A DNA stretch of 64,000 nt. It comes from Actinospica robiniae DSM 44927 (GTDB lineage Bacteria; Actinomycetota; Actinomycetes; Streptomycetales; Catenulisporaceae). Below are positions 1 to 64,000 of the stretch, piece by piece. The notes under the pieces were generated by a model that was given only the letters and a program-made list of their open reading frames with translations, searched no databases and was not told the origin of the DNA. The translations under genes and the position numbers were made by a program. The stretch is from NCBI RefSeq assembly GCF_000504285.1, contig NZ_KI632511.1, forward strand, positions 7,670,154 through 7,734,153, written 5' to 3'. Positions within the stretch are counted from its first letter, which is position 1; every line of letters starts with the position of its first letter.

Positions 1-333
1 CCGTACTGTCCGACGCACGTGTTCTGGCTCTGCGAATACCTCGAGCGCGACGGCCACGCCGCCGCGGAGAACGGCGCCCTGGTGGTGCTGCCGCACCGGC
101 ACCTGCTGGCCTATCACCCGATCGAGACCACCGAGGCGGTCGCCGCGGCCGGCGCGCTGCTGCGCCTGGCCTGGCGCCAGTTCGAGACCGCGCCGGGGCC
201 GCTGACCGACCAGCTCTACTGGTGGCGGGAGGGCTCGGTGACGGTACTCCCGGTGGACGCGGTGGGGGAGACGGCGCGGATCCTGCCCACGCCGGAGTTC
301 GAGGCCTTACTCGCCCGGCTGCCGGGACTCTGA
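1..333 (+). CDS. hypothetical protein, C-terminal part (5' end outside window)
   Basis: An open frame runs from the first base of the window to a TGA at 331-333 without a convincing start, so this is the 3' end of a gene that begins upstream. The visible 110 residues are moderately hydrophobic with many Trp, Tyr and His and no motif I recognise. Its last 27 bases overlap the 3' end of the convergent SURF1 gene. The first possible start inside the window is a GTG at 19, but the frame is open before it and reads as ordinary protein. Function unknown. Confidence 0.6.
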   Translation, partial: PYCPTHVFWLCEYLERDGHAAAENGALVVLPHRHLLAYHPIETTEAVAAAGALLRLAWRQFETAPGPLTDQLYWWREGSVTVLPVDAVGETARILPTPEFEALLARLPGL

Positions 334-1239
334 CGCGCCCGCAGCCGCGCCCGCGGCCACCGGCTCGGCGGGGACGGCGGGGACGTCTTCGTCCTCGTCG
401 TCGTCCTCCCAGTCCTCGTCGTCTTCGTCTTCGTCATCGTCCCAGTCCTCCTCCAGCGCCGCCTGCTCCTTGGCCAGCCGCTCCTGCGCCTCGCGGTGCA
501 GCAGCTTGAGCCAGGTGATCGGCATGACGATGGCGAAGACCCACCACTGGATCATGTACGCGATGTACATGGTGTTGTCGTAACTGGGCCCGGGCACCGG
601 CTGCGCGGCCGCGGCGGCGGTGTTGGCCGGGCTGGACGAGGTCAGCTGGATCGACCCGTCGTGCAGCGGGTCGGCCACCCGGCTCTGCAGGTCCGGCTTG
701 GTGATCAGGGCGATCTCGCCGGTCGGCAGCTTCGCGGTGTCGTCGGTGATCCGGGTGTTCGCGGTGGTCTCGTCCGGCTGCAGCCAGCCGGTGACGGTGA
801 CCGTGCCGCTCGGCACCGGCGGCAGCGTCGGCATCGCGGTGCTCGGCACGTCGCTGTTGGAGGTGGCGATCCAGCCCTGGTTGATCAACACGGCCGAGCC
901 GTCGTCGAGCACCAGCGGGGTCACCACGTACCAGCCGGCGTTCTCGTTCTGCGAGCGGTTGCGCACCGCGAACTGGTGCGCGGTGTCGTAGTGGCCGGTG
1001 ACGGTCACCGCCACCCACTGCTGCTGCTGGGTGACGAAATGGCCGAGCGGGTCGACGTTCCCGAGCGCGGCGGGCTTGGCGTCGAGCTTGGCGTAGACCA
1101 GCCCCTGCGAGTCGGCGCGGTCCTTCCACAGGGTGCGCTGCCAGTAGCCGAGCCCGATGAAGGCGGGGATCAGCAGCAGCCAGACCAGCACGTGGAAGGC
1201 CACCCACCGGGGCGTCAGGGCGAAACGGTACGAACGCAC
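307..1239 (-). CDS. SURF1 family protein (cytochrome oxidase biogenesis)
   Basis: 310-residue membrane protein of the SURF1 family, which helps assemble the haem-copper cytochrome oxidase. It shows the family layout: an N-terminal transmembrane helix ending in the GYWQ motif, a long extracytoplasmic domain, and a second helix near residues 235-260 followed by a cytoplasmic tail. The tail is an unusual run of Asp and Glu. The start chosen is the GTG that gives VRSYRF; the frame continues upstream but there reads antisense to the next gene. The 3' end overlaps the convergent gene by 27 bp. A second, divergent SURF1 homologue lies at 10371-11267. Confidence 0.85.
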   Translation of the reverse strand: MRSYRFALTPRWVAFHVLVWLLLIPAFIGLGYWQRTLWKDRADSQGLVYAKLDAKPAALGNVDPLGHFVTQQQQWVAVTVTGHYDTAHQFAVRNRSQNENAGWYVVTPLVLDDGSAVLINQGWIATSNSDVPSTAMPTLPPVPSGTVTVTGWLQPDETTANTRITDDTAKLPTGEIALITKPDLQSRVADPLHDGSIQLTSSSPANTAAAAAQPVPGPSYDNTMYIAYMIQWWVFAIVMPITWLKLLHREAQERLAKEQAALEEDWDDDEDEDDEDWEDDDEDEDVPAVPAEPVAAGAAAGASESRQPGE

Positions 1240-1289
1240 GGGATCGACCGTACAACGTGCGCCCGGGCGCCCACGCGGCGGCCCCGCCG

Positions 1290-2357
1290 TCAGCGCGTCG
1301 CCGGGTCCGCCTCGCCCGTCGGCGCCGCCGCGGCGTGCACGGCGAAGACGCCCGCGGCGGCCGCGCCGAGCAGGTCCGCGATGATCGTCACGAGCCGGGA
1401 GACCACCGCGATCGCGAGAGCCTCGCTGGTGCGCCCGTTCAGCAGGGGGGTGAGGGTGGCGACCAGTATCGCGTCGCGGAAGCCGGCGCCGGCCGGGGCG
1501 ATGACGATCAGGAAGCCCACGCACCAGGCGAAGGCGTACGCGCCGACCGAGACGAGCAGCACGTGGCCGCCGTTCGCGCCGAGCCGGGTCGCCATCACCC
1601 AGATCTGCAGGCCGTTGGCGAACCAGGCCAGCACGTTCACGCCGAGCGCGATCAGCAGCGTGCGCAGCGTCAGCGGGTGCTCCGGCGCGGGCCGGCCGAT
1701 GATCCGCAGGCCGCGGTCGAGGATCGGGTTGAGCACCCGCGGGTGCAGGATCACCAGCAGGACCGGGATGAACAGGAACGCCCACCAGTAGGTCCCGGCC
1801 TCGCCGCCGTCCATGAACGGCACGCCCACCAGCGTCGCCAGCAGACCGGAGGCCAGCCCTATCGTCATCGCGATGATCACGACCGTGGCCGAGCGCTCCC
1901 GCGGCACCTTGTAGGCGCGGCCGAGCTCCATCTGCGTGAGCACCGGCCAGACCGAGCCGGGCACGTACTTGCCGAGCTGTCCGATGAAGTAGACCCGCGA
2001 CGCGGCCCGGACGCGCAGGGCCGATCCGGAGGCGGACAGCAGCCCGCGCCACACCTGCATGTTCAACAGCAGGCCGACCACGACGCACGCCAGCGCCTCG
2101 AGCACCGCGAGGGGGCCGATCTGGTCCAGGCCGCTCTTGAACCCGGACCACTTGCTGATGACGGCCCATATCCCGAGCGCCACCATCCCCACACCGAAGC
2201 AGATCTTGAACGTCCGGCTCTCCAGCGCGCCCATCGCTCGTCCGAGCAGTTTGCGCCAGGCCGGGCCGCTGCTCGCGGCCTTCCCGGCGGCGGTGGGGGC
2301 GTCGTCCTGGGCGGCCGGCGCGGAAAGCGGCGCCTGCTTGGTGCGGGGGTCAGGCAT
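1290..2357 (-). CDS. lysylphosphatidylglycerol synthase/flippase-like membrane protein
   Basis: About 355 residues with an N-terminal cytoplasmic segment and eight or so hydrophobic helices. The pattern, including the GQLGKYVPGSVWP segment early on and GAGFRDA late, is that of the UPF0104/AglD family (membrane domain of lysylphosphatidylglycerol synthases), thought to move lipid-linked substrates across the membrane. It lies divergently from a glycosyltransferase, so a role in surface glycolipid or polysaccharide traffic is inferred. The start at 2357 is favoured because a TATGCT -10 box lies 7 nt upstream (plus-strand 2365-2370), implying a leaderless mRNA; an ATG four codons upstream is possible. 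Confidence 0.75.
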   Translation of the reverse strand: MPDPRTKQAPLSAPAAQDDAPTAAGKAASSGPAWRKLLGRAMGALESRTFKICFGVGMVALGIWAVISKWSGFKSGLDQIGPLAVLEALACVVVGLLLNMQVWRGLLSASGSALRVRAASRVYFIGQLGKYVPGSVWPVLTQMELGRAYKVPRERSATVVIIAMTIGLASGLLATLVGVPFMDGGEAGTYWWAFLFIPVLLVILHPRVLNPILDRGLRIIGRPAPEHPLTLRTLLIALGVNVLAWFANGLQIWVMATRLGANGGHVLLVSVGAYAFAWCVGFLIVIAPAGAGFRDAILVATLTPLLNGRTSEALAIAVVSRLVTIIADLLGAAAAGVFAVHAAAAPTGEADPATR

Positions 2358-2364
2358 GGTCGGA

Positions 2365-2456
2365 AGCATACGCGCTTCGGCTGAGCGCACCTCCGGCGCT
2401 CGCGTACGGCCGCCGCGCCGAACGGCCACGGTCCGTTCAACTGGATGCCCTACTGT
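2365..2456. promoter_or_regulatory. divergent leaderless promoters (flippase-like gene / glycosyltransferase)
   Basis: Two -10-like hexamers face outward: TATGCT on the minus strand (2370 to 2365), 7 nt before the ATG at 2357, and TACTGT on the plus strand (2451-2456), 8 nt before the ATG at 2465. This spacing places transcription starts at or next to the start codons. Neither has a clear -35 box or Shine-Dalgarno sequence. Inferred from sequence only. Confidence 0.5.
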
Positions 2457-2464
2457 GTCGTGCC

Positions 2465-3568
2465 ATGCGGATTCTGTTCTTCGGCACTTACGATGTGACA
2501 GCGCACCCCCGGGTCGGCGTCCTGGCTGAAGGGCTGCGTGCGTACGGACACGAGGTGACCGAATGCAACGCGCCGCTAGGCCTGGACACGGCCGACCGCG
2601 TGGCCATCCTGTCCCAGCCGTGGCGGCTGCCGGTGCTCTTCGGCCGGCTCGGCTCCACCTGGCTGCGCCTGGCCCGGACCGCGCGGCGGGCGCCGAAGCC
2701 GGACGCCGTGGTGGTCGGCTACATGGGCCACTTCGACGTGCGCCTGGCCCGGCTTCTCTTCCGCCGCAAGACGATCGTGCTCGACCACCTCATCGGCGCG
2801 AGTGACACCGCGCGCGACCGCAACATCTCCGGCGGCGGGGTCAAGACCAAGCTGCTGCGGGCCATCGACGCCGGCGCCCTCAAGCGCGCGGACGTCGTCG
2901 TGGTCGACACCGAGGAGCACCTCGAGACACTGCCGGACGAGCACCGCTCGCGCGGCGTGGTGGTGCAGGTGGGCGCTCCCGACGACTGGTTCGCCGCGGC
3001 TCCGGCCGAGGACGCCGACTCGGAGCGGGCTCTCGAGGGCCCGCTGCGTGTCGCGTTCTTCGGCCTCTATACGCCGCTGCAGGGCGCTCCGGTGATCGGC
3101 GCCGCGCTGGGCCTGCTCGGCGACGTCAAGGTGGAGGCCACCATGATCGGCCGCGGCCAGGAGTTCGCGGCGGCCCGCGCGGCGGCCGAGGGCGGCTGCC
3201 CGGTCACCTGGATCGACTGGGTGCCCTCGACCGAGCTGCCCGCCCTGGTGGCTGAACACGACGTCTGTCTCGGCATCTTCGGAACCGGCCCCAAGGCGCT
3301 GCGCGTGGTGCCGAACAAGGTCTTCCAGGGTGCGGCGGCCGGCTGCGCGGTCGTCACCTCCGACACCGCGCCGCAGCGCCGGGCTCTGGGCGACGCGGCC
3401 CTGTTCGTGCCGCCCGGCGACGCGGAGGCGCTGGCGGCCGAACTGCGCGGACTCGCCGGGGATCCGGCCCGGCTGGCCGCGGCCCGCAAACAGGCGCGAG
3501 CCGCGGCGCGAGACCGATTCGGCTGCTCGGCCGTGGTCGAACCCTTGACCGCTCGGCTGGGCGCGTGA
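2465..3568 (+). CDS. glycosyltransferase, GT4-like (GT-B fold)
   Basis: 367 residues with a Rossmann-like N-terminus (MRILFFGTYD, then a VGVLAEGL helix) and a C-terminal nucleotide-sugar half ending in the GT4-style block PNKVFQGAAAGCAVVTSDTA and PPGDAEALAAEL. The acidic residue usual before the small-residue helix (K-x-x-E) is Gln here, so donor binding may differ from textbook GT4 enzymes. It probably transfers a sugar to a lipid-linked or surface glycan. Its stop overlaps the GTG of the next gene (GTGA), so the two are translationally coupled. A -10 box 8 nt before the ATG suggests a leaderless start. Confidence 0.8.
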   Translation: MRILFFGTYDVTAHPRVGVLAEGLRAYGHEVTECNAPLGLDTADRVAILSQPWRLPVLFGRLGSTWLRLARTARRAPKPDAVVVGYMGHFDVRLARLLFRRKTIVLDHLIGASDTARDRNISGGGVKTKLLRAIDAGALKRADVVVVDTEEHLETLPDEHRSRGVVVQVGAPDDWFAAAPAEDADSERALEGPLRVAFFGLYTPLQGAPVIGAALGLLGDVKVEATMIGRGQEFAAARAAAEGGCPVTWIDWVPSTELPALVAEHDVCLGIFGTGPKALRVVPNKVFQGAAAGCAVVTSDTAPQRRALGDAALFVPPGDAEALAAELRGLAGDPARLAAARKQARAAARDRFGCSAVVEPLTARLGA

Positions 3569-6549
3569 CCGGCTCCCGGCCGATTCCTGTACCTGCGATC
3601 CGACTGGAACGACACTTGACCGGCGAAACCGGCGGCATGCGCGACCTCGGCTCCGGGGGCGTGGGCAGCGACCTGGCAGGCGAACCAGAGACCCTCCGAC
3701 CCGAGCCGACGACCCCGTCCGCGTGGCGGTCACGACTGCGCCGGCCGCGGCCGTTGAGCGTCGTCGCCGCGCTGGCTCTGGCTCTCTTCGCACTGTGGGG
3801 CATCGGCGGCCCGCTGTTCGGCACGTCTTCGCTGAGCGCGACGGGCACGCTGACACAGTCCGGGCCGTACCCGCAGGCCGGTTTCGACGACTCGTCCGGC
3901 GGCAACGCCCTGCTGTACGACACGTACACCTCCATGATCCCCGGCACCATCCTGTTCAAGGCGGATCTCGAACACGGGCACTTCGCCGGCTCGGACCCGA
4001 ACGGCGACGGCGGCGGCGCGCTCGGCTCGGTGCCCGACGACGCGCTGCTCTCGCCGCTGACCGTGCCGTACTACGTGCTGCCGACCTGGATGGGCCCGGC
4101 GTACACGCAGCTGCTCATCCTCATCTGCGGGGCCGGCGGCAGCTTCCTGTTCCTCAGGAGGCTGGGGCTCTCCCGGGTGGCCGGGATGCTCGGCGGCCTG
4201 GCCTTCGCCGGCAGCGGTTTCATGGTCATGTGGGTGGACTTCCCGCAGACCCGCACCGCCGCGTTCATCCCGGCGCTGTTCTGGACGGTCGAGCGCTTCC
4301 TGCAGACGCGGCGGATCCGGGACGCGGTGCTGATCGCGGTGCCGGTCGCCTCGATGCTGCTGGGCGGGTTCCCCTCGGTCACCGGGTACGCGGGCGTGAC
4401 GGTGTGCTGCTACGCCCTCGCCCGGCTGCTGGCGGTGCGCGGCGCGGAGGGGCTGCGCCGGACGGTGCTCGGCGGCGCCGGCGTGCTCGGCGGGATCATC
4501 GCGGGCGCGTGCCTGACGGCGTTCCAGCTGCTGCCGTTCCAGGGGCTCATGAAGACCTGGCTCATCATCGGCCGCAGCCAGACCTCTGACCAGCACCTGA
4601 TGCCGACCTCGGTGCTGACCACGGTCGCACCGTGGATCTTCGGCACCGGCAATCCGCAGTACCGCGGTTACTACCTGTCCTCCAACGCCGTCGAGTCCGT
4701 CGACTACCTCGGCGCGGCGGCGGTCGTGCTCGTGCTGGTGGCGCTGGCGCTGCCGTGGCGTGCGCGGCCGCTGCTGCCGCGCAGCGTGTGGACGTTCTTC
4801 GCGGCCGGCGTGGTCGTCTGGCTGCAGCTCCTCTACATCGGCGGCCTTCCGCTCCGGGTGCTCCAGGACACGACGGTCTCGCGCGCGCTGTTCGGCCAGA
4901 ACTTCATCGGCCGTTCGCGCAGCATCCTCGGCTTCCTGCTGGCCGTGCTCGTCGCGATCGGCTTCGACGTCGTGGCCCGCCGCCGCGAACGGGTCGTGGC
5001 GGCCGCGCACCGGCTGCGTCCGTGGTGGCCCGCCACGGTCGCCTTCGTCGCGTTCGGCATCGCGGTCGCGTCGCTGGCCGTGGGCTTCGACGAGGCGAGC
5101 ACGACCGGAGCGACGGCGATCGGCCACGCCGCCGCGGTCAACCTTTTCGTGCACCAGGCGCTGTACGCGGCGCTGTTCGCTTTCGGCGCGCTCGCCTGCG
5201 TCGGCGTGCTCTGGCGCACCGGGCGCTCCGAAGGGCCGTCGCTGGAGGCCGCGGGTGTATGGCGCTCCACCCGCTTCGCCGCGGCGGCCGTGCTGCCGGT
5301 GCTGCTGGCGTGGCAGAGCACGAACTTCGTCACGCAGTTCTTCCCGCGCTCACCGGTCTCCACGTTCTATCCGGTGACCGACACACACGCCTATCTGATG
5401 AGCAACCTGGGCGAGGACCGGTATGCCTCGACCTCGACCGGCATGGTCTTCGGCACCAACAGCGCGTATCCGGTGCGCGCGGTCAACGGCCACAATTTCA
5501 TCGACAAGGCCTTCGCCGCGATGATCGACGCGGTGCCGTACGCCGCGATCCAGTACGAGACCTACATCGACTTCGCGGCCGAGCAGGCCACCGCGACCAG
5601 TCCGATCCTGGACCAGCTCGGCGCCGAGTACTGGGTGTCCGCGCTGTCCGATCCGATCTTCGGCGAACCGGTCCTGGCGACGATGGACGGCAGCACCCTG
5701 ACACTTCAGCCGAACCAGCCGGTGACCGTCGCCGTGCCGGTCACCGGGCCGCTGCGCGGGGTCGGGATCACGCCCGCCGGCACACTCGCGCTCGGCCCGG
5801 ACGACTCACTGGACGTCGTCGTGCACGACGGTTCCGGCACGGTCGCGCACACCGATCGCCTTGCCACCGGCATGCAGTCGGGCAGCCAGTTCGACGTCCC
5901 GGTCGCGGCCGACTCCGTCGCCGCGGGCACCGCGCTCACGGCCACGATCACCTGGCACGGCGCGCAGCCGCTGACGGTGGAGGCGGATCAGGGCAAGGCC
6001 GCCGTCGACGCGGTGGCCGGCCAGGACGACGGCCTGCGCCTGGTCCACGTGCAGGATTCAGCGATCTACCAGCGGCTCGACGCGCAGCCGCGGATCCGCT
6101 GGGCCTCACAGTCGACCGTCGTCACCGACCAGAGCCAGCGGCTGGGCCTGCTGGCCTCCGGCGCCGTCGGCGCGAACGAGGTCGTGCTCTCGGATGACGC
6201 GCCGGCCGCCTCCGGCTCCCCGGCGTCCGTGACCGTCGACGAGGACGGCGACACCACCGTCAGCGCGACGGTGGACGCGGAGGGCGCCGGGTACCTCGTC
6301 GTCGCCGACTCCGACCAGGCCGGCTGGAAGGCGACCGTGGACGGCGCCGCCGCCCGGTTGCGCGCGGCCGACCAGGGCGTGGTCGCCATCGCCGTTCCGG
6401 CGGGCAAGCACGTGGTCACGCTGACGTACGCCCCGCCGCACGCCGCTCTCGGCCTCGCGGTGTCCGGGGTGACCCTGGTCGGGCTGGTGGCGGCCGTGCT
6501 GGGCGAGGGTTGGTGGATCCGCCGACGCCGACGCCGCCGGGCCGGCTGA
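3565..6549 (+). CDS. large YfhO-like membrane protein (putative GT-C glycosyltransferase)
   Basis: 994 residues. A short cytoplasmic N-terminus is followed by about a dozen transmembrane helices between residues 60 and 600, an extracytoplasmic beta-rich domain to about residue 955, a final helix and a short Arg-rich tail. The architecture, with an early acidic loop and a C-terminal domain ending in DSDQAGWKATVDGA, is that of the YfhO family, linked to glycosylation of wall polymers such as lipoteichoic acid in Firmicutes. The substrate here is unknown. It is coupled to the upstream glycosyltransferase by a GTGA overlap; an ATG at 3637 is an alternative start. A strong hairpin follows the gene. 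Confidence 0.75.
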   Translation: MTGSRPIPVPAIRLERHLTGETGGMRDLGSGGVGSDLAGEPETLRPEPTTPSAWRSRLRRPRPLSVVAALALALFALWGIGGPLFGTSSLSATGTLTQSGPYPQAGFDDSSGGNALLYDTYTSMIPGTILFKADLEHGHFAGSDPNGDGGGALGSVPDDALLSPLTVPYYVLPTWMGPAYTQLLILICGAGGSFLFLRRLGLSRVAGMLGGLAFAGSGFMVMWVDFPQTRTAAFIPALFWTVERFLQTRRIRDAVLIAVPVASMLLGGFPSVTGYAGVTVCCYALARLLAVRGAEGLRRTVLGGAGVLGGIIAGACLTAFQLLPFQGLMKTWLIIGRSQTSDQHLMPTSVLTTVAPWIFGTGNPQYRGYYLSSNAVESVDYLGAAAVVLVLVALALPWRARPLLPRSVWTFFAAGVVVWLQLLYIGGLPLRVLQDTTVSRALFGQNFIGRSRSILGFLLAVLVAIGFDVVARRRERVVAAAHRLRPWWPATVAFVAFGIAVASLAVGFDEASTTGATAIGHAAAVNLFVHQALYAALFAFGALACVGVLWRTGRSEGPSLEAAGVWRSTRFAAAAVLPVLLAWQSTNFVTQFFPRSPVSTFYPVTDTHAYLMSNLGEDRYASTSTGMVFGTNSAYPVRAVNGHNFIDKAFAAMIDAVPYAAIQYETYIDFAAEQATATSPILDQLGAEYWVSALSDPIFGEPVLATMDGSTLTLQPNQPVTVAVPVTGPLRGVGITPAGTLALGPDDSLDVVVHDGSGTVAHTDRLATGMQSGSQFDVPVAADSVAAGTALTATITWHGAQPLTVEADQGKAAVDAVAGQDDGLRLVHVQDSAIYQRLDAQPRIRWASQSTVVTDQSQRLGLLASGAVGANEVVLSDDAPAASGSPASVTVDEDGDTTVSATVDAEGAGYLVVADSDQAGWKATVDGAAARLRAADQGVVAIAVPAGKHVVTLTYAPPHAALGLAVSGVTLVGLVAAVLGEGWWIRRRRRRRAG

Positions 6550-6598
6550 GGCGGAGCGGCGCAGGCGCCTCCACCGCGTCGCAGCGCGAACGGAGAAA

Positions 6599-6636
6599 CG
6601 TCAGGGCCCCGGGGATCTCTCCCCGGGGCCCTGACG
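6599..6636. terminator. bidirectional terminator hairpin
   Basis: Perfect 16-bp inverted repeat (6599-6614 and 6621-6636) with a 6-nt loop ATCTCT, between the convergent YfhO-like and GT2 genes. The stem is nearly all G/C with no T tract, typical of actinobacterial terminators, and could serve both strands. Confidence 0.85.
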
Positions 6637-6654
6637 GCTGCCGCGATCAGGCCG

Positions 6655-7611
6655 TCAGCTCTCGCCGCGGGAGCGGACGATCAGGTCCGCCAGCAGCGCC
6701 AGTGACGCGATGATCAGACCACTGAGGAACAGCAGGATCGTGTCCTCGGCGATCTTGAACGGGTGCAGGGACAGGTCGACGATCGCCTTTACCATGCCGA
6801 TGCCGATCAGCCACAGGGCGGGCGGCAGCAGCACCTTGATCGGGTTGAAGTACATCACCATCCGCAGCACCTGGAGGATGTAGCGGTACGCGTCCTTGAC
6901 GAACCTGAACTTCGACTTGCCGGCACGCTTCGCGTAATCGATCGGCATGTAGTGCAGGTCGTGCTGGTTCGCCAGGAACGCCATGGTGATCGTGGTGACG
7001 CAGGAGAACCCGGGAGGCAGCAGCCGCAGGTACGGCAGGGCCACCTGGCGCCGCATGGCGCGCATGCCCGAGTTCAGGTCGGGGATCTTCTGGTTGATCA
7101 GACGCTCGGCGATCTTCCTGATCATCCACTTGGCCGGCACGCGCAGCAGCTTGTGGGTGCCCTCCTCCGTGGTCCGGGCGCCGACCACCTGGTCGATCCG
7201 GGGATTGTCCTTCAGGATCCGCACCATCTCGGGGATGCGCTCGTTCGGGTAGCTCATGTCCGCGTCGGTCCACACGACGATCTCGCCGCGGGCGATCTGG
7301 GTCCCGATCCGACGGGCCGTGCCGGTACCGCCGTTGCGCTGGAACGGCTCCAGGCGCATGTGCGGGTACTCGGTGGCGGCCTTGCGCAGCACCTCGAGCG
7401 TGTTGTCGGTGGAGGCGTCGTCGATCACGAGCAGCTCGTAGCTGAACTCGCTCTCGTCCAGTGCCTTGCTCACCCGCTCGATCTCGAGCAGCACGTGGTC
7501 CTGCTCGTTGTAGCAGGGGAGCACGATGGTGACGTCCACCCGACTCTCGGTGACGGAATCCTCGGTCTTGACGACCGGATCTGAGCTTGGGATTTGCTCG
7601 GTCAGGAGCAT
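6655..7611 (-). CDS. GT2 family glycosyltransferase, dolichol-phosphate mannosyltransferase-like
   Basis: 318 residues. The N-terminal half is a GT2 (GT-A fold) domain: VTIVLPCYNE, LLVIDDASTDNT, the nucleotide-sugar binding DAD in WTDADMSYPNE, and the acceptor segment DLNSGMRAM. Two hydrophobic helices at the C-terminus anchor it in the membrane, as in DPM1/GtrB-type synthases that load a sugar onto polyprenyl phosphate. Such a product would feed a GT-C enzyme like the neighbouring YfhO-like protein. The start at 7611 gives the first residues typical of the family; the frame extends about 30 codons upstream without such similarity. Divergent from the ABC ATPase gene. Confidence 0.85.
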   Translation of the reverse strand: MLLTEQIPSSDPVVKTEDSVTESRVDVTIVLPCYNEQDHVLLEIERVSKALDESEFSYELLVIDDASTDNTLEVLRKAATEYPHMRLEPFQRNGGTGTARRIGTQIARGEIVVWTDADMSYPNERIPEMVRILKDNPRIDQVVGARTTEEGTHKLLRVPAKWMIRKIAERLINQKIPDLNSGMRAMRRQVALPYLRLLPPGFSCVTTITMAFLANQHDLHYMPIDYAKRAGKSKFRFVKDAYRYILQVLRMVMYFNPIKVLLPPALWLIGIGMVKAIVDLSLHPFKIAEDTILLFLSGLIIASLALLADLIVRSRGES

Positions 7612-7706
7612 GAACCTGTTTCCGTCTCTCTTGCGGGGAGCACCTTGACAACAGCGCGAGAAAGCATCCCGAGGCGCTGCGGAGGTAGCGTACCGCCCCA
7701 AGGTTA

Positions 7707-8708
7707 ATGGTTAGCCGGGTGTCGGAGGTCACCGGTAGCGTCGGTCGGGTGCCCGCTTCTCATTTGCCACCCGACATATTGATCGAGGCCGAAGGCCTGG
7801 TCAAGACGTTCACTAAGAAGAACAGCGAACCCTTCACCGCCGTCGCCGGGGTCGACTTCGAGGTCCGCCGCGGCGAGGTGTTCGGCTTCCTCGGACCCAA
7901 CGGCGCCGGGAAATCCACCACCATGCGCATGATCGGCTGCGTCTCGCCGGTCGGCGGCGGCCGGCTGCGCCTGTTCGGCCTCGACCCGGACACTCAGGGC
8001 CCGCAGATCCGGGCCAGGCTCGGGGTGGTGCCGCAGGAGGACACCCTCGACACGGAGATGCGGGTGCGCGACAACCTGCACGTCTACGGCCGCTACTTCG
8101 GCCTGCCGCGGGCGGTCATCCAGGAGCGGGCCGAGCGCCTGCTGGAGTTCGTCCAGCTCACCGACCGGGCCGGGGACAAGGTCGAGCCGCTCTCCGGCGG
8201 CATGAAGCGCCGGCTGACCATCGCCAGGGCGCTGATCAACGATCCGGAGATCCTGATTCTGGACGAGCCGACCACCGGACTCGACCCGCAGGCCAGGCAC
8301 GTGGTGTGGGACCGGCTCTACCGGCTCAAGCAGCAGGGCACCACCCTCATCCTGACCACGCACTACATGGACGAGGCCGAGCAGCTGTGCGACCGGCTGG
8401 TGGTGATGGACAAGGGCCGGATCGCGGCCGAGGGCTCGCCGCGGGACCTGATCGAGCGTTACGCCACCCGGGACGTGCTGGAGCTGCGCTTCGAGCTCGG
8501 CGAGCGGGATCAGGCGACGGAGAAGCTGCAGGGCCTCGGCGAGCGGATCGAGCCGCTGCCGGACCGGGTCCTGGTCTACGCCGAGGACGGCGAGGGCGCG
8601 CTCTCCGAGGTGCGCAGGCGCGGCCTCGAACCGGTGACGGCGCTGGTGCGCCGCTCCACCCTGGAGGACGTCTTCCTGCATCTGACCGGCCGGACGCTGG
8701 TGGACTGA
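7707..8708 (+). CDS. ABC transporter ATP-binding protein, DrrA/NodI type
   Basis: 333 residues. Walker A is GPNGAGKS at 63-70, the signature is LSGGMKRR, Walker B is ILILDEPTTGLD, and the H-loop is LTTHYMDEAEQL. The C-terminal 90 residues match the extra domain of DrrA/NodI ATPases. It forms an operon with two ABC-2 permeases 4 and 14 bp downstream and so powers an exporter; a drug, lipid or glycan cargo cannot be told apart. The start ATG follows an AAGG; the first 20 residues are a weakly conserved extension. Divergent from the GT2 gene. Confidence 0.9.
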   Translation: MVSRVSEVTGSVGRVPASHLPPDILIEAEGLVKTFTKKNSEPFTAVAGVDFEVRRGEVFGFLGPNGAGKSTTMRMIGCVSPVGGGRLRLFGLDPDTQGPQIRARLGVVPQEDTLDTEMRVRDNLHVYGRYFGLPRAVIQERAERLLEFVQLTDRAGDKVEPLSGGMKRRLTIARALINDPEILILDEPTTGLDPQARHVVWDRLYRLKQQGTTLILTTHYMDEAEQLCDRLVVMDKGRIAAEGSPRDLIERYATRDVLELRFELGERDQATEKLQGLGERIEPLPDRVLVYAEDGEGALSEVRRRGLEPVTALVRRSTLEDVFLHLTGRTLVD

Positions 8709-8712
8709 GCCG

Positions 8713-9549
8713 ATGACCGCTCTCGACCAGGCCCCCGTCCCGGCAGCCGCCGCCGTACCGCCCGCCCCGAGCGGGCTGGTGCTCAGCCTGCGCCAGGCGC
8801 GCTACTGGCTGACCTTCTTCCGCCGCACCTGGCGCGGCACCGTCGCCACCGCCGTGTTCGGGCCGGTGATGTACCTGACCGCGATGGGCGTGGGCATCGG
8901 CACGCTGGTGGACCAGAACCGCAACCTGCCCGGCGGGGTGAGCTACCTCTCCTTCATCGCCCCGGGCGTGTTGGCCGCCACGGCCATGCAGAACGGCATC
9001 TTCGAGGCCGCCTTCCCGATCCTCGGCAGCCTCAAGTGGTTCGGCAACTACTGGGCCGCGGTCAACACCCCGCAACGCCCGCAGGACATCATGTTCGGCA
9101 CCGCGATCCAGGGCCTGATCCGGATCGCGGCCCTGTCGGCCGTGTTCTTCGCCGCGATGGCCGGCTTCGGCACGATGCGCTCCGGCTGGGCCTGGCTGGC
9201 GCTGCCGGCCGCGGTGCTGACCGGAGCCGCGTTCCTGTTCCCGATGATGGCCTACACGGTCACGCTGGACAGCGACCAGCCGCTGAACGTGGTCTTCCGC
9301 TTCGTGATGACGCCGCTGTTCCTGTTCTCCGGCACCTTCTTCCCGTGGCAGCAGCTGCCCGGCTGGATGCAGCCGGTCGCGTTCGCCACCCCGCTGTGGC
9401 ACGGGGTGGAGCTGTGCCGGGAGCTGACCCTGGGCACCGTCGACCTCGGCTCGGCGCTGCTGCACCTGGGCTACCTCTGCGCCTTCCTCGCCGTGGGCGT
9501 GTGGCTGGCCCTGCGCAACTTCCGCCGCCGTCTCTACCTCGACCGCTGA
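8713..9549 (+). CDS. ABC-2 type permease (first of two)
   Basis: 278-residue integral membrane protein with an N-terminal amphipathic stretch (LRQARYWLTFFRRTWRG) and six hydrophobic helices, as in DrrB/NodJ permeases. The conserved late segment FLFSGTFFPWQQLPGWMQP is typical of the family. It starts 4 bp after the ATPase gene and is followed 14 bp later by a homologous permease, so the two probably form a heterodimeric channel. Confidence 0.88.
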   Translation: MTALDQAPVPAAAAVPPAPSGLVLSLRQARYWLTFFRRTWRGTVATAVFGPVMYLTAMGVGIGTLVDQNRNLPGGVSYLSFIAPGVLAATAMQNGIFEAAFPILGSLKWFGNYWAAVNTPQRPQDIMFGTAIQGLIRIAALSAVFFAAMAGFGTMRSGWAWLALPAAVLTGAAFLFPMMAYTVTLDSDQPLNVVFRFVMTPLFLFSGTFFPWQQLPGWMQPVAFATPLWHGVELCRELTLGTVDLGSALLHLGYLCAFLAVGVWLALRNFRRRLYLDR

Positions 9550-9563
9550 CCAGGAGACCCGAC

Positions 9564-10382
9564 GTGACCTCGCTCGCCCTGCAACCCCGCGTCGCGCCGC
9601 GCTGGCCCGGCGCCTTCGGCACCCGCCGCTCCGGCCACGTGGTGGAGCGCAACCTGACGGCCTATCGGCGGATGTGGCTGCTGCTGTTCACCGGCGCCTT
9701 CGAGCCGATCTTCTACCTGCTCTCGCTCGGTGTGGGCCTGGGCAAGCTGATCCCGGACGTCACCGGCCCGGACGGCTCCCCGATCAAGTACGTCTCCTTC
9801 GTCGCCCCGGCGCTGCTGGCCACCGCCGCGATGAACGGAGCCATGTACGACTCCACCTTCGGCATCTTCCACCGGCTCAAATACGGCAAGGTCTACGACG
9901 CGATCCTGGCCACGCCGCTGACGGCCCCGGACATCGCGCTCGGCGAGCTGGTGTGGTGCCTGCTGCGCGGCGGCATGTACGCGGTCGCGTTCACCGTCGT
10001 GGTCGCCTTCTTCGGCGTGCTCACCTCGGCCTGGGCGATCCTGGCCGTCCCGGCCGCGCTGCTGATCGGGCTCGGCTTCGCCGGGCTGGGCATGGCGCTG
10101 GCCACGTTCATGCGCTCCTGGCAGGACTTCGAGTTCGTCAACCTCATGATGATGCCGATGTTCCTGTTCTCCACCACGTTCTTCCCGCTCGGGGTCTACC
10201 CGCGCCCGCTGCAGCTGTTCGTGGAGGCCACGCCGCTGTATCAGGGCATCGAGATCGTGCGGGGTCTGATGCTCGGGGTGGTCGAGCCCGCGCTGGCGCT
10301 GCGGGCGCTCTACCTGGCCGTGCTGGCGGCGCTCGGCCTGTGGATCGCGGCGCGGCGCTTCGGTCGGCTGTTACTCAGCTGA
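9564..10382 (+). CDS. ABC-2 type permease (second of two)
   Basis: 272-residue permease homologous to the preceding one, with six helices and the matching late segment MFLFSTTFFPLGVYPRPLQ. The GTG start is set by a CAGGAG Shine-Dalgarno at 9551-9556; the open frame runs much further upstream but there it overlaps the previous permease out of frame. The last 12 bp overlap the 3' end of the convergent SURF1-like gene: the complement of TTA at 10371-10373 is that gene's stop. Confidence 0.88.
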   Translation: MTSLALQPRVAPRWPGAFGTRRSGHVVERNLTAYRRMWLLLFTGAFEPIFYLLSLGVGLGKLIPDVTGPDGSPIKYVSFVAPALLATAAMNGAMYDSTFGIFHRLKYGKVYDAILATPLTAPDIALGELVWCLLRGGMYAVAFTVVVAFFGVLTSAWAILAVPAALLIGLGFAGLGMALATFMRSWQDFEFVNLMMMPMFLFSTTFFPLGVYPRPLQLFVEATPLYQGIEIVRGLMLGVVEPALALRALYLAVLAALGLWIAARRFGRLLLS

Positions 10383-11267
10383 GCCGGCCGTGGCCGGCGC
10401 GGCGCGGTCCGCGGTCTCTTCCGCGTCCGCGTCGTCGTCCAGGTCGCCCGCGTAGTCCTCGTCCTCGTCCGCGCCGAGCGGGCGGGGGCGCAGCTCGCGG
10501 CGCAGGTAGACGACGTACCAGGAGCCGAGGATGACGATGAACAGCCACCACTGGAACGCGTAGCAGACGTTCAGCAGGTCCCAGGTGGTGCCGTGCTGCG
10601 GCAGCGGCGCCGGGATCGGGATCAGCCCTCCGGCCAGCGAAGCGGAGTCGGTGGCGGTGACGTAGGCGTCCGGCAGCTGGTAGGGCCACAGGTTGACCAG
10701 CGCGGCGGGCGAGATGAACTGGATCTCGTTCGCGGCCGTGGCGGCGCCGGTCTGCTGCTGCTGGGTGATCCCGTTGGCGTTGACCTCGCCGGTGGTCGAC
10801 TCCGGCTCGGCCGCCCAGCCGGTCACCGAGATCCGCCCGGCCGGCGCGGCCGGCACCGCGGGCTCGCCGCCGCCGGCGGAAGGCAGGAAGCCGCGGTTGA
10901 CCACGAGCGCCTGGTGCGTGCCGGTCACCAGCGGGGCCAGCACGTAATAGCCGTTCCGGCCGCCCAGGCTGCGGCCGGGCACGAGCAGTTGCCGGGCCGA
11001 GTCGTAGGTGCCGGTGACCGAGACGGCCTGGCCGACCTCGGTGCCGTTCAGGCCCGAGGAGGCGGTGATGACCGAGCCCACCGGCTCGGGGGTGCGCCAG
11101 GCGGCCAGCTGGGCCGTGGTCAGCGGCGCCACCTTGTGCCCGACGTCCCACTGCCACCGACCGAGCAGAGCGAAGGCGATCGCGAGCAGGACGATGCCCG
11201 CGTGCGCCGCCAGCCAGCCGGGGCGGCGCAGGTCCCGCGGCGTGAGCCGGGGCGGGGCTTCGGACAT
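10371..11267 (-). CDS. SURF1 family protein, second copy
   Basis: 298 residues with the SURF1 layout: a helix near residues 20-38 ending in LLGRWQWDVG, an extracytoplasmic domain containing GYYVLAPLVTG and VVNRGFLP, a second helix at about 240-262, and an Asp/Glu-rich cytoplasmic tail like that of the first copy. The two share domain plan but little local identity, so this is an old paralogue. SURF1 assists haem-copper oxidase assembly. The ATG at 11267 gives MSEAPPR; a GTG two codons upstream is also possible. The DUF3817 gene lies 60 bp upstream on the same strand. Confidence 0.82.
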   Translation of the reverse strand: MSEAPPRLTPRDLRRPGWLAAHAGIVLLAIAFALLGRWQWDVGHKVAPLTTAQLAAWRTPEPVGSVITASSGLNGTEVGQAVSVTGTYDSARQLLVPGRSLGGRNGYYVLAPLVTGTHQALVVNRGFLPSAGGGEPAVPAAPAGRISVTGWAAEPESTTGEVNANGITQQQQTGAATAANEIQFISPAALVNLWPYQLPDAYVTATDSASLAGGLIPIPAPLPQHGTTWDLLNVCYAFQWWLFIVILGSWYVVYLRRELRPRPLGADEDEDYAGDLDDDADAEETADRAAPATAGSAE

Positions 11268-11326
11268 CGACACGTCAGCCAGTATCCGCCTCGACCGCGC
11301 CGCCGGGACCACCGGGGTGGCACGGC

Positions 11327-11800
11327 TCAGGACCCGGCCGCGACGTCCTGCGGCTCCGCCGAGTCCGCGGCCGCCTGGCCGGGGACGGTCGGGCGCCCGG
11401 GCCGCTTGGCCTTGGACCGGGCCCGGGCCGCCGCCTTGGCCGCCTTCTCCGCGTCGCGCTTGTCGATGTGCCGCAGGGTCCAGTGCGCCACCGCCGGCGA
11501 GGCGAACGGCAGCAGGCCGGCCAGCGCCATCACGGCCATGTGCGGGATGGAGACGCGGTAGCGGAAGGCCACGACCAGGCACACCACCACGTAGAGCGGG
11601 TACAGGCCCATGCCGTGCACCAGGCCGAGCCCGTTGCCCAGCCCGGGGGAGTGCGCCCACCACTTGAGCGGCAGGGCGACGAGTTCGAGGACGGTGATCG
11701 CGGTGCCGGTGATCCAGGCCAGCACGACGTAGGTCTTGATCAGCAGCGGGCGGGAGGCGAAGGCGACGCGCGGGGGAGCGCTGGGCGCGATGTCGGTCAT
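11327..11800 (-). CDS. DUF3817 family small membrane protein
   Basis: 157 residues with three transmembrane helices (about 20-40, 55-75 and 82-100) and the DUF3817 segment GLGNGLGLVHGMGLYPLYVV. The last 50 residues are a Lys/Arg/Ala-rich cytoplasmic tail. Function is unknown, but the family is common in actinobacteria, and here it precedes a SURF1-like gene. The ATG at 11800 is preceded by GAGG at suitable spacing; the frame continues upstream through non-coding sequence. Confidence 0.78.
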   Translation of the reverse strand: MTDIAPSAPPRVAFASRPLLIKTYVVLAWITGTAITVLELVALPLKWWAHSPGLGNGLGLVHGMGLYPLYVVVCLVVAFRYRVSIPHMAVMALAGLLPFASPAVAHWTLRHIDKRDAEKAAKAAARARSKAKRPGRPTVPGQAAADSAEPQDVAAGS

Positions 11801-12054
11801 GGCGGGCGAACCTCGGTGGCGTCGGGCTGCCGGGCGGGTCGGCAGGGTCAACAGATCGGAATTTTCTCCGTTCAGCAGGGTAACGCCACCTGTCCGCGTC
11901 GCCCGCGCCAGGGGTGGCGCGGGCCCGGCGGACCGGCTCCGACCGGCCCGCGGCCGGACCGGGCCCGGATCCGCCCGGCGCGCCCGGCCGCGAGCCCGGC
12001 CGAGGACGCGATGTCGCCGCGCCATTGGAGATGCCAACAGACACGTCGGTCGGA

Positions 12055-12060
12055 TACCGT
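12055..12060 (+). promoter_or_regulatory. -10 box for leaderless acidic-protein gene
   Basis: TACCGT lies 6 nt before the ATG at 12067 and there is no Shine-Dalgarno sequence, suggesting a leaderless transcript. The rest of the 266-bp divergent gap (11801-12066) shows only an A/T-rich patch around 11860-11880 that may serve the DUF3817 gene. Confidence 0.4.
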
Positions 12061-12066
12061 CGTGCC

Positions 12067-12765
12067 ATGCCTGAGACGCCGCCGTCCGTCACACAGCCGC
12101 CGATCGCCACGCCGCCTCCCGCGTCTCCCGCGGGTACCGCCACCGCAGCCGAGGTCCGTCAGGCCGCGGAGACGCTCAAGGCCGCCATCGACGCGCACCT
12201 GCGCGCGGTGGAGGCCCGGGTCGACGAGCTCGACCCGGCCGTGCTCGAGGCCTTCGACGCGCTCGCCGCCGCCGCGGAGGCGTACGACGAGCTGCTCTAC
12301 GCCGTGCACGACGAGGTGACCCCGTTCGAGGTGATGGGCGAGGCGGCGCCGGACTACGCGGGGCCGGACGAGATCGAGGCGCTCTCGGTGTTCATCCGCC
12401 GGGATTACCTGGTGGCCGACCCGGACGCGCTGACCGCGGCGGCCCGCACGGCGGCGGAGGGCGTGGACCCGGAGACGACCACCACCCGCAGTGCCCTGCT
12501 CGACATCTTCGACGCCTACGACGCGGACGAGATCGCCTATCGGGCCGAGGAGCTCGGCCTGCAGCCGGGCGACTCGACGATGTGGGTGGTGGCGGCCGAC
12601 CCCGAGGGCGTCGTGGGCTGGCACGACGACCCGTTCTCCGAAGTGGACGAGGAGCTGTTGCTCTACCGCGACGACGTGCTCGACGAGGACGAGGACGACG
12701 ACGAGGTGGATGAGGACGAGGACGAGGACGACGAGCTCGAGGCCGAGGACACGCTGCTCAGCTGA
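12067..12765 (+). CDS. hypothetical acidic protein
   Basis: 232 residues, not recognised as a named domain. A Pro/Ala-rich N-terminus is followed by a predicted helical section (about 30-150) with regularly spaced Ala, Glu and Val, a compact part containing STMWVVAADPEGVVGWHDDP, and a tail of almost uninterrupted Asp and Glu. No signal peptide or membrane helix is visible, so it is probably cytosolic. It converges on mtnA with a 15-bp gap. Codon use matches its neighbours, so the gene is real although its role is unknown. Confidence 0.75.
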   Translation: MPETPPSVTQPPIATPPPASPAGTATAAEVRQAAETLKAAIDAHLRAVEARVDELDPAVLEAFDALAAAAEAYDELLYAVHDEVTPFEVMGEAAPDYAGPDEIEALSVFIRRDYLVADPDALTAAARTAAEGVDPETTTTRSALLDIFDAYDADEIAYRAEELGLQPGDSTMWVVAADPEGVVGWHDDPFSEVDEELLLYRDDVLDEDEDDDEVDEDEDEDDELEAEDTLLS

Positions 12766-12780
12766 GGCCCGGCCCCGGGC

Positions 12781-13830
12781 TCAGAGCGAGCCGCTCCAGA
12801 GCTGCCCGGGCAGCTCGCCCCGGGAGACCTCGGCCACGCCGAGCTCCGTGGCGAGCGCATCGACGAGCGTGCCGGGCGTGACGTCGAACGCCGGGTTGAA
12901 CCCGGCCGAGCCCGCGGGCGCGGTGCGGGCCGCTCCGAAGCCGGCCACCTCGTCCGGGTCGCGCAGCTCGATGTGGATGGCCGAGCCGTCCGGCGTGGCC
13001 GCGTCCACGGTCGTGGTCGGGGCCGCGACCATGAACGGCACCCCGGCCCGGGCGCAGGCCAGCGCCACGCCGAGGGTGCCGATCTTGTTGGCGGTGTCGC
13101 CGTTGGCCGCGACCCGGTCCGCACCGACCACGGCTGCATCCACTCCCTGATACAGAATGGTGCTCGGGGCGGCCGAGTCCGCCTGCACCAGGTGCGCGAT
13201 GCCCTCCTGCTCGAGTTCCCAGGCCGTGAGCCGGGCGCCCTGGAGCAGCGGCCTCGTCTCGTCGACGTAGACCAGCTCGACCCTTCCGCGCCGGTGCAGT
13301 TCCCGCACCACGCCGAGCGCGGTGCCCCAGCCCGCGGTGGCCAGCGCGCCCGCGTTGCAGTGCGTCACCAGGCGCAGCGGCCGGTCGTGGCCGATCCGGG
13401 CGAGCAGCCAGTCCGCGCCGAGCTCGGACAGCCGCCGGTTGGCCGCCACGTCCTCGCGGGCGACCGCCGCGGCTTCTTCGAGCACTGCGTCGACCCCGTC
13501 GGCCAGCCGGGCCGCCGCCCGGTCCGTGCCGCGGGCCAGGTTCACCGCGGTCGGGCGGGCATGCCGGATCCGCTCCACCGCCTCGAGCACCCGGCCGCCG
13601 TCCCAGCCCTCCCGGGCACCTTGGCGCAGCGCCACCGCGACGCCGTACGCCCCGGCCACGCCGAGGGCCGGCGCGCCGCGCACGGCCAGGCTGCGGATCG
13701 CCTCGATCAGCGCGTCCACGTCCTCGATCCGCACGTGCCGCAGCTCGCCCGGCAGCCTGGTCTGGTCGATCAGCACCAGGCCGTCCTGCCAGCGCACCGG
13801 GCGCACCTTCAGGTCATCATCCTCTGGCAT
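12781..13830 (-). CDS. mtnA: S-methyl-5-thioribose-1-phosphate isomerase
   Basis: 349 residues of the eIF2B-alpha-like MtnA family, which converts methylthioribose-1-phosphate to methylthioribulose-1-phosphate in methionine salvage. The family motifs are present: SLAVRGAPALGVAGAYG near residue 50, the catalytic Cys158 in THCNAGALATAGWGTALG, and the catalytic Asp238 in VVGADRVAANGDTANKIGT. No other salvage enzyme is nearby, but metH is 12 kb downstream. The RecD2-like gene ends 63 bp upstream on the same strand, so co-transcription is possible. Confidence 0.95.
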   Translation of the reverse strand: MPEDDDLKVRPVRWQDGLVLIDQTRLPGELRHVRIEDVDALIEAIRSLAVRGAPALGVAGAYGVAVALRQGAREGWDGGRVLEAVERIRHARPTAVNLARGTDRAAARLADGVDAVLEEAAAVAREDVAANRRLSELGADWLLARIGHDRPLRLVTHCNAGALATAGWGTALGVVRELHRRGRVELVYVDETRPLLQGARLTAWELEQEGIAHLVQADSAAPSTILYQGVDAAVVGADRVAANGDTANKIGTLGVALACARAGVPFMVAAPTTTVDAATPDGSAIHIELRDPDEVAGFGAARTAPAGSAGFNPAFDVTPGTLVDALATELGVAEVSRGELPGQLWSGSL

Positions 13831-13892
13831 GTCTCAACCTTCCGGATCCCCGGCCGGCGCTCGAGGCGGGCGCGGGGGAGATCAGGGTGCGA

Positions 13893-15785
13893 TCAGGAGT
13901 TCAGGGCCTGCGCGAGCCGGGTGCGGCTGGGCGAGTGCGGCCGCTTCTCGACCGCCTCGGCCAGCGCGCGTCCGGCCCCGTGTACGACGGAGAGATGACT
14001 GAGCGCCGGCACGAACGCGCCGAGCACCGCGGCCCGGGTCAGCGCCGCGGCCGAGCCGCCGTCGATGACCGCCACCACGGCCGGCCAGTGCCCGCCCTGC
14101 GCCTCACGCAGCGTCAGTACCCAGGCGTGGCGCAGGTTTCCGGCCTGCGCGGCGTCGAAGGAGAGCTCCAGCGGCTCGCCCGGGCCGTCTTCGACCTCGA
14201 CGACGTCCGGGCCGTCCGGCTCGTCCGGCGCGACGCCGTGCGGCGGGTCGAAGCGCACCGTGAGGCCTTGCGCGTCGGCCGCCGAGACGATCCCGGTCTC
14301 GCCGCCGCGCAGGCCGAACCCGGCCAGGCCGGCACCCTCGCGCACCACGACGCGGTCTCCGGTGTCCAGTCCGGCGCACACGCCCGGACCCGGGTTGACC
14401 CGCTCCTTCAGCGCCGCGTTGAGGTCCTCCGCGCTCGCCGGGCCGCGTTCGCGCAGCGCGACGACCTGGATCTGCGCGCCCCGCAGGTCGAGCGCGCGCG
14501 GGATCGAGTCCGTCACCAGCTGCACCGTGCGCAGCCGGGTCTCGCCCGGGTCGCGCACCGGGATGATCTTCACTTCGGTGGACTGGCCGTCCCCGAGCAG
14601 CTCCATGGGCGGCAGGCCGCCGTAGCGGACCGCGTCCACCAGCGCCGTGAGCGGGCCGCTCGGGCGCGCCTTGAGCTCGACCCGCGGCACCGCGCCGCCG
14701 AACTCGGGGTCGTCGATCTCCAGCAGGTCCCGCAGCAGCCGGCCGGGGCCGGCCGCCGGCAGCGTGGCCGGATCTCCGCACAGCGCCACGTGCGCGCCGT
14801 CCGGCAGCAGCTCGAGCAGGTTGGCGCCGAGCTCGAGCGGGATCAGCTGAGCGTCCGCGAGCACGATCACCGGCGCCTCGGCGTACCGGTCGACCTGCTC
14901 GGCCAGCGCCCGGAGGTCCAGCGCGGCGAAGCCCTCCTCGGCCAGCGTGCGCAGCCCGGCCGGGCTCGGGCTGGCCAGCACCGCGCCGGGGAAGGCCGCG
15001 GCCACCTGGCCCGGCAGCAGAGCCGAGCCGCCGGTCACGAGGGTCAGGCCCTGTTCGGCCACCGCCTCGACCACCCGCCGGACCCGTTCTATCGTCGCCT
15101 GGCCGCCCGGCACCGCCTCGACCGCGGCCACCGCGACCGCCTCGCCGTCCAGCGGTGTGGCCGTGGCCAGCAGCCGCTGCGCCGCCTCGGCCGCGGACTG
15201 CTCCAGGAACGCCCACTGATCCAGCGCCAGCAACGTGTACGGGCCGGCGAGCATGGCCGCCGGATCGTCGTCGTCGCCGGCGTCCAAGGCCTCGAAGTCG
15301 GCGTCCTCGTCGTCGTCCTGCTCGCGCTCGGCCTGCTCCTGCGCCGCTCGGATCGCCACGCGGTCCGCGAAGACCAGCGCCGCGCCCTGCTCCACCGCGT
15401 CCGCCACCGCGCCGACCGGGTCCGGCACGCCCAGGCCCTTGAGCTCCTGGACGACCGTGTCGGCGCCCACCGCCGTATCCCCGCGCCGCGCCGCGCGGGC
15501 CAGCAGCCAGCCCACCAGGGCCCGGCCGCGCCGCGGGTCGGCCGCCACCTCGTCCCGGCCGGCCAGGCCGAGCAGCCCGCGGGCGAGCTCGTCCGCCGAC
15601 TCCGGCCGCACCTGCGGGAACTCCAGCACCAGCCACGGGTTCTCCGCCAGCAGCTGGTCGGCCTGTGCCCCGAGCTCCGCGCGCAGCGACCGGGCGAACC
15701 CGGCCGGCGCGCCCTGCTCGGCCAGCCAGCGCGAGACCTCCGGCCCCAGCGGAGCCTCGTCCCGCGTCCCTCCCTGTTCCGACAT
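13893..15785 (-). CDS. RecD2-like helicase homologue lacking ATPase motifs
   Basis: 630 residues that follow the plan of RecD2/TraA helicases: a helix-rich N-terminal half, two RecA-like domains, and the SH3-like insert near residues 480-530 (GDRVVVRE, GLRGGETGIV). The catalytic signatures are gone. Where GGPGTGKT is expected there is GGSALLPG (252-259), without the Walker lysine and threonine. The Walker B region reads VIVLADAQ instead of a D-E pair, although the following CGDPATLPAAGPGRLLRDLL matches well. Motif VI is AWVLTLREAQGGHWPAVV. It is probably a non-hydrolysing DNA-binding relative. The ATG at 15785 follows a GGGGA; it starts 5 bp after the aldo/keto reductase stop. Confidence 0.75.
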   Translation of the reverse strand: MSEQGGTRDEAPLGPEVSRWLAEQGAPAGFARSLRAELGAQADQLLAENPWLVLEFPQVRPESADELARGLLGLAGRDEVAADPRRGRALVGWLLARAARRGDTAVGADTVVQELKGLGVPDPVGAVADAVEQGAALVFADRVAIRAAQEQAEREQDDDEDADFEALDAGDDDDPAAMLAGPYTLLALDQWAFLEQSAAEAAQRLLATATPLDGEAVAVAAVEAVPGGQATIERVRRVVEAVAEQGLTLVTGGSALLPGQVAAAFPGAVLASPSPAGLRTLAEEGFAALDLRALAEQVDRYAEAPVIVLADAQLIPLELGANLLELLPDGAHVALCGDPATLPAAGPGRLLRDLLEIDDPEFGGAVPRVELKARPSGPLTALVDAVRYGGLPPMELLGDGQSTEVKIIPVRDPGETRLRTVQLVTDSIPRALDLRGAQIQVVALRERGPASAEDLNAALKERVNPGPGVCAGLDTGDRVVVREGAGLAGFGLRGGETGIVSAADAQGLTVRFDPPHGVAPDEPDGPDVVEVEDGPGEPLELSFDAAQAGNLRHAWVLTLREAQGGHWPAVVAVIDGGSAAALTRAAVLGAFVPALSHLSVVHGAGRALAEAVEKRPHSPSRTRLAQALNS

Positions 15786-15790
15786 CCTCG

Positions 15791-16765
15791 CTATCCCCTG
15801 TTCCAACCGTCATCCGGGTAGCCGACGGCAGGCGCCGACACATCGTCCAAAGCGGAGCGGATCTCCCGAGGCAGCAACAGATCCTCGGTGGCCAGCGCCC
15901 CGCGCAGTTGTGCCGGGGTGCGCGCGCCGACGATCGGCGCCACCACCCCGGGCCGATCGCGCACCCAGGAGAGCGCCACCTCGAGCGGCGCCACGCCGAG
16001 CCCGTCCGACGCGGTGGCCACCGCGTCCACGATCCGGCGCGCCTCCGGGGTGAGGTAGGGCTCGACGAAACCGGCGAACCGGTCCGAGGCCGCCCGCGAG
16101 TCGGACGGCGTCCCGGTGCGGTACTTGCCGGTCAGCACGCCCCGGCCGAGCGGCGACCAGGGCAGCAGGCCGACGCCGAGGGCGCGCGCGGCCGGGGCCA
16201 CCTCGCGCTCGACGCCGCGCTGCAGCAGCGAGTACTCCATCTGCACCGAGGCGATCTGCGCCCGCCCCGGCACCGCGCGCTGCCAGGAGGCCGCGGAGGC
16301 CAGCTGCCAGCCGGAGTAGTTCGCCACGCCCGCGTACCGCGCCCTGCCGGAGTTGACCGCGATGTCCAGGGCGGCCAGCGTCTCCTCCATCGGCGTCAGC
16401 TCGTCGTAGGCGTGCAGCTGCCAGACGTCGACGTAGTCCGTGCCGAGGCGGGCCAGCGACGCGTCGAGGGCGGAGAGCAGGTGCCGGCGCGAAGCGTCGA
16501 ACCGGCGTTCGGTGTGCGGCACCGAGACGGCCTTGGTCGCGATCACGACCTCGTCCCTGATCCCCTCGAGCACCCGGCCGAGCAGCGCCTCGGCCTCGCC
16601 GTCGCCGTACACGTCCGCCGTGTCCACCAGATTGCCCCCGGCGTCCAGGTACGCCTTGAGCAGGTCGGCCGCCTCGCCCTCGTCCGTGTCCCGGCCCCAG
16701 GCCATCGTGCCCAGGCCCAGCCGGGTCACGCGCAGCCCGGTGTGCCCCAGATGCCGTTGCTCCAT
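15791..16765 (-). CDS. aldo/keto reductase
   Basis: 324-residue NAD(P)H-dependent oxidoreductase with a TIM-barrel fold. The catalytic tetrad of the superfamily is visible: Asp48 and Tyr53 (LVDTADVYG), Lys78 (ATKAV) and His118 (VWQLHAYD). The C-terminal cofactor-binding segment VVAPIVGARTPAQL is also present. The substrate is unknown. It is the first gene of a minus-strand run with the RecD2-like gene (5-bp gap) and mtnA, and is divergent from the LLM oxidoreductase across a 190-bp gap. Confidence 0.92.
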   Translation of the reverse strand: MEQRHLGHTGLRVTRLGLGTMAWGRDTDEGEAADLLKAYLDAGGNLVDTADVYGDGEAEALLGRVLEGIRDEVVIATKAVSVPHTERRFDASRRHLLSALDASLARLGTDYVDVWQLHAYDELTPMEETLAALDIAVNSGRARYAGVANYSGWQLASAASWQRAVPGRAQIASVQMEYSLLQRGVEREVAPAARALGVGLLPWSPLGRGVLTGKYRTGTPSDSRAASDRFAGFVEPYLTPEARRIVDAVATASDGLGVAPLEVALSWVRDRPGVVAPIVGARTPAQLRGALATEDLLLPREIRSALDDVSAPAVGYPDDGWNRG

Positions 16766-16954
16766 GCCCGCAATCTACCGACTGCGGCGGACAAGACGTG
16801 AGGGTGTCACCCGTCCGGCGGACGGGTCATCGCCCACCTACCCGTTCGGCGTACGCATCGGCGCAGGCCGGATCGGGGCTGTCGGTTGAAGTTACCAGCG
16901 AGTAGTGTGGGCATCCGACCGCGAACACGTGAACCGCAAAGGAGTACGCCGCCG

Positions 16955-17995
16955 ATGAAGCTGGGCGTGAACCTCGGATACTGGGGCGCCGGCAACGACG
17001 CCGACAACCTGGCCCTGGCCCGCGAGGCCGACCGCCTCGGCTACGCGGTCTGCTGGGCCGCCGAGGCCTACGGCTCGGACGCGGCCACCGTTCTGGCCTG
17101 GGTGGCCGCGCAGACCGAGCGGATCGACGTCGGCTCGGCCGTCTTCCAGATCCCGGCGCGCACCCCGGCGATGACCGCGATGACCGCCGCCACCCTCGAC
17201 TCCCTCTCCGGCGGCCGGTTCCGGCTCGGCCTCGGCGTGTCCGGGCCGCAGGTGTCCGAGGGCTGGCACGGCGTGCGCTTCCAGGCCCCGCTCGGCCGCA
17301 CCCGCGAGTACGTCGAGATCGTCGACCTCGCGCTCTCCCGCAAGCGTCTGGAGTATCAGGGCAAGCACTTCCAGCTGCCGCTGCCGGACGGGCCCGGCAA
17401 GAAGATCCAGCTGACGGTGCATCCGGTGCGCGAGCGCATCCCGGTCTACCTCGCCGCGGTCGGCCCGAAGAACCTGGAACTCGCGGGCGAGATCGCCGAC
17501 GGCTGGCTGGCCGTGTTCTACAGCCCGGCCTTCGCGCAAGAGCAGTTGGCCGCGATCGAGGCCGGGCGCGCCAAGGCCGGGAAGACCATGACAGGGTTCG
17601 ACGTCGTGCCCACCGTCCCGATCGTGGTGGAGGAGGACGTGGAGCGCGCCGCCGAACTCGTGCGCTGGTACGCCGCGCTCTACATCGGCGGCATGGGCAG
17701 CCGGGAGCAGAACTTCTACAACCAGCTCGCCTGCCGGATGGGCTTCGAGCGCGAGGCGGAGCAGGTGCAGGAGCTCTACCTGGCCCGGGAGCACCGCAAC
17801 GCCGCCGCCGCGGTGCCGCTCGAGTTCGTCGACGCCACCAGCCTGCTCGGCTCCCCGGAGCGGATCGCCCGGCGGATGAAGGAGTTCGAGGCCGCCGGGG
17901 TGACCACGCTGAGCCTGAGTCCGTTCGCCGCCACCCTGGACGAGCGCCTGGCCGCCCTGGGCACGGCGGCACGCCTGGTTGACGCCGAGGCGTAA
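16955..17995 (+). CDS. LLM class F420-dependent oxidoreductase
   Basis: 346-residue luciferase-like monooxygenase-fold protein (MKLGVNLGYWG, then LDSLSGGRFRLGLGVSGPQVSEGWHG). This subgroup in actinobacteria generally uses coenzyme F420 rather than FMN; that is known of the family and not shown here. The start is fixed by an AAAGGAG at 16938-16944, 10 bp before the ATG. The stop TAA lies inside the -10 box (TAATCT, 17993-17998) of the next gene. Confidence 0.9.
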   Translation: MKLGVNLGYWGAGNDADNLALAREADRLGYAVCWAAEAYGSDAATVLAWVAAQTERIDVGSAVFQIPARTPAMTAMTAATLDSLSGGRFRLGLGVSGPQVSEGWHGVRFQAPLGRTREYVEIVDLALSRKRLEYQGKHFQLPLPDGPGKKIQLTVHPVRERIPVYLAAVGPKNLELAGEIADGWLAVFYSPAFAQEQLAAIEAGRAKAGKTMTGFDVVPTVPIVVEEDVERAAELVRWYAALYIGGMGSREQNFYNQLACRMGFEREAEQVQELYLAREHRNAAAAVPLEFVDATSLLGSPERIARRMKEFEAAGVTTLSLSPFAATLDERLAALGTAARLVDAEA

Positions 17996-17998
17996 TCT
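17993..17998 (+). promoter_or_regulatory. -10 box for leaderless histidine phosphatase gene
   Basis: TAATCT ends 7 nt before the ATG at 18006 and no Shine-Dalgarno is present, so the phosphatase gene probably has its own leaderless promoter overlapping the upstream stop codon. Confidence 0.45.
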
Positions 17999-18005
17999 GG
18001 GTTCG

Positions 18006-18695
18006 ATGACCACTGTCCTGCTCATTCGACACGGGCGCTCCACCGCGAACACGGCGGGCGTCCTGGCCGGGCGCACGCCGGGGATCGACCTCGACGAGCT
18101 CGGCCGGGACCAGGCCGTGCGCCTCGCCGCCCGCCTGGCCGAGGTCCCGCTCGACGCCGTGGTGAGCAGCCCGCTCGAGCGCACCCGGCAGACCGCGCAG
18201 CCGCTGCTGGCCGCCCGCCCCGAGACGCTGTTCGAGCTCGACGAGCGCTTCACCGAGTGCGACTACGGCAGCTGGTCCGGCCGGACCCTGAAGTCCCTGG
18301 CCGAGGAGCCGCTGTGGCGCACCGTGCAGGCGCACCCGGCCGCCGCGTCCTTCCCGGACGGCGAGTCGCTGGCGGCGGTCTCGGCCCGGGCCGTGGCCGC
18401 GGTGCGCTCCTGGAACGCCAAGCTCGGCGAGCACGGCGCCTACGCCGTCGTCTCGCACGGCGACGTGATCAAGGCGATCGCGGCCGACGCCCTCGGCATG
18501 CACCTGGACCTGTTCCAGCGGGTGCAGATCGACCCGTGCTCGCTGACCGTGGTGCGCTACCACGGCACCCGGCCGGCCGTGCTGCGGGTCAACGACCTCG
18601 GCGGAGATGTGAGTGCCCTGATCCGCAAGGCGGCCCCGGAGGCCGGCGCGGCCGGGGACGCGCCGGTCGGCGGCGGCGCGGGAGTCGGCGGCTGA
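18006..18695 (+). CDS. histidine phosphatase family protein (MSMEG_4193-type putative phosphomutase)
   Basis: 229 residues. The phosphoglycerate-mutase-like core begins LLIRHGRST with catalytic His9; the second half carries the acid (TECDYGSWSGRTL) and the late histidine (VVSHGDVIKAI). In actinobacteria this family usually precedes DUF3090, an SCO1664-type kinase-like protein and mshC, exactly as here. The physiological substrate is unknown. The last 15 residues are Gly/Ala-rich. Confidence 0.9.
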   Translation: MTTVLLIRHGRSTANTAGVLAGRTPGIDLDELGRDQAVRLAARLAEVPLDAVVSSPLERTRQTAQPLLAARPETLFELDERFTECDYGSWSGRTLKSLAEEPLWRTVQAHPAAASFPDGESLAAVSARAVAAVRSWNAKLGEHGAYAVVSHGDVIKAIAADALGMHLDLFQRVQIDPCSLTVVRYHGTRPAVLRVNDLGGDVSALIRKAAPEAGAAGDAPVGGGAGVGG

Positions 18696-18767
18696 GATCC
18701 GTTGTACGGTAAGCCTATGGGCCGCTCGCGCGGCTGACCACGCATTCGAGTCAGGAGGCGGACGGCG

Positions 18768-19340
18768 GTGCCCCGACAGCTGTTCGTATACGACCCGCCG
18801 GAACGCTTCGTGGCCGGCACGGTGGGCGAACCCGGCAGCCGCACGTTCTATCTCCAGGCCCGCGCCGGCTCCCGGGTGACCTCGGTCGCCATGGAGAAGG
18901 AGCAGGTGGCGCTGCTGGCCACCCGGCTGGGCGAGCTGCTCGACGAGATCGTGCGGCGCACCGGCCCGGTCGCCGGCATCCCGGACTCGGTCCCGGCCGG
19001 CCTGTCCGACACCGCCCCGCTCGAGCAGCCGATCCTGGAGGAGTTCCGGGTCGGCTCGCTGGCCCTGGCCTGGGACGAGTCGCACGCCCGGATCGTGATC
19101 GAGGCCGGCGCCGTCACCGACGTGGAGGACGCCGCCGAGCCGCTCTCCGACGATCTGTTCGCCGAGGCCCCGGACGCGCTGCGGGTCTACATCACCGGCG
19201 GCCAGGCCCGCGCCTTCGCCGCCCGGGCCGGCGCCGTGGTCGCGGCCGGCCGCCCGCCCTGCCCGCTGTGCGGCCTGCCGCTGGACCCGGAGGGCCACGT
19301 CTGTCCGCGCCAGAACGGCTACCGGCGCAGGGCTGCGTGA
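18768..19340 (+). CDS. DUF3090 family protein
   Basis: 190 residues matching the actinobacterial DUF3090 family (RQLFVYDPPERFVAGTVGEP at the start). A C-terminal treble-clef-like patch with Cys165, Cys168, His177 and Cys179 could bind zinc. The GTG start follows GGAGG at 18754-18758. Its stop overlaps the GTG of the kinase-like gene (GTGA), so the two proteins are probably made in equal amounts and may interact. Function unknown. Confidence 0.88.
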   Translation: MPRQLFVYDPPERFVAGTVGEPGSRTFYLQARAGSRVTSVAMEKEQVALLATRLGELLDEIVRRTGPVAGIPDSVPAGLSDTAPLEQPILEEFRVGSLALAWDESHARIVIEAGAVTDVEDAAEPLSDDLFAEAPDALRVYITGGQARAFAARAGAVVAAGRPPCPLCGLPLDPEGHVCPRQNGYRRRAA

Positions 19341-20173
19341 ACGAGACCGCCGGGCCGGGCGCACCGACCGGATCAGCCGACGAGGTGGCGACCGTGGACG
19401 TCGAACGCGTGCTGCGCGAGGGCGAGCTGACGGTCGAGGGCCGGCTCACCGAGGCGTCGAACGCCACCCTCTACTGCCGGGTCGAGCTCGACGGCGTCGG
19501 CTTCCCCTGCGTCTACAAGCCGGTGGCCGGGGAACGGCCGCTGCACGACTTCCCGGACGGCACCCTGGCCGCGCGCGAGCTGGCCGCGTACGCGGTGAGC
19601 GAGGCGGCCGGCTGGCACCTGGTGCCGCGCACGGTCGAGCGCGACGGCCCGTTCGGCCGCGGCATGTGCCAGCAGTGGATCGAGGAGACGGACCTGTCCG
19701 CCGCGGTCACCGTGCTGACCGATCCGCCCACGGACGTCACGCGCCAGTGGTGCCCGATCCTGGCCGTGCAGCTGTCCGACGGCTCCGACGGCCTGCTCGC
19801 CCACCACGGCGGGCCCGAGCTGCGGCGGATCGCCCTGTTCGACGCGATCGTCAACAACGCCGACCGCAAGGGCGGCCACCTGCTGCCGCTGCCGGACGGC
19901 CGGGTCCTGGGCATCGACCACGGCCTGACCTTCCACGCCGAGGACAAGCTGCGCACGCTGCTGTGGGGCTTCGCCGACGAGCCGCTCTCGGAGCAGGAGC
20001 GGGGCGAACTCGGCCGACTGCGCGAGGACGCCGGCCTCGCCGGGCAGCTGGCCGCGCTGCTCTCGCCGGGTGAGCTCGAGGCCTTCCGCGAGCGCATCGA
20101 CCAGCTGCTCGCCGAGGGCGTGCTGCCGGGCCCGGACGGCCGGATGCGCCCGGTGCCCTGGCCGCCGATCTGA
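19337..20173 (+). CDS. SCO1664 family protein (PI3/4-kinase or HipA-like fold)
   Basis: 278 residues. The N-terminal lobe has a Lys in VYKPVAGERPLHDFPDGTL that could bind ATP phosphates. The catalytic loop is FDAIVNNADRKGGH with Asp176, and the metal-binding motif is LGIDHGLTFH with Asp194. These are the key residues of phosphatidylinositol-3/4-kinase-like and HipA-like enzymes and all are intact, so it is probably an active kinase with an unknown substrate. It is translationally coupled to DUF3090 and lies 135 bp upstream of mshC. Confidence 0.85.
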   Translation: MNETAGPGAPTGSADEVATVDVERVLREGELTVEGRLTEASNATLYCRVELDGVGFPCVYKPVAGERPLHDFPDGTLAARELAAYAVSEAAGWHLVPRTVERDGPFGRGMCQQWIEETDLSAAVTVLTDPPTDVTRQWCPILAVQLSDGSDGLLAHHGGPELRRIALFDAIVNNADRKGGHLLPLPDGRVLGIDHGLTFHAEDKLRTLLWGFADEPLSEQERGELGRLREDAGLAGQLAALLSPGELEAFRERIDQLLAEGVLPGPDGRMRPVPWPPI

Positions 20174-20295
20174 TCCGTCCGGCTCCGCGCCGTGCGGCGG
20201 CAGCCGTGCCGATCCGCGGTTGCCCCGCCGATCCGCGCCCGGCCGCGCCATGCCCCGCCCGTCCGCCTCGGTACGTGCGGCGGGCGCCCAGCCGT

Positions 20296-20301
20296 TAGGG
20301 T
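20296..20301 (+). promoter_or_regulatory. -10 box for leaderless mshC
   Basis: TAGGGT ends 7 nt before the ATG at 20309, which sets that ATG rather than the one at 20303 as the start and implies a leaderless mRNA. The rest of the 135-bp gap (20174-20308) shows no other clear signal. Confidence 0.5.
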
Positions 20302-20308
20302 GATGACC

Positions 20309-21556
20309 ATGGATGCCTGGCCTACTTCCCACCTGCCGAAACTGCCCGGTTTCGGGCACCTGCCGCGCCTGCACGACACCTCCACCGGCGCGCTCGCCGC
20401 GACCCCGGCCCGTCCCGCCGAGGACGGCCCGGCCAGGATCTACGTGTGCGGCATCACCCCGTACGACGCCACCCACCTCGGCCACGCCGCCACCTACCTG
20501 GCCTTCGACCTGGTCCAGCGGGCCTGGCTGGACGCCGGGTACGACGTGCGTTACGTGCAGAACGTCACCGACGTCGACGATCCGCTGCTCGAGCGGGCCG
20601 AGCGCGACCAGGACGACTGGCAGGTGCTCGCGATGCGCGAGACGGCGCTGTTCCGCGAGGACATGACGGCGCTGCGGATCCTGCCGCCGTACCGCTACAT
20701 CGGCGCCGTCGAGTCGATCCCGCTGGTGGTGGCGCTGGTGCAGCGGCTGCTCGAGTCCGGCGCGGCCTACCGGGTGGACGATGACGTGTACTTCGACGTG
20801 CACGCCGAGCCCGACTTCGGCGCGGTCTCGGGGCTCGAGCCGGGTCTGCGCGAGAAGATCTTCGGCGAGCGCGGCGGCGACCCGGACCGCCCGGGCAAGC
20901 GCCACCCGCTCGACTGCCTGCTCTGGCAGGCCAAGCGGCCCGGCGAGCCGTCCTGGGCCACGCCGCTGGGGGAGGGCCGGCCCGGCTGGCACATCGAGTG
21001 CGCCGCGATCGCCCTCGAGTACCTCGGCAGCGGCATCGACGTGCAGGGCGGCGGCAGCGACCTGGCCTTCCCGCACCACGAGATGGGCGCGGCCGAGGCC
21101 CAGGTCGTCACCGGCGAGCGGCCCTTCGCGCACACCTACGTGCACGCCGGGATGGTCGGGCTGGACGGCGAGAAGATGTCGAAGTCGCGCGGCAACCTGG
21201 TGTTCGTCTCCAAGCTGCGCGCGGCCGGGCACGACCCGATGGCGATCCGGCTGGCGCTGCTCGCCCACCACTACCGCAACGACTGGGAGTGGACCGGGCA
21301 GGACCTCGAGCGGGCCGAGGCCCGGCTCGAGCGCTGGCGCCGCGCGGTGAGCCGGCCGGACGCGCCGTCCGCCGACGCCCTGCTCGAGCAGCTGCGCGAG
21401 CGCCTCGCCGACGATCTCGACGCGCCCGGCGCGCTGGCCGCGATGGACGTCTGGGCCGAGTCCGCGCTCGCCGCCCCGGTCGGCGAGGCCTTCGACAGCG
21501 GCGCGCCGGGGCTGGCCGCGCGCGCGGTGGACGCCCTGCTCGGCGTCGCGCTCTGA
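20309..21556 (+). CDS. mshC: cysteine--1-D-myo-inosityl 2-amino-2-deoxy-alpha-D-glucopyranoside ligase
   Basis: 415 residues. MshC joins cysteine to GlcN-inositol using ATP, the third catalytic step of mycothiol synthesis, in the cytosol. It is a class I cysteinyl-tRNA-synthetase-like enzyme. The zinc Cys and the HIGH-like motif are in [20 protein letters not shown], the KMSKS loop is [10 protein letters not shown], and the zinc-site WHIECAA and [12 protein letters not shown] segments follow. The tRNA-binding domain is absent, as expected for MshC. mshC and its three upstream neighbours form a block conserved in actinobacteria. A hairpin terminator follows. Confidence 0.96.
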
Positions 21557-21569
21557 CGCTCTCCGGCAC

Positions 21570-21601
21570 CCGGCGCCGCGGCCCGTCCGCCGTGGCGCCG
21601 G
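21570..21601 (+). terminator. hairpin terminator after mshC
   Basis: 12-bp G/C-rich stem with one G-U wobble (21570-21581 with 21590-21601) and an 8-nt loop, 13 bp after the mshC stop. No T tract. Confidence 0.65.
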
Positions 21602-21615
21602 AAACCACCCCCCTG

Positions 21616-21638
21616 AATACGCATCTCAAATACCAGTT
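21616..21638. promoter_or_regulatory. NsrR-type operator upstream of nsrR
   Basis: A 23-bp imperfect dyad begins AATACGCATCT and ends ATACCAGTT, 15 bp before the nsrR start. It has the 11-1-11 form described for Streptomyces NsrR operators and closely resembles the site upstream of hmp at 22279-22301. This suggests autoregulation by NsrR when its cluster is intact and release on nitric oxide. Confidence 0.75.
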
Positions 21639-21653
21639 TGATAGCGTCATCGC

Positions 21654-22097
21654 GTGAGGTTGACGAAGTTCACCGACTTGTCGCTGCGGGCCGTGATGCG
21701 CCTCGCCGTGGCGTCGCAGGACGCGTTGACCACGCGCGAGGTCTCCGAGGTCATGGACGTGCCCTACACGCACATGGCCAAGGCGATCAGCAGGCTGCAG
21801 CACCTGGGCGTCGTGCGCACCCGGCGCGGCCGCGGCGGCGGGCTCGAGCTCACCGCCCTCGGCCGCCAGGCGACCGTGGGCTGGCTGGTCCGGCAGCTCG
21901 AAGGGGACGAGGAAGTGGTGGCCTGCGAAGGCGACCCGCCGTGTCCGCTGCGGGCCGCCTGCCGGCTGCGCGGCGCGCTGCGCGAGGCGCAGCGGGCCTT
22001 CTACGCCGAACTCGACCGGATCACCGTGGCCGACCTGGTGGCCTCGCCCACCGGTCCCGCCCTGGTGGGCCTGGGCGGAACACGCCGGTCCGCCTGA
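21654..22097 (+). CDS. nsrR: Rrf2 family transcriptional regulator, NsrR-type nitric oxide sensor
   Basis: 147 residues. The N-terminal winged helix has an Rrf2 recognition helix (REVSEVMDVPYTHMAKAISRL) and the wing TRRGRGGGLEL. Three cysteines, Cys91, Cys97 and Cys103, with x5 and x5 spacing match the ligands of the [4Fe-4S] cluster in Streptomyces NsrR. Nitric oxide destroys the cluster and relieves repression of hmp. The flavohaemoglobin gene lies directly downstream and both promoters carry the same type of operator, supporting NsrR over other Rrf2 members. The start is the GTG giving MRLTKF. Confidence 0.93.
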   Translation: MRLTKFTDLSLRAVMRLAVASQDALTTREVSEVMDVPYTHMAKAISRLQHLGVVRTRRGRGGGLELTALGRQATVGWLVRQLEGDEEVVACEGDPPCPLRAACRLRGALREAQRAFYAELDRITVADLVASPTGPALVGLGGTRRSA

Positions 22098-22278
22098 TCC
22101 GGCCCTGACGCGCCGTCACTTCACCGCACCGGCGCGGCGAAGCGCCCCGCGCGCGCCCTGATGACCGTGCGGCCGTCGACGACGACGGCGCCGTGACTCC
22201 CGATCACCGTCGATCCCGCCCCCGACCGCCCGTGCGCGGACGATCCCCGCTGCCCGCAGGCGGAGGCTCGCCCGCTTA
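22098..22278. other. nsrR-hmp intergenic stretch
   Basis: Between the nsrR stop and the hmp operator I see no gene with coding-like third positions. On the minus strand a short frame of about 28 codons (roughly 22200 down to 22117) reads like the tail of a protein but has no partner sequence; it could be a gene remnant or chance. Confidence 0.3.
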
Positions 22279-22301
22279 AATACGCAAGCGTTATACCAAT
22301 T
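22279..22301. promoter_or_regulatory. NsrR-type operator upstream of hmp
   Basis: A 23-bp imperfect dyad begins AATACGCAAGC and ends ATACCAATT, about 30 bp before the hmp ATG. It matches the nsrR operator at 15 or more positions, including AATACGCA and ATACCA. The surrounding A/T-rich bases stand out from the G/C-rich background, as expected for a promoter. Confidence 0.8.
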
Positions 22302-22331
22302 TAGAACCTGTATCCACCTAAGGAGCGCCTC

Positions 22332-23540
22332 ATGGCTCTCACGCTCTCCGAACAGTCCGCCCCGGTCATCCGGGCCACCCTGCCCGCCGTCGGCGCGGCC
22401 GTGGAGACCATCACCGACCTGTTCTACCGGAAGCTGTTCGAGGCCCACCCGGACCTGCTCACCGACCTGTTCAACCGGGGCAACCAGGCCAACGGCGAGC
22501 AGCGCCGGGCGCTGGCCGGAGCGGTGGCCGGCTTCGCGGCGGCGCTGGTGAACAACCCGGAGACGCCGCCGGCGGCGATGCTCTCGCGGATCGCGCACAA
22601 GCACGTCTCCCTCGGCATCTCCGCCGAGCAGTACAAGATCGTGCACCGGCACCTGTTCGCCGCCATCGGCGAGGTGCTCGGCGCGGCCGTCACCCCCGAG
22701 GTCGCCGCCGCCTGGGACGAGGTCTACTGGCTGATGGCCGAGACCCTGATCGGGCTCGAGGCCGGGCTCTACCAGAGCGCCGGCGTCGCCGAGGGCGAGG
22801 TCTGGCAGAGCATGGAGATCGCCGAGCGGCTGGAGCAGACGCCGGACGCGATCACGCTCGTGCTGCGCCGTCCCGACGGCGCGCCGGCCGGCCCGTTCCG
22901 CCCCGGCCAGTACATCAGCGTCCAGATCCCGCTGCCCGACGGCGCCCGCCAGATCCGCCAGTACAGCCTCTCGGCCGCGCCAGGGCGGGATGACTGGCGG
23001 ATCACGGTCAAGCGGGTGCCGGCCGAGGCCGCCGCTCCCGCCGGCGAGGTCTCCGCGCACCTGCACGCGCACGCCCGCCCCGGCGACCTGCTCACCGTCT
23101 CCGTCCCCGGCGGCGACCTGGTGCTGGCCGAGGGCGACGGCCCGGTGCTACTGGCCTCCGCCGGGATCGGCGTCACCCCGATGCTGGCGATGCTCTACCA
23201 CCTGGCCGAGACCGGCTCGGCCCGCGCCGTCACCGTGCTGCACGCCGACCGCACCCCGGCCGACCACGCGCACGAAGCCGACCAGCGTCGCCTCGTCGCC
23301 GCCCTCCCCGGCGCCGACCTGCGCCTCTGGTACGAAACCGCCCCCGACGGCCTGCCCGAGGGCGCCGAACTCGGCCGCGCCGACCTCGCCGCGATCGACG
23401 TGCCCGAAGGCGTCACCGCCTACCTCTGCGGCCCGCTGCCCTTCATGCGCGCCGTCCGGGCCGGCCTGATCGAGCGCGGAGTGCCCGCCGAGTCCATCCA
23501 CTACGAGGTCTTCGGCCCCGACCTCTGGCTCGGCAACTGA
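22332..23540 (+). CDS. hmp: flavohaemoprotein, nitric oxide dioxygenase
   Basis: 402 residues; oxidises nitric oxide to nitrate with O2 and NAD(P)H in the cytosol. Residues 1-140 are the globin domain, with distal Tyr32 in the FYRKLF segment and proximal His91 in AHKHVSLG. The FAD-binding barrel follows with RQYSLS near 210, then the NAD domain with SAGIGVTPMLAM, CGPLPFM and the C-terminal VFGPD. The start ATG follows AAGGAG at good spacing. An NsrR-type operator lies in the promoter, so it is probably induced by nitrosative stress. The 3' end meets a shared hairpin. Confidence 0.97.
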   Translation: MALTLSEQSAPVIRATLPAVGAAVETITDLFYRKLFEAHPDLLTDLFNRGNQANGEQRRALAGAVAGFAAALVNNPETPPAAMLSRIAHKHVSLGISAEQYKIVHRHLFAAIGEVLGAAVTPEVAAAWDEVYWLMAETLIGLEAGLYQSAGVAEGEVWQSMEIAERLEQTPDAITLVLRRPDGAPAGPFRPGQYISVQIPLPDGARQIRQYSLSAAPGRDDWRITVKRVPAEAAAPAGEVSAHLHAHARPGDLLTVSVPGGDLVLAEGDGPVLLASAGIGVTPMLAMLYHLAETGSARAVTVLHADRTPADHAHEADQRRLVAALPGADLRLWYETAPDGLPEGAELGRADLAAIDVPEGVTAYLCGPLPFMRAVRAGLIERGVPAESIHYEVFGPDLWLGN

Positions 23541-23553
23541 CCGGAGCCACGAG

Positions 23554-23588
23554 GGCGTGCCGGCTGACGCGAGGTCGGCCGGCACGCC
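23554..23588. terminator. bidirectional terminator between hmp and secreted protein gene
   Basis: Inverted repeat with 11 perfect outer pairs (23554-23564 with 23578-23588), extended inward by four pairs including one G-U, and a 5-nt loop GCGAG. It lies between two convergent stop codons. Confidence 0.8.
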
Positions 23589-23596
23589 GTCAGTGA

Positions 23597-24241
23597 TTAC
23601 TTGAGCGTGATCTCAGCCGACGGCAGTTCCGAGTAGCAGATGGCGCCGTCGTACTGATAGGCGTACCCGTTCACCACCCGCGCGTACGAGTAGCCGGTGA
23701 CCGAGTGCACGGTCAGCCACATCGTGGACCACGACCAGTCCGAGTCGAGGTAGCCGTAGAACTCCTTGGTGCCGGTGCCCGCCGAGTCGGTGACCGCGAC
23801 GTCCCAGTCGTAGTAGTAGGCGGTGGAACCGATCAGGTTGAAGCCGGTGTGGACGGTGGCCTGCTTGCTCCCCATGGCGGTGTACTCCAGGAAGGAGTCT
23901 CCGCAGTTGCCGTCCTTCGTCTCGGCGGGGAGCACGGCGGACGCGGCGGAGGACGAGAGCCCGGCGGCCGAGGCCTTCACCGAGTACTCCCGGCCGTTCG
24001 CGTCCTTCTTGATGACGTACCCGTGCGCTTTGGCGACGGCGGAATCGAACCCGATGACGTGGGCGGGCGCCGTGATCCGGTAGGTCGTCACCTGGCGGAC
24101 CGCCGCCGTAGTGGCGCTTCCGGCGGCGGAGCCGGTCGCGGCCTGCGCGCTGGAAGCGGGCCCGGCGACGACCGCCAGCGCGGTCGCGGCGGCCAGCACG
24201 CCGCCGGTCTTGAGCGGATGGAAGGTGTGTCTGTGCGGCAT
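23597..24241 (-). CDS. secreted protein of unknown function
   Basis: 214 residues with a clear Sec signal peptide: basic MPHRHTFHPLK, a hydrophobic core, and a cleavage site after AQA near residue 34. The mature part is rich in Tyr, Ser and Gly and has two cysteines (in DGNCGDS and GAICYSE) that could form a disulfide. No enzyme motif or anchor is visible. The ATG at 24241 follows a GGGGAG; the frame continues 34 codons upstream without a second signal. It may be a small exported hydrolase inhibitor or wall-associated protein, but nothing shows this. Confidence 0.78.
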   Translation of the reverse strand: MPHRHTFHPLKTGGVLAAATALAVVAGPASSAQAATGSAAGSATTAAVRQVTTYRITAPAHVIGFDSAVAKAHGYVIKKDANGREYSVKASAAGLSSSAASAVLPAETKDGNCGDSFLEYTAMGSKQATVHTGFNLIGSTAYYYDWDVAVTDSAGTGTKEFYGYLDSDWSWSTMWLTVHSVTGYSYARVVNGYAYQYDGAICYSELPSAEITLK

Positions 24242-24401
24242 CGTCTGCTCCCCTGGGATGAGACCGTCAGGACCCTTGCTCGGCTTGGAGGCAAGGCGGT
24301 ACCGACCCGGGTGCGATGTGCGAGTTCTCCCCGTCGACACCACCGGCGTTCCCCGTTAGCCTGAACGAGGATATCAGTGTTCTTCTTCGTAGGGAATCGG
24401 T

Positions 24402-25007
24402 ATGCGCGGCGTGGGCGGCATGGATGCCAGATCAGTGCTGGTGAGCAACCGGATGACCTGGCAGTGGCTGTATTTCATGCACGCGGAGACCAGTCCTGAA
24501 GATCTGCTTCCCCCGGCCGTGCTCAGCCGCCCCGCGGCGTGGGACCCGTCGTTGCAGGAACAGTGGGAGGAGCTGCGCGAACGGTATGCGGCCGAGCTGC
24601 TCGCACCGCCCGACATCGGCTCGGACCCGGTCGAGTTCCGTCAGCCGCCCGGAATGGACGAACCCGAGTTCGCCTCGTTGCACGATCTGCCCGAGCTGCG
24701 TGCGTGGTGCGTGCCGCTCTGGCCCGCATTCTGTGAGTGGGACCACGGGCGGCAGCTCTCCCGCTCCCGGTTGCACGGGGACGCGCCGGGCAACGTCGGC
24801 CTCAGCCCGATGCAGGAGCTTCGCGCCCGCCTGCCGGCCAACCGCGCCGTGCGGATCGTCGAGGTGGCCTCGCGCAAGCAGCGTGTTCTGCACCGCTGTC
24901 GCACCGAGACCCCGACCGGCACCGTGGTCGGCCTCGTCGTCACCGCGGCGCTATTGGCCGACGACGAGTTCTTCACCGGCGCGTGCCGCCGCGAGCTGTT
25001 CGAGTGA
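24402..25007 (+). CDS. hypothetical protein
   Basis: 201 residues, not recognised. It is Leu, Pro and Arg-rich with several Trp (TWQWLYF, CEWDHG), no signal peptide and no membrane helix. The C-terminal part (NRAVRIVEVASRKQRVLHRC, TGTVVGLVVTAALLADDEF) looks like a small alpha/beta fold. The ATG at 24402 has AGGGA at suitable spacing; an ATG six codons later is an alternative. It converges on the PAC2 gene with 16 bp between stops and is divergent from the secreted-protein gene. Confidence 0.65.
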   Translation: MRGVGGMDARSVLVSNRMTWQWLYFMHAETSPEDLLPPAVLSRPAAWDPSLQEQWEELRERYAAELLAPPDIGSDPVEFRQPPGMDEPEFASLHDLPELRAWCVPLWPAFCEWDHGRQLSRSRLHGDAPGNVGLSPMQELRARLPANRAVRIVEVASRKQRVLHRCRTETPTGTVVGLVVTAALLADDEFFTGACRRELFE

Positions 25008-25023
25008 GGCTTCCGACGCGCCG

Positions 25024-25950
25024 TCAGTTCCCCGTCGTGGGGCCGTCTTCGCCGGCCACGCCACCGCCGCGCCTGCGTCGCTCGTGCCGGCGCAGGTAGC
25101 GCTCGAACTCCAGCGCGATCGCCTCGCCGCTGGCCTCGGGCAGCTCCGCGGTGTCCTTCGCCTCCTCGAGGCTGCGCACGTACTCGGCGACCTCGCTGTC
25201 CTCGCCGGCCAGCTCGTCCACCCCGTTCTCCCAGTCCTGCGCCTCCTGCGGCAGATCGCCCACCGGGATGGTCAGGTCCAGCACGTCCTCGAGCCGGCGG
25301 ATCAGCGCCAGGGTGGCCTTCGGGCAGGGCGCCTGGGCCACGTAGTGCGGCACCGCGGCCCAGAACGAGGCCATCGGGATCTCCTCCTGCCGGGCCATCT
25401 CCTGCAGCACCCCGTTGATCCCGGTCGGCCCCTGGTAGGTCGGCTGCTCCAGGCCGTGCGCCGCGCACAGGTCCGGGTCCCCGGAGGAGCCGGAGACCGG
25501 CACCGGCCGGGTGTGCGGCACGTCCGCGAGCAGCGCCCCGAGCACCACCACCGTGGTCACCCCGAGATCCCGGGCCAGGTCGAAGAGCTCTTCGGCGAAG
25601 GACTGCCAGCGCATGTTCGGCTCGATGCCGTGCACCAGCACCACGTCGCGCACCGCCGGACCCTGCTCCGGCGACTCGGGATGGGTCGCGGCCGGAACCC
25701 GCGCCACCGAGAACCGGGTGGTGGGCCAGACCAGCTCGCGCTCGCCGTCCTCGGTCAGCGCCAGGGTCGGCCGGTTGACCTGGAAGTCGTAATAATCCTC
25801 GGCGTCCATCGCGCCGAACAGGTCGGCGTCGAGTACCTCGGCCAGATGGCGCACGGCGTTCGAGGCCGCGTCCGCGGCGTCGTTCCAGCCCTCGAAGGCC
25901 GCGATCATCACCGGGTCGACCAGCTCGGGCAGTTCCTCGAGCTCGATCAA
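25024..25950 (-). CDS. PAC2 family (proteasome assembly chaperone-like) protein
   Basis: 308 residues beginning ELPELVDPVMIAAFEGWNDAADAASNAVRHL, the hallmark of the bacterial PAC2 family, which shares its fold with eukaryotic and archaeal proteasome-assembly chaperones. In mycobacteria and streptomycetes a PAC2 gene likewise lies near metH, a few genes from the Pup-proteasome cluster. Whether the bacterial protein acts on the proteasome is not established. Divergent from metH; the last 40 residues are charged and Arg-rich. Confidence 0.9.
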   Translation of the reverse strand: MIELEELPELVDPVMIAAFEGWNDAADAASNAVRHLAEVLDADLFGAMDAEDYYDFQVNRPTLALTEDGERELVWPTTRFSVARVPAATHPESPEQGPAVRDVVLVHGIEPNMRWQSFAEELFDLARDLGVTTVVVLGALLADVPHTRPVPVSGSSGDPDLCAAHGLEQPTYQGPTGINGVLQEMARQEEIPMASFWAAVPHYVAQAPCPKATLALIRRLEDVLDLTIPVGDLPQEAQDWENGVDELAGEDSEVAEYVRSLEEAKDTAELPEASGEAIALEFERYLRRHERRRRGGGVAGEDGPTTGN

Positions 25951-26144
25951 CCGTGCCTCCTCGTAGTCGTCTTCGGTCCCGCCACCTCGCCACCCGCCAT
26001 TACTCCAAACGGGGCGACGTGTGTGGCAACTAAGCGCATGCCCAGCCTACGCCCTGTGGACACCGGACCGGCGTGTCGTCGCCGATCGGTACGCTTAGAG
26101 CGTAAGCGGGTTTCCCCAGTTCCCTGCCGATCGAAGGGCCAGTG

Positions 26145-29627
<3,483 letters not shown>

Positions 29628-29638
29628 TCGGAACACCC

Positions 29639-30286
29639 ATGCCTGAGCCGACCGCCGTGCTGTTCGACATGGACGGCACCCTGATCGACTCCGAGCCTGT
29701 GTGGTTCGAGACCGAGGTGGCGCTGCTGGCCGAGCTCGGCTACGAGCTCGGCCCGGAGCACTGGCCGTACGTGCTCGGGCAGCCGAACGAGGTCGCCTGC
29801 AAGTACCTGCTCGGCGTCAGCGGCCTGCCGCTGACCTGGCAGGAGCTGAGCAGCCGGATCGAGGCGGCCATGGTGCCGATCCTGTCGCAGGGGGCGGAGC
29901 TGCTGCCCGGCGCGAAGGAGCTGCTGGTGGAGCTGGCCGCGGCCGGCGTGCCCACGGCGCTGGTCTCCGCCTCGCCCCGCAGCATCGTCGACGCCTGCCT
30001 CGGCGGCATCGGCGCGGACTTCTTCCGGCACACCGTCTCCGGCAACGACGTGGTCCGCTCCAAGCCGGACCCGGAGCCCTACCTGCTCGCGGCCCGGCTG
30101 CTCGGGGTGGCGCCGGAGGAGTGCGTGGTGATCGAGGACTCGCCGATCGGCACGGCCTCGGGCGTCGCGGCCGGCTGCCGGGTGCTGTCCGTGCCGCACG
30201 CCGACACGGTCATCGCGCACCATCCCCGGGTGACCAGGGCGGCCACCCTGGAAGGGGTCGACCTCGCCTTCCTGGCCGCGCTCTAG
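29639..30286 (+). CDS. HAD superfamily hydrolase (beta-phosphoglucomutase-like)
   Basis: 215 residues. Motif I is LFDMDGTLIDSEP with nucleophile Asp10 and Asp12; motif II is ALVSAS, the lysine is in KPDPEPYLLAARLLGV, and motif IV is VVIEDSPIGTASGVAAG. These place it among subfamily IA phosphatases/phosphoglucomutases with a helical cap. It begins 11 bp after metH and is probably co-transcribed; the same pair occurs in other actinobacteria. Substrate unknown. Confidence 0.92.
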   Translation: MPEPTAVLFDMDGTLIDSEPVWFETEVALLAELGYELGPEHWPYVLGQPNEVACKYLLGVSGLPLTWQELSSRIEAAMVPILSQGAELLPGAKELLVELAAAGVPTALVSASPRSIVDACLGGIGADFFRHTVSGNDVVRSKPDPEPYLLAARLLGVAPEECVVIEDSPIGTASGVAAGCRVLSVPHADTVIAHHPRVTRAATLEGVDLAFLAAL

Positions 30287-30330
30287 GGTCCCGATCCGGA
30301 TTTCCGCAGCGAATTCGCGGTGAGGGACAC

Positions 30331-30362
30331 TGTCCGCAACTTGTATAGACAAGTTGCGGACA
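30331..30362. promoter_or_regulatory. 32-bp perfect palindrome, putative GntR/HutC-type operator
   Basis: Two 14-bp arms (30331-30344 and 30349-30362) flank ATAG; the centre reads CTTGTATAGACAAG, like operators of HutC-subfamily GntR repressors. The right arm covers the position expected for the -35 element of the leaderless EamA promoter (-10 TACGCT at 30380-30385, 17-bp spacer). A repressor here would block transcription. It could also act as a terminator for metH-HAD. Confidence 0.7.
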
Positions 30363-30379
30363 GGCGGCGCGCTCAGCGC

Positions 30380-30385
30380 TACGCT
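30380..30385 (+). promoter_or_regulatory. -10 box of leaderless EamA transporter promoter
   Basis: TACGCT lies 6 nt before the GTG at 30392. With CGGACA at 30357-30362, the end of the palindrome, as a weak -35 element, the spacer is 17 bp. Confidence 0.45.
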
Positions 30386-30391
30386 GCGACC

Positions 30392-31231
30392 GTGTCGACG
30401 ACGGTGGTGGCGGTGGTGCTCGGTTCCGCGGTGCTGCACGCGTTCTGGAACGCGCTCGCGCACACGGCCAGGGACCGGCTCACCGCCATCGCGCTGATCG
30501 CGGTGGCCTCCGGCGGCGCCTCCGTGCTGCTGCTGCCGTTCCTGCGCCCCCCGGCGCACGCGGTCTGGCCCTGGATCCTCGCCTCCGGCCTGCTCCAGGG
30601 GCTGTACAACTTCGGCCTCGTCCTCGCCTACCGGCTCGGCGACTTCGGCCGGATGTACCCGCTGGCCCGCGGCACCTCGCCGCTGGTGGTCGCGCTGGTG
30701 GCCACGTTCGTGGTCGGCCAGCCGATGTCAGTGCCCGAAGCCGCCGGCATCGGCGTGGTCAGCGCGGGCCTGCTCGCCCTGGCCTTCTCCGACGGCATAC
30801 CCACCCGGGCCGACCTGCCCGCCGTCTGCGCGGCCGTCGGCACCGGCCTGGTGATCGCGAGCTACACCGTGGTCGACGGCGTGGCCGTGCGCAGGTCCGG
30901 CAGCGTCCTGGGATACTCCTGCTGGACCTTCCTGCTCTCCGCGATATTCGTGCTGATCGGCGTCACGGCCATCCGCCGAAGCAGGCTCCTGCCGTCCCTG
31001 CGCGAGGACACCGCGCGCGGGCTCACCGGCGGCCTCGTCGCCATGACCGCCTACACGCTGGTGCTGTGGGCGCAGACCCGCGGCGGCCTGGCCGAGGTGG
31101 CCACGCTGCGTGAAACCAGCATCCTGATCGGCGCGGGCATCGGCGCGCTGGTGCTCAAGGAGGGTTTCGGCCGCATCCGGATGGCCGCCTCGGCCGGCGT
31201 CGTCCTCGGCATCGTGCTCATCGCCCGGTGA
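30392..31231 (+). CDS. EamA/DMT superfamily transporter
   Basis: 279 residues forming ten hydrophobic helices in two repeated halves, as in drug/metabolite transporters of the EamA type (LHAFWNALAH in helix 1 and ETSILIGAGIGALVLKEGFGR in helices 9-10). Cargo is unknown. The GTG at 30392 begins directly with helix 1; an upstream GTG at 30320 would place a perfect palindrome inside the coding region and is rejected. Regulation by a GntR-type repressor through that palindrome is inferred. Confidence 0.85.
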   Translation: MSTTVVAVVLGSAVLHAFWNALAHTARDRLTAIALIAVASGGASVLLLPFLRPPAHAVWPWILASGLLQGLYNFGLVLAYRLGDFGRMYPLARGTSPLVVALVATFVVGQPMSVPEAAGIGVVSAGLLALAFSDGIPTRADLPAVCAAVGTGLVIASYTVVDGVAVRRSGSVLGYSCWTFLLSAIFVLIGVTAIRRSRLLPSLREDTARGLTGGLVAMTAYTLVLWAQTRGGLAEVATLRETSILIGAGIGALVLKEGFGRIRMAASAGVVLGIVLIAR

Positions 31232-31256
31232 CGCGGCCTCAGCCGCTGATCCGCCG

Positions 31257-32237
31257 TCAGTCCGCCTTGCCGATCCGCACTTCGGGCACCGGCGGCTCGA
31301 CTCCGCCCTGCGCCGGGCACAGTTCGCGGAAGCTGCACCAGCCGCACAGCTTCGACGGCTTGGGCTTCCACTGCTTGCTCTCGGCCGCCTGCCGGATCGA
31401 GGCCCAGATGCCGGCGATCTTGCGCTCCGCCGCGAGCAGGTCGGCCTCGCTCGGGTCGTAGGTGAGCACCTCGCCGTTGCCCAGGAACAGCAGCTGCAGC
31501 CGCTTGGGCACCACGCCGCGCGCCTTCCACAGCACGAGCGCGTAGAACTTCATCTGGAAGAGCGTCTTCTCCTCGTACCCGGGCGGCGGGGCCTTGCCGG
31601 TCTTGTAGTCCACCACCCGAAGCAGCCCGTTGGGCGCGACGTCGAGCCGGTCCACGAAGCCGCGCAGCAGCAGCCGGTCCTCGCCCTCGCCCATCGGCGC
31701 CCGCACGAACAGCTCGCGCTGGGCCGGCTCGAGCCGGTTCGGGTCCTCCAGCGTGAAATAGGTGCCGAGCAGCGACTCCGCCTCGGCCAGCCAGGCCGCG
31801 CGCTCCTCCTCGGCCGCGAACAGGCCGCCGAGCTCGGGACGCTGGGAGAGCAGCTTCTCCCACTGCGGCCGCAGCAGCTCCACTGCCTCGGCCGGGGTGC
31901 GCCGGCCGGCCGGGAGGTCGAAGAGCCGCTCGAGCACCGCGTGGACCAGCGTGCCCTTGGTGGCCGCGGCGTTCGGCGGCTCGGGCACCTTGTCCACCAC
32001 CCGCAGCCGGTAGAGCAGCGGGCACTGCTGGAAGTCGCCCGCGCGCGACGGCGAGAGCGCGGCCGGCAGCTTGACCACTCCCCTGGAGAACTCCCGCCCG
32101 GCGTCGAACAGCGCGCTGTCATCTGCCCCCACAGCACCGGGACCCGCGTCGAACAGCGCGCCGTCGGCCGTGCCCGGCGCGACGCCGGCGGTCGCCTCCT
32201 CGGTCACCGCGACCGCCTCGAACCCAAGCTCACCCAT
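31257..32237 (-). CDS. RecB-family PD-(D/E)XK nuclease with Fe-S cysteines
   Basis: 326 residues. The nuclease core has RLDVAPNGLLRVVDYKTGK with Asp210 and Lys212 of the active site, and upstream GTLVHAVLERLF, an AddB/Cas4-like helix. Four cysteines, Cys72 in the FQQCPLLYR segment and Cys298, Cys301 and Cys307 at the C-terminus (CGWCSFRELC), match the split [4Fe-4S] staple of AddB- and Cas4-type nucleases. In mycobacteria a homologue (Rv2119) also lies near the proteasome cluster. A TAGGGT -10 box (plus-strand 32246-32251) 8 nt before the ATG suggests a leaderless mRNA. Divergent from the protease gene. Confidence 0.88.
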   Translation of the reverse strand: MGELGFEAVAVTEEATAGVAPGTADGALFDAGPGAVGADDSALFDAGREFSRGVVKLPAALSPSRAGDFQQCPLLYRLRVVDKVPEPPNAAATKGTLVHAVLERLFDLPAGRRTPAEAVELLRPQWEKLLSQRPELGGLFAAEEERAAWLAEAESLLGTYFTLEDPNRLEPAQRELFVRAPMGEGEDRLLLRGFVDRLDVAPNGLLRVVDYKTGKAPPPGYEEKTLFQMKFYALVLWKARGVVPKRLQLLFLGNGEVLTYDPSEADLLAAERKIAGIWASIRQAAESKQWKPKPSKLCGWCSFRELCPAQGGVEPPVPEVRIGKAD

Positions 32238-32245
32238 GTCCGAGA

Positions 32246-32320
32246 ACCCTAGCCGCCTCTGCCGACACTGCGGCACCCGCCCGGCCGCGTGAGACCTGGA
32301 AGCAGAGCAACCCGTAGCAT
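32246..32320. promoter_or_regulatory. divergent leaderless promoters (RecB-like nuclease / site-2 protease)
   Basis: Minus-strand TAGGGT (32251 to 32246) ends 8 nt before the nuclease ATG. Plus-strand TAGCAT (32315-32320) ends 6 nt before the protease GTG. Neither start has a Shine-Dalgarno sequence. Confidence 0.5.
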
Positions 32321-32326
32321 CGCCTT

Positions 32327-33496
32327 GTGAGCGACCAGAACGAGAACCAGGGCGGACGGCCGGACCCCCGACGCGCGGCGGGCGGCGGCATCCCGATGGG
32401 TTCCCCTTTCGGGATTCCCATCGTCGTCTCGCCCACGTGGTTCCTGATCGCCGCGTTCATCACCTACTATTTCGGCCGGCAGATCAGCGACGAGGACTTC
32501 GGCAACTGGCGCTACCTGATCGGCTTCGGCTTCGCCGTCCTGCTCTACCTCTCCGTGCTGCTGCACGAGCTGGCCCACTCGGTGGTGGCCAAGAGCTTCG
32601 GACTGCCGGTGCGCCGGATCGTGATCTACTTCCTCGGCGGCGTCTCGGAGATCGAGAAGGAGCCGGACACCCCGCGGCGCGAGTTCGCCGTGGCCGTCGC
32701 CGGCCCCGCGCTCTCCTTCGCGCTCGGCGGGATCTTCTTCGGCGTGTGGAAGCTGATGGACCACCCGACCAGCTCGCTGCTGTTCAACGCGATGCAGTAT
32801 CTGGTCACCGCGCTGTGGGTGTCCAACCTGGTGGTCGGCGTCTTCAACATGCTCCCCGGCCTGCCGCTGGACGGCGGCCGGGTGCTGCGCTCGGCGGTCT
32901 GGGCGATCAGTCGCAACCCGCTCACCGGCACCGTCGCCGCGGCCTGGACCGGGCGCGTGCTCGCCGTCGGCGTGCTGATCTACGCCATGGTCACGGTGCA
33001 GGACGCCGGCAGCAGCGACGGCCTCTACACGCTGGTGTGGGCCGCCTTCATCGCCTCGTTCATCTTCATCGGCGCCTCCCAGTCGCTCACCGTCGCCCGG
33101 CTGCGCGAGCGCATCCCCACGCTCAACGCCCGCGCCCTGACCCGCCGGGCCGTGCCGGTCACGGCCGACGTGCCGCTGTCCGAGGCGCTGCGCCGGGCCG
33201 CCTCGGTGGGTGCGCGCAGCCTGCTCGTGGTCGACCACGACGGCCGGCCCACCGCGATCGTGCACGAGGCCGCCGTCGCCGCCACTCCGCTCGAGCGCCA
33301 CCCCTGGGTCCAGGTCGGCACCCTGTCCCGCGCGCTGCGCCCCGGGCTGACCCTGACCGCCGACCTCAACGGCGAGGCCCTGCTGCAGGCCCTGCGCGCG
33401 ACTCCGGCCCCGGAATACCTGGTCACCGAGCCGGACGGCGCCATTTTCGGCGTGCTCGCGGCCGCCGACGTCGAGCACGCCTTCCTGGGCCGCTAG
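32327..33496 (+). CDS. site-2 protease family (M50) metalloprotease with CBS domains
   Basis: 389 residues. The membrane metalloprotease core has HELAH (80-84) in helix 2 and the third zinc ligand Asp182 in NMLPGLPLDGGRV. About six transmembrane helices span residues 30-250. The C-terminal 140 residues are a CBS pair (AVPVTADVPLSEALR, ARSLLVVDHDGRPTAI). Such proteases cut membrane-bound regulators and often respond to nucleotides through the CBS unit; the target here is unknown. The GTG start has a leaderless -10 box. The end of the gene is partly duplicated downstream. Confidence 0.92.
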   Translation: MSDQNENQGGRPDPRRAAGGGIPMGSPFGIPIVVSPTWFLIAAFITYYFGRQISDEDFGNWRYLIGFGFAVLLYLSVLLHELAHSVVAKSFGLPVRRIVIYFLGGVSEIEKEPDTPRREFAVAVAGPALSFALGGIFFGVWKLMDHPTSSLLFNAMQYLVTALWVSNLVVGVFNMLPGLPLDGGRVLRSAVWAISRNPLTGTVAAAWTGRVLAVGVLIYAMVTVQDAGSSDGLYTLVWAAFIASFIFIGASQSLTVARLRERIPTLNARALTRRAVPVTADVPLSEALRRAASVGARSLLVVDHDGRPTAIVHEAAVAATPLERHPWVQVGTLSRALRPGLTLTADLNGEALLQALRATPAPEYLVTEPDGAIFGVLAAADVEHAFLGR

Positions 33497-33549
33497 CGGC
33501 TTCGGCCTCGTCTTCGAGCGTGCTCGCGGCCGCCGACGTCGAGCACGCC
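33450..33549 (+). repeat. direct duplication of the 3' end of the protease gene
   Basis: A 32-bp sequence at 33450-33481, within the last codons of the protease gene, is repeated exactly at 33518-33549; the following 16 bp including the stop codon are similar but diverged. The repeat period is 68 bp. Each copy contains a CGTGCTCG/CGAGCACG inverted repeat. The second copy lies outside the coding region, next to the promoter of the tRNA methyltransferase gene. Confidence 0.9.
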
Positions 33550-33561
33550 TGTTCGGGCCGT

Positions 33562-34557
<996 letters not shown>

Positions 34558-34615
34558 CCCGGCCGGGCCGCCGTCCGGTATCCGGGGGCGGCCCGCGCCG
34601 TCGGCCCCGCGCCCG

Positions 34616-34900
34616 TCAGTCCTGCGCGAGCGGGCCGGCCACGGCCGCGCCGTCCGCGCGCCGGTGCACGTGGATGCACTCCCCGGGGCACTCCTTCGCC
34701 GAGTCGATCACGTCCAGCACCAGGTCCGCGGGCACCGCGACCCGGGCCCCGGCCTCCTGGCGCAGCGCGCCGGCCGGATCCTTGACGTAGGCCAGGCCGT
34801 CGATATCGAGCTCGAAGACGTCCCGGGCGTACTGGGCGCACAGCCCGTCGCCCGTGCACAGCTCCTGGTCGATCCAGACCTCGAGATCCTCGCTGCTCAT
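34616..34900 (-). CDS. ferredoxin, 3Fe-4S type
   Basis: 94 residues with Cys15 and Cys21 (CTGDGLC) and Cys71 (CPGEC), the three-cysteine pattern of actinobacterial [3Fe-4S] ferredoxins that feed cytochromes P450 and other oxygenases; an extra Cys75 is present. There is no P450 in the window. The ATG at 34900 has GGGGA 11 nt upstream; an ATG at 34912 would add four residues. A ferredoxin gene between trmI and arc is also seen in other actinobacteria. Confidence 0.85.
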   Translation of the reverse strand: MSSEDLEVWIDQELCTGDGLCAQYARDVFELDIDGLAYVKDPAGALRQEAGARVAVPADLVLDVIDSAKECPGECIHVHRRADGAAVAGPLAQD

Positions 34901-35257
34901 CCGGCCGGTCATCCCCAATCCACGGAAGCCTTACACCCCCCAACCTAACAACTTCATCCGGCGCGGGGACATCGGGACCCGAATTCCCCAAAGCCCTCGA
35001 CAGCGGGGCACGGTACGGGTAATGATCGTGCTCCGTAGCGGATCCGGCCGTAGCGTTGATCCGAACGGGTTGCCCGACCGTCTACATAACGAGCGGTGAA
35101 GGGGGAATCCACTGTGGAGACGGCAGTGTTGTCGACAGCGGACACCCGAGCAGCGGGAGGTCCGCCGACACGAGCGAGCGGTGCGGCGGTTTGGCCGCCC
35201 CCGAACGCAGGTAGGGTCGTTGTGACGTCACAACACTCCGCGAGGAGGTGAAGGACC
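34901..35257. promoter_or_regulatory. intergenic region with arc promoter
   Basis: This 357-bp gap separates the divergent ferredoxin and arc genes. A TAGGTT on the minus strand near 34945 could serve the ferredoxin. On the plus strand TAGGGT at 35212-35217 is the best -10 box for arc, giving a leader of about 33 nt with a GAGGAGG Shine-Dalgarno at 35242-35248. A 45-codon frame from a GTG at 35114 to a TGA at 35251 has AAGGGGG in front of it, but its third positions are not G/C-biased, so I do not call it a gene. Confidence 0.55.
35219..35234. promoter_or_regulatory. 16-bp perfect palindrome over the arc transcription start
   Basis: GTTGTGACGTCACAAC lies 2-17 bp after the proposed -10 box of arc, where a repressor would block initiation or early elongation. 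I do not recognise the binding protein. Confidence 0.6.
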
Positions 35258-37063
35258 GTGCCAGCCCACGAAGACGACAAGCCCCTGCGCCCCGGCTCCC
35301 GAGCAGGCCGAGGCGGCCCGCTCGGCAGCGAGCCGGGCTCCGGCCAGGACGCGCTGAACCAGGTTGCCTTCCTCGAGCAGGAAGTGGCGCTGCTGCGGCG
35401 GCGCCTGGCCGAGACCCCGCGCGGCAGCCGTGACCGTGCCCTAGAAGACCGGATCAGCGAGCTCCAGGTCACCGTGTCCGGGCTCACTGCGAAGAACGAA
35501 CGGCTCGTGGCGACCCTGCGCGACGCGCGCGACCAGATCGTCGCGCTCAAGGAGGAGATCGACCGGCTCGCCCAGCCGCCCAGCGGCTTCGGCGTCTTCC
35601 TCGAGGAGCACGAGGACGGCACGGTCGACATCTTCACCGGCGGCCGCAAGCTGCGGGTCGCGGTCGCCCCGGGCGTCGAGCTCGACGAGCTCCAGCCCGG
35701 CCGCGAGGTGATGCTCAACGAGGCCCTGAACATCATCGCCGTGCACGGCTACGAGAAGGTCGGCGAGATCGTCTCGTTCAAGGAGCTGCTCGAGGACGGC
35801 GCGCGCGCCCTGGTCGTCGGGCACACCGACGAGGAGCGGGTGGTGCGCCTGGCCGAGCCGCTGCTGGACACGGTGATCCGGGCCGGCGACGCGCTGCTGC
35901 TCGAGCCGCGCTCCGGCTACGTGTACGAGCGGGTGCCCAAGTCCGAGGTCGAAGACCTGGTGCTGGAAGAGGTGCCGGACATCGACTACGCCTCGATCGG
36001 CGGCCTGTCCGGCCAGATCGAGCTGATCCGGGACGCGGTCGAGCTGCCCTACCTGCACAAGGAGCTCTTCCGCGAGCACGAGCTGCGCCCGCCCAAGGGC
36101 GTGCTGCTCTACGGCCCGCCCGGGTGCGGCAAGACCCTGATCGCCAAGGCGGTGGCCAACTCGCTGGCCAAGAAGGTCGCCGAGATCTCGGGCAAGGAGG
36201 CCGGCAAGAGCTACTTCCTGAACATCAAGGGTCCCGAGCTGCTCAACAAGTACGTCGGCGAGACCGAGCGGCACATCCGGCTGGTCTTCCAGCGGGCCCG
36301 GGAGAAGGCGGGCGAGGGCACGCCGGTCATCGTGTTCTTCGACGAGATGGACTCGCTCTTCCGCACCCGCGGCTCGGGCGTGTCCTCGGACGTGGAGAAC
36401 ACCATCGTCCCGCAGCTGCTCTCCGAGATCGACGGCGTGGAGGGGCTCGAGAACGTCATCGTCATCGGCGCCTCCAACCGCGAGGACATGATCGACCCGG
36501 CGATCCTGCGCCCGGGCCGGCTGGACGTGAAGATCAAGATCGAGCGTCCGGACGCCGAGGCGGCCAAGGACATCTTCTCGAAGTACATCACCTCCACCCT
36601 GCCGCTGCACGAGGACGACCTGCGGGAGAACGGCGGGGACCGTACGGCCACGGTGGCCGCGATGATCCAGACCACGGTCGAGCGGATGTACTCGGAGACG
36701 GACGAGAACCGCTTCCTCGAGGTCACCTACGCCAACGGCGACAAGGAAGTGCTCTACTTCAAGGACTTCAACTCCGGCGCGATGATCCAGAACATCGTGG
36801 ACCGGGCGAAGAAGTCGGCGATCAAGGACTTCCTCGACCACGGCGCCAAGGGCCTGCGCATCTCCCACCTGCTCGGCGCCTGCGTCGACGAGTTCAAGGA
36901 GAACGAGGACCTGCCCAACACCACCAACCCGGACGACTGGGCCCGGATCTCCGGCAAGAAGGGCGAGCGGATCGTGTTCATCCGCACCCTGGTGTCCGGC
37001 AAGAAGGGCGCGGAGAGCGGCAGGTCGATCGACACCGTCGCCAACACCGGGCAGTACCTGTAG
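35258..37063 (+). CDS. arc: proteasome-associated ATPase ARC/Mpa
   Basis: 601 residues; the hexameric AAA ring that binds pupylated proteins, unfolds them and feeds them to the 20S proteasome. An N-terminal coiled coil (about 25-75) recognises Pup; two OB-type domains (about 80-230) form the inter-domain ring. The AAA module has Walker A GPPGCGKT (286-293) and Walker B VFFDEMD with Asp362/Glu363. The C-terminal GQYL (598-601) is the docking motif that opens the core gate. GTG start after a GAGGAGG. First gene of the Pup-proteasome locus. Confidence 0.97.
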
Positions 37064-37075
37064 TCACACTGGCGT

Positions 37076-37105
37076 ACGGGGCGCGACACACCTGTCGCGC
37101 CCCGT
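37076..37105 (+). terminator. hairpin terminator after arc
   Basis: 13-bp perfect G/C-rich stem (37076-37088 with 37093-37105) and a 4-nt loop CACC, starting 12 bp after the arc stop. It separates arc from the dop transcription unit. Confidence 0.8.
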
Positions 37106-37161
37106 CCCGACTCGGGGAGAAACCGTGGTCGAAGCTGGAGCCTTCCGCCGCCGCGCGCGCC

Positions 37162-37167
37162 TAAGCT
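37162..37167 (+). promoter_or_regulatory. -10 box before the dop micro-ORF array
   Basis: TAAGCT ends 7 nt before the ATG at 37175, the start of the first 77-bp repeat. A leaderless transcript would therefore begin with the first micro-ORF. No clear -35 element. Confidence 0.45.
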
Positions 37168-37174
37168 GGTGGTC

Positions 37175-37255
37175 ATGAGCGAGCTTGCGAGCGAATCTAT
37201 GGGCACTGCGCTCATGCGCGCGTTCCTCCGGCCGACCGAGGAGGCGAGGGCATGA
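37175..37255 (+). CDS. putative 26-residue micro-ORF, copy 1
   Basis: ATG to TGA, 26 codons, starting [17 protein letters not shown]. Its stop overlaps the next ATG (ATGA). It has a possible leaderless promoter 7 nt upstream. The frame exists in every repeat unit because the unit length, 77, equals the ORF length, 81, minus the 4-bp overlap. It could be a coupled leader peptide or a chance frame in a mobile repeat; translation is not shown. Confidence 0.35.
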   Translation: MSELASESMGTALMRAFLRPTEEARA

Positions 37256-37332
37256 GCGAGCTTGCGAGCGAATCTATGGGCACTGCGCTCATGCGCGCGT
37301 TCCTCCGGCCGACCGAGGAGGCGAGGGCATGA
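37252..37332 (+). CDS. putative 26-residue micro-ORF, copy 2
   Basis: Identical to copy 1, joined to it and to copy 3 by ATGA overlaps. GAGGAG and GAGG in the end of the preceding unit could serve as ribosome-binding sites. Confidence 0.35.
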
Positions 37333-37409
37333 GCGAGCTTGCGAGCGAATCTATGGGCACTGCGCTCATGCACGCGTTCCCGCAGCTGACCAGGGAGGCG
37401 AGGGCATGA
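37329..37409 (+). CDS. putative 26-residue micro-ORF, copy 3, coupled to dop
   Basis: Same start as the other copies but a changed second half ([13 protein letters not shown]). Its stop overlaps the dop ATG (ATGA at 37406-37409), so translation of dop could depend on ribosomes finishing this peptide. The GGGAGG just upstream of the dop start could also recruit ribosomes directly. Confidence 0.35.
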
Positions 37410-38920
37410 GCGTACGTCGGGTCATGGGCAGTGAAACCGAATACGGCATCTCGGTGCCGGGGCATCCGAACGCTAACGCGATGCTCACCTCCTCGCAGAT
37501 CGTCAACGCCTACGCGACGGCGATGCAGCGGGCGCGGCGGGCCCGCTGGGACTTCGAGGAGGAGAACCCGCTGCGCGACGCGCGCGGGTTCGACCTGGCC
37601 CGGGAGCTGGCCGACACCAGCCAGCTGACCGACGAGGACTCGGGCCTGGCCAACGTCATCCTGACCAACGGCGCCCGGCTCTACGTCGACCACGCCCACC
37701 CCGAGTACTCCACGCCCGAGGTCACCAACCCCCGCGACATCGTGATCTGGGACAAGGCCGGCGAGCTGATCATGGCCGCGGCCGCCCGGTTCGCCGCGCT
37801 GGTGCCCGGCGCGCTGCCGATCAACCTGTACAAGAACAACACCGACAACAAGGGCGCCTCGTACGGCTCGCACGAGAACTACCTGGTCTCCCGCTCCACC
37901 CCGTTCGCCGACATCGTCCGGCACCTGACCCCCTTCTTCGTCACCCGGCAGGTGTTCGCCGGCTCCGGGCGGGTGGGCATCGGCCAGGACGGGCGCTCGC
38001 ACGGCTTCCAGATCTCCCAGCGGGCCGACTTCTTCGAGGTCGAGGTCGGGCTCGAGACCACGCTCAAGCGCCCGATCATCAACACCCGGGACGAGCCGCA
38101 CGCCGACCCGGAGAAGCACCGCCGGCTGCACGTGATCATCGGCGACGCCAACCTCGCCGAGATCTCCATCTTCCTGAAGATGGGCACCACCTCGCTGGTG
38201 CTGGCGATGATCGAGGACCGCTTCATCGGCGCCGACTTCACCGTGGACCAGCCGGTGCGCACGCTGCACGAGGTCTCCCACGACCCGTCCCTCAAGCACC
38301 TGGTCAAGCTGCGCTCCGGGCGCAAGCTGACCGCGGTCCAGCTCCAGATGGAGTATTTCGAGCAGGCCCGCAAGTACGTCGAGGACCGCTACGGCGCGGA
38401 CGTGGACCCGGTCACCCAGGAGGTCCTTGACCGCTGGGAGTCGGTGCTCACCCGGCTGGAGGCCGACCCGATGCTGCTGCGCCGGGAGCTGGACTGGGTG
38501 GCCAAGCTCGAGCTGCTCGAGGGCTACCGCACCCGGGACAAGCTGGGCTGGGAGGACGCCCGGCTGCACCTGGTGGACCTGCAGTACTCCGACGTGCGCC
38601 CGGACAAGGGCCTCTACCAGCGGCTGGCCGCCCGCGGCCGGTTCGACCGGCTGGTCACCGACGAGGAGGTGCGCACCGCGGTGGACCTGCCGCCGGAGGA
38701 CACCCGCGCCTACTTCCGCGGCCGCTGCCTGGACAAGTACGCCGACTCGGTGGCCGCGGCCTCCTGGGACTCGGTGATCTTCGACCTGCCCGAGCGCGAG
38801 TCGCTCCAGCGCATCCCCACCCTCGACCCGCTGCGCGGCACGAAGCAGCACGTCGAGGGGCTGATCGACCGCTGCCGCACGGCCAGCGACCTGGTCCGCG
38901 AGCTCACCGGCGGCAGCTAG
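37406..38920 (+). CDS. dop: Pup deamidase/depupylase
   Basis: 504 residues; converts the C-terminal Gln of Pup to Glu and also removes Pup from conjugates. It belongs to the glutamine-synthetase-like carboxylate-amine ligase fold shared with PafA. The N-terminus [14 protein letters not shown] holds the metal-binding glutamates; Asp95 in [14 protein letters not shown] is the catalytic aspartate. The Dop-specific loop (about 40-80: [13 protein letters not shown] and the following DTSQLTDED) is present and absent from the PafA copy at 41380. Pup here ends in Gln, so Dop is required. An ATG start with an ATGA overlap to the repeat array. Confidence 0.96.
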
Positions 38921-39186
38921 CGCGCCGCGTCCCGCCCGGCCCCCGCCCCTGCCGCGGGGGCCGCGGCCTCGGCGGCCGCGCCGCGGCGGACATCACGATT
39001 GCGCGGTGGAGGCGGGGCGCCAGCCTCCGAACGTGTGAACGCGCCCCGCGGGGGGCAGGGATGATCCAAGAGCGCTTCGGTGAAACCGCGAGGCCCGTGT
39101 CGGCGGATCGGCGTAGGGTCGTGGTCAGGTGAAGCGCATTCGGGTGCGGAACTGGAGCCATGGTTCGAGAGAGGTGGGTGGTCCGG

Positions 39187-39396
39187 ATGGCGGCCAAGGA
39201 CACGGGCGGGCAGGAACGCGCCTCCCGGCAGAGCGAGGAGCTCGAGGAAGAGGTCGTCGAGCAGTCCAGCGACCTGAAGGAGCGTCAGGCCAAGCTGTCC
39301 GAGGACGTCGAGGACGTCCTGGACGAGATCGACGAGGTCCTCGAGACCGACGCCGAGTCCTTCGTCAGGAGCTTTGTGCAAAAGGGCGGCCAGTAA
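39187..39396 (+). CDS. pup: prokaryotic ubiquitin-like protein Pup
   Basis: 69 residues, disordered and acidic, with a coiled-coil-forming central part (LEEEVVEQSSDLKERQAKL) that binds the ARC ring and a C-terminal GGQ. The terminal Gln must be deamidated by Dop before PafA can attach Pup to lysines. The ATG at 39187 gives the usual length; the frame runs nine codons further upstream. A TAGGGT at about 39114-39119 may be the -10 box. The 266-bp gap from dop holds no other gene. Confidence 0.97.
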   Translation: MAAKDTGGQERASRQSEELEEEVVEQSSDLKERQAKLSEDVEDVLDEIDEVLETDAESFVRSFVQKGGQ

Positions 39397-39530
39397 GGTC
39401 TGACGCCGGCTCAGCCGGGGGCAGACGCCTGATCCGCCCGCGCGGCGGCCGGATCACGCCCGGCGGCCTGCGCGGCCGGTAAGGTTCGAGGTCGATCCAT
39501 GCTTTGCGAGACGACGAGGAGAGGGAACGC

Positions 39531-40421
39531 GTGGGAACCCAAGGGACGGGACGGCTCGGTGGTCAGGGCGGCTTCGCCGGCGACCTCGGACTGATGCGGG
39601 CCGCGTTCTCCGGCTCGGGGAGCTCGTTCACCGAGTTCCTCGCCGCGTACAACCCGGAGTACCTGCCCGGGCGCCGGGCGGCCGCGCTCGGCGCGAACGG
39701 CGGCGGCCCGCTGCCCTTCGAGGCCCCGCACGGCACCACCATCGTGACGCTGACCTTCCCGGGCGGAGTGGTCATGGCCGGCGACCGGCGGGCCACGGCC
39801 GGCAACGTGATCGCCTCCCGGGAGATCGAGAAGGTCTTCCCGGCGGACGAGTTCTCCTGCGTGGGCATCGCCGGCACCGCGGGCCTCGCGGTGGAGATGG
39901 TGCGCCTCTTCCAGGTCGAACTGGAGCACTACGAGAAGATCGAGGGCATCACCCTCTCCCTGGACGGCAAGGCGAACCGGCTGGCCACCATGATCCGGGG
40001 CAACCTGGGCCTGGCCATGCAGGGCCTGGCGGTGGTCCCGCTCTTCGCCGGCTACGACCTGGAGAGCGGCGAGGGCCGGATCTTCAGCTACGACCCGGTC
40101 GGCGGCCAGTACGAGGAGCACGGCTTCCACTGCGTGGGCTCCGGCTCGGTCTACGCCCGCGGCGCGCTCAAGAAGCTCTACCGCGACGACTTCGACGCGA
40201 CCGGCGCGGTCACCGCGGCGATCCAGGCCCTCTACGACGCGGCCGACGACGACTCGGCCACCGGCGGCCCGGACCTCACCCGCCGGATCTACCCGGTGGT
40301 CGGCGTGGTCACCGAGGACGGCTACCGCCGCCTGCCCCAGTCCGAGCTGGCCGAACTGGTGCAAGAGGTCGTCGACGCCCGGCACCGGCGGCCCGACGGC
40401 CCCAACGCCCCGCTGCGCTGA
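39531..40421 (+). CDS. prcB: 20S proteasome beta subunit
   Basis: 296 residues made as a precursor. The 68-residue propeptide is removed after HG so that Thr69 becomes the N-terminal nucleophile (mature [21 protein letters not shown]). The rest of the catalytic set, Asp in GDRRAT and Lys in SREIEKVF, is present. The GTG start is preceded by GAGGAGAGGG. PrcB forms the two inner catalytic rings of the core particle. Directly followed by prcA (51-bp gap). Confidence 0.97.
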
Positions 40422-40472
40422 CGGCACCCGCCCACTCCCGACGAGAAGACGACTGACGAGGACTAAGACAAC

Positions 40473-41354
40473 GTGACGACGCCGTTCTACGTCTCGCCCG
40501 AACAGCTGATGAAGGACCGGGCGGACTTCGTGCGCAAGAACATCGCGCGCGGTGGCTCCGCGGCGGTGCTGAACTACGACGGCGGCATCCTGTTCGTCGC
40601 GGAGAACCGCTCCCGGGTGCTGCACAAGGTCAGCGAGATCTACGACCGGATCGGCTTCGCCGCCGCGGGCAAGTACAACGAGTTCGAGAACCTGCGGCAG
40701 GCCGGGGTGCGCCTGGCCGACAGCCGCGGCTACCTCTACGACCGGCGCGACGTGACCGCCCTCGGCCTGGCCAACGCCTACGCCCAGCTGCTCGGCAACA
40801 TCTTCTCCGAGTCCGGTGCCAAGCCGTACGAGGCCGAACTGGTCATCGCCGAGGTGGGCGACCGGCCCGAGCAGGACCAGATCTACCGGATCCCCTACGA
40901 CGGCTCCGTCGTGGACGCGCACGGCTTCGTGGTCATCGGCGGGGCGGCCGAGGCCGTCTCCGCGGTGCTCGAGGAGACCTACCGGGAGACCCCGGGCCTC
41001 GGCGAGGCGCTGCGGATCGCGGTGGCGGCGCTCGGCCGCGACGGCAGCGAGACCCGGGAGCTGAGCCCGGCCCAGCTCGAGGTCGCCGTGCTCGACCGCG
41101 ACCGCACCCAGCCGCGCAAGTTCCGCCGCCTGCTCGGCGCGCAGCTCGCCGCGCTGCTCGAGGGCGAGCCGGGCGCGGACGCGGCGGCGCTGGCGGAGAA
41201 CGGCGCCTCGGCCGACGCGTCCGCGGCCGAACAGGACGAGCCGGGCGCGGACTCCGCGCCGGCCGGCTCCGCCGAGGGCGCGGAACTCGACACCAACGCA
41301 CTGATCGACGAGGCCCTCGACGAGGACAGCGGCGAGGACAACGGCGACAACTAG
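40473..41354 (+). CDS. prcA: 20S proteasome alpha subunit
   Basis: 293 residues; forms the outer rings that gate substrate entry. The N-terminal [27 protein letters not shown] is the gating helix region and lacks the catalytic Thr, as expected for alpha. The last 60 residues are a low-complexity acidic Ala/Glu/Asp tail that is longer than in most homologues. pafA begins 25 bp downstream. Confidence 0.96.
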
Positions 41355-41379
41355 CGTCATCTACCCCAGGAGGGGCCTG

Positions 41380-42741
41380 ATGGACCGTAGGATCTTCGGA
41401 CTCGAGAACGAATACGGCGTCACCTGCACCTTCCGCGGCCAGCGGCGGCTGAGCCCGGACGAGGTCGCGCGCTACCTGTTCCGGCGGGTGGTCTCCTGGG
41501 GGCGCTCCTCGAACGTCTTCCTGCGCAACGGCGCCCGGCTCTACCTGGACGTCGGCTCGCACCCGGAGTACGCGACGCCGGAGTGCGACTCGATCGAAGA
41601 GCTCGTCGTGCACGACAAGGCCGGCGAGCGGATCCTCGAGGGCCTGCTGCACGACGCCGAGCGGCGGCTGCACGAGGAGGGCATCGCCGGAGACGTCTAC
41701 CTGTTCAAGAACAACACCGACTCGGCCGGCAACTCCTACGGCTGCCACGAGAACTACCTGGTGACCCGGCACGGGGAGTTCTCCCGGCTGGCCGACGTGC
41801 TCATCCCGTTCCTGGTGACCCGTCAGCTGATCTGCGGCGCCGGCAAGGTGCTGCCCACCCCGCGCGGCGCGGTCTACTGCGTGAGCCAGCGGGCCGAGCA
41901 CATCTGGGAGGGCGTCTCCTCGGCGACCACCCGCTCCCGCCCGATCATCAACACCCGGGACGAGCCGCACGCCGACGCCGAGCGCTACCGCCGGCTGCAC
42001 GTGATCGTGGGCGACTCCAACATGAGCGAGACCACGATGCTGCTCAAGGTCGGCGCGACCGACCTGGTGCTGCGGATGGTCGAGGTCGGCCTGGTGATGC
42101 GGGACCTGACGCTGGAGAACCCGATCCGGGCCATCCGCGAGGTCAGCCACGACCTGACCGGCCGCAAGAAGCTGCGCCTGGCCAACGGCCGCGAGGCCAC
42201 CGCGCTGGAGATCCAGCGCGAGTACCTGGCCAAGGCGGTGGACTTCGCCGACCGCCGGGACCTGCGCACCGGCACGGTGGCCCGGGTGCTGGACCTGTGG
42301 GAGCGCACCCTGGACGCGATCGAGCAGCAGGACCTGGCGAAGATGGAGCGCGAGATCGACTGGGCGATCAAGTACCGGCTGATCCAGCGCTACCAGGAGA
42401 AGTACGACCTGCCGATCGCGCACCCGCGCATCGCCCAGCTCGACCTCGCCTACCACGACATCAGCCGCAAGCGCGGCCTGTACTACCTGCTCGAGCGCCG
42501 CGGCCTGGTCGACCGCACCGCGCGGGACCTGGACATCTTCCGGGCCAAGTCGGTGCCGCCGCAGAACACCCGGGCCCGGCTGCGCGGGGAGTTCATCAAG
42601 CGGGCGCAGGAGCAGCGCCGCGACTTCACCGTGGACTGGGTGCACCTGAAGCTCAACGACCAGGCGCAGCGCACGGTGCTGTGCAAGGACCCGTTCCGGG
42701 CCGTGGACGAAAGGGTGGATAAGCTCATCGCGTCCATGTAG
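41380..42741 (+). CDS. pafA: Pup--protein ligase
   Basis: 453 residues; attaches the C-terminal Glu of Pup to lysines of target proteins using ATP. Glu9 (GLENEYG) binds metal and Asp57 ([15 protein letters not shown]) is the catalytic aspartate. The C-terminal small domain recruits Pup. It lacks the Dop loop. The ATG follows AGGAGGGG at 41370-41377. Last gene of the pup-prcBA-pafA run; an FKBP gene with its own promoter follows. Confidence 0.97.
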
Positions 42742-42756
42742 GCGCGCGTCGTTGGG

Positions 42757-42762
42757 TAGTCT
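42757..42762 (+). promoter_or_regulatory. -10 box for leaderless FKBP gene
   Basis: TAGTCT ends 6 nt before the GTG at 42769 and supports that start over the GTG at 42763. Confidence 0.45.
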
Positions 42763-42768
42763 GTGCGC

Positions 42769-43755
42769 GTGCTGCTACTCGGAGTGAGTCTTCGCCACCG
42801 TCGCCGACCGCCGCACCGGCTCCTCGCCGCGTTGGCGGCGCTCGGCCTGGCGGCGGGCGCGGCGGCGTGCGGCGCGGGCTCGGCCCAGGCGGTGCTGCCC
42901 GCCGTCTCCGGGGCCGTGGGCGAGCAGGCCGCGATCACCATCCCGGCGCATCAGAGCCCGCCGACCCGGGTGGAGTCCACCGTCCTGGTCCAGGGCGGCG
43001 GCTCCCCGCTCGCGGCGGGCGACGCGGTGGTGGTCGACTACACCCTGATGGACTGGACCGGCGGGAAGCTGATCGGCAGCACCTACGGCACCGGCGGCAG
43101 CCCGGACAAGACGCAGGAGTTCGTGCTCGGGGCCACTTCGGCCCTCGGCTCCTGGAACCAGGCCCTGCCGGGCGTGAAGGTGGGCAGCCGGGTGGAGGTC
43201 GTCACCCCGCCCGACGGGGCCTTCGGCACCGGCGGCGCGACCGCGTACGGCATCAAGGGCACGGACGACCTCGTGTACGTGCTCGACATCGTCGGCGGCT
43301 ACCCGGCGAACGCCGACATCACCGGTATCCAGCCGACGCAGAAGGACGCCGACCTGCCCAGGGTCGCCGGCGACCCTGGCAGCGGCGCCGTATCGGTCGC
43401 GCTCCCACGGGGCGAGCGGGCCCCGGCCACGCTGACCAGCAGTGTCCTGATCCACGGCAGCGGCGCCGTGCTCACCTCGGACCAGCGGCTGATGGTGCAG
43501 TACACCGGAGTCGACTGGAACACCGGCAAGCAGTTCGACTCGTCGTTCGGCCGAGGCATCGCCAGCTTCGTCTTCGGCAGCGACTCGGTGATCTCGGGCT
43601 GGAACAAGGGCTTGGCCGGCGCGCACGTCGGCGACAGGGTCCTGCTGGTCCTCCCCGCCGCCGACGCCTACGGCGCCAAGGGCGTCGCCTCGGCCGGCAT
43701 CCACGGCGGCGACACGCTCGTCTTCGTCATCGATATCGTCGACGCCCTCGGCTGA
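42769..43755 (+). CDS. exported FKBP-type peptidyl-prolyl isomerase with two FKBP domains
   Basis: 328 residues. An Arg-rich N-terminus and hydrophobic stretch end in a Cys (Cys34) after GAAA, a weak lipobox, so the protein is probably a lipoprotein or simply secreted. Two FKBP domains follow (about 70-185 and 215-328), each with the VxVDYT/VQYTG strand and the terminal DLVYVLDIVG/DTLVFVIDIVD. It would assist folding of exported proteins. Streptomyces genomes also carry two FKBP genes next to pafA. It converges on a small secreted-protein gene with a 16-bp gap. Confidence 0.88.
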   Translation: MLLLGVSLRHRRRPPHRLLAALAALGLAAGAAACGAGSAQAVLPAVSGAVGEQAAITIPAHQSPPTRVESTVLVQGGGSPLAAGDAVVVDYTLMDWTGGKLIGSTYGTGGSPDKTQEFVLGATSALGSWNQALPGVKVGSRVEVVTPPDGAFGTGGATAYGIKGTDDLVYVLDIVGGYPANADITGIQPTQKDADLPRVAGDPGSGAVSVALPRGERAPATLTSSVLIHGSGAVLTSDQRLMVQYTGVDWNTGKQFDSSFGRGIASFVFGSDSVISGWNKGLAGAHVGDRVLLVLPAADAYGAKGVASAGIHGGDTLVFVIDIVDALG

Positions 43756-43771
43756 CCCTCGGCTTCACCGC

Positions 43772-44119
43772 CTAGCTGAAGAGCACCGAACGCAGCTTCA
43801 GCCGTTCGCTGCCGTGTCCGGTCAGGGGCCGAAGGCTGAAGTAATCGCCCTGGCAATCGGGTTCGCTGAAGACGACGGCGGTCGCGTTGGTGGCATTGCG
43901 CGGCGTGTCCGCCGGCATGGAGCTGTCGGGGTCGGCGACTTCCGGCAGAGTGATGCATTCCCGGCTCGGCGGGTTGTCGAGGGTGCTTTCCTGGATGACG
44001 CCGTAGGAATCGACGAACCGATAGGTGAAGCCGCCGGTCGCCGCGTCGGCGACGGCGGGTACGGCGAGAACGAGCATTCCGGTGCCGAGGAGCACGGCGA
44101 AGGACTTGCGTAGTCGCAC
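43772..44119 (-). CDS. small secreted protein of unknown function
   Basis: 115 residues with a Sec signal peptide cleaved after ADA near residue 27. The mature 88 residues have two cysteines (SRECITL and EPDCQGDYF), probably one disulfide, and resemble a small beta-crystallin-like or peptidase-inhibitor-like domain only loosely. The GTG at 44119 has GGGAG at 8-bp spacing; the ATG five codons upstream lacks one. It sits, like the GNAT gene, between two FKBP genes that are adjacent in some relatives. Confidence 0.68.
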   Translation of the reverse strand: MRLRKSFAVLLGTGMLVLAVPAVADAATGGFTYRFVDSYGVIQESTLDNPPSRECITLPEVADPDSSMPADTPRNATNATAVVFSEPDCQGDYFSLRPLTGHGSERLKLRSVLFS

Positions 44120-44276
44120 GGAGGTTTCTCCCATTCGCTGAGTGAAGATCGAATGAGTCTTATCAGCACCTTTCGGCCGCCTTCCGCTCGACGCGCCAGG
44201 TTCGGCTAACGCCGCCCGGAAGGCGTATCACCGTTAATCCGGTGCGATCCGCGGCCGGGACCGGCAGAATCCCGTC

Positions 44277-44921
44277 ATGGCTGAGATGATCCACTGGCCC
44301 CTGGCATCACTCGAACTGGCGACCCCGAGACTTCGGCTGCGGGTGCCTTCGGCCCCGGAGCTCGACGCGCTCGCCGGTCTCGCGGCCGGCGGCGTGCACG
44401 ACGCGGCCGTCCAGCCGTTCACCGTCGCTTGGACCGACGCCGAGCCGCAAGTGGTCGCTCGACGCGTGCTGAAATACGCCTGGGGCACCTGGGCGGGCTG
44501 GGAGCCGGAGGGTTGGTCGCTCTGGCTGGCCGTCGTCCACGACGGCGCCGTCATCGGCTCGCAGGAGGTCTCCGCCCGCGACTTCGCGGTACGCCGCGAG
44601 GTCACCACGGGCTCATGGCTGGGCAAGGACTTCCACGGGAAGGGCTTCGGCACCGAGATGCGCGCCGCGGTCCTGCATCTGGCCTTCGCCGGCCTCGGCG
44701 CCCGCCACGCCACCTCCGGCGCCTACGTCCACAACGCCGCGTCCCTCGGCGTCTCCCGCAAGCTCGGCTACCGCGACGACGGCGTCGAGCACCACAGCGT
44801 CCGCGGCGCCGACGCGACCCTGCAGCGGCTGCGGCTCACGCGCGCGGACTGGGAAGCGCGCCGCTCCACCGAGGTCCGCGTCGCAGGCCTCGAACCGTGC
44901 CTGCCCATGTTCGGCCTCTGA
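44277..44921 (+). CDS. GNAT family N-acetyltransferase (RimJ/RimL type)
   Basis: 214 residues. The start LATPRLRLRVPSAPELDAL, the acetyl-CoA binding WLGKDFHGKGFGTEMRAAVL and the late NAASLGVSRKLGYRDDG are the classic RimJ/RimL pattern for acetylation of protein N-termini or small amines. CAGAAT lies 7 nt before the ATG, so a leaderless start is possible. Divergent from the small secreted protein and convergent with the cytosolic FKBP, with a shared terminator. Confidence 0.88.
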   Translation: MAEMIHWPLASLELATPRLRLRVPSAPELDALAGLAAGGVHDAAVQPFTVAWTDAEPQVVARRVLKYAWGTWAGWEPEGWSLWLAVVHDGAVIGSQEVSARDFAVRREVTTGSWLGKDFHGKGFGTEMRAAVLHLAFAGLGARHATSGAYVHNAASLGVSRKLGYRDDGVEHHSVRGADATLQRLRLTRADWEARRSTEVRVAGLEPCLPMFGL

Positions 44922-44946
44922 CCGCGAGGCGTGCTTCCCCCGTGCC

Positions 44947-44983
44947 GGCCCCGGGCGCGCAACGCAGCGCGGCGCCCGGGGCC
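44947..44983. terminator. bidirectional terminator between GNAT and FKBP genes
   Basis: 12-bp perfect stem (44947-44958 with 44972-44983) around a 13-nt loop, between convergent stops. Confidence 0.8.
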
Positions 44984-44996
44984 TCAGCGAGCGCGT

Positions 44997-45380
44997 TCAG
45001 TTGACGCCCAGCAGGTCGACGACGAAGATCAGCGTCTCGCCGGCCTTGATGGCGGGGGTGGGGCTCTGGTTGCCGTACGCGAGGTGCGCGGGGATGGTCA
45101 GCCGACGGCGGCCGCCGACCTTCATGCCGGCGACGCCCTGGTCCCAGCCCTTGATGACGCGGCCGGCGCCGAGGGGGAACTGGAAGCCCGCGTCGCCGCG
45201 GTTCCAGGAGGCGTCGAACTCCTCGCCGGTGGAGAAGGCCACGCCCACGTAGTGCACGGTGACCTGGTGGCCGGACTTGGCCTCCTCGCCCTGGCCTTCC
45301 CAGAGGTCGACGATCTCGAGGTCCTGCGGGGGGTTGCCCTCGGGGAAGTCGACCTCGGGCTTCTCAAGCGGCAGTGCCAT
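44997..45380 (-). CDS. FKBP-type peptidyl-prolyl cis-trans isomerase, cytosolic
   Basis: 127 residues, a single FKBP domain without a signal peptide. The active-site set is intact: VTVHYVGVAFSTGEEFDASW, GFQFPLGAGRVIKGWDQGV, LTIPAHLAYG and the final ETLIFVVDLLGV. It speeds prolyl isomerisation in the cytosol. The corresponding gene in Streptomyces also lies close to pafA. Confidence 0.94.
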   Translation of the reverse strand: MALPLEKPEVDFPEGNPPQDLEIVDLWEGQGEEAKSGHQVTVHYVGVAFSTGEEFDASWNRGDAGFQFPLGAGRVIKGWDQGVAGMKVGGRRRLTIPAHLAYGNQSPTPAIKAGETLIFVVDLLGVN

Positions 45381-45419
45381 GCTTTCGTGATCCTCTCGTT
45401 ATCCGTTGACCGGGTCAGC

Positions 45420-46544
45420 CTAGCGGGTCGCGGTGGCGGCCAGGCGACCGGCGCAGGCGGCGGCGAGGAAGTTGGCGCGATCCTGATCCAGGCCGCGGCC
45501 CATGGTCGTCAGCGGCACGGGGCTGGCGGCCAGAGCCTCGTCCAGGCCCTCGGCCGGCACCGCGGCGAGGCCGTGCCGGGCTTCGAGCGGCGCGGCCTGG
45601 GCGCGGACCCGGGCCCAGAACGCTCCGGGTTCATCCGGAAGAGCGAGCCGGGCGCGCGCCAGGGCGACCCGGCCGTACGCGGTGAGGCTGTGGTGGCTCA
45701 GGCCTCGATGACGCTCGCGCGGGTCCGCCTCGGAGACCCGCAGCACGCCGATCGGGTCGGCGCCGAGGGTCGCGGCGGCGTTCACCGCCTCGCCGCAGGC
45801 GACGCCGGAGAACCCCCACTTCGTGCCGGTGCCGAGGTTGCCCGGACCCTGGCAGACCACGGCGATCTCGGCGCCGAGCACCCGCTGCGCGGCGAGCAGG
45901 CCGGTGTGCAGGGTGACCGCCTCGAGGTCGCCGCCGAACGCCTGGCCCACCGTGACCGAGCCGCACAGCCACCCGGCCTCGCGCAGGCCGGCCACGGTGC
46001 GGGAGAACCAGAGCGGGAGCGCGCCGCCGTCCGTCATCACGTACGCGACGCGGGTGCCGGGGCGGTCGTGCTGGATCGCGGCGCAGACCGCGGGCAGGGC
46101 GGAGTGCAGGTCGGCGGCCACCACCGGCATCCCGGCCAGGTCGTCCGCCTCGCGCAGCAGCTCGTGGTGCGGCGAGTCCTGCTCGTCCACGCCCGCGACC
46201 ACAGCCTGCAGCGGGGTGTAGCGGGCCTTGACCAGGTGGCCGCCCGCCCGGCCGCTTTGGGGTACCGACATCTTGCCGGTATCCTGAGCGGTGCGATGAT
46301 CTGCGGACGGCTGGACCGGCAGGCGGTCGGGCAGGGCCACGACCAGGGCGTACCCACCCGTACCCAAACCGAGGGCCTGTGCGTTCCCGTTGAGCAGCAC
46401 CCGGTCGCCGACCTCGGGCTCCCCCACCAGCGCGGGGTAGGCCAGAGCGCGGCGGTCCTCGCCGCCGCAGCGCACGATCAGCTCCTGCGCTCCCGGCCAG
46501 CTTCGGCCGCGCTGCGTCACGGTGCCTTCGAGCCAGCCGATCAC
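45420..46544 (-). CDS. DUF3866 family protein
   Basis: 374 residues of the actinobacterial DUF3866 family (HLVKARYTPLQAVVAGVDEQ, VCQGPGNLGTGTKWGFSGVACGEAVNA). No catalytic motif is known. It is probably cytosolic. The GTG at 46544 has a TACCGT -10 box 6 nt upstream on the minus strand, implying a leaderless mRNA; it is divergent from pafB, an arrangement also seen in other actinobacteria. Confidence 0.85.
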   Translation of the reverse strand: MIGWLEGTVTQRGRSWPGAQELIVRCGGEDRRALAYPALVGEPEVGDRVLLNGNAQALGLGTGGYALVVALPDRLPVQPSADHRTAQDTGKMSVPQSGRAGGHLVKARYTPLQAVVAGVDEQDSPHHELLREADDLAGMPVVAADLHSALPAVCAAIQHDRPGTRVAYVMTDGGALPLWFSRTVAGLREAGWLCGSVTVGQAFGGDLEAVTLHTGLLAAQRVLGAEIAVVCQGPGNLGTGTKWGFSGVACGEAVNAAATLGADPIGVLRVSEADPRERHRGLSHHSLTAYGRVALARARLALPDEPGAFWARVRAQAAPLEARHGLAAVPAEGLDEALAASPVPLTTMGRGLDQDRANFLAAACAGRLAATATR

Positions 46545-46636
46545 GCGCCTACGGTAGCGGAAGACCGTGCGAAACCACGCCGGAAACAGGTAGCGTCGGT
46601 CGAGCACATGCCGGGAGTGGAGGGAAGGCGGCACTG

Positions 46637-47665
46637 ATGGCGGCGACGAAGTCCGAACGCCTGGTCAACCTGGTGATCTGCCTGCTCGCGAGCCGGACCT
46701 TCGTGACGAAGGAACGGCTGCGGCGCGTGCTCGAGCCGTACCGCAACTGTCCCACCGACGAGGCCTTCGAGCGGATGTTCGAGCGGGACAAGGAGGAGCT
46801 GCGCGAGCTCGGCGTGCCGCTCGAGGTCGGCTCCACCGACGCCTACTTCGACGACGAGGTCGGCTACCGGATCGCGCCCGGCGAGTACGCGCTGCCCGAG
46901 CTCGCCCTGGAGCCGGAGGAGGCGCAGGCCCTCGGTGCGGCCGCCCGGTTCTGGCAGCAGGCCACGCTCGCGCAGGCCGCGTCCTCCGCGCTGCTCAAGC
47001 TCAAGGCCGCCGGGGTCGAGGTCGGACCGGTCTCCCCGGTGGGCATCGAACCCCGGGTGCGGGCCGAGGCGCCGGCCTTCGAACCGCTGCTCGAAGCGGT
47101 CTACGAGCGGCAGGTGGTCCGCTTCTCCTACCGCCGCGGGGACGGCGAGGTGCGCTCGCGCGAGGTGGAGCCGTGGACGATCGACTCCTGGCGCGGCCGC
47201 TGGTACCTGGCCGGGTACGACCTCGGCCGGGAGGACGAGCGGATCTTCCGGCTCGACCGGATCTCCGGTCCCGTGCTGCTGACCGGGCGGGTCCCGGCGC
47301 ACCCGATGCCCGACCAGCTCGACGTGCGCGCCCGGGTGGCCGCCTTCGCCCGGCGCCCGGAGGCCGACCTCGGCACGGCCACGCTGCGGGTGCGCTCCGG
47401 CACCTGCTTCCCGCTGCGGCGGGCCGCGAGCGCGATCGAGCCGTCCGACGAGGGCTGGGACGTGCTGGTGCTGGCCTACCGGGACGGCTTCGAGGGCTAC
47501 GTGGCGGAGTTCGGCGCGGACGTGGTGGTTCTCGACCCGCCGCGGCTGCGCGACGCGGTCATCCGCAACCTGCGGGCGCTGTCCGGCCAGGGCACGGTGC
47601 CGGGGCCGCGGGCGGGCGGGCAGGACGAGGCGGACCTGCGGATGGAATGGGAGACGGCTTCGTGA
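46637..47665 (+). CDS. pafB: WYL-domain regulator PafB
   Basis: 342 residues. An N-terminal winged helix (SERLVNLVICLLASRTFVTKERLRRVL) is followed by a WYL domain (about 140-235: VRFSYRRGDGEV, EVEPWTIDSWRGRWYLAGYD, IFRLDRI) and a WCX extension. PafB with PafC activates the LexA-independent DNA-damage response in mycobacteria and is not needed for pupylation, despite its position. Shine-Dalgarno GGAGGGAAGG before the ATG. Coupled to pafC by GTGA. Confidence 0.94.
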   Translation: MAATKSERLVNLVICLLASRTFVTKERLRRVLEPYRNCPTDEAFERMFERDKEELRELGVPLEVGSTDAYFDDEVGYRIAPGEYALPELALEPEEAQALGAAARFWQQATLAQAASSALLKLKAAGVEVGPVSPVGIEPRVRAEAPAFEPLLEAVYERQVVRFSYRRGDGEVRSREVEPWTIDSWRGRWYLAGYDLGREDERIFRLDRISGPVLLTGRVPAHPMPDQLDVRARVAAFARRPEADLGTATLRVRSGTCFPLRRAASAIEPSDEGWDVLVLAYRDGFEGYVAEFGADVVVLDPPRLRDAVIRNLRALSGQGTVPGPRAGGQDEADLRMEWETAS

Positions 47666-48624
47666 GCACGGCGGTGGAGCAGGTCGAGCGGCTGCTGAAC
47701 CTGGTGCCCTATCTGCGCAGCCACCCCGGGGTCACGGTGGCCGAGGTGGCCCGGGAGTTCGGGGTCAGCCAGCGGCAGATCGCCAAGGACCTCAACGTGC
47801 TGTGGTTCTGCGGGACGCCCGGCGGGTTCTCCGACGACCTGATGGAGCCGCACGTCGGCGAGGGCGGCGCGATCCACCTGGACAACGCGGCCGAGGCGAT
47901 CACCCGGCCGCTGCGCCTGTCCACCCGGGAGGCGGTGGCGCTGCTGGTGGCGCTGCGGGCGATGGCCGCGGTGCCGGGTCTGGCCGACCGGGTCGCGCTG
48001 GAGCGGGTGCTGGCGAAGCTGGAGGCGGCGGTGGGGCAGTCGGCCGCGGACACGGCCGAGCGGCTCTCGGTCGCCTTCGAGGCGCGCGACGTCGTGCTCG
48101 AGGCGGCCACCCGGGCCCAGACGAGCGGGCGGGCGCTGCGGCTGCGCTACTACGTGCCCTCGCGCGACGAGGTGACCGAGCGGACCGTGGACCCGATCCG
48201 GATCTCCATGCTCACCGGCCGGGCCTACCTGGACGCCTGGTGCCGCACCTCCGCGGACCGCCGGATGTTCCGGCTGGACCGGGTGGTGGGGATCGAGGTG
48301 CTCGAGGAGCCGGCGGTGGTGCCCGAGCACGCCGCCAACGCGCCCGAGGCGGAGCACTCCGCACTGCGGGTGGACGCGCAGGACCCGCTGATCGAGCTCG
48401 AACTCGCGCCGGGGGCGCGGTGGGTGCCGGAGTACTACCCGTGCGAGAGCGTGACCGACCTGCCCGGCGGCGGGGTGCGGGTGGCGCTGCGGGCACCGGA
48501 CCAGGACCGGATACGGCGCCTGGTGCTGCGCCTGGGCGAGAGCGCCCGGGTGCTCGGCCCGGCCGGCTTCGCCGCGGCCGTGCAGGGGACCGCCGCGGCC
48601 GCCCTGGCGGGGTACGGATTCTGA
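47662..48624 (+). CDS. pafC: WYL-domain regulator PafC
   Basis: 320 residues with the same winged-helix, WYL and WCX plan as PafB (VERLLNLVPYLRSHPGVTVAEVAREFGVSQRQ at the start; the WYL core has LRLRYYVPSRDE and RISMLTGRAYLDAWCRT). Its GTG overlaps the pafB stop, so the two are made together and act as a heterodimer in mycobacteria. In M. tuberculosis pafBC are followed directly by tatAC; here a sugar-transport block intervenes. Confidence 0.94.
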   Translation: MSTAVEQVERLLNLVPYLRSHPGVTVAEVAREFGVSQRQIAKDLNVLWFCGTPGGFSDDLMEPHVGEGGAIHLDNAAEAITRPLRLSTREAVALLVALRAMAAVPGLADRVALERVLAKLEAAVGQSAADTAERLSVAFEARDVVLEAATRAQTSGRALRLRYYVPSRDEVTERTVDPIRISMLTGRAYLDAWCRTSADRRMFRLDRVVGIEVLEEPAVVPEHAANAPEAEHSALRVDAQDPLIELELAPGARWVPEYYPCESVTDLPGGGVRVALRAPDQDRIRRLVLRLGESARVLGPAGFAAAVQGTAAAALAGYGF

Positions 48625-48659
48625 TATCGAAGGGCATCTGACCTGGGGCGATACGCCTC

Positions 48660-48800
48660 GGGCGGATTCTCGCGACCGAGATCGATTACAGGTTGCCGAA
48701 TATTACAGGATTTCAGATTTCTCTGAAGAATTCAAGGTAGTTTGCTGACTGTTCGTCGGCTGTTCGTCTGCGCGTCACTTTGACTGGCTGTACTTCGGGT
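48660..48800 (+). promoter_or_regulatory. A/T-rich control region of the sugar ABC operon
   Basis: The least G/C-rich stretch nearby. It holds ATTACAGG twice (48685 and 48702, 17 bp apart), an inverted repeat TTCAGA-TTTC-TCTGAA near 48712-48727, and CTGTTCGTC twice (48739 and 48750, 11 bp apart). Repeats spaced at 11 bp are on one face of the helix, as expected for regulator sites. TTGACT at 48780 could be a -35 element. Regulator unknown. Confidence 0.5.
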
Positions 48801-49772
48801 GTGCCAGAGAGCGTCGCCCCGTCCCTCGGGGTATCCCAGAGCCCGCAGAACCCCGCCCAGAGCGGCGGGCGGATCCGTCCGCGCGGAGGGCCGCGCGACT
48901 TCCGCCGAACCTGGTGGGGCTACCTCTTCGTGCTGCCCGCGCTGGCGATCTTCGGGGTGTGGACGATCTTCCCGACGATCTACACGTTCTACATCTCGCT
49001 GTGGCACTGGAACCAGTACGACATCGCGCTCTCGAAGTACGTCGGGCTGGCCAACTACCGCCAGCTCTTCCAGCAGGGCGACCCCTCGTTCCTCGCCGCG
49101 TTCGGCCACTCGCTGTACTTCACCGCCGGCATGGTGGTCGGCGGGACGGCGTTCGCGCTGGCCTTCGCCCTGCTGGTGCAGCGCGGCGGCCGGCTGCTGG
49201 CCCTGTCCCGGCTCGGGCTCTACCTGCCGCACGCCACGCCGCTGATCGCGAGCTCCCTGGTCTGGGGCATGATCTTCGACCCGCGGTTCGGCCTGCTCAA
49301 CTACGCGCTGGACAAGGCGCACCTGCCCACTTCGCAGTGGCTCTACAGCCCGGGCTCGTCCATGCCGGCCCTGATCGTCTACAGCCTCTGGCACGAGCTG
49401 GGGTTCCTCACCCTCGTGTTCATCGGCGGGCTCGCGGTGATCTCGGAGGAGTTCGGCGAGGCGGCGCGGGTGGACGGCTGCGGCCCCTGGCGCGAGTTCT
49501 GGTACATCACCTGGCCGCAGCTGCGGCCGGTGACCACGTTCGTGGTGCTGATCACCACGATCGGGTCGCTGCAGGCCTTCACCCAGTTCTACCAACTGCG
49601 CGGGGCCGGCAGCTCGACCGTCACGCTCAGCCTGCTGATCTTCCTGAACGCCGCCGGCCAGGCCCCCGCGCTGGGCTACGCCGCGGCGGCCGCGGTGGTG
49701 CTCTTCGCCGTCACGGTCCTGTTCTCACTCGTCCGGCGGCGCACATCCGTCGGAGGCACAGGGGCCGCGTGA
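48801..49772 (+). CDS. sugar ABC transporter permease, MalF/UgpA type
   Basis: 323 residues with six transmembrane helices (first WGYLFVLPALAIFGVWTIFP) and the ABC-loop motif EFGEAARVDGCGPWREFWYITWPQLRP that contacts the ATPase. The sugar is unknown. No ATPase gene is nearby, so it probably borrows a shared one such as MsiK, as many Streptomyces importers do. The GTG at 48801 was chosen; a TTG at 48780 would extend it by seven residues. It is followed by the binding protein and the second permease. Confidence 0.88.
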   Translation: MPESVAPSLGVSQSPQNPAQSGGRIRPRGGPRDFRRTWWGYLFVLPALAIFGVWTIFPTIYTFYISLWHWNQYDIALSKYVGLANYRQLFQQGDPSFLAAFGHSLYFTAGMVVGGTAFALAFALLVQRGGRLLALSRLGLYLPHATPLIASSLVWGMIFDPRFGLLNYALDKAHLPTSQWLYSPGSSMPALIVYSLWHELGFLTLVFIGGLAVISEEFGEAARVDGCGPWREFWYITWPQLRPVTTFVVLITTIGSLQAFTQFYQLRGAGSSTVTLSLLIFLNAAGQAPALGYAAAAAVVLFAVTVLFSLVRRRTSVGGTGAA

Positions 49773-49840
49773 CCCCTCCGGTCCGCAATGGAGCGACCGC
49801 ATCCCCACTCCCACCCTTGAAGAAGGAGAACGCGCTCATC

Positions 49841-51190
49841 ATGCGAATCCCAGCCATACTCGCCGGTGCCCGGTCCCGCCGGGCCGCCGGGGCTGCCCTC
49901 ATCGCGGCCTTCGGCCTGGCGGCCTCCGCCTGCGCCGGCGGCGGATCGACCGCGGCTACCGCGGGCTCGTCCAGCTCGAGCTCGCCGCTGCCGACCGTGT
50001 CCGGCCCGGTCACCATCACCTTCCAGGAGGTGTACGGCACCAAGTCGCAGCTGGCCACCCTCACCAAGGTGGTGGACGCCTTCGAGAAGCAGAACCCGAA
50101 CATCACGGTCCAGCTGCAGGCCTCGTCTAACTACACGGCGCTGTTCGAGAAGGAGGACGCCGAGGTGGCCGCGGGCAGCACCCCGACCATCGGCATGGCC
50201 TACGAGAGCTACGCGCAGAGCTGGGCCACCGCCCAGAAGATCGTGCCGATCAAGGACCTGGCCGGGAGCAACAGCCCGGCCGAGCTGTCCACCTTCTACA
50301 CCGGCGTGCAGAACGACCTGAAGCTCTCCGACGGCAACCTGTGGATGTGGCCGTTGGGCAAGTCGCTGCAGCTGCAGGCGATCAACCAGACCCAGTTCAC
50401 CGCGGCCGGCATCACCTCGGCGCCCACCACCTGGGACGAGTGGGCCTCGGACCTGGAGAAGGTGGCGGCCAAGGAGAAGACCTCGAACGCGAAGTTCGCC
50501 GGCATCACCCTCTACCCGCAGGGCAGCGGCGAGACCCTGTTCGAGGAGATCGCGGCCACCTACGGCGGGCAGCTCTACACCGCCGGCGGCACCCCGCAGT
50601 TCACCTCGGCCGACGCGGTCAAGGCGCTGAAGTTCCTGCAGACCGAGAAGGCCAACGGCGCGGTCGCGGTCGGCGGCTCGACCACCGACCTCTACCCCGG
50701 CGAGGACGCGCTGACCGGCGGCAGCGGCGCCGAGGACATCACCTCGTCGGCCGGCGTCACCTACGAGGCGGCGCCCAAGGGCGACACCCTCGAGTTCGCC
50801 GCGTTGCCGGGCGACTCGATGATGGCCGGTGCGAACCTGGTGGTCTACTCGACCGCGACGCCGCAGCAGCGCGCTGCGGCCTGGGAGCTGCTGCAGTACC
50901 TGGCCGGCCCGTCCGCCCAGGCCACCTGGGCCGAGGGCATCGGCTACTACCCGGTGACCGCGCAGGCGCTGTCCTCGATGGACGCGAGCTACCTGGCCGC
51001 CAACCCGTGGATCCAGCAGACCATCGGCAACCTGAACACCGCGTTCGTCGACCCGCCGTTCGGCTGGGCGACCGCCTGCCAGCTCGATCTGCAGACCGCC
51101 GTCTCCTCGGCGCTGAGCGGCTCCGACGCCGCCTCCGCCCTGCAGACCGCGCAGAGTGACTGCGCGTCCAAGAAGAGCGCAGAGAGCTGA
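49841..51190 (+). CDS. extracellular sugar-binding protein of ABC importer
   Basis: 449 residues. A signal peptide ends in LAASAC (Cys31), a weak lipobox, followed by a Ser/Gly/Ala linker, so it is probably a lipoprotein on the outer face of the membrane. The body is a family 1 solute-binding protein (ITFQEVYGTKSQLATLTKVVDAFEKQNPNI, ending in PFGWATACQLDLQTAV). It lies between the two permease genes rather than before them. The ATG follows GAAGGAG at a rather long 12-bp distance. Confidence 0.88.
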   Translation: MRIPAILAGARSRRAAGAALIAAFGLAASACAGGGSTAATAGSSSSSSPLPTVSGPVTITFQEVYGTKSQLATLTKVVDAFEKQNPNITVQLQASSNYTALFEKEDAEVAAGSTPTIGMAYESYAQSWATAQKIVPIKDLAGSNSPAELSTFYTGVQNDLKLSDGNLWMWPLGKSLQLQAINQTQFTAAGITSAPTTWDEWASDLEKVAAKEKTSNAKFAGITLYPQGSGETLFEEIAATYGGQLYTAGGTPQFTSADAVKALKFLQTEKANGAVAVGGSTTDLYPGEDALTGGSGAEDITSSAGVTYEAAPKGDTLEFAALPGDSMMAGANLVVYSTATPQQRAAAWELLQYLAGPSAQATWAEGIGYYPVTAQALSSMDASYLAANPWIQQTIGNLNTAFVDPPFGWATACQLDLQTAVSSALSGSDAASALQTAQSDCASKKSAES

Positions 51191-51192
51191 GG

Positions 51193-52101
51193 ATGACCCT
51201 CCCGCTCAGCGCGCGCGTGCCGTCCCGGGGCCACAAGCCCCGGGGCGGCGCGCCGCACCGCGCTTCCGGCGAGCCGGTCGGGTCCTGGCGCGGCTGGTCC
51301 TGGACCCGCCGCCTGGTCGCGCTGTTGCTCGCCCTGCTGTTCCTGGTGCCGTTCTACTGGGTGTTCGTCATCTCGGTGCAGCAGGGCACCTCGATCTCCA
51401 GCTGGCCGCTGAACCTGGTGCCGCAGTGGCACTGGCAGAACTACGCCCGCGCCTGGGACCTGGCGGCCTGGCCGCGCTACTTCGCCAACACCGTGTTCAT
51501 CGCGGCCTGCACCGTGCTGCTGTGCCTGGTCACCTCGGTGCTGGCCGGCTTCGCCTTCGGCGTGCTGCGCTTCCCCGGGCGCAAGGTGCTGATGGCGGTG
51601 ATCCTCTCGGTGCTGATGGTCCCGACCGTCACCCTGATCGTCCCGGACTACGTCGTCGCCGGCCAGCTGCACCTGCTCAACACCTACTGGGTGCAGATCC
51701 TCCCGTTCGGCTCCAGCGTGTTCGGGATCTTCCTGGTGCGCCAGTTCTTCCTGACCATGCCGCAGGAGATCATGGAGGCGGCGACCGTGGACGGGGCCGG
51801 GCGGCTGCGCATCCTGTGGCACATCGGCATCCCGGCGGTGCGCCCGGCGCTGCTGCTGATCGGCATCAACGTGTTCGTGGCCTCCTGGAACGCGTTCCTG
51901 TGGCCGCAGGTCATGGTCAACGACCCGAACCTGCAGCCGATCGAGGTAGGCCTGTCCGCGTTCACCACCGACAACGGCACGGACTGGTCCGCCATGAGCG
52001 CCGCCGTCTGTTTCACCACCGTCCCGATCATGCTGGTGTTCCTGCTGCTGCAACGGCAGTTCATCCGCGGCGCGATGACCGCCGCGGGCTCCGTGAAGTA
52101 G
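51193..52101 (+). CDS. sugar ABC transporter permease, MalG/UgpE type
   Basis: 302 residues with an Arg/Gly-rich N-terminus, six transmembrane helices and the ATPase-contact motif EIMEAATVDGAGRLRILWHIGIPAVRP. It starts 2 bp after the binding-protein stop and pairs with the MalF-type subunit. Confidence 0.9.
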   Translation: MTLPLSARVPSRGHKPRGGAPHRASGEPVGSWRGWSWTRRLVALLLALLFLVPFYWVFVISVQQGTSISSWPLNLVPQWHWQNYARAWDLAAWPRYFANTVFIAACTVLLCLVTSVLAGFAFGVLRFPGRKVLMAVILSVLMVPTVTLIVPDYVVAGQLHLLNTYWVQILPFGSSVFGIFLVRQFFLTMPQEIMEAATVDGAGRLRILWHIGIPAVRPALLLIGINVFVASWNAFLWPQVMVNDPNLQPIEVGLSAFTTDNGTDWSAMSAAVCFTTVPIMLVFLLLQRQFIRGAMTAAGSVK

Positions 52102-52140
52102 CCCCGGCTCACCGGCTCGAGGAAATGTGCGTCCACACGA

Positions 52141-52896
52141 ATGAACGACCACACCGATAACCTGCTCCTGGTCCTCGACTTCGACGGCACCGTCTACCGA
52201 GGTGACGACCCCGCCCGTGCGTACGCCCGCCGGATCGCGGCGAGCCTGGAGCCGCTCGCGGCCGAGCACTACCTGGCCCTGTTCGAGCGCTACCTCGCCG
52301 AGGGCGTGGCGGCGGCCGGCTCGGCCGCGGACCCCGTCGCGGCCGCGACCCTGCGCGAGTCGGTCGACCACTGGGGCGCCGCGCACCTGCTCGCCGAGCG
52401 CGTCTTCGGCGCCTCCGCGGACGCCGTGGAGGCGGCCTTCGCCGGCGCCCGGCAGGACATGCTCGACCCGTCCTGCGAGATCGAGGTGGTCAAGCCGCTG
52501 CTCGCCACGATCGCCGACCTGCGCGGTGCCGTACGGGTCGTGCTGGCCACCAACAGCCCGCGGGAGGGTCTCAGGCCGCTGCTCGACCGGCTCGGCCTCG
52601 CAGAGGCCTTCGACGAGGTGGTGCCGGACGCGGCCAAGCCGACCGGAATGAGAAGCCTGCTGCGCCGGGAGCTCGGCGCGCTGGGCGGCGCGCGGCCCTG
52701 GCGCGCCTTCTCCCTCGGCGACCACTACCGCAACGAGATCGAGCCGGCGGTTGAGATCGGCGCCGCGACGGGATACATTGATCGGTTCGGCCGAGCCGAC
52801 GGCCCCGCGACGGCCACTGCGCCCGTCGCCGAGCAGTTGCTGCCCGTGATCCACGGCTGGGTCGCCGATCCCGAGTCCGCCGTGTCCGCGGCCTGA
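52141..52896 (+). CDS. HAD superfamily hydrolase
   Basis: 251 residues. Motif I is LVLDFDGTVYRGDD with Asp13 (nucleophile) and Asp15; motif II is VVLATNSPREG; a lysine is in AAKPTG; motif IV is FSLGDHYRNEIEPA. The cap is helical. It follows the sugar importer at 40 bp and could dephosphorylate an imported sugar phosphate, but this is only context. No Shine-Dalgarno is obvious before the ATG. Confidence 0.82.
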   Translation: MNDHTDNLLLVLDFDGTVYRGDDPARAYARRIAASLEPLAAEHYLALFERYLAEGVAAAGSAADPVAAATLRESVDHWGAAHLLAERVFGASADAVEAAFAGARQDMLDPSCEIEVVKPLLATIADLRGAVRVVLATNSPREGLRPLLDRLGLAEAFDEVVPDAAKPTGMRSLLRRELGALGGARPWRAFSLGDHYRNEIEPAVEIGAATGYIDRFGRADGPATATAPVAEQLLPVIHGWVADPESAVSAA

Positions 52897-52942
52897 TTCG
52901 GCCACGAGTCCAGCGAGTTGAAGCGAGTGAGGAAGTAACACG

Positions 52943-54220
52943 GTGTCGGCGAGCGTGGAGTTCTGGGGCGGGGTCGGAGTCATCGGCTCCAGCAAGGTTC
53001 TGATCAGGGACGGGGGGCACCGGGTCCTGCTGGACCTGGGCCTGGACATCCCGAAGGACGGCGATCTGTTCCGGGCCCCGGCCGCGCCGCGGCCCGGCCG
53101 GGAGCTGGCCGACCGGCTGCGGGTCGGCGCCGCCCCGGCGATCCCGGGCCTGTTCGACCCGGGCGCGCTCGCGCCGGGCGACCGGCTGGCCGAACCGGCC
53201 GAGCCGACCGCGCTGTTCGTCACCCACCCGCACATCGACCACGTCGGGCTGGTCGGCTTCGCGCGGCCGGAGGTGCCGGTGCACGCCTCGGCCGAGACGG
53301 TCGGGCTGCTCGGCGCGCTGGCGCGGGCGGACGAGGCGCTGCCGGGCCCGCGCGTGTTCCAGGGCGCGGCGGACTGGCGCCCGGTCCCGCTCGGCGAGCC
53401 GGTGCGGGTCGGCCCGATGACGGTGGAGCGTTTCGACGTCGACCACGACGTGCCCGGCGCCAGCGCCTACCGCGTGGTCACCAGCGACGGGGTGCTCGCC
53501 TTCACCGGCGACTTCCGCTTCCACGGCTACCACCCGGAGCGGTCCTGGGGCTTCGCCGAGGCCGTGGCCGGCGCCGACGTGCTGGTCACCGAGGGCACCA
53601 CGCTCAGCTGGGAGGAGTTCCACCCGCTGCGCACCGAGGCGGACGTGAACGCCCTGTTCGAGGCCGAGCTCGCGGGCAACGCCGACCTGGTGATGCTCTC
53701 GGTCTACCCCAGGGACCTGGACCGGGTGCGCGCGTTCACCGCGATCGCCGCGGCGGCCGGGCGCCGGATCGTGTGGCCCGAGCGCATCGCGGCGTTCCTG
53801 GCCGCCGCCGGGGTCGAGGACGCGCCCAGCACGGCGCAGGTGGGCCTGGCCGAGATCCAGGCCGCGCCGGGCTCCTATGTCCTGCAGCTCGACCCGAACG
53901 ACCTGCCCGGGATGCTGGACCTACCGTTCGGGCCGGGCAGCGTCTTCGTGCACGCGAACGGCGAGCCGCTCGGCCCGTTCGAGCCGCGCTGGCAGCTGTT
54001 CGTGGACTGGCTGGCCCGGCTCGGCCTGCCGCTGCGCCGGATCGGCTGCTCCGGCCACGCCTACCAGGACGACCTGCACGAGTTCGTCCGGACCATCAAC
54101 CCCAAGGTGCTGATCCCGATTCACACGTTCAGCCCCTACCGGGTGCACCCGACCGGCAGCACCGCGCGCCTCGTGGTGGACTACGCGCGGGCCTACGACT
54201 TCGCCGGTCGGCCGCTGTAG
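52943..54220 (+). CDS. MBL-fold hydrolase, RNase J-like (beta-CASP type)
   Basis: 425 residues. The metal site is THPHIDHVG (His95, His97, Asp99, His100), followed by FDVDHDVPGASAYRV and AFTGDFRFHG. The C-terminal SGHAYQDDLHEFVRTINPK and PIHTFSP are the beta-CASP signatures of RNase J and related nucleic-acid nucleases. It is shorter than true RNase J (about 555 residues) and lacks the C-terminal domain, so an RNA target is inferred and not certain. GTG start; 46 bp after the HAD gene. Confidence 0.85.
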   Translation: MSASVEFWGGVGVIGSSKVLIRDGGHRVLLDLGLDIPKDGDLFRAPAAPRPGRELADRLRVGAAPAIPGLFDPGALAPGDRLAEPAEPTALFVTHPHIDHVGLVGFARPEVPVHASAETVGLLGALARADEALPGPRVFQGAADWRPVPLGEPVRVGPMTVERFDVDHDVPGASAYRVVTSDGVLAFTGDFRFHGYHPERSWGFAEAVAGADVLVTEGTTLSWEEFHPLRTEADVNALFEAELAGNADLVMLSVYPRDLDRVRAFTAIAAAAGRRIVWPERIAAFLAAAGVEDAPSTAQVGLAEIQAAPGSYVLQLDPNDLPGMLDLPFGPGSVFVHANGEPLGPFEPRWQLFVDWLARLGLPLRRIGCSGHAYQDDLHEFVRTINPKVLIPIHTFSPYRVHPTGSTARLVVDYARAYDFAGRPL

Positions 54221-54245
54221 CCGGACCGGACCGGCCTCGAGGCGG

Positions 54246-54251
54246 TAGGCT
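54246..54251 (+). promoter_or_regulatory. -10 box before the small membrane protein and tat genes
   Basis: TAGGCT ends 8 nt before the GTG at 54260; leaderless start likely. Confidence 0.4.
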
Positions 54252-54259
54252 CGTCCGTC

Positions 54260-54463
54260 GTGATGCTCTGGGTCCTTCTCTTCTCGGTCCTGGCCTTCGT
54301 GGCCCTGGTCGTGATCGGCTCCTTCGCGTTCCGGGTCTGGCGTGAAGGTCTCGCGCTCAGCCGGCAGCTCGCAACGAGCGGGAAGCTGCTCGGCGAGCAG
54401 GTCACGCCGCTGACCGAGGCGCTCGAGCGGCTCGGCTCGGAATCGTCACCCCGTCGCCGTTGA
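54260..54463 (+). CDS. small single-pass membrane protein
   Basis: 67 residues: one N-terminal transmembrane helix (about 3-26) followed by an amphipathic segment and an Arg-rich end. It is not recognised, but looks somewhat like a Tat- or septum-associated small protein and lies directly before tatA, with which it may be co-transcribed. Small size limits confidence. Confidence 0.6.
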   Translation: MMLWVLLFSVLAFVALVVIGSFAFRVWREGLALSRQLATSGKLLGEQVTPLTEALERLGSESSPRRR

Positions 54464-54561
54464 CAAAGGCTCTCGATCGCTGGGAAGTTGAGAGCGCCAA
54501 GTGGAGTGCCAGGTCGGACCCCCGCCGGACCGGACCGAAGTCGAGTGAGGAAGCGCAACCG

Positions 54562-54786
54562 ATGCTGCTGCGTACCGAGTCTCTCTTCCTGATCGTCGTG
54601 GTGGGCCTGCTGCTCTACGGCTGGAAGCGGCTGCCCGGGGCGATGCGTGATCTGGGCCGAGCGCGCCGTATCCTCAAGTCCGAGGCGCAGGCGCTGCGCG
54701 ACGACGTTCCGCTGCCCAAGCGGCGCGTGGTCGAGGCCCGGCCCGAGGATGTTGTAGCCCGACGCGACGGACAGGCAGGCACGTAA
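54562..54786 (+). CDS. tatA: twin-arginine translocase subunit TatA
   Basis: 74 residues. One transmembrane helix (SLFLIVVVGLLLYGWKRLP) is followed by the amphipathic helix PGAMRDLGRARRILKSEA and a short charged tail. The usual FG hinge is YG here, and the tail is short, so it could be TatA or a TatB-like member; its position next to tatC supports TatA. TatA oligomers make the pore for folded proteins. The ATG follows GAGGAAG; tatC begins 2 bp after the stop. Confidence 0.88.
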   Translation: MLLRTESLFLIVVVGLLLYGWKRLPGAMRDLGRARRILKSEAQALRDDVPLPKRRVVEARPEDVVARRDGQAGT

Positions 54787-54788
54787 AC

Positions 54789-55682
54789 GTGGCAGGCAAG
54801 GCTGGGCGCTCGGCGGACGACGCCGCGCGGATGCCGCTCGGCGAGCACATCCGGGAACTGCGCAACCGGCTGATGAAGGCCGCCCTCGCCATCCTCTTGG
54901 GCGCGGTCATCGGCTTCGTCTTCCGCAGCCACATCCTGCACACGCTCGAGAACCCGGTGTGCAACATCCAGGGGCTCTCCGGCGTGGGCCGGAAGAACGC
55001 CGAGTGCCCGGACGGCGCGCTGGTCTTCAGCGGCGCCACCGCGCAGGTGAACCTGTCCTTCAAGATCGCTATGTACTGCGGCGTGGTGATCGGCAGCCCG
55101 GTCTGGCTCTACCAGGTCTGGGCGTTCCTCGCGCCGGGCCTGTACAAGAAGGAGAAGAAGTACAGCCTCGCCTTCATCGGCGCCGCGGTGCCGCTGTTCG
55201 TCGGCGGCGTGGTGGTCTGCTACTTCCTCTTCCCGGTCATCATGAAGGTGCTACTGACCTTCCTGAACGGCGCCGGCGCCTCGACCATGCTCGACGCCAG
55301 CCAGTACATGACCTTCTGTCTGCAGATGATGACGGTCTTCGGCGTCGCCTTCGTCCTGCCGCTGGTGCTGGTGCTGTTCAACTTCATCGGCATCCTCAGC
55401 TCCAAGGCGATGCGCAAGCACTGGCGCATCATCGTGCTGGCGATCTTCGTCTTCGGCGCGGTGGCGGTGCCCACCGGCGACCCGTTCGGCATGAGCGCGC
55501 TCGCCCTCCCGATCTGTGTGCTCTACTTCGCCGCGGTGGGCGTCTCCGAGATCAACGACCGGCGCCGGGCCCGCAAGCGCGCGTCCATGCCGGGCGCGAA
55601 CCTCTCGCCGGACGAGGCCACCGATCTGGACCTCTCGCCGGCCCCGATCGAGCAGGCCGAGTCGCTCGAGGACATCCTGTAG
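54789..55682 (+). CDS. tatC: twin-arginine translocase subunit TatC
   Basis: 297 residues with six transmembrane helices. The N-terminal MPLGEHIRELRNRLMKA carries the conserved Glu/Arg of the signal-peptide site, and VWLYQVWAFLAPGLYKKEKK is the first cytoplasmic-loop motif. TatC recognises twin-arginine signal peptides. The last 50 residues are an acidic cytoplasmic tail. It is coupled to tatA in the order known from mycobacteria. Confidence 0.95.
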   Translation: MAGKAGRSADDAARMPLGEHIRELRNRLMKAALAILLGAVIGFVFRSHILHTLENPVCNIQGLSGVGRKNAECPDGALVFSGATAQVNLSFKIAMYCGVVIGSPVWLYQVWAFLAPGLYKKEKKYSLAFIGAAVPLFVGGVVVCYFLFPVIMKVLLTFLNGAGASTMLDASQYMTFCLQMMTVFGVAFVLPLVLVLFNFIGILSSKAMRKHWRIIVLAIFVFGAVAVPTGDPFGMSALALPICVLYFAAVGVSEINDRRRARKRASMPGANLSPDEATDLDLSPAPIEQAESLEDIL

Positions 55683-55733
55683 TACTACATCACCGCAGGT
55701 AGCTGGCCGGATGCCGCCGGTATCGGCGGCTCG

Positions 55734-55759
55734 GGCCGGGTGTGAGCGCGCACCCGGCC
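55734..55759 (+). terminator. hairpin terminator after tatC
   Basis: 9-bp perfect stem GGCCGGGTG/CACCCGGCC (55734-55742 with 55751-55759), 52 bp after the tatC stop. The rest of the 286-bp gap to the helicase gene shows only the helicase promoter. Confidence 0.6.
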
Positions 55760-55955
55760 GGGCATGTACTCAGAGCCGGTGGCGTCCGGTTCAGCCGTCG
55801 ACGCCGCCGGACCAAGACTTCGGTGCGGGTCTCGAGCTGGCGGGGCGCGGGTGAGCTACGTGCGCGGGCGCGGCGGGGTGGATCAGGGTCCGGATGGCGG
55901 CCGTGGGCCGCCCGGGCGGCGCGGAAATCGATCTCCCTCTGTCGGACCGTTGCCC

Positions 55956-55961
55956 TAGGAT
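55956..55961 (+). promoter_or_regulatory. -10 box for leaderless helicase gene
   Basis: TAGGAT ends 7 nt before the ATG at 55969, favouring that start over the in-frame ATG at 55960. Confidence 0.5.
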
Positions 55962-55968
55962 GAGGTGC

Positions 55969-58659
55969 ATGGCCTCGCCGTTCCCACAGTTCTCCGCTCT
56001 CTACCCGTTCGGGCTCGACGAGTTCCAGGTCCAGGGCTGTGCCGCGCTGGACGAGGGCCACGGGGTGCTGGTGGCGGCCCCGACCGGCGCCGGCAAGACC
56101 GTGGTGGGGGAGTACGCCGTCTTCCTCGCGCTCGAGCGCGGGCGCAAGTGCTTCTACACCACCCCTATCAAGGCCCTGTCGAACCAGAAGTACGCCGACC
56201 TGGTCAGGCGGCACGGCGCGGCCAACGTCGGCCTGCTCACCGGGGACAACTCGATCAACGGCGACGCGCCGGTGGTGGTGATGACCACCGAGGTGCTGCG
56301 CAACATGCTCTACGCCGGCTCCAGCGCCCTCGACGGCCTCGGCTTCGTGGTCATGGACGAGGTGCACTACCTGGCCGACCGCTTCCGCGGCGCGGTGTGG
56401 GAAGAGGTGATCATCCACCTGCCCGAGTCGGTGCAGCTGGTCTCCCTCTCGGCCACCGTGTCCAACGCCGAGGAGTTCGGCGAGTGGCTCGAGACCGTGC
56501 GCGGCCAGACCACGATCATCGTCTCCGAGCACCGGCCGGTCCCGCTCTGGCAGCACGTGCTGGCCGGCGGCCGGATCTTCGACCTCTACAACGGGGTGGA
56601 CCCGGAGACCCCGGACGCCGCGCGGGTCAACCCGGAGCTGGTGCGCTTCTGCCGGATGGAGGAGCGCGCGCCCGGCAGCGGCCGGCGGGGGCGCTCGGCC
56701 GGGGTCGGCCGCGGCCGGTCCGGGCTGCCGAGCCGGGTGGACGTGGTCGAGCGGCTCGACGCCGAGGGTCTGCTGCCCGCCATCACCTTCATCTTCTCCC
56801 GCGCCGGGTGCGAGGGCGCGGTCCAGCAGTTCCTGCGCTCCAACATCCGGCTGCTCGGCCAGGACGAGCGGCTGCGGGTGCGCGCGCACGTGACCGCCCG
56901 CACCGCCGACATCCCGCGCGAGGACCTCAACGTCCTGGGCTTCCACGACTTCCTGGACGGGCTCGAGCGCGGAGTGGCCGCGCACCACGCCGGGATGCTG
57001 CCCACGTTCAAGGAGATCGTCGAGGAGCTGTTCGTCCAGGGCCTGGTCAAGGCGGTGTTCGCGACCGAGACCCTGGCGCTCGGGATCAACATGCCGGCCC
57101 GCTCGGTGGTGCTCGAGTCGCTGGTGAAGTGGAACGGGGAGGCGCACGTCGACGTCACCCCGGGCGAGTACACCCAGCTGACCGGCCGGGCCGGGCGGCG
57201 CGGCATCGACATCGAGGGCCACGCCGTGGTGCTCTACCGCCCCGGACTCGACCCGCGGGCGCTGGCCGGCCTGGCCTCGACCCGCACCTATCCGCTGCGC
57301 TCGTCCTTCAAGCCGTCCTACAACATGGCCGTGAACCTGGTCGGCCAGGTCGGCACCGCGCGCGCCCGGGCGCTGCTGGAGAGCTCGTTCGCGCAGTTCC
57401 AGGCGGACCGCGCGGTGGTCGGGCTGACCCGGCAGCTGCGCCGCAACACCGAGGCGCTCGCGGGCTACAAGGAGTCGATGACCTGCCACCTGGGCGACTT
57501 CGAGGAGTACGCCGGCCTTCGCCGGGCGCTGTCGGACCGCGAGGCCGAGCTGTCCCGGCAGAACTCCGCGTCCCGCCGGGCCGCCGCGGCCTCCGCGGTC
57601 GAGGCGCTCAAGGTGGGCGACATCATCACCGTGCCGGCCGGGCGCCGGTCCGGGCTCGCGGTGGTGCTCGACCCCGGGCTGGACACCGGCAAGGAGGGCC
57701 CGCGCCCGCTGGTGCTGACCGCCGAGCGCCAGGTGGCGCGGCTGTCCATGCTGGACTTCCCGGTGGCGGTGGAGCCGCAGGGCTGGATGCGCATCCCGAA
57801 GTCGTTCAACCCGAAGTCCCCGCAGTCGCGCCGGGACCTGGCCTCCGCACTGCGGACCAAGGCCGGGGCCGAGGGGGTCAAGCCGACCCGGCCGCGCCGG
57901 CAGCGGGCCGACGCCGCGGACGACGCGGAGATCTCCCGGCTGCGGGCTGCCCTCCGCCGCCACCCGTGCCACGGCTGCGAGGACCGGGAGAACCATGCCC
58001 GCTGGGCCGAGCGCTACTGGCGCCTGCAGCGGGAGACCGACCAGCTCGAGCGGCGGGTGCGCGGCCGCACCAACTCGATCGCCCGCACCTTCGACCGGGT
58101 CTGCTCGGTGCTCACCGTGCTCGGGTACCTGGACGGGGAGCGGGTGACCGATCCGGGCCGCCGGCTGGCCCGGATCTACTCCGAGCTGGACCTGGTGGCG
58201 GCCGAGTGCCTGCGCGAGGGCGTGTGGGACGGGCTCGGTCCGGCCGATCTGGCCTGCGCCGCCTCGCTGCTCGTCTACGAGGCCCGGATCAGCGACGACG
58301 CGCCGCCGCCGCGGGTGCCCAAGGGCCCGGCCCGGGAGGCGATCGAGCGGACCATGCGGATCTGGCTGGACACCCACTCCATCGAGGGCGACTACGACCT
58401 CGACTTCCAGCGCGAGCCGGACACCGGCTTCGCCTGGGCGGCCTACCGCTGGGCCAGCGGGCACCGGCTCGAGGACGTGCTCGACGAGGTCGGGCTGCCC
58501 GCGGGCGACTTCGTGCGCTGGTGCAAGCAGCTGATCGACCTGCTCGGCCAGATCGCCGACGCGGCCGCGGGCGACCAGGCCTCCGGGGTGCGCGAGTCCG
58601 CGCGCAGCGCGGTGGGCCTGATCCGCCGTGGCGTGGTGGCCTACACCTCGATGACCTGA
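55969..58659 (+). CDS. helY: HelY/Mtr4-like DExH-box helicase
   Basis: 896 residues. The superfamily 2 core has Walker A APTGAGKT (37-44), DEVH (130-133), SAT, and motif [14 protein letters not shown] near 402. The C-terminal half contains the winged-helix, ratchet and DSHCT-type domains seen in Ski2/Mtr4 RNA helicases. A CHGCEDRENH patch near residue 665 could bind metal. The homologue in M. tuberculosis (HelY, Rv2092c) also follows tatC. It probably remodels RNA, but a target is not known. A terminator hairpin and parS-like sites follow. Confidence 0.92.
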   Translation: MASPFPQFSALYPFGLDEFQVQGCAALDEGHGVLVAAPTGAGKTVVGEYAVFLALERGRKCFYTTPIKALSNQKYADLVRRHGAANVGLLTGDNSINGDAPVVVMTTEVLRNMLYAGSSALDGLGFVVMDEVHYLADRFRGAVWEEVIIHLPESVQLVSLSATVSNAEEFGEWLETVRGQTTIIVSEHRPVPLWQHVLAGGRIFDLYNGVDPETPDAARVNPELVRFCRMEERAPGSGRRGRSAGVGRGRSGLPSRVDVVERLDAEGLLPAITFIFSRAGCEGAVQQFLRSNIRLLGQDERLRVRAHVTARTADIPREDLNVLGFHDFLDGLERGVAAHHAGMLPTFKEIVEELFVQGLVKAVFATETLALGINMPARSVVLESLVKWNGEAHVDVTPGEYTQLTGRAGRRGIDIEGHAVVLYRPGLDPRALAGLASTRTYPLRSSFKPSYNMAVNLVGQVGTARARALLESSFAQFQADRAVVGLTRQLRRNTEALAGYKESMTCHLGDFEEYAGLRRALSDREAELSRQNSASRRAAAASAVEALKVGDIITVPAGRRSGLAVVLDPGLDTGKEGPRPLVLTAERQVARLSMLDFPVAVEPQGWMRIPKSFNPKSPQSRRDLASALRTKAGAEGVKPTRPRRQRADAADDAEISRLRAALRRHPCHGCEDRENHARWAERYWRLQRETDQLERRVRGRTNSIARTFDRVCSVLTVLGYLDGERVTDPGRRLARIYSELDLVAAECLREGVWDGLGPADLACAASLLVYEARISDDAPPPRVPKGPAREAIERTMRIWLDTHSIEGDYDLDFQREPDTGFAWAAYRWASGHRLEDVLDEVGLPAGDFVRWCKQLIDLLGQIADAAAGDQASGVRESARSAVGLIRRGVVAYTSMT

Positions 58660-58681
58660 GCAGCCGGAAGCACGCAGCAAG

Positions 58682-58710
58682 CGGCCCGAGTCCCTCACGG
58701 ACTCGGGCCG
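58682..58710. terminator. terminator hairpin after the helicase gene
   Basis: 12-bp perfect stem (58682-58693 with 58699-58710) and a 5-nt loop CTCAC, 22 bp after the stop; lies in the convergent gap with the VOC gene. Confidence 0.8.
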
Positions 58711-58718
58711 TCGGCGTC

Positions 58719-58736
58719 ATGTTCCACGTGGAACAT
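58719..58736. promoter_or_regulatory. parS-like site 1
   Basis: 18-bp perfect palindrome ATGTTCCACGTGGAACAT. Its central 16 bp match the bacterial parS consensus TGTTTCACGTGAAACA at 14 positions. A second copy lies 36 bp away. Predicted binding site of ParB for chromosome segregation. Confidence 0.7.
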
Positions 58737-58754
58737 CATGCAAGAGAACGCATA

Positions 58755-58772
58755 ATGTTCCACGTGGAACAT
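58755..58772. promoter_or_regulatory. parS-like site 2
   Basis: Identical to site 1. With flanks, 58712-58736 and 58755-58779 form a perfect 25-bp inverted repeat around 18 bp, so the pair could also fold into a long hairpin and help end transcription of the VOC gene. Confidence 0.7.
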
Positions 58773-58795
58773 GACGCCGGAGCATGCGCGACGCG

Positions 58796-59566
58796 TCAGG
58801 ACTTTCGCTGGGTGGAGAAGATGCCGAAGGGCGCGCTCTGGCCGTCGTGCAGGACGGCGATGCGCGGGCCGTGCTCCATCGGGGTGTCCTCGGGGCCGTG
58901 CAGGATCCCACCGCCGAGCTGCTTGGCCTTTTCCGCGACCGCGTCCACATCGGTGACGAGGAAGAACGGGTTCCAGTGCGCGGGCATCTCGTCCGGGAAG
59001 TCGGCACCCATGTCCATCACCCCGCCGAACTGCTTGCCGTTCAGCCCGACCTGCGGGTAGGTCGGGTCGTCGGTGACCTCCCAGCCGAACACGTCCCGGT
59101 AGAACTTCAGCGCGCCGGCCCGGTCCCGGGTGGCCAGGTCGATCCAGGCGAAGGTGTTCGGCTCCTCGACCACGCCGAAGCCGGCGAACTTGCCGGCCTG
59201 CCACAGGCTGAACGCGGCGCCGGTCGGGTCGCTCAGCAGCGACCAGCGGCCGATGTCGAGCACGTCCATCGGCTCCATCCACACCTGCGCGCCGGCCTTC
59301 TTGGCCGCGGCGGTGGTGGCGTCGATGTCCTTGCTCTCGAAGGAGAGCATCCAGCGGATCGGCTGGCGCGGATCCATCAGCGGGGCGACCGCCGCGACCG
59401 GGGCGCCGTCGAGCTGGAAGGTGGTGTAGCCGCCGACCTCGGGCCGCGGGTCGGTCTCGGCGGTCCAGCCGAACAGCTGGCCGTAGAACTTCTTCGCGGC
59501 CTCCACGTCGGACGTGCTCAGCTGGGTCCAGCAGGGGGAGCCGGGGGAGATCTCGGTGACCTTCAT
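58796..59566 (-). CDS. VOC family protein (two glyoxalase-like modules)
   Basis: 256 residues with two tandem vicinal-oxygen-chelate units (about 10-120 and 135-250). The first starts GSPCWTQLSTSDVEAAKKFYGQLFGW and the second FAWIDLATRDRAGALKFYRDVFGW. The metal-binding residues of true glyoxalases are only partly present, so it may be a resistance or binding protein and not an enzyme. ATG after a purine-rich stretch. Converges on the helicase gene. Confidence 0.85.
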   Translation of the reverse strand: MKVTEISPGSPCWTQLSTSDVEAAKKFYGQLFGWTAETDPRPEVGGYTTFQLDGAPVAAVAPLMDPRQPIRWMLSFESKDIDATTAAAKKAGAQVWMEPMDVLDIGRWSLLSDPTGAAFSLWQAGKFAGFGVVEEPNTFAWIDLATRDRAGALKFYRDVFGWEVTDDPTYPQVGLNGKQFGGVMDMGADFPDEMPAHWNPFFLVTDVDAVAEKAKQLGGGILHGPEDTPMEHGPRIAVLHDGQSAPFGIFSTQRKS

Positions 59567-59678
59567 GGCAAAGCCTCTCGTAAGCCGACTAGTTGGCCGT
59601 TATCCACCTAACCTGCGCGCCCTGGCGCCCGCCAGTCGGCGCCGGGTGGCGAATCGGAGGTTCGGCCGCTCGGTTGGC

Positions 59679-60635
59679 TCAGCCGGTCCGGCGAAAGGAA
59701 CGGCGGTAGTCGCGCGGGGCGAGGCCGACCCGCTCGACGAAGTGCTGGCGCAGCGTCACCGGGCTGCCGAAGCCGGACTCGGCCGCGATCCGGTCCATCG
59801 GCAGATCGGTCTGCTCGAGCAGCCGCTGCGCGCGCAGCACGCGCTGGCCGATCAGCCACTGCGCGGGCGTGGTGCCGGTGGTGGCGAGGAAGCGGCGGGC
59901 GAAGGTCCGCTCGGACAGCCCGGCCCACCCGGCGAGCCGGGGCACGGTCAGCGGCTGCTCCAGCTCGGTCAGCGCCCGCGTGCGGACGGCCGAGAGCAGG
60001 TCGTCGACCTCGTCGCGCACGGGGATGGGTTCGTCCACGAACTGCGCCTGATCGCCCGTCCGGTAGGGCGCGACGACCATGGCCCGGGCGATGGCGGCGG
60101 CGGTCTCCGCGCCGTGGCCGAGCCTCACCAGGTGCAGGCACAGATCGATGCCGCCGGCCACGCCCGCCGATGTCCACACGTTGTCGTCTTCGATGTAGAG
60201 GGCGCTCGGCTCGACCTTGACCAGGGGATGGCGCAGGCCCAGCAGCGCGGTGGCGTGCCAGTGGGTGACGGCGCGTCGGCCGTCGAGCAGTCCGGCCTGG
60301 GCCAGCACGAACGCGCCGAGACAGAGCGCTGCGACCGGAGTGCCGCGGCCGTGGGCGGAGCGCAGGGCCCGGAGTACCGGCTCGGGGAACGGTGCCGTGG
60401 GCGAGGTGACTCCGGGCACGATGACGAGGTCGGCCTCCCGCAGCCAGGACAGGGTCTGGCGCGCCGTCATGCCGGCGCCGTGCTCGAGCGTCACCGGTTC
60501 GCGGTCGATCCCGCACGTGCGCAGGTCGAACACGTCTGCGCCGCCGGCCAGGCGATCGTTGCGGAAGACCTCGGTGACCACGGATATGTCGAACATCCGG
60601 ACACCGTCCATGACCAGCAGGGCGATGCGTCGCAT
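59679..60635 (-). CDS. GlxA family AraC-type transcriptional regulator
   Basis: 318 residues. The N-terminal DJ-1/PfpI-like domain (about 1-190) has DLVIVPGVTSPTAP and the Cys-containing AALCLGAFVLAQAGLLDG. The C-terminal AraC DNA-binding domain has two helix-turn-helix motifs (VPRLAGWAGLSERTFARRF and MDRIAAESGFGSPVTLRQHF). Ligand unknown. It is divergent from the metallo-hydrolase gene 96 bp away, which it may regulate. The ATG at 60635 is preceded by a GTG two codons upstream. Confidence 0.9.
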   Translation of the reverse strand: MRRIALLVMDGVRMFDISVVTEVFRNDRLAGGADVFDLRTCGIDREPVTLEHGAGMTARQTLSWLREADLVIVPGVTSPTAPFPEPVLRALRSAHGRGTPVAALCLGAFVLAQAGLLDGRRAVTHWHATALLGLRHPLVKVEPSALYIEDDNVWTSAGVAGGIDLCLHLVRLGHGAETAAAIARAMVVAPYRTGDQAQFVDEPIPVRDEVDDLLSAVRTRALTELEQPLTVPRLAGWAGLSERTFARRFLATTGTTPAQWLIGQRVLRAQRLLEQTDLPMDRIAAESGFGSPVTLRQHFVERVGLAPRDYRRSFRRTG

Positions 60636-60731
60636 GACCACATCATGGCATGGTCCGACTGTCGGTATCTCATCGATACGAGCCTTTCCCGCCACTGTCC
60701 GCGGCCCGGTGCCGCTGCCATGATCGAGGAC

Positions 60732-61544
60732 ATGACGAACCAGACCGAGACCGCCGCCGTCGTCCGCCTGCTGTCCACCGGCGGCCCCACCGCGCTGATC
60801 GAGATAGGCGGGCTGCGCCTGCTGACCGATCCGACCTTCGACGAGCCGGGGCACTACGTCTCCAGCTCGGGCGCCTCGCTGACCAAGACAGAGCCCGCGG
60901 TGCTCGGGCCCGAAGCCCTCGGCCGCATAGACGCCGTGCTGCTCTCGCACGATCAGCACCCGGACAATCTCGACCGGTCCGGCCGGGCCCTGCTCGCGGA
61001 GGTCCCGCTCGTGCTCACCACCACCTCCGGCGCCGAACGGCTGAACGCGTCGGACCCCGCCGTGACGGCCCGAGGGCTCGCGCCCTGGGAGGCGTACGAG
61101 CTGACCCGGCCGGACGGCGGCATTCTGCGGATCACGGCCCTGCCGGCCCAGCACGGTCCGGCCGGCTGCGAGCCGGTCAGCGGCCAGGTGATCGGATTCC
61201 TGGCGCAGGCCCCGGATCTGCCGAGCGTCTACGTCAGCGGCGACAACGCCTCGCTCGAGCTGGTCGAGGAGGTCGCCCGCCGGTTCGGCCCGATCGAGCA
61301 CGCGGTGATCTTCGCCGGCGGCGCGCGGGTGCCGGCGGTGTTCGACGGCGCGCCGCTGACCCTGGATTCGGCCCAGGCCGCCGAGGCCGCCCGGATCCTC
61401 GGGAGCCGGCGTGCCGTCGTTCTGCACTGCGACAGCTGGGCGCATTTCTCCGAGGACTACCCGGCCGTCGAAGCCGCGTTCGACAAGGCCGGGCGCCGCG
61501 ATCTGCTGCCGGACACCCGCCACGGGCAGCTGTTCGGGCTCTGA
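60732..61544 (+). CDS. MBL-fold metallo-hydrolase (UPF0173-like)
   Basis: 270 residues. The start GGPTALIEIGGLRLLTDPTFD and the site LLSHDQHPDNLD are those of the small UPF0173/UlaG-like metallo-hydrolases, with later metal ligands in PAQHGP, VSGDN and LHCDSWAHF. Substrate unknown. CATGAT lies 7 nt before this ATG and resembles a -10 box, suggesting a leaderless start; an ATG at 60720 would add four residues. Possibly controlled by the divergent GlxA-type regulator. Confidence 0.82.
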   Translation: MTNQTETAAVVRLLSTGGPTALIEIGGLRLLTDPTFDEPGHYVSSSGASLTKTEPAVLGPEALGRIDAVLLSHDQHPDNLDRSGRALLAEVPLVLTTTSGAERLNASDPAVTARGLAPWEAYELTRPDGGILRITALPAQHGPAGCEPVSGQVIGFLAQAPDLPSVYVSGDNASLELVEEVARRFGPIEHAVIFAGGARVPAVFDGAPLTLDSAQAAEAARILGSRRAVVLHCDSWAHFSEDYPAVEAAFDKAGRRDLLPDTRHGQLFGL

Positions 61545-61614
61545 ACTGCGGAAAAGCAGTGGCGCGGGAGCGCGAGGAACGCCAGCATGGACGGCGCCCG
61601 CACCCGGTCTCGCA

Positions 61615-63468
61615 GTGAGGAAGCTCTTGTCGGTCCTAACGATCCGAGGACTCGCGCGCTGTTCGCGCGACGCCGGGGGTCGGCTGCTCGCCGGTCTCGG
61701 CTTCCTCCTGCTGCTGCAGAACCTAGCTCCGGCGGGTATCGCCGTGGCCACCGCGCTGCTGATCGGCCGGATCCAGCACGCCGTGCCCTCGACGCTGTTG
61801 GCCGCCGCCACCGTGCCGCTGGCGGTCTTCGCGCTGGTCCTCGGGATCGGGCACGCCGCCGACGCGGCGGCGGAGCCGCTGCTGTTCCTGGCCGTCGCCC
61901 GGATCGACGGCGCGCACCGGGCCCGGATCACCGAGCTGGCGGCCAACAGCCCGACCGTGGACCGGCTCGAGGACCCGGAGACGCAGCGCCTGCTGCGCGC
62001 GGCCCGGGCGGACCCGAAGAACTGGACCGAGCGCACCCCCGGCACCGGCTTCGCCGGCCTGGCCCAGATCACCGCGATGCTCCTCGGCGTGCTCGGCGCC
62101 TGTGCGGTGCTGGCCCGCTTCGCCTGGTGGCTGGTGCCGCTGGTGCTGATACCGGCCCTGATCCAGGGTCTGACGCTGGCCCGGCGCAACCGCGCCTTCA
62201 TGCTCAACTGGCGGGCCTCCTACCCGCACATGCGGCGCGGCAGCATGTGGGAGAGCACCGCGAACGATCCGGGCACCAGCAAGGACATCCGGGTCTACGG
62301 ACTCGGCGACTGGATCGCCGACGCCATCCGCGAGCACGCGGTCCGCGCCTTCACCCCGATCTGGGCCAAGCTCACCGCCAAGGACGAGTGGTGGGCGCTG
62401 GTGATCGTCGGCATTCCCTTTTCCATCGCCTTGGCCGTGGTCGGCCACGACGCCGCCACCGGCCGCACCACGGTGGCGGTCGAGTCCGCGGTGTTGGCCG
62501 CGGGATGGTCCATCTTCCAGGCCATGGGTTGGAACGACAGCGTCATCTCGGTGGTCTCCGCGGGCGAATGCCTGACCGCGTACGGCGCGCTGCGTGAGGC
62601 GCTCGCAGAGCCCGAAGCCACCGCCGCCGCCACGGAGGCCGCGCCCGTCGACGGACTGCCCGACCGGGTGCCGCTGATCCGCTTCGAGGGCCTGGGTTTC
62701 CGCTACCCGGGCACCGAGCGCACCGTGCTGGACGAGATCGATCTGGAGATCAAGCCCGGCGAGCTGCTCGCCCTCGTGGGCCTGAACGGCGCGGGCAAGT
62801 CCACCCTCATCAAACTCCTGTCGATGCTCTACACCCCGACCTCCGGCCGGATCACCGCCGACGGCGTCGACATCGCCGACTACGGCCACGCGGCTTGGCG
62901 CGCCCGGATCTCGGTGGTGTTCCAGGACTTCGTGAAGTACCAGCTGAGCGCGGCCGAGAACGTGCTGCTGGGCCGGGGCGGTCTGGCCCCGGACCGGGAG
63001 GAGCTGGAGCTCGCGGCGCAAGAGGCCGGCTTCGGCGAGGTGCTGGCCCGGCTGCCAGACGGCTGGGACACGCCGTTGGCCCGCGCCCGCACCGGCGGCG
63101 TCGACCTGTCCGGTGGCCAATGGCAGCAGCTGGTGCTGACCCGGGCCCTCTACGCGCTGCACAAGGGCGCGAAGCTGCTCGTGCTGGACGAGCCGACCGC
63201 GCATCTCGACGTGCGCACCGAGTTCGACGTCTTCCAACGCCTGGCCGAGCGCCGCGGCGGCGCGAGCATCGTGCTGATCTCGCACCGCCTCTCCACGGTC
63301 CGCTACGCCGACCGGATCGTGCTGCTCGACGGGGGCCGGATCACCGAGAGCGGCTCGCACGACGAGCTGATCGCCCGCGGCGGCGAGTACGCCCGGATGT
63401 TCGCCATCCAGGCCGAGCGGTTCCGGGCCGGGTTCGAGGACCACATCGAGGAAGGGGAGCTGCTGTGA
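61615..63468 (+). CDS. ABC exporter, membrane and ATPase domains fused
   Basis: 617 residues. Five or six transmembrane helices (about 20-330) are followed by the ATPase: Walker A GLNGAGKS (389-396), Q-loop VVFQDF, signature LSGGQ (498-502), Walker B LLVLDEPTAHLD and H-loop LISHRLSTV. A GTG start with a G-rich upstream; a TTG at 61627 after GAGGAAG is an alternative. It is coupled to a second exporter gene by GTGA, so they probably form a heterodimer. Cargo unknown; no peptide or resistance gene is nearby. Confidence 0.88.
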   Translation: MRKLLSVLTIRGLARCSRDAGGRLLAGLGFLLLLQNLAPAGIAVATALLIGRIQHAVPSTLLAAATVPLAVFALVLGIGHAADAAAEPLLFLAVARIDGAHRARITELAANSPTVDRLEDPETQRLLRAARADPKNWTERTPGTGFAGLAQITAMLLGVLGACAVLARFAWWLVPLVLIPALIQGLTLARRNRAFMLNWRASYPHMRRGSMWESTANDPGTSKDIRVYGLGDWIADAIREHAVRAFTPIWAKLTAKDEWWALVIVGIPFSIALAVVGHDAATGRTTVAVESAVLAAGWSIFQAMGWNDSVISVVSAGECLTAYGALREALAEPEATAAATEAAPVDGLPDRVPLIRFEGLGFRYPGTERTVLDEIDLEIKPGELLALVGLNGAGKSTLIKLLSMLYTPTSGRITADGVDIADYGHAAWRARISVVFQDFVKYQLSAAENVLLGRGGLAPDREELELAAQEAGFGEVLARLPDGWDTPLARARTGGVDLSGGQWQQLVLTRALYALHKGAKLLVLDEPTAHLDVRTEFDVFQRLAERRGGASIVLISHRLSTVRYADRIVLLDGGRITESGSHDELIARGGEYARMFAIQAERFRAGFEDHIEEGELL

Positions 63469-64000
63469 CGTCCGAGGAGTACTCGCCGCGGGTCTCCCGC
63501 CGCGCCTATTTCGGCCTCGCCGCCGAAATGCTGCACCTGGCCTGGAAGCGGATGCCCGCCCGGTTCGCGCTCATCGTCGGCCTGCAGGCGGCCCAGGTGG
63601 GGTTGACCGCCGCCATCGCGTTGGGCATGCGCGCGGCCGTGAACGACGCCATCGCGGGCCAGGCGCGGGCCGCGGCCGTGGCCGGCCTCGTGGTCGCACT
63701 CGCCTGTGCCAGCAGCATGTTCTGCGGTGCGGTGGTCGGCGGTTCCACGATCTACGTGGTGGAGCGGGTGGCGCTGCTCGATCTGATGCCGCAGGTGCAC
63801 CGGAACGTCGCCACGCTCGAGGGCATCGAGCATCTGGAGCGCACCGACTTCCTGGACCGGCTCACCATCGCCTCCTACGGCAGCTGGAACCTGATGTACG
63901 GGTTCCTCGCCGCCGTCCGGGTGTGCTTCACCGTCTTGCAGCTCGGTGTCACCCTGCTGCTGCTCGGCACCCTCGACCCGTGGCTGATGAGCCTGCTGGT
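63465..64000 (+). CDS. ABC exporter subunit, N-terminal part (3' end outside window)
   Basis: Open from a GTG at 63465, overlapping the previous stop (GTGA), to the window edge: 178 codons of an N-terminal transmembrane domain (ARFALIVGLQAAQVGLTAAIALG, helices at about 28-52, 60-85, 135-160) like the preceding subunit. The ATPase domain would lie beyond the window. GAAGGGGAG lies upstream of the GTG. Confidence 0.8.
   Translation, partial: MTSEEYSPRVSRRAYFGLAAEMLHLAWKRMPARFALIVGLQAAQVGLTAAIALGMRAAVNDAIAGQARAAAVAGLVVALACASSMFCGAVVGGSTIYVVERVALLDLMPQVHRNVATLEGIEHLERTDFLDRLTIASYGSWNLMYGFLAAVRVCFTVLQLGVTLLLLGTLDPWLMSLL

Follow-up and report, generated by a model that had tools for sequence, protein, structure and literature searches.

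Four genes occupy positions 18006-21556 of the forward strand of the window, the 64,000-nucleotide stretch of Actinospica robiniae DSM 44927 DNA analysed as a whole, and profile searches confirmed that each lies where the original prediction had placed it and clears the cut-off of its family. The first codes for a histidine phosphatase (HP) of the MSMEG_4193/Rv2135c family (18006-18695; ATG start, 229 aa) that scored 296.4 bits against TIGR03848 (cut-off 203.85) and 177 bits against PF00300, and the second (18768-19340; GTG start, 190 aa) for a DUF3090 protein recognised by both TIGR03847 (243 bits; cut-off 117.25) and PF11290 (221.7 bits; cut-off 27). The third (19337-20173; GTG start, 278 aa) codes for a PI3/4-kinase-like protein of the SCO1664 family, which matched TIGR03843 at 320.7 bits against a cut-off of 172.4, and is followed by mshC (from 20303 or 20309 to 21556), the gene for the cysteine:GlcN-inositol ligase of mycothiol synthesis (TIGR03447, 628 bits; cut-off 485). 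The claimed coupling of the DUF3090 and kinase genes was evident in the sequence, the start codon of the kinase overlapping the stop codon of DUF3090 as GTGA, and a scan of positions 17700-21700 for promoters and terminators found none. For reasons of distribution given below, mshC is treated as a neighbour and was not judged part of the group formed by the other three genes (the trio).

All three members of the trio belong clearly to their NCBIfam families (TIGR03848, TIGR03847 and TIGR03843), the catalogue entries for which read 'function unknown' or putative. Their description as a conserved but unstudied kinase-phosphatase-zinc protein group stands, given intact active sites and the fact that no functional study of DUF3090 or of the kinase was found in the open-licence PMC literature. 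The accompanying statement that no role is known holds as far as that literature goes; a link between the kinase gene and mshC, with mycothiol suggested as the connection, has already been published (PMC4255298).

Predicted folds and conserved active sites

Conservation was scored in sets of 161 kinase, 153 DUF3090 and 135 HP sequences, one DUF3090 row having been dropped for its length. In the kinase, K61 and E81 were retained in all 161 sequences and D169, N174, D176 and D194 in 160, while the D-H-G motif carried His in 151 and Asn in eight; the type II phosphatidylinositol 4-kinases (PI4K-II) have Asn at the position of this His. Sequence comparison returned no convincing PDB relative (best E 0.42), and PF00454 (PI3/PI4 kinase) matched residues 163-208 at 17.1 bits, under its gathering cut-off of 27.1. 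The original description of an intact PI3/4-kinase-like protein is nevertheless backed by the retained catalytic residues and by the predicted model (pLDDT 81; pTM 0.81), which has a fold in common with PI4K-II alpha and beta (PI4K2A, PI4K2B) over about 230 residues (VIA Z 15.8; rmsd 3.9-4.2) at an identity of 17-19%. The layout of the ATP lysine, the catalytic Asp and the metal Asp, motifs which we take to be equivalent in the two families, also matches, so that the model points to a PI4K-II-like kinase fold in which all three are conserved. The Fam20 secreted kinases (VIA Z 14.0), CtkA (11.8) and HipT/HipA (8-10.6) fell into the same fold class at identities of 7-16%; whereas the partner of HipA/HipT is an antitoxin, those of the present kinase are DUF3090 and HP.

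HP carries the full RHG..R..E..H active site, with R59 and H151 present in all 135 sequences and R8, H9 and E84 each in 134, and the closest solved structure was phosphoserine phosphatase 1 (4ij5; E 5e-18). The family member Rv2135c is described in PMC3866925 as a phosphatase and not a phosphoglycerate mutase, mutase activity being absent and activity with the sugar phosphates tried there being poor or nil, and as having been detected in membrane fractions.

The AlphaFold2 model of the DUF3090 protein (pLDDT 82.5; pTM 0.75) comprises a predicted PUR-like core at residues about 9-162 and, thereafter, a C-terminal CxxC...HxC zinc patch, of which C165, C168 and C179 were present in all 153 sequences and H177 in 151. 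The core of the model aligned with PUR repeat I-II at Z 9.1-9.9 (human PURA: VIA Z 9.9, 113 residues, rmsd 3.2), as against 6.3 for the best non-PUR row and about 5 for Whirly and MRP1/2; identity to the PUR proteins was 8-12%, and the zinc knuckle is an addition in DUF3090. These comparisons suggest a PUR repeat I-II fold as in Pur-alpha, in a predicted model for which the Foldseek match was weak (E 0.065) and no PUR family model was returned, DUF3090 itself being the sole Pfam return at E up to 1; the best PDB relative by sequence, a cytochrome b562 entry at E 0.018, was taken as chance. PUR proteins reportedly occur in bacteria, an example being Bpur of Borrelia (PMC3764826). Since the window DUF3090 has no Ser, Thr or Tyr conserved at the 95% level, it is probably not itself a fixed target.

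Distribution and integrity of the trio

The kinase and DUF3090 were inherited together, the two being found in an identical set of 68 out of 149 Actinomycetota genomes, and the kinase was present in 140 of 148 genomes of the window's own class and in 84 of 151 genomes of a second phylum. HP, DUF3090 and kinase lay within 3 kb on one strand in 39 of the 40 Actinomycetota loci fetched, and the earlier claim of an order conserved in actinobacteria holds phylum-wide for the succession HP, DUF3090, kinase, whereas mshC was found next to it only in the own class. The 40 second-phylum loci comprised 18 with the complete trio, 16 with DUF3090 and kinase, and six with the kinase alone.

Separate losses ran in several directions. 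HP and kinase were found without DUF3090 in a second copy in one genome and in three other genomes (within the 19 kb fetched), and the C. glutamicum control gave a match to TIGR03843 and none to TIGR03847; HP and DUF3090 occurred without the kinase in one draft genome, and in Saccharopolyspora HP is on a separate contig from DUF3090 and the kinase. Each part of the trio can therefore be absent, which excludes a strict three-part machine. The outer neighbours varied by lineage (histidine kinase and phosphate-transport genes; ProRS-GNAT-RecO-UppS; FumC/PALP; homoserine dehydrogenase), and no constant partner beyond the trio was found in the surveyed gene neighbourhoods. The trio looks like an old, self-contained module in two bacterial phyla.

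A candidate reversible-phosphorylation module and its alternatives

The reading to which most weight is given, with a probability of about 0.5, is that the trio constitutes a self-contained module for reversible phosphorylation. In outline, we infer phosphorylation by the kinase that would be opposed by HP, with DUF3090 as an adaptor. The TIGR03843 protein would be an active small kinase of the PI4K-II/Fam20/HipA fold group, the DUF3090 protein, a predicted PUR-like domain with a zinc knuckle, would be its closest partner, most likely guiding or gating it as adaptor or regulator, and HP, as an optional third part, would remove the phosphate or work on the same phosphoester pool. Among conceivable substrates we rank a protein or nucleoprotein first, followed by an inositol lipid and, in third place, a small sugar or cyclitol phosphate; a mycothiol precursor comes last. 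The McsA/McsB/YwlE arginine-phosphorylation system likewise consists of a kinase, a zinc-bearing activator and a phosphatase; the analogy is one of working only, the protein families being unrelated and nothing pointing to phospho-arginine.

An inositol-lipid cycle, in which the kinase would act at the membrane on phosphatidylinositol or one of its glycosylated forms, HP would remove the added phosphate and DUF3090 would regulate, is possible though rather unlikely. Stress-made phosphatidylinositol 3-phosphate was reportedly described in mycobacteria by Morita in 2010, and no kinase is known to have been assigned to it; the present kinase would then be the enzyme behind this stress-induced lipid. 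PI4K type II is indeed the closest fold to the predicted kinase model, and the membrane-fraction location of Rv2135c (PMC3866925) fits such a cycle, but the fold is shared by Fam20 and by two protein kinases, CtkA and HipT (Z 10-12), no membrane anchor was seen in the kinase on inspection by eye, and a PUR-like zinc protein is no obvious lipid partner. Inositol-1-phosphate synthase occurred in 65 of the 68 trio genomes against 42 of the other 81 (149 Actinomycetota), an association that is confounded by ancestry and leaves three trio genomes without the enzyme. A more elaborate version is distinctly doubtful: in both phyla, the PI4K-II-like kinase would act on phosphatidylinositol under stress, HP would end the signal and the PUR-like zinc protein would couple it to nucleic acid or to the stress state.

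Unlikely, too, is metabolite repair or salvage, for which the kinase and HP would act sequentially or in mutase-like fashion (the NCBIfam name being 'putative phosphomutase') on one small phosphometabolite, with DUF3090 as a ligand or metal sensor. The closeness of HP to small-molecule phosphatases (phosphoserine phosphatase 1 and CobC-type) would suit such a role, and the position of the trio in one lineage (seven loci), behind a histidine kinase gene and divergent from phosphate-transport-like genes, hints at phosphate control. Against this stand the missing mutase activity and the poor or absent activity on sugar phosphates reported for Rv2135c (PMC3866925), and the 22 of 40 second-phylum loci in which the kinase has no HP of this family next to it.

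Relation to mshC and wider significance

The original prediction had raised the idea of inositol- or mycothiol-linked phosphorylation. A mycothiol link, taken here to include the case of HP as MshA2 (GlcNAc-Ins-P to GlcNAc-Ins) with the kinase opposing HP or tuning MshC, is improbable in the light of the distribution data. We know of no gene identified for MshA2. The step or gene is named without a locus in passages of PMC2628429, PMC9736012, PMC10826361, PMC4360819 and PMC10893638. Within the class, the association is strong: the gap between kinase and mshC was below 1.8 kb in 121 of the 131 genomes in which both were listed, and the presence of kinase and MshC agreed in 140 of 148 (133 with both, seven with neither; Fisher p 1e-7), the mshC of one genome (469 bits) being present but missed by the 1e-140 cut. 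The kinase, MshC and MshA were all absent, at the thresholds used, from four genomes of one family, a co-loss that may be a single event. Outside the class, a mid-scoring MshC-like gene was present in 16 genomes, of which 15 have the trio, against 41 of the 121 genomes without such a gene (p 5e-6), the limits for 'MshC-like' in this work (368 and 356 bits) having been set by eye or by a chosen E-value and not being curated cut-offs.

A mycothiol role would also explain the occurrence of the kinase in nearly all MshC-bearing Actinomycetota genomes.

The trio is, however, broader than MshC, which exceeded its cut-off in 12 of the 68 trio genomes (149 Actinomycetota), a mid-scoring MshC-like gene being present in 15 more; in 41 of the 56 other-class trio genomes no MshC-like gene reached 368 bits, and in the second phylum the association was not significant (kinase in 38 of 61 genomes with an MshC-like gene against 46 of 90 without; odds ratio 1.6, p 0.19). 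Nor was an MshC-like gene beside the trio in any of the 15 other-class genomes having both. In seven of the remaining ten own-class genomes the kinase and mshC are clearly apart, and in all seven HP and DUF3090 were with the kinase, in none with mshC, the trio moving as a block; three ambiguous genomes were left out of this count, one because each gene stops at the end of a contig and linkage is quite possible, and two because the possible gap is a mere 4 kb or so. The Saccharopolyspora HP lies behind UppP with no mshC within the 19.5 kb fetched, and BCG mutants carrying insertions in Rv2134c could be recovered and scored (PMC11329110). A mycothiol-specific role for the trio was set aside as improbable, as was the candidate identification of HP with MshA2, the likelihood of which is lowered by HP tracking the kinase and not mshC in the seven clear cases. 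The adjacency of the trio to mshC looks like a class-level linkage, a later neighbourhood rather than the trio's job.

A HipA-like toxin-antitoxin or defence system is very improbable: HipT/HipA are among the fold matches, but no HipB-like helix-turn-helix antitoxin adjoins the kinase in the window, where it lies between DUF3090 and mshC, the structural matches of the DUF3090 model are to PUR repeats and not to a helix-turn-helix, the kinase is near-universal in its class, and a PADLOC-DB search at E up to 0.01 returned nothing for HP, DUF3090 or kinase, although absence from a library proves little.

New to this analysis are the fold predictions, the near-invariance of the kinase's catalytic residues and of the zinc patch of DUF3090, the spread into a second phylum, the patterns of separate loss and the test against MshC. 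The distribution data shift the search for a function away from mycothiol chemistry, and the fold predictions lead to a testable activity for each protein of the trio. An orphan kinase whose active site is intact, present in 140 of the 148 genomes sampled from one class, leaves a considerable hole in the picture of bacterial signalling or metabolism. Were the substrate to prove an inositol lipid, the trio would supply the enzyme for an orphan bacterial phosphoinositide activity; were it a protein, the module would add to the kinds of reversible phosphorylation known in actinobacteria.

Gene group, conserved residues and predicted folds

Profile matches far above the curated cut-offs confirmed that the four genes observed in the original prediction are present, all on the + strand of the window (bases 7670154-7734153 in the single contig that makes up a 9.9 Mb genome): a histidine phosphatase (HP, TIGR03848; 18006-18695), DUF3090 (TIGR03847; 18768-19340), a PI3/4-kinase-like gene (TIGR03843; 19337-20173) whose start overlaps the end of DUF3090 in the predicted GTGA coupling, and the mycothiol-synthesis ligase gene mshC (TIGR03447; 20303-21556). 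Among named organisms, the kinase had its best relatives in two Catenulispora, and the Pfam PI3_PI4_kinase model gave it only 17.1 bits, under the 27.1 cut-off. The three families preceding mshC (the trio) were already in NCBIfam without established function, in notes that describe a three-gene system. After mshC lie genes for an NsrR-like Rrf2 regulator (21654-22097; 95 bits to NsrR, cut-off 182) and a flavohaemoprotein (22332-23540; 335 bits, cut-off 432), probably a nitric-oxide detoxification pair adjoining the mycothiol gene.

In alignments of window, near-relative, phylum and second-phylum sequences to models derived from the near set, conservation in the kinase was complete at K61 and E81 (161/161), with D169, N174, D176, R177, K178 and D194 retained in 160/161 and H181 in 159/161. 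HP retained R59 and H151 in 135/135 and R8 and H9 in 134/135, and DUF3090 retained R25, E43, K44, R162, C165, C168 and C179 in 153/153 and H177 in 151/153; none of the Ser, Thr or Tyr residues of the window DUF3090 was conserved at 95%.

The predicted kinase fold (29 sequences; pLDDT 81.0, pTM 0.81) matched Fam20 kinases first in Foldseek (E 2.6e-6), followed by PI4K II beta, and VIA-align placed PI4K II alpha/beta highest (Z 15.8, about 230 residues, rmsd 3.9-4.2, 17-19% identity), with Fam20 (Z 14.0), CtkA (11.8) and HipT/HipA (8-10.6) lower. The DUF3090 model (35 sequences; pLDDT 82.5, pTM 0.75; zinc tail of low confidence) most resembled PUR repeats I-II in VIA-align (human PURA, Z 9.9, 113 residues, rmsd 3.2, 9% identity; fly Pur-alpha, Z 9.2), followed by a DUF155 protein (Z 6.3) and Whirly and MRP1/2 (about 5); Foldseek by itself gave a weak match (E 0.065, probability 0.93). 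Searches of open-licence PMC literature on DUF3090, by terms other than the PUR phrase itself, turned up no previous description of the protein as PUR-like.

Excerpts of a study of Rv2135c, of the HP family, describe an acid phosphatase that forms tetramers, lacks mutase activity and shows poor activity or none on the sugar phosphates tried (PMC3866925), and one list entry gives DUF3090 as a putative metal-binding protein (PMC9425974). Tabulated data include Rv2134c and MSMEG_4192, which gene order suggests are DUF3090 genes: the former with a value of -1.42 in a BCG transposon screen at sub-MIC rifampicin (PMC11329110), the latter at 1.49 among transposon mutants over-represented after dibucaine (PMC10127668) and in a ClpC1 interactome (PMC10433963).

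Linkage to mshC within the class

A passage of a 2013 review describes SCO1664, of the kinase family, as invariably in close linkage with mshC and perhaps in a mycothiol network (PMC4255298). Among 148 genomes of the window's own class, the kinase was detected in 140 and MshC (E up to 1e-140) in 134, with 133 holding both, 7 the kinase only, 1 MshC only and 7 neither (p 1e-7). This co-occurrence counts for a link, with qualifications: one kinase-only genome (G262) does have mshC, the remaining six are 75-92% complete drafts, in the MshC-only genome (G218) HP and DUF3090 still adjoin mshC and only the kinase is absent, and four of the seven with neither belong to one family (f80) also without MshA at E 1e-60.

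For the 131 of the 133 genomes in which both genes were listed, the gap was under 1.8 kb in 121, and in 10 the genes were over 500 kb apart or on separate contigs. Seven were clearly apart, G171, G241 and G252 by about 550-570 kb and G008, G209, G236 and G180 by 18 kb or more even with contigs abutting; separation was at least about 4 kb in G247 and G258, and G192 may hold a single locus split at contig ends. Because HP and DUF3090 adjoined the kinase in all ten, with no trio gene found within the at least 14 kb fetched around mshC in the seven, the trio behaves as a unit able to leave. No case of HP alone adjoining mshC was seen among the loci examined.

In three genomes of one genus (G237, G248, G269; L228-L230), the 19 kb fetched contained HP and the kinase but no DUF3090, mshC lying next door on the opposite strand; this genus may have lost DUF3090 alone. 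UppP (undecaprenyl-diphosphate phosphatase; L231, L136, L224) often precedes HP, being immediately upstream in several relatives; in Saccharopolyspora HP directly follows UppP on a different contig from DUF3090-kinase. In G008, where the trio lies elsewhere, UppP precedes mshC by no more than about 0.1 kb; in G241 and G252 it is about 1 kb and 3 kb from mshC.

Distribution beyond the class

Across 149 Actinomycetota genomes, kinase and DUF3090 occurred in the same 68 (65 and 62 over cut-off, respectively) and HP was over cut-off in 55; MshC exceeded its cut-off in exactly the 12 own-class genomes sampled. All three trio genes were found in 39 of 40 fetched loci, one from each of 39 of the 68 trio genomes; the fortieth is a second copy in G008 (L132, C17:152948-154262), where HP and kinase stand together but DUF3090 is missing, and G008 carries a complete trio besides. 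Sixteen other-class genomes had an MshC-like gene of lower score (368-446 bits), 15 of them with the trio and none of these 15 with the two adjoining; the presence of this gene in 15/56 other-class trio genomes versus 1/81 others (p 5e-6, ancestry not corrected) counts for a mycothiol tie. Inositol-1-phosphate synthase (PF01658) was found in 65/68 trio genomes (all except G006, G063 and G135) versus 42/81 others (p 9e-10), and outside the own class in 53/56 versus 42/81 (p 2e-8), both uncorrected for ancestry. MshA-like proteins (E up to 1e-60) occurred in 24/24 chosen other-class genomes, a check with almost no negative set since 23 carry the trio.

In a second phylum, that of a Chloroflexi MAG (L102), the kinase was present in 84 of 151 genomes (82 over cut-off) and MshC over cut-off in none. 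The kinase showed no significant association with MshC-like genes scoring 356 bits or more (38/61 with versus 46/90 without; odds ratio 1.6, p 0.19). Forty of the 84 loci, picked by score and contig extent, comprised 18 with HP, DUF3090 and kinase, 16 with DUF3090 and kinase (in L202 with the kinase first) and 6 with the kinase alone within 3 kb; in the HP-less L188 a more distant histidine phosphatase immediately follows the kinase. The MshC-like gene of 61/151 genomes in this phylum is CysS-like (356-409 bits, under cut-off) and is possibly an undescribed ligase relative.

Gene surroundings and interpretation

Neighbour maps, for which genes were called by a simple GC-based method and each cluster was given a single Pfam scan, indicated that trio surroundings vary with lineage, mshC being that of the own class; no constant neighbour beyond the trio was seen across mapped loci of both phyla. 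In seven loci of one lineage (L114, L115, L122, L128, L139, L147, L148) a histidine kinase gene precedes the trio and diverges from phosphate-transport-like genes; it lies directly upstream of HP in five, with a small or opposite ORF intervening in two, a context that hints at phosphate-controlled expression. Parts of ProRS/GNAT/RecO/UppS surround the trio in six loci, FumC, PALP and thiolase in others, and homoserine dehydrogenase with methylmalonyl-CoA mutase in one second-phylum group.

The proposed mycothiol-linked phosphorylation retains the own-class linkage and co-occurrence in its favour, but the mycothiol interpretation is weakened, rather than refuted, by the spread of the trio beyond MshC and its departure from mshC as a unit. 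The trio is best read as an old, self-contained reversible-phosphorylation module, in which the kinase-phosphatase pair would act with DUF3090 independently of the mshC neighbourhood.
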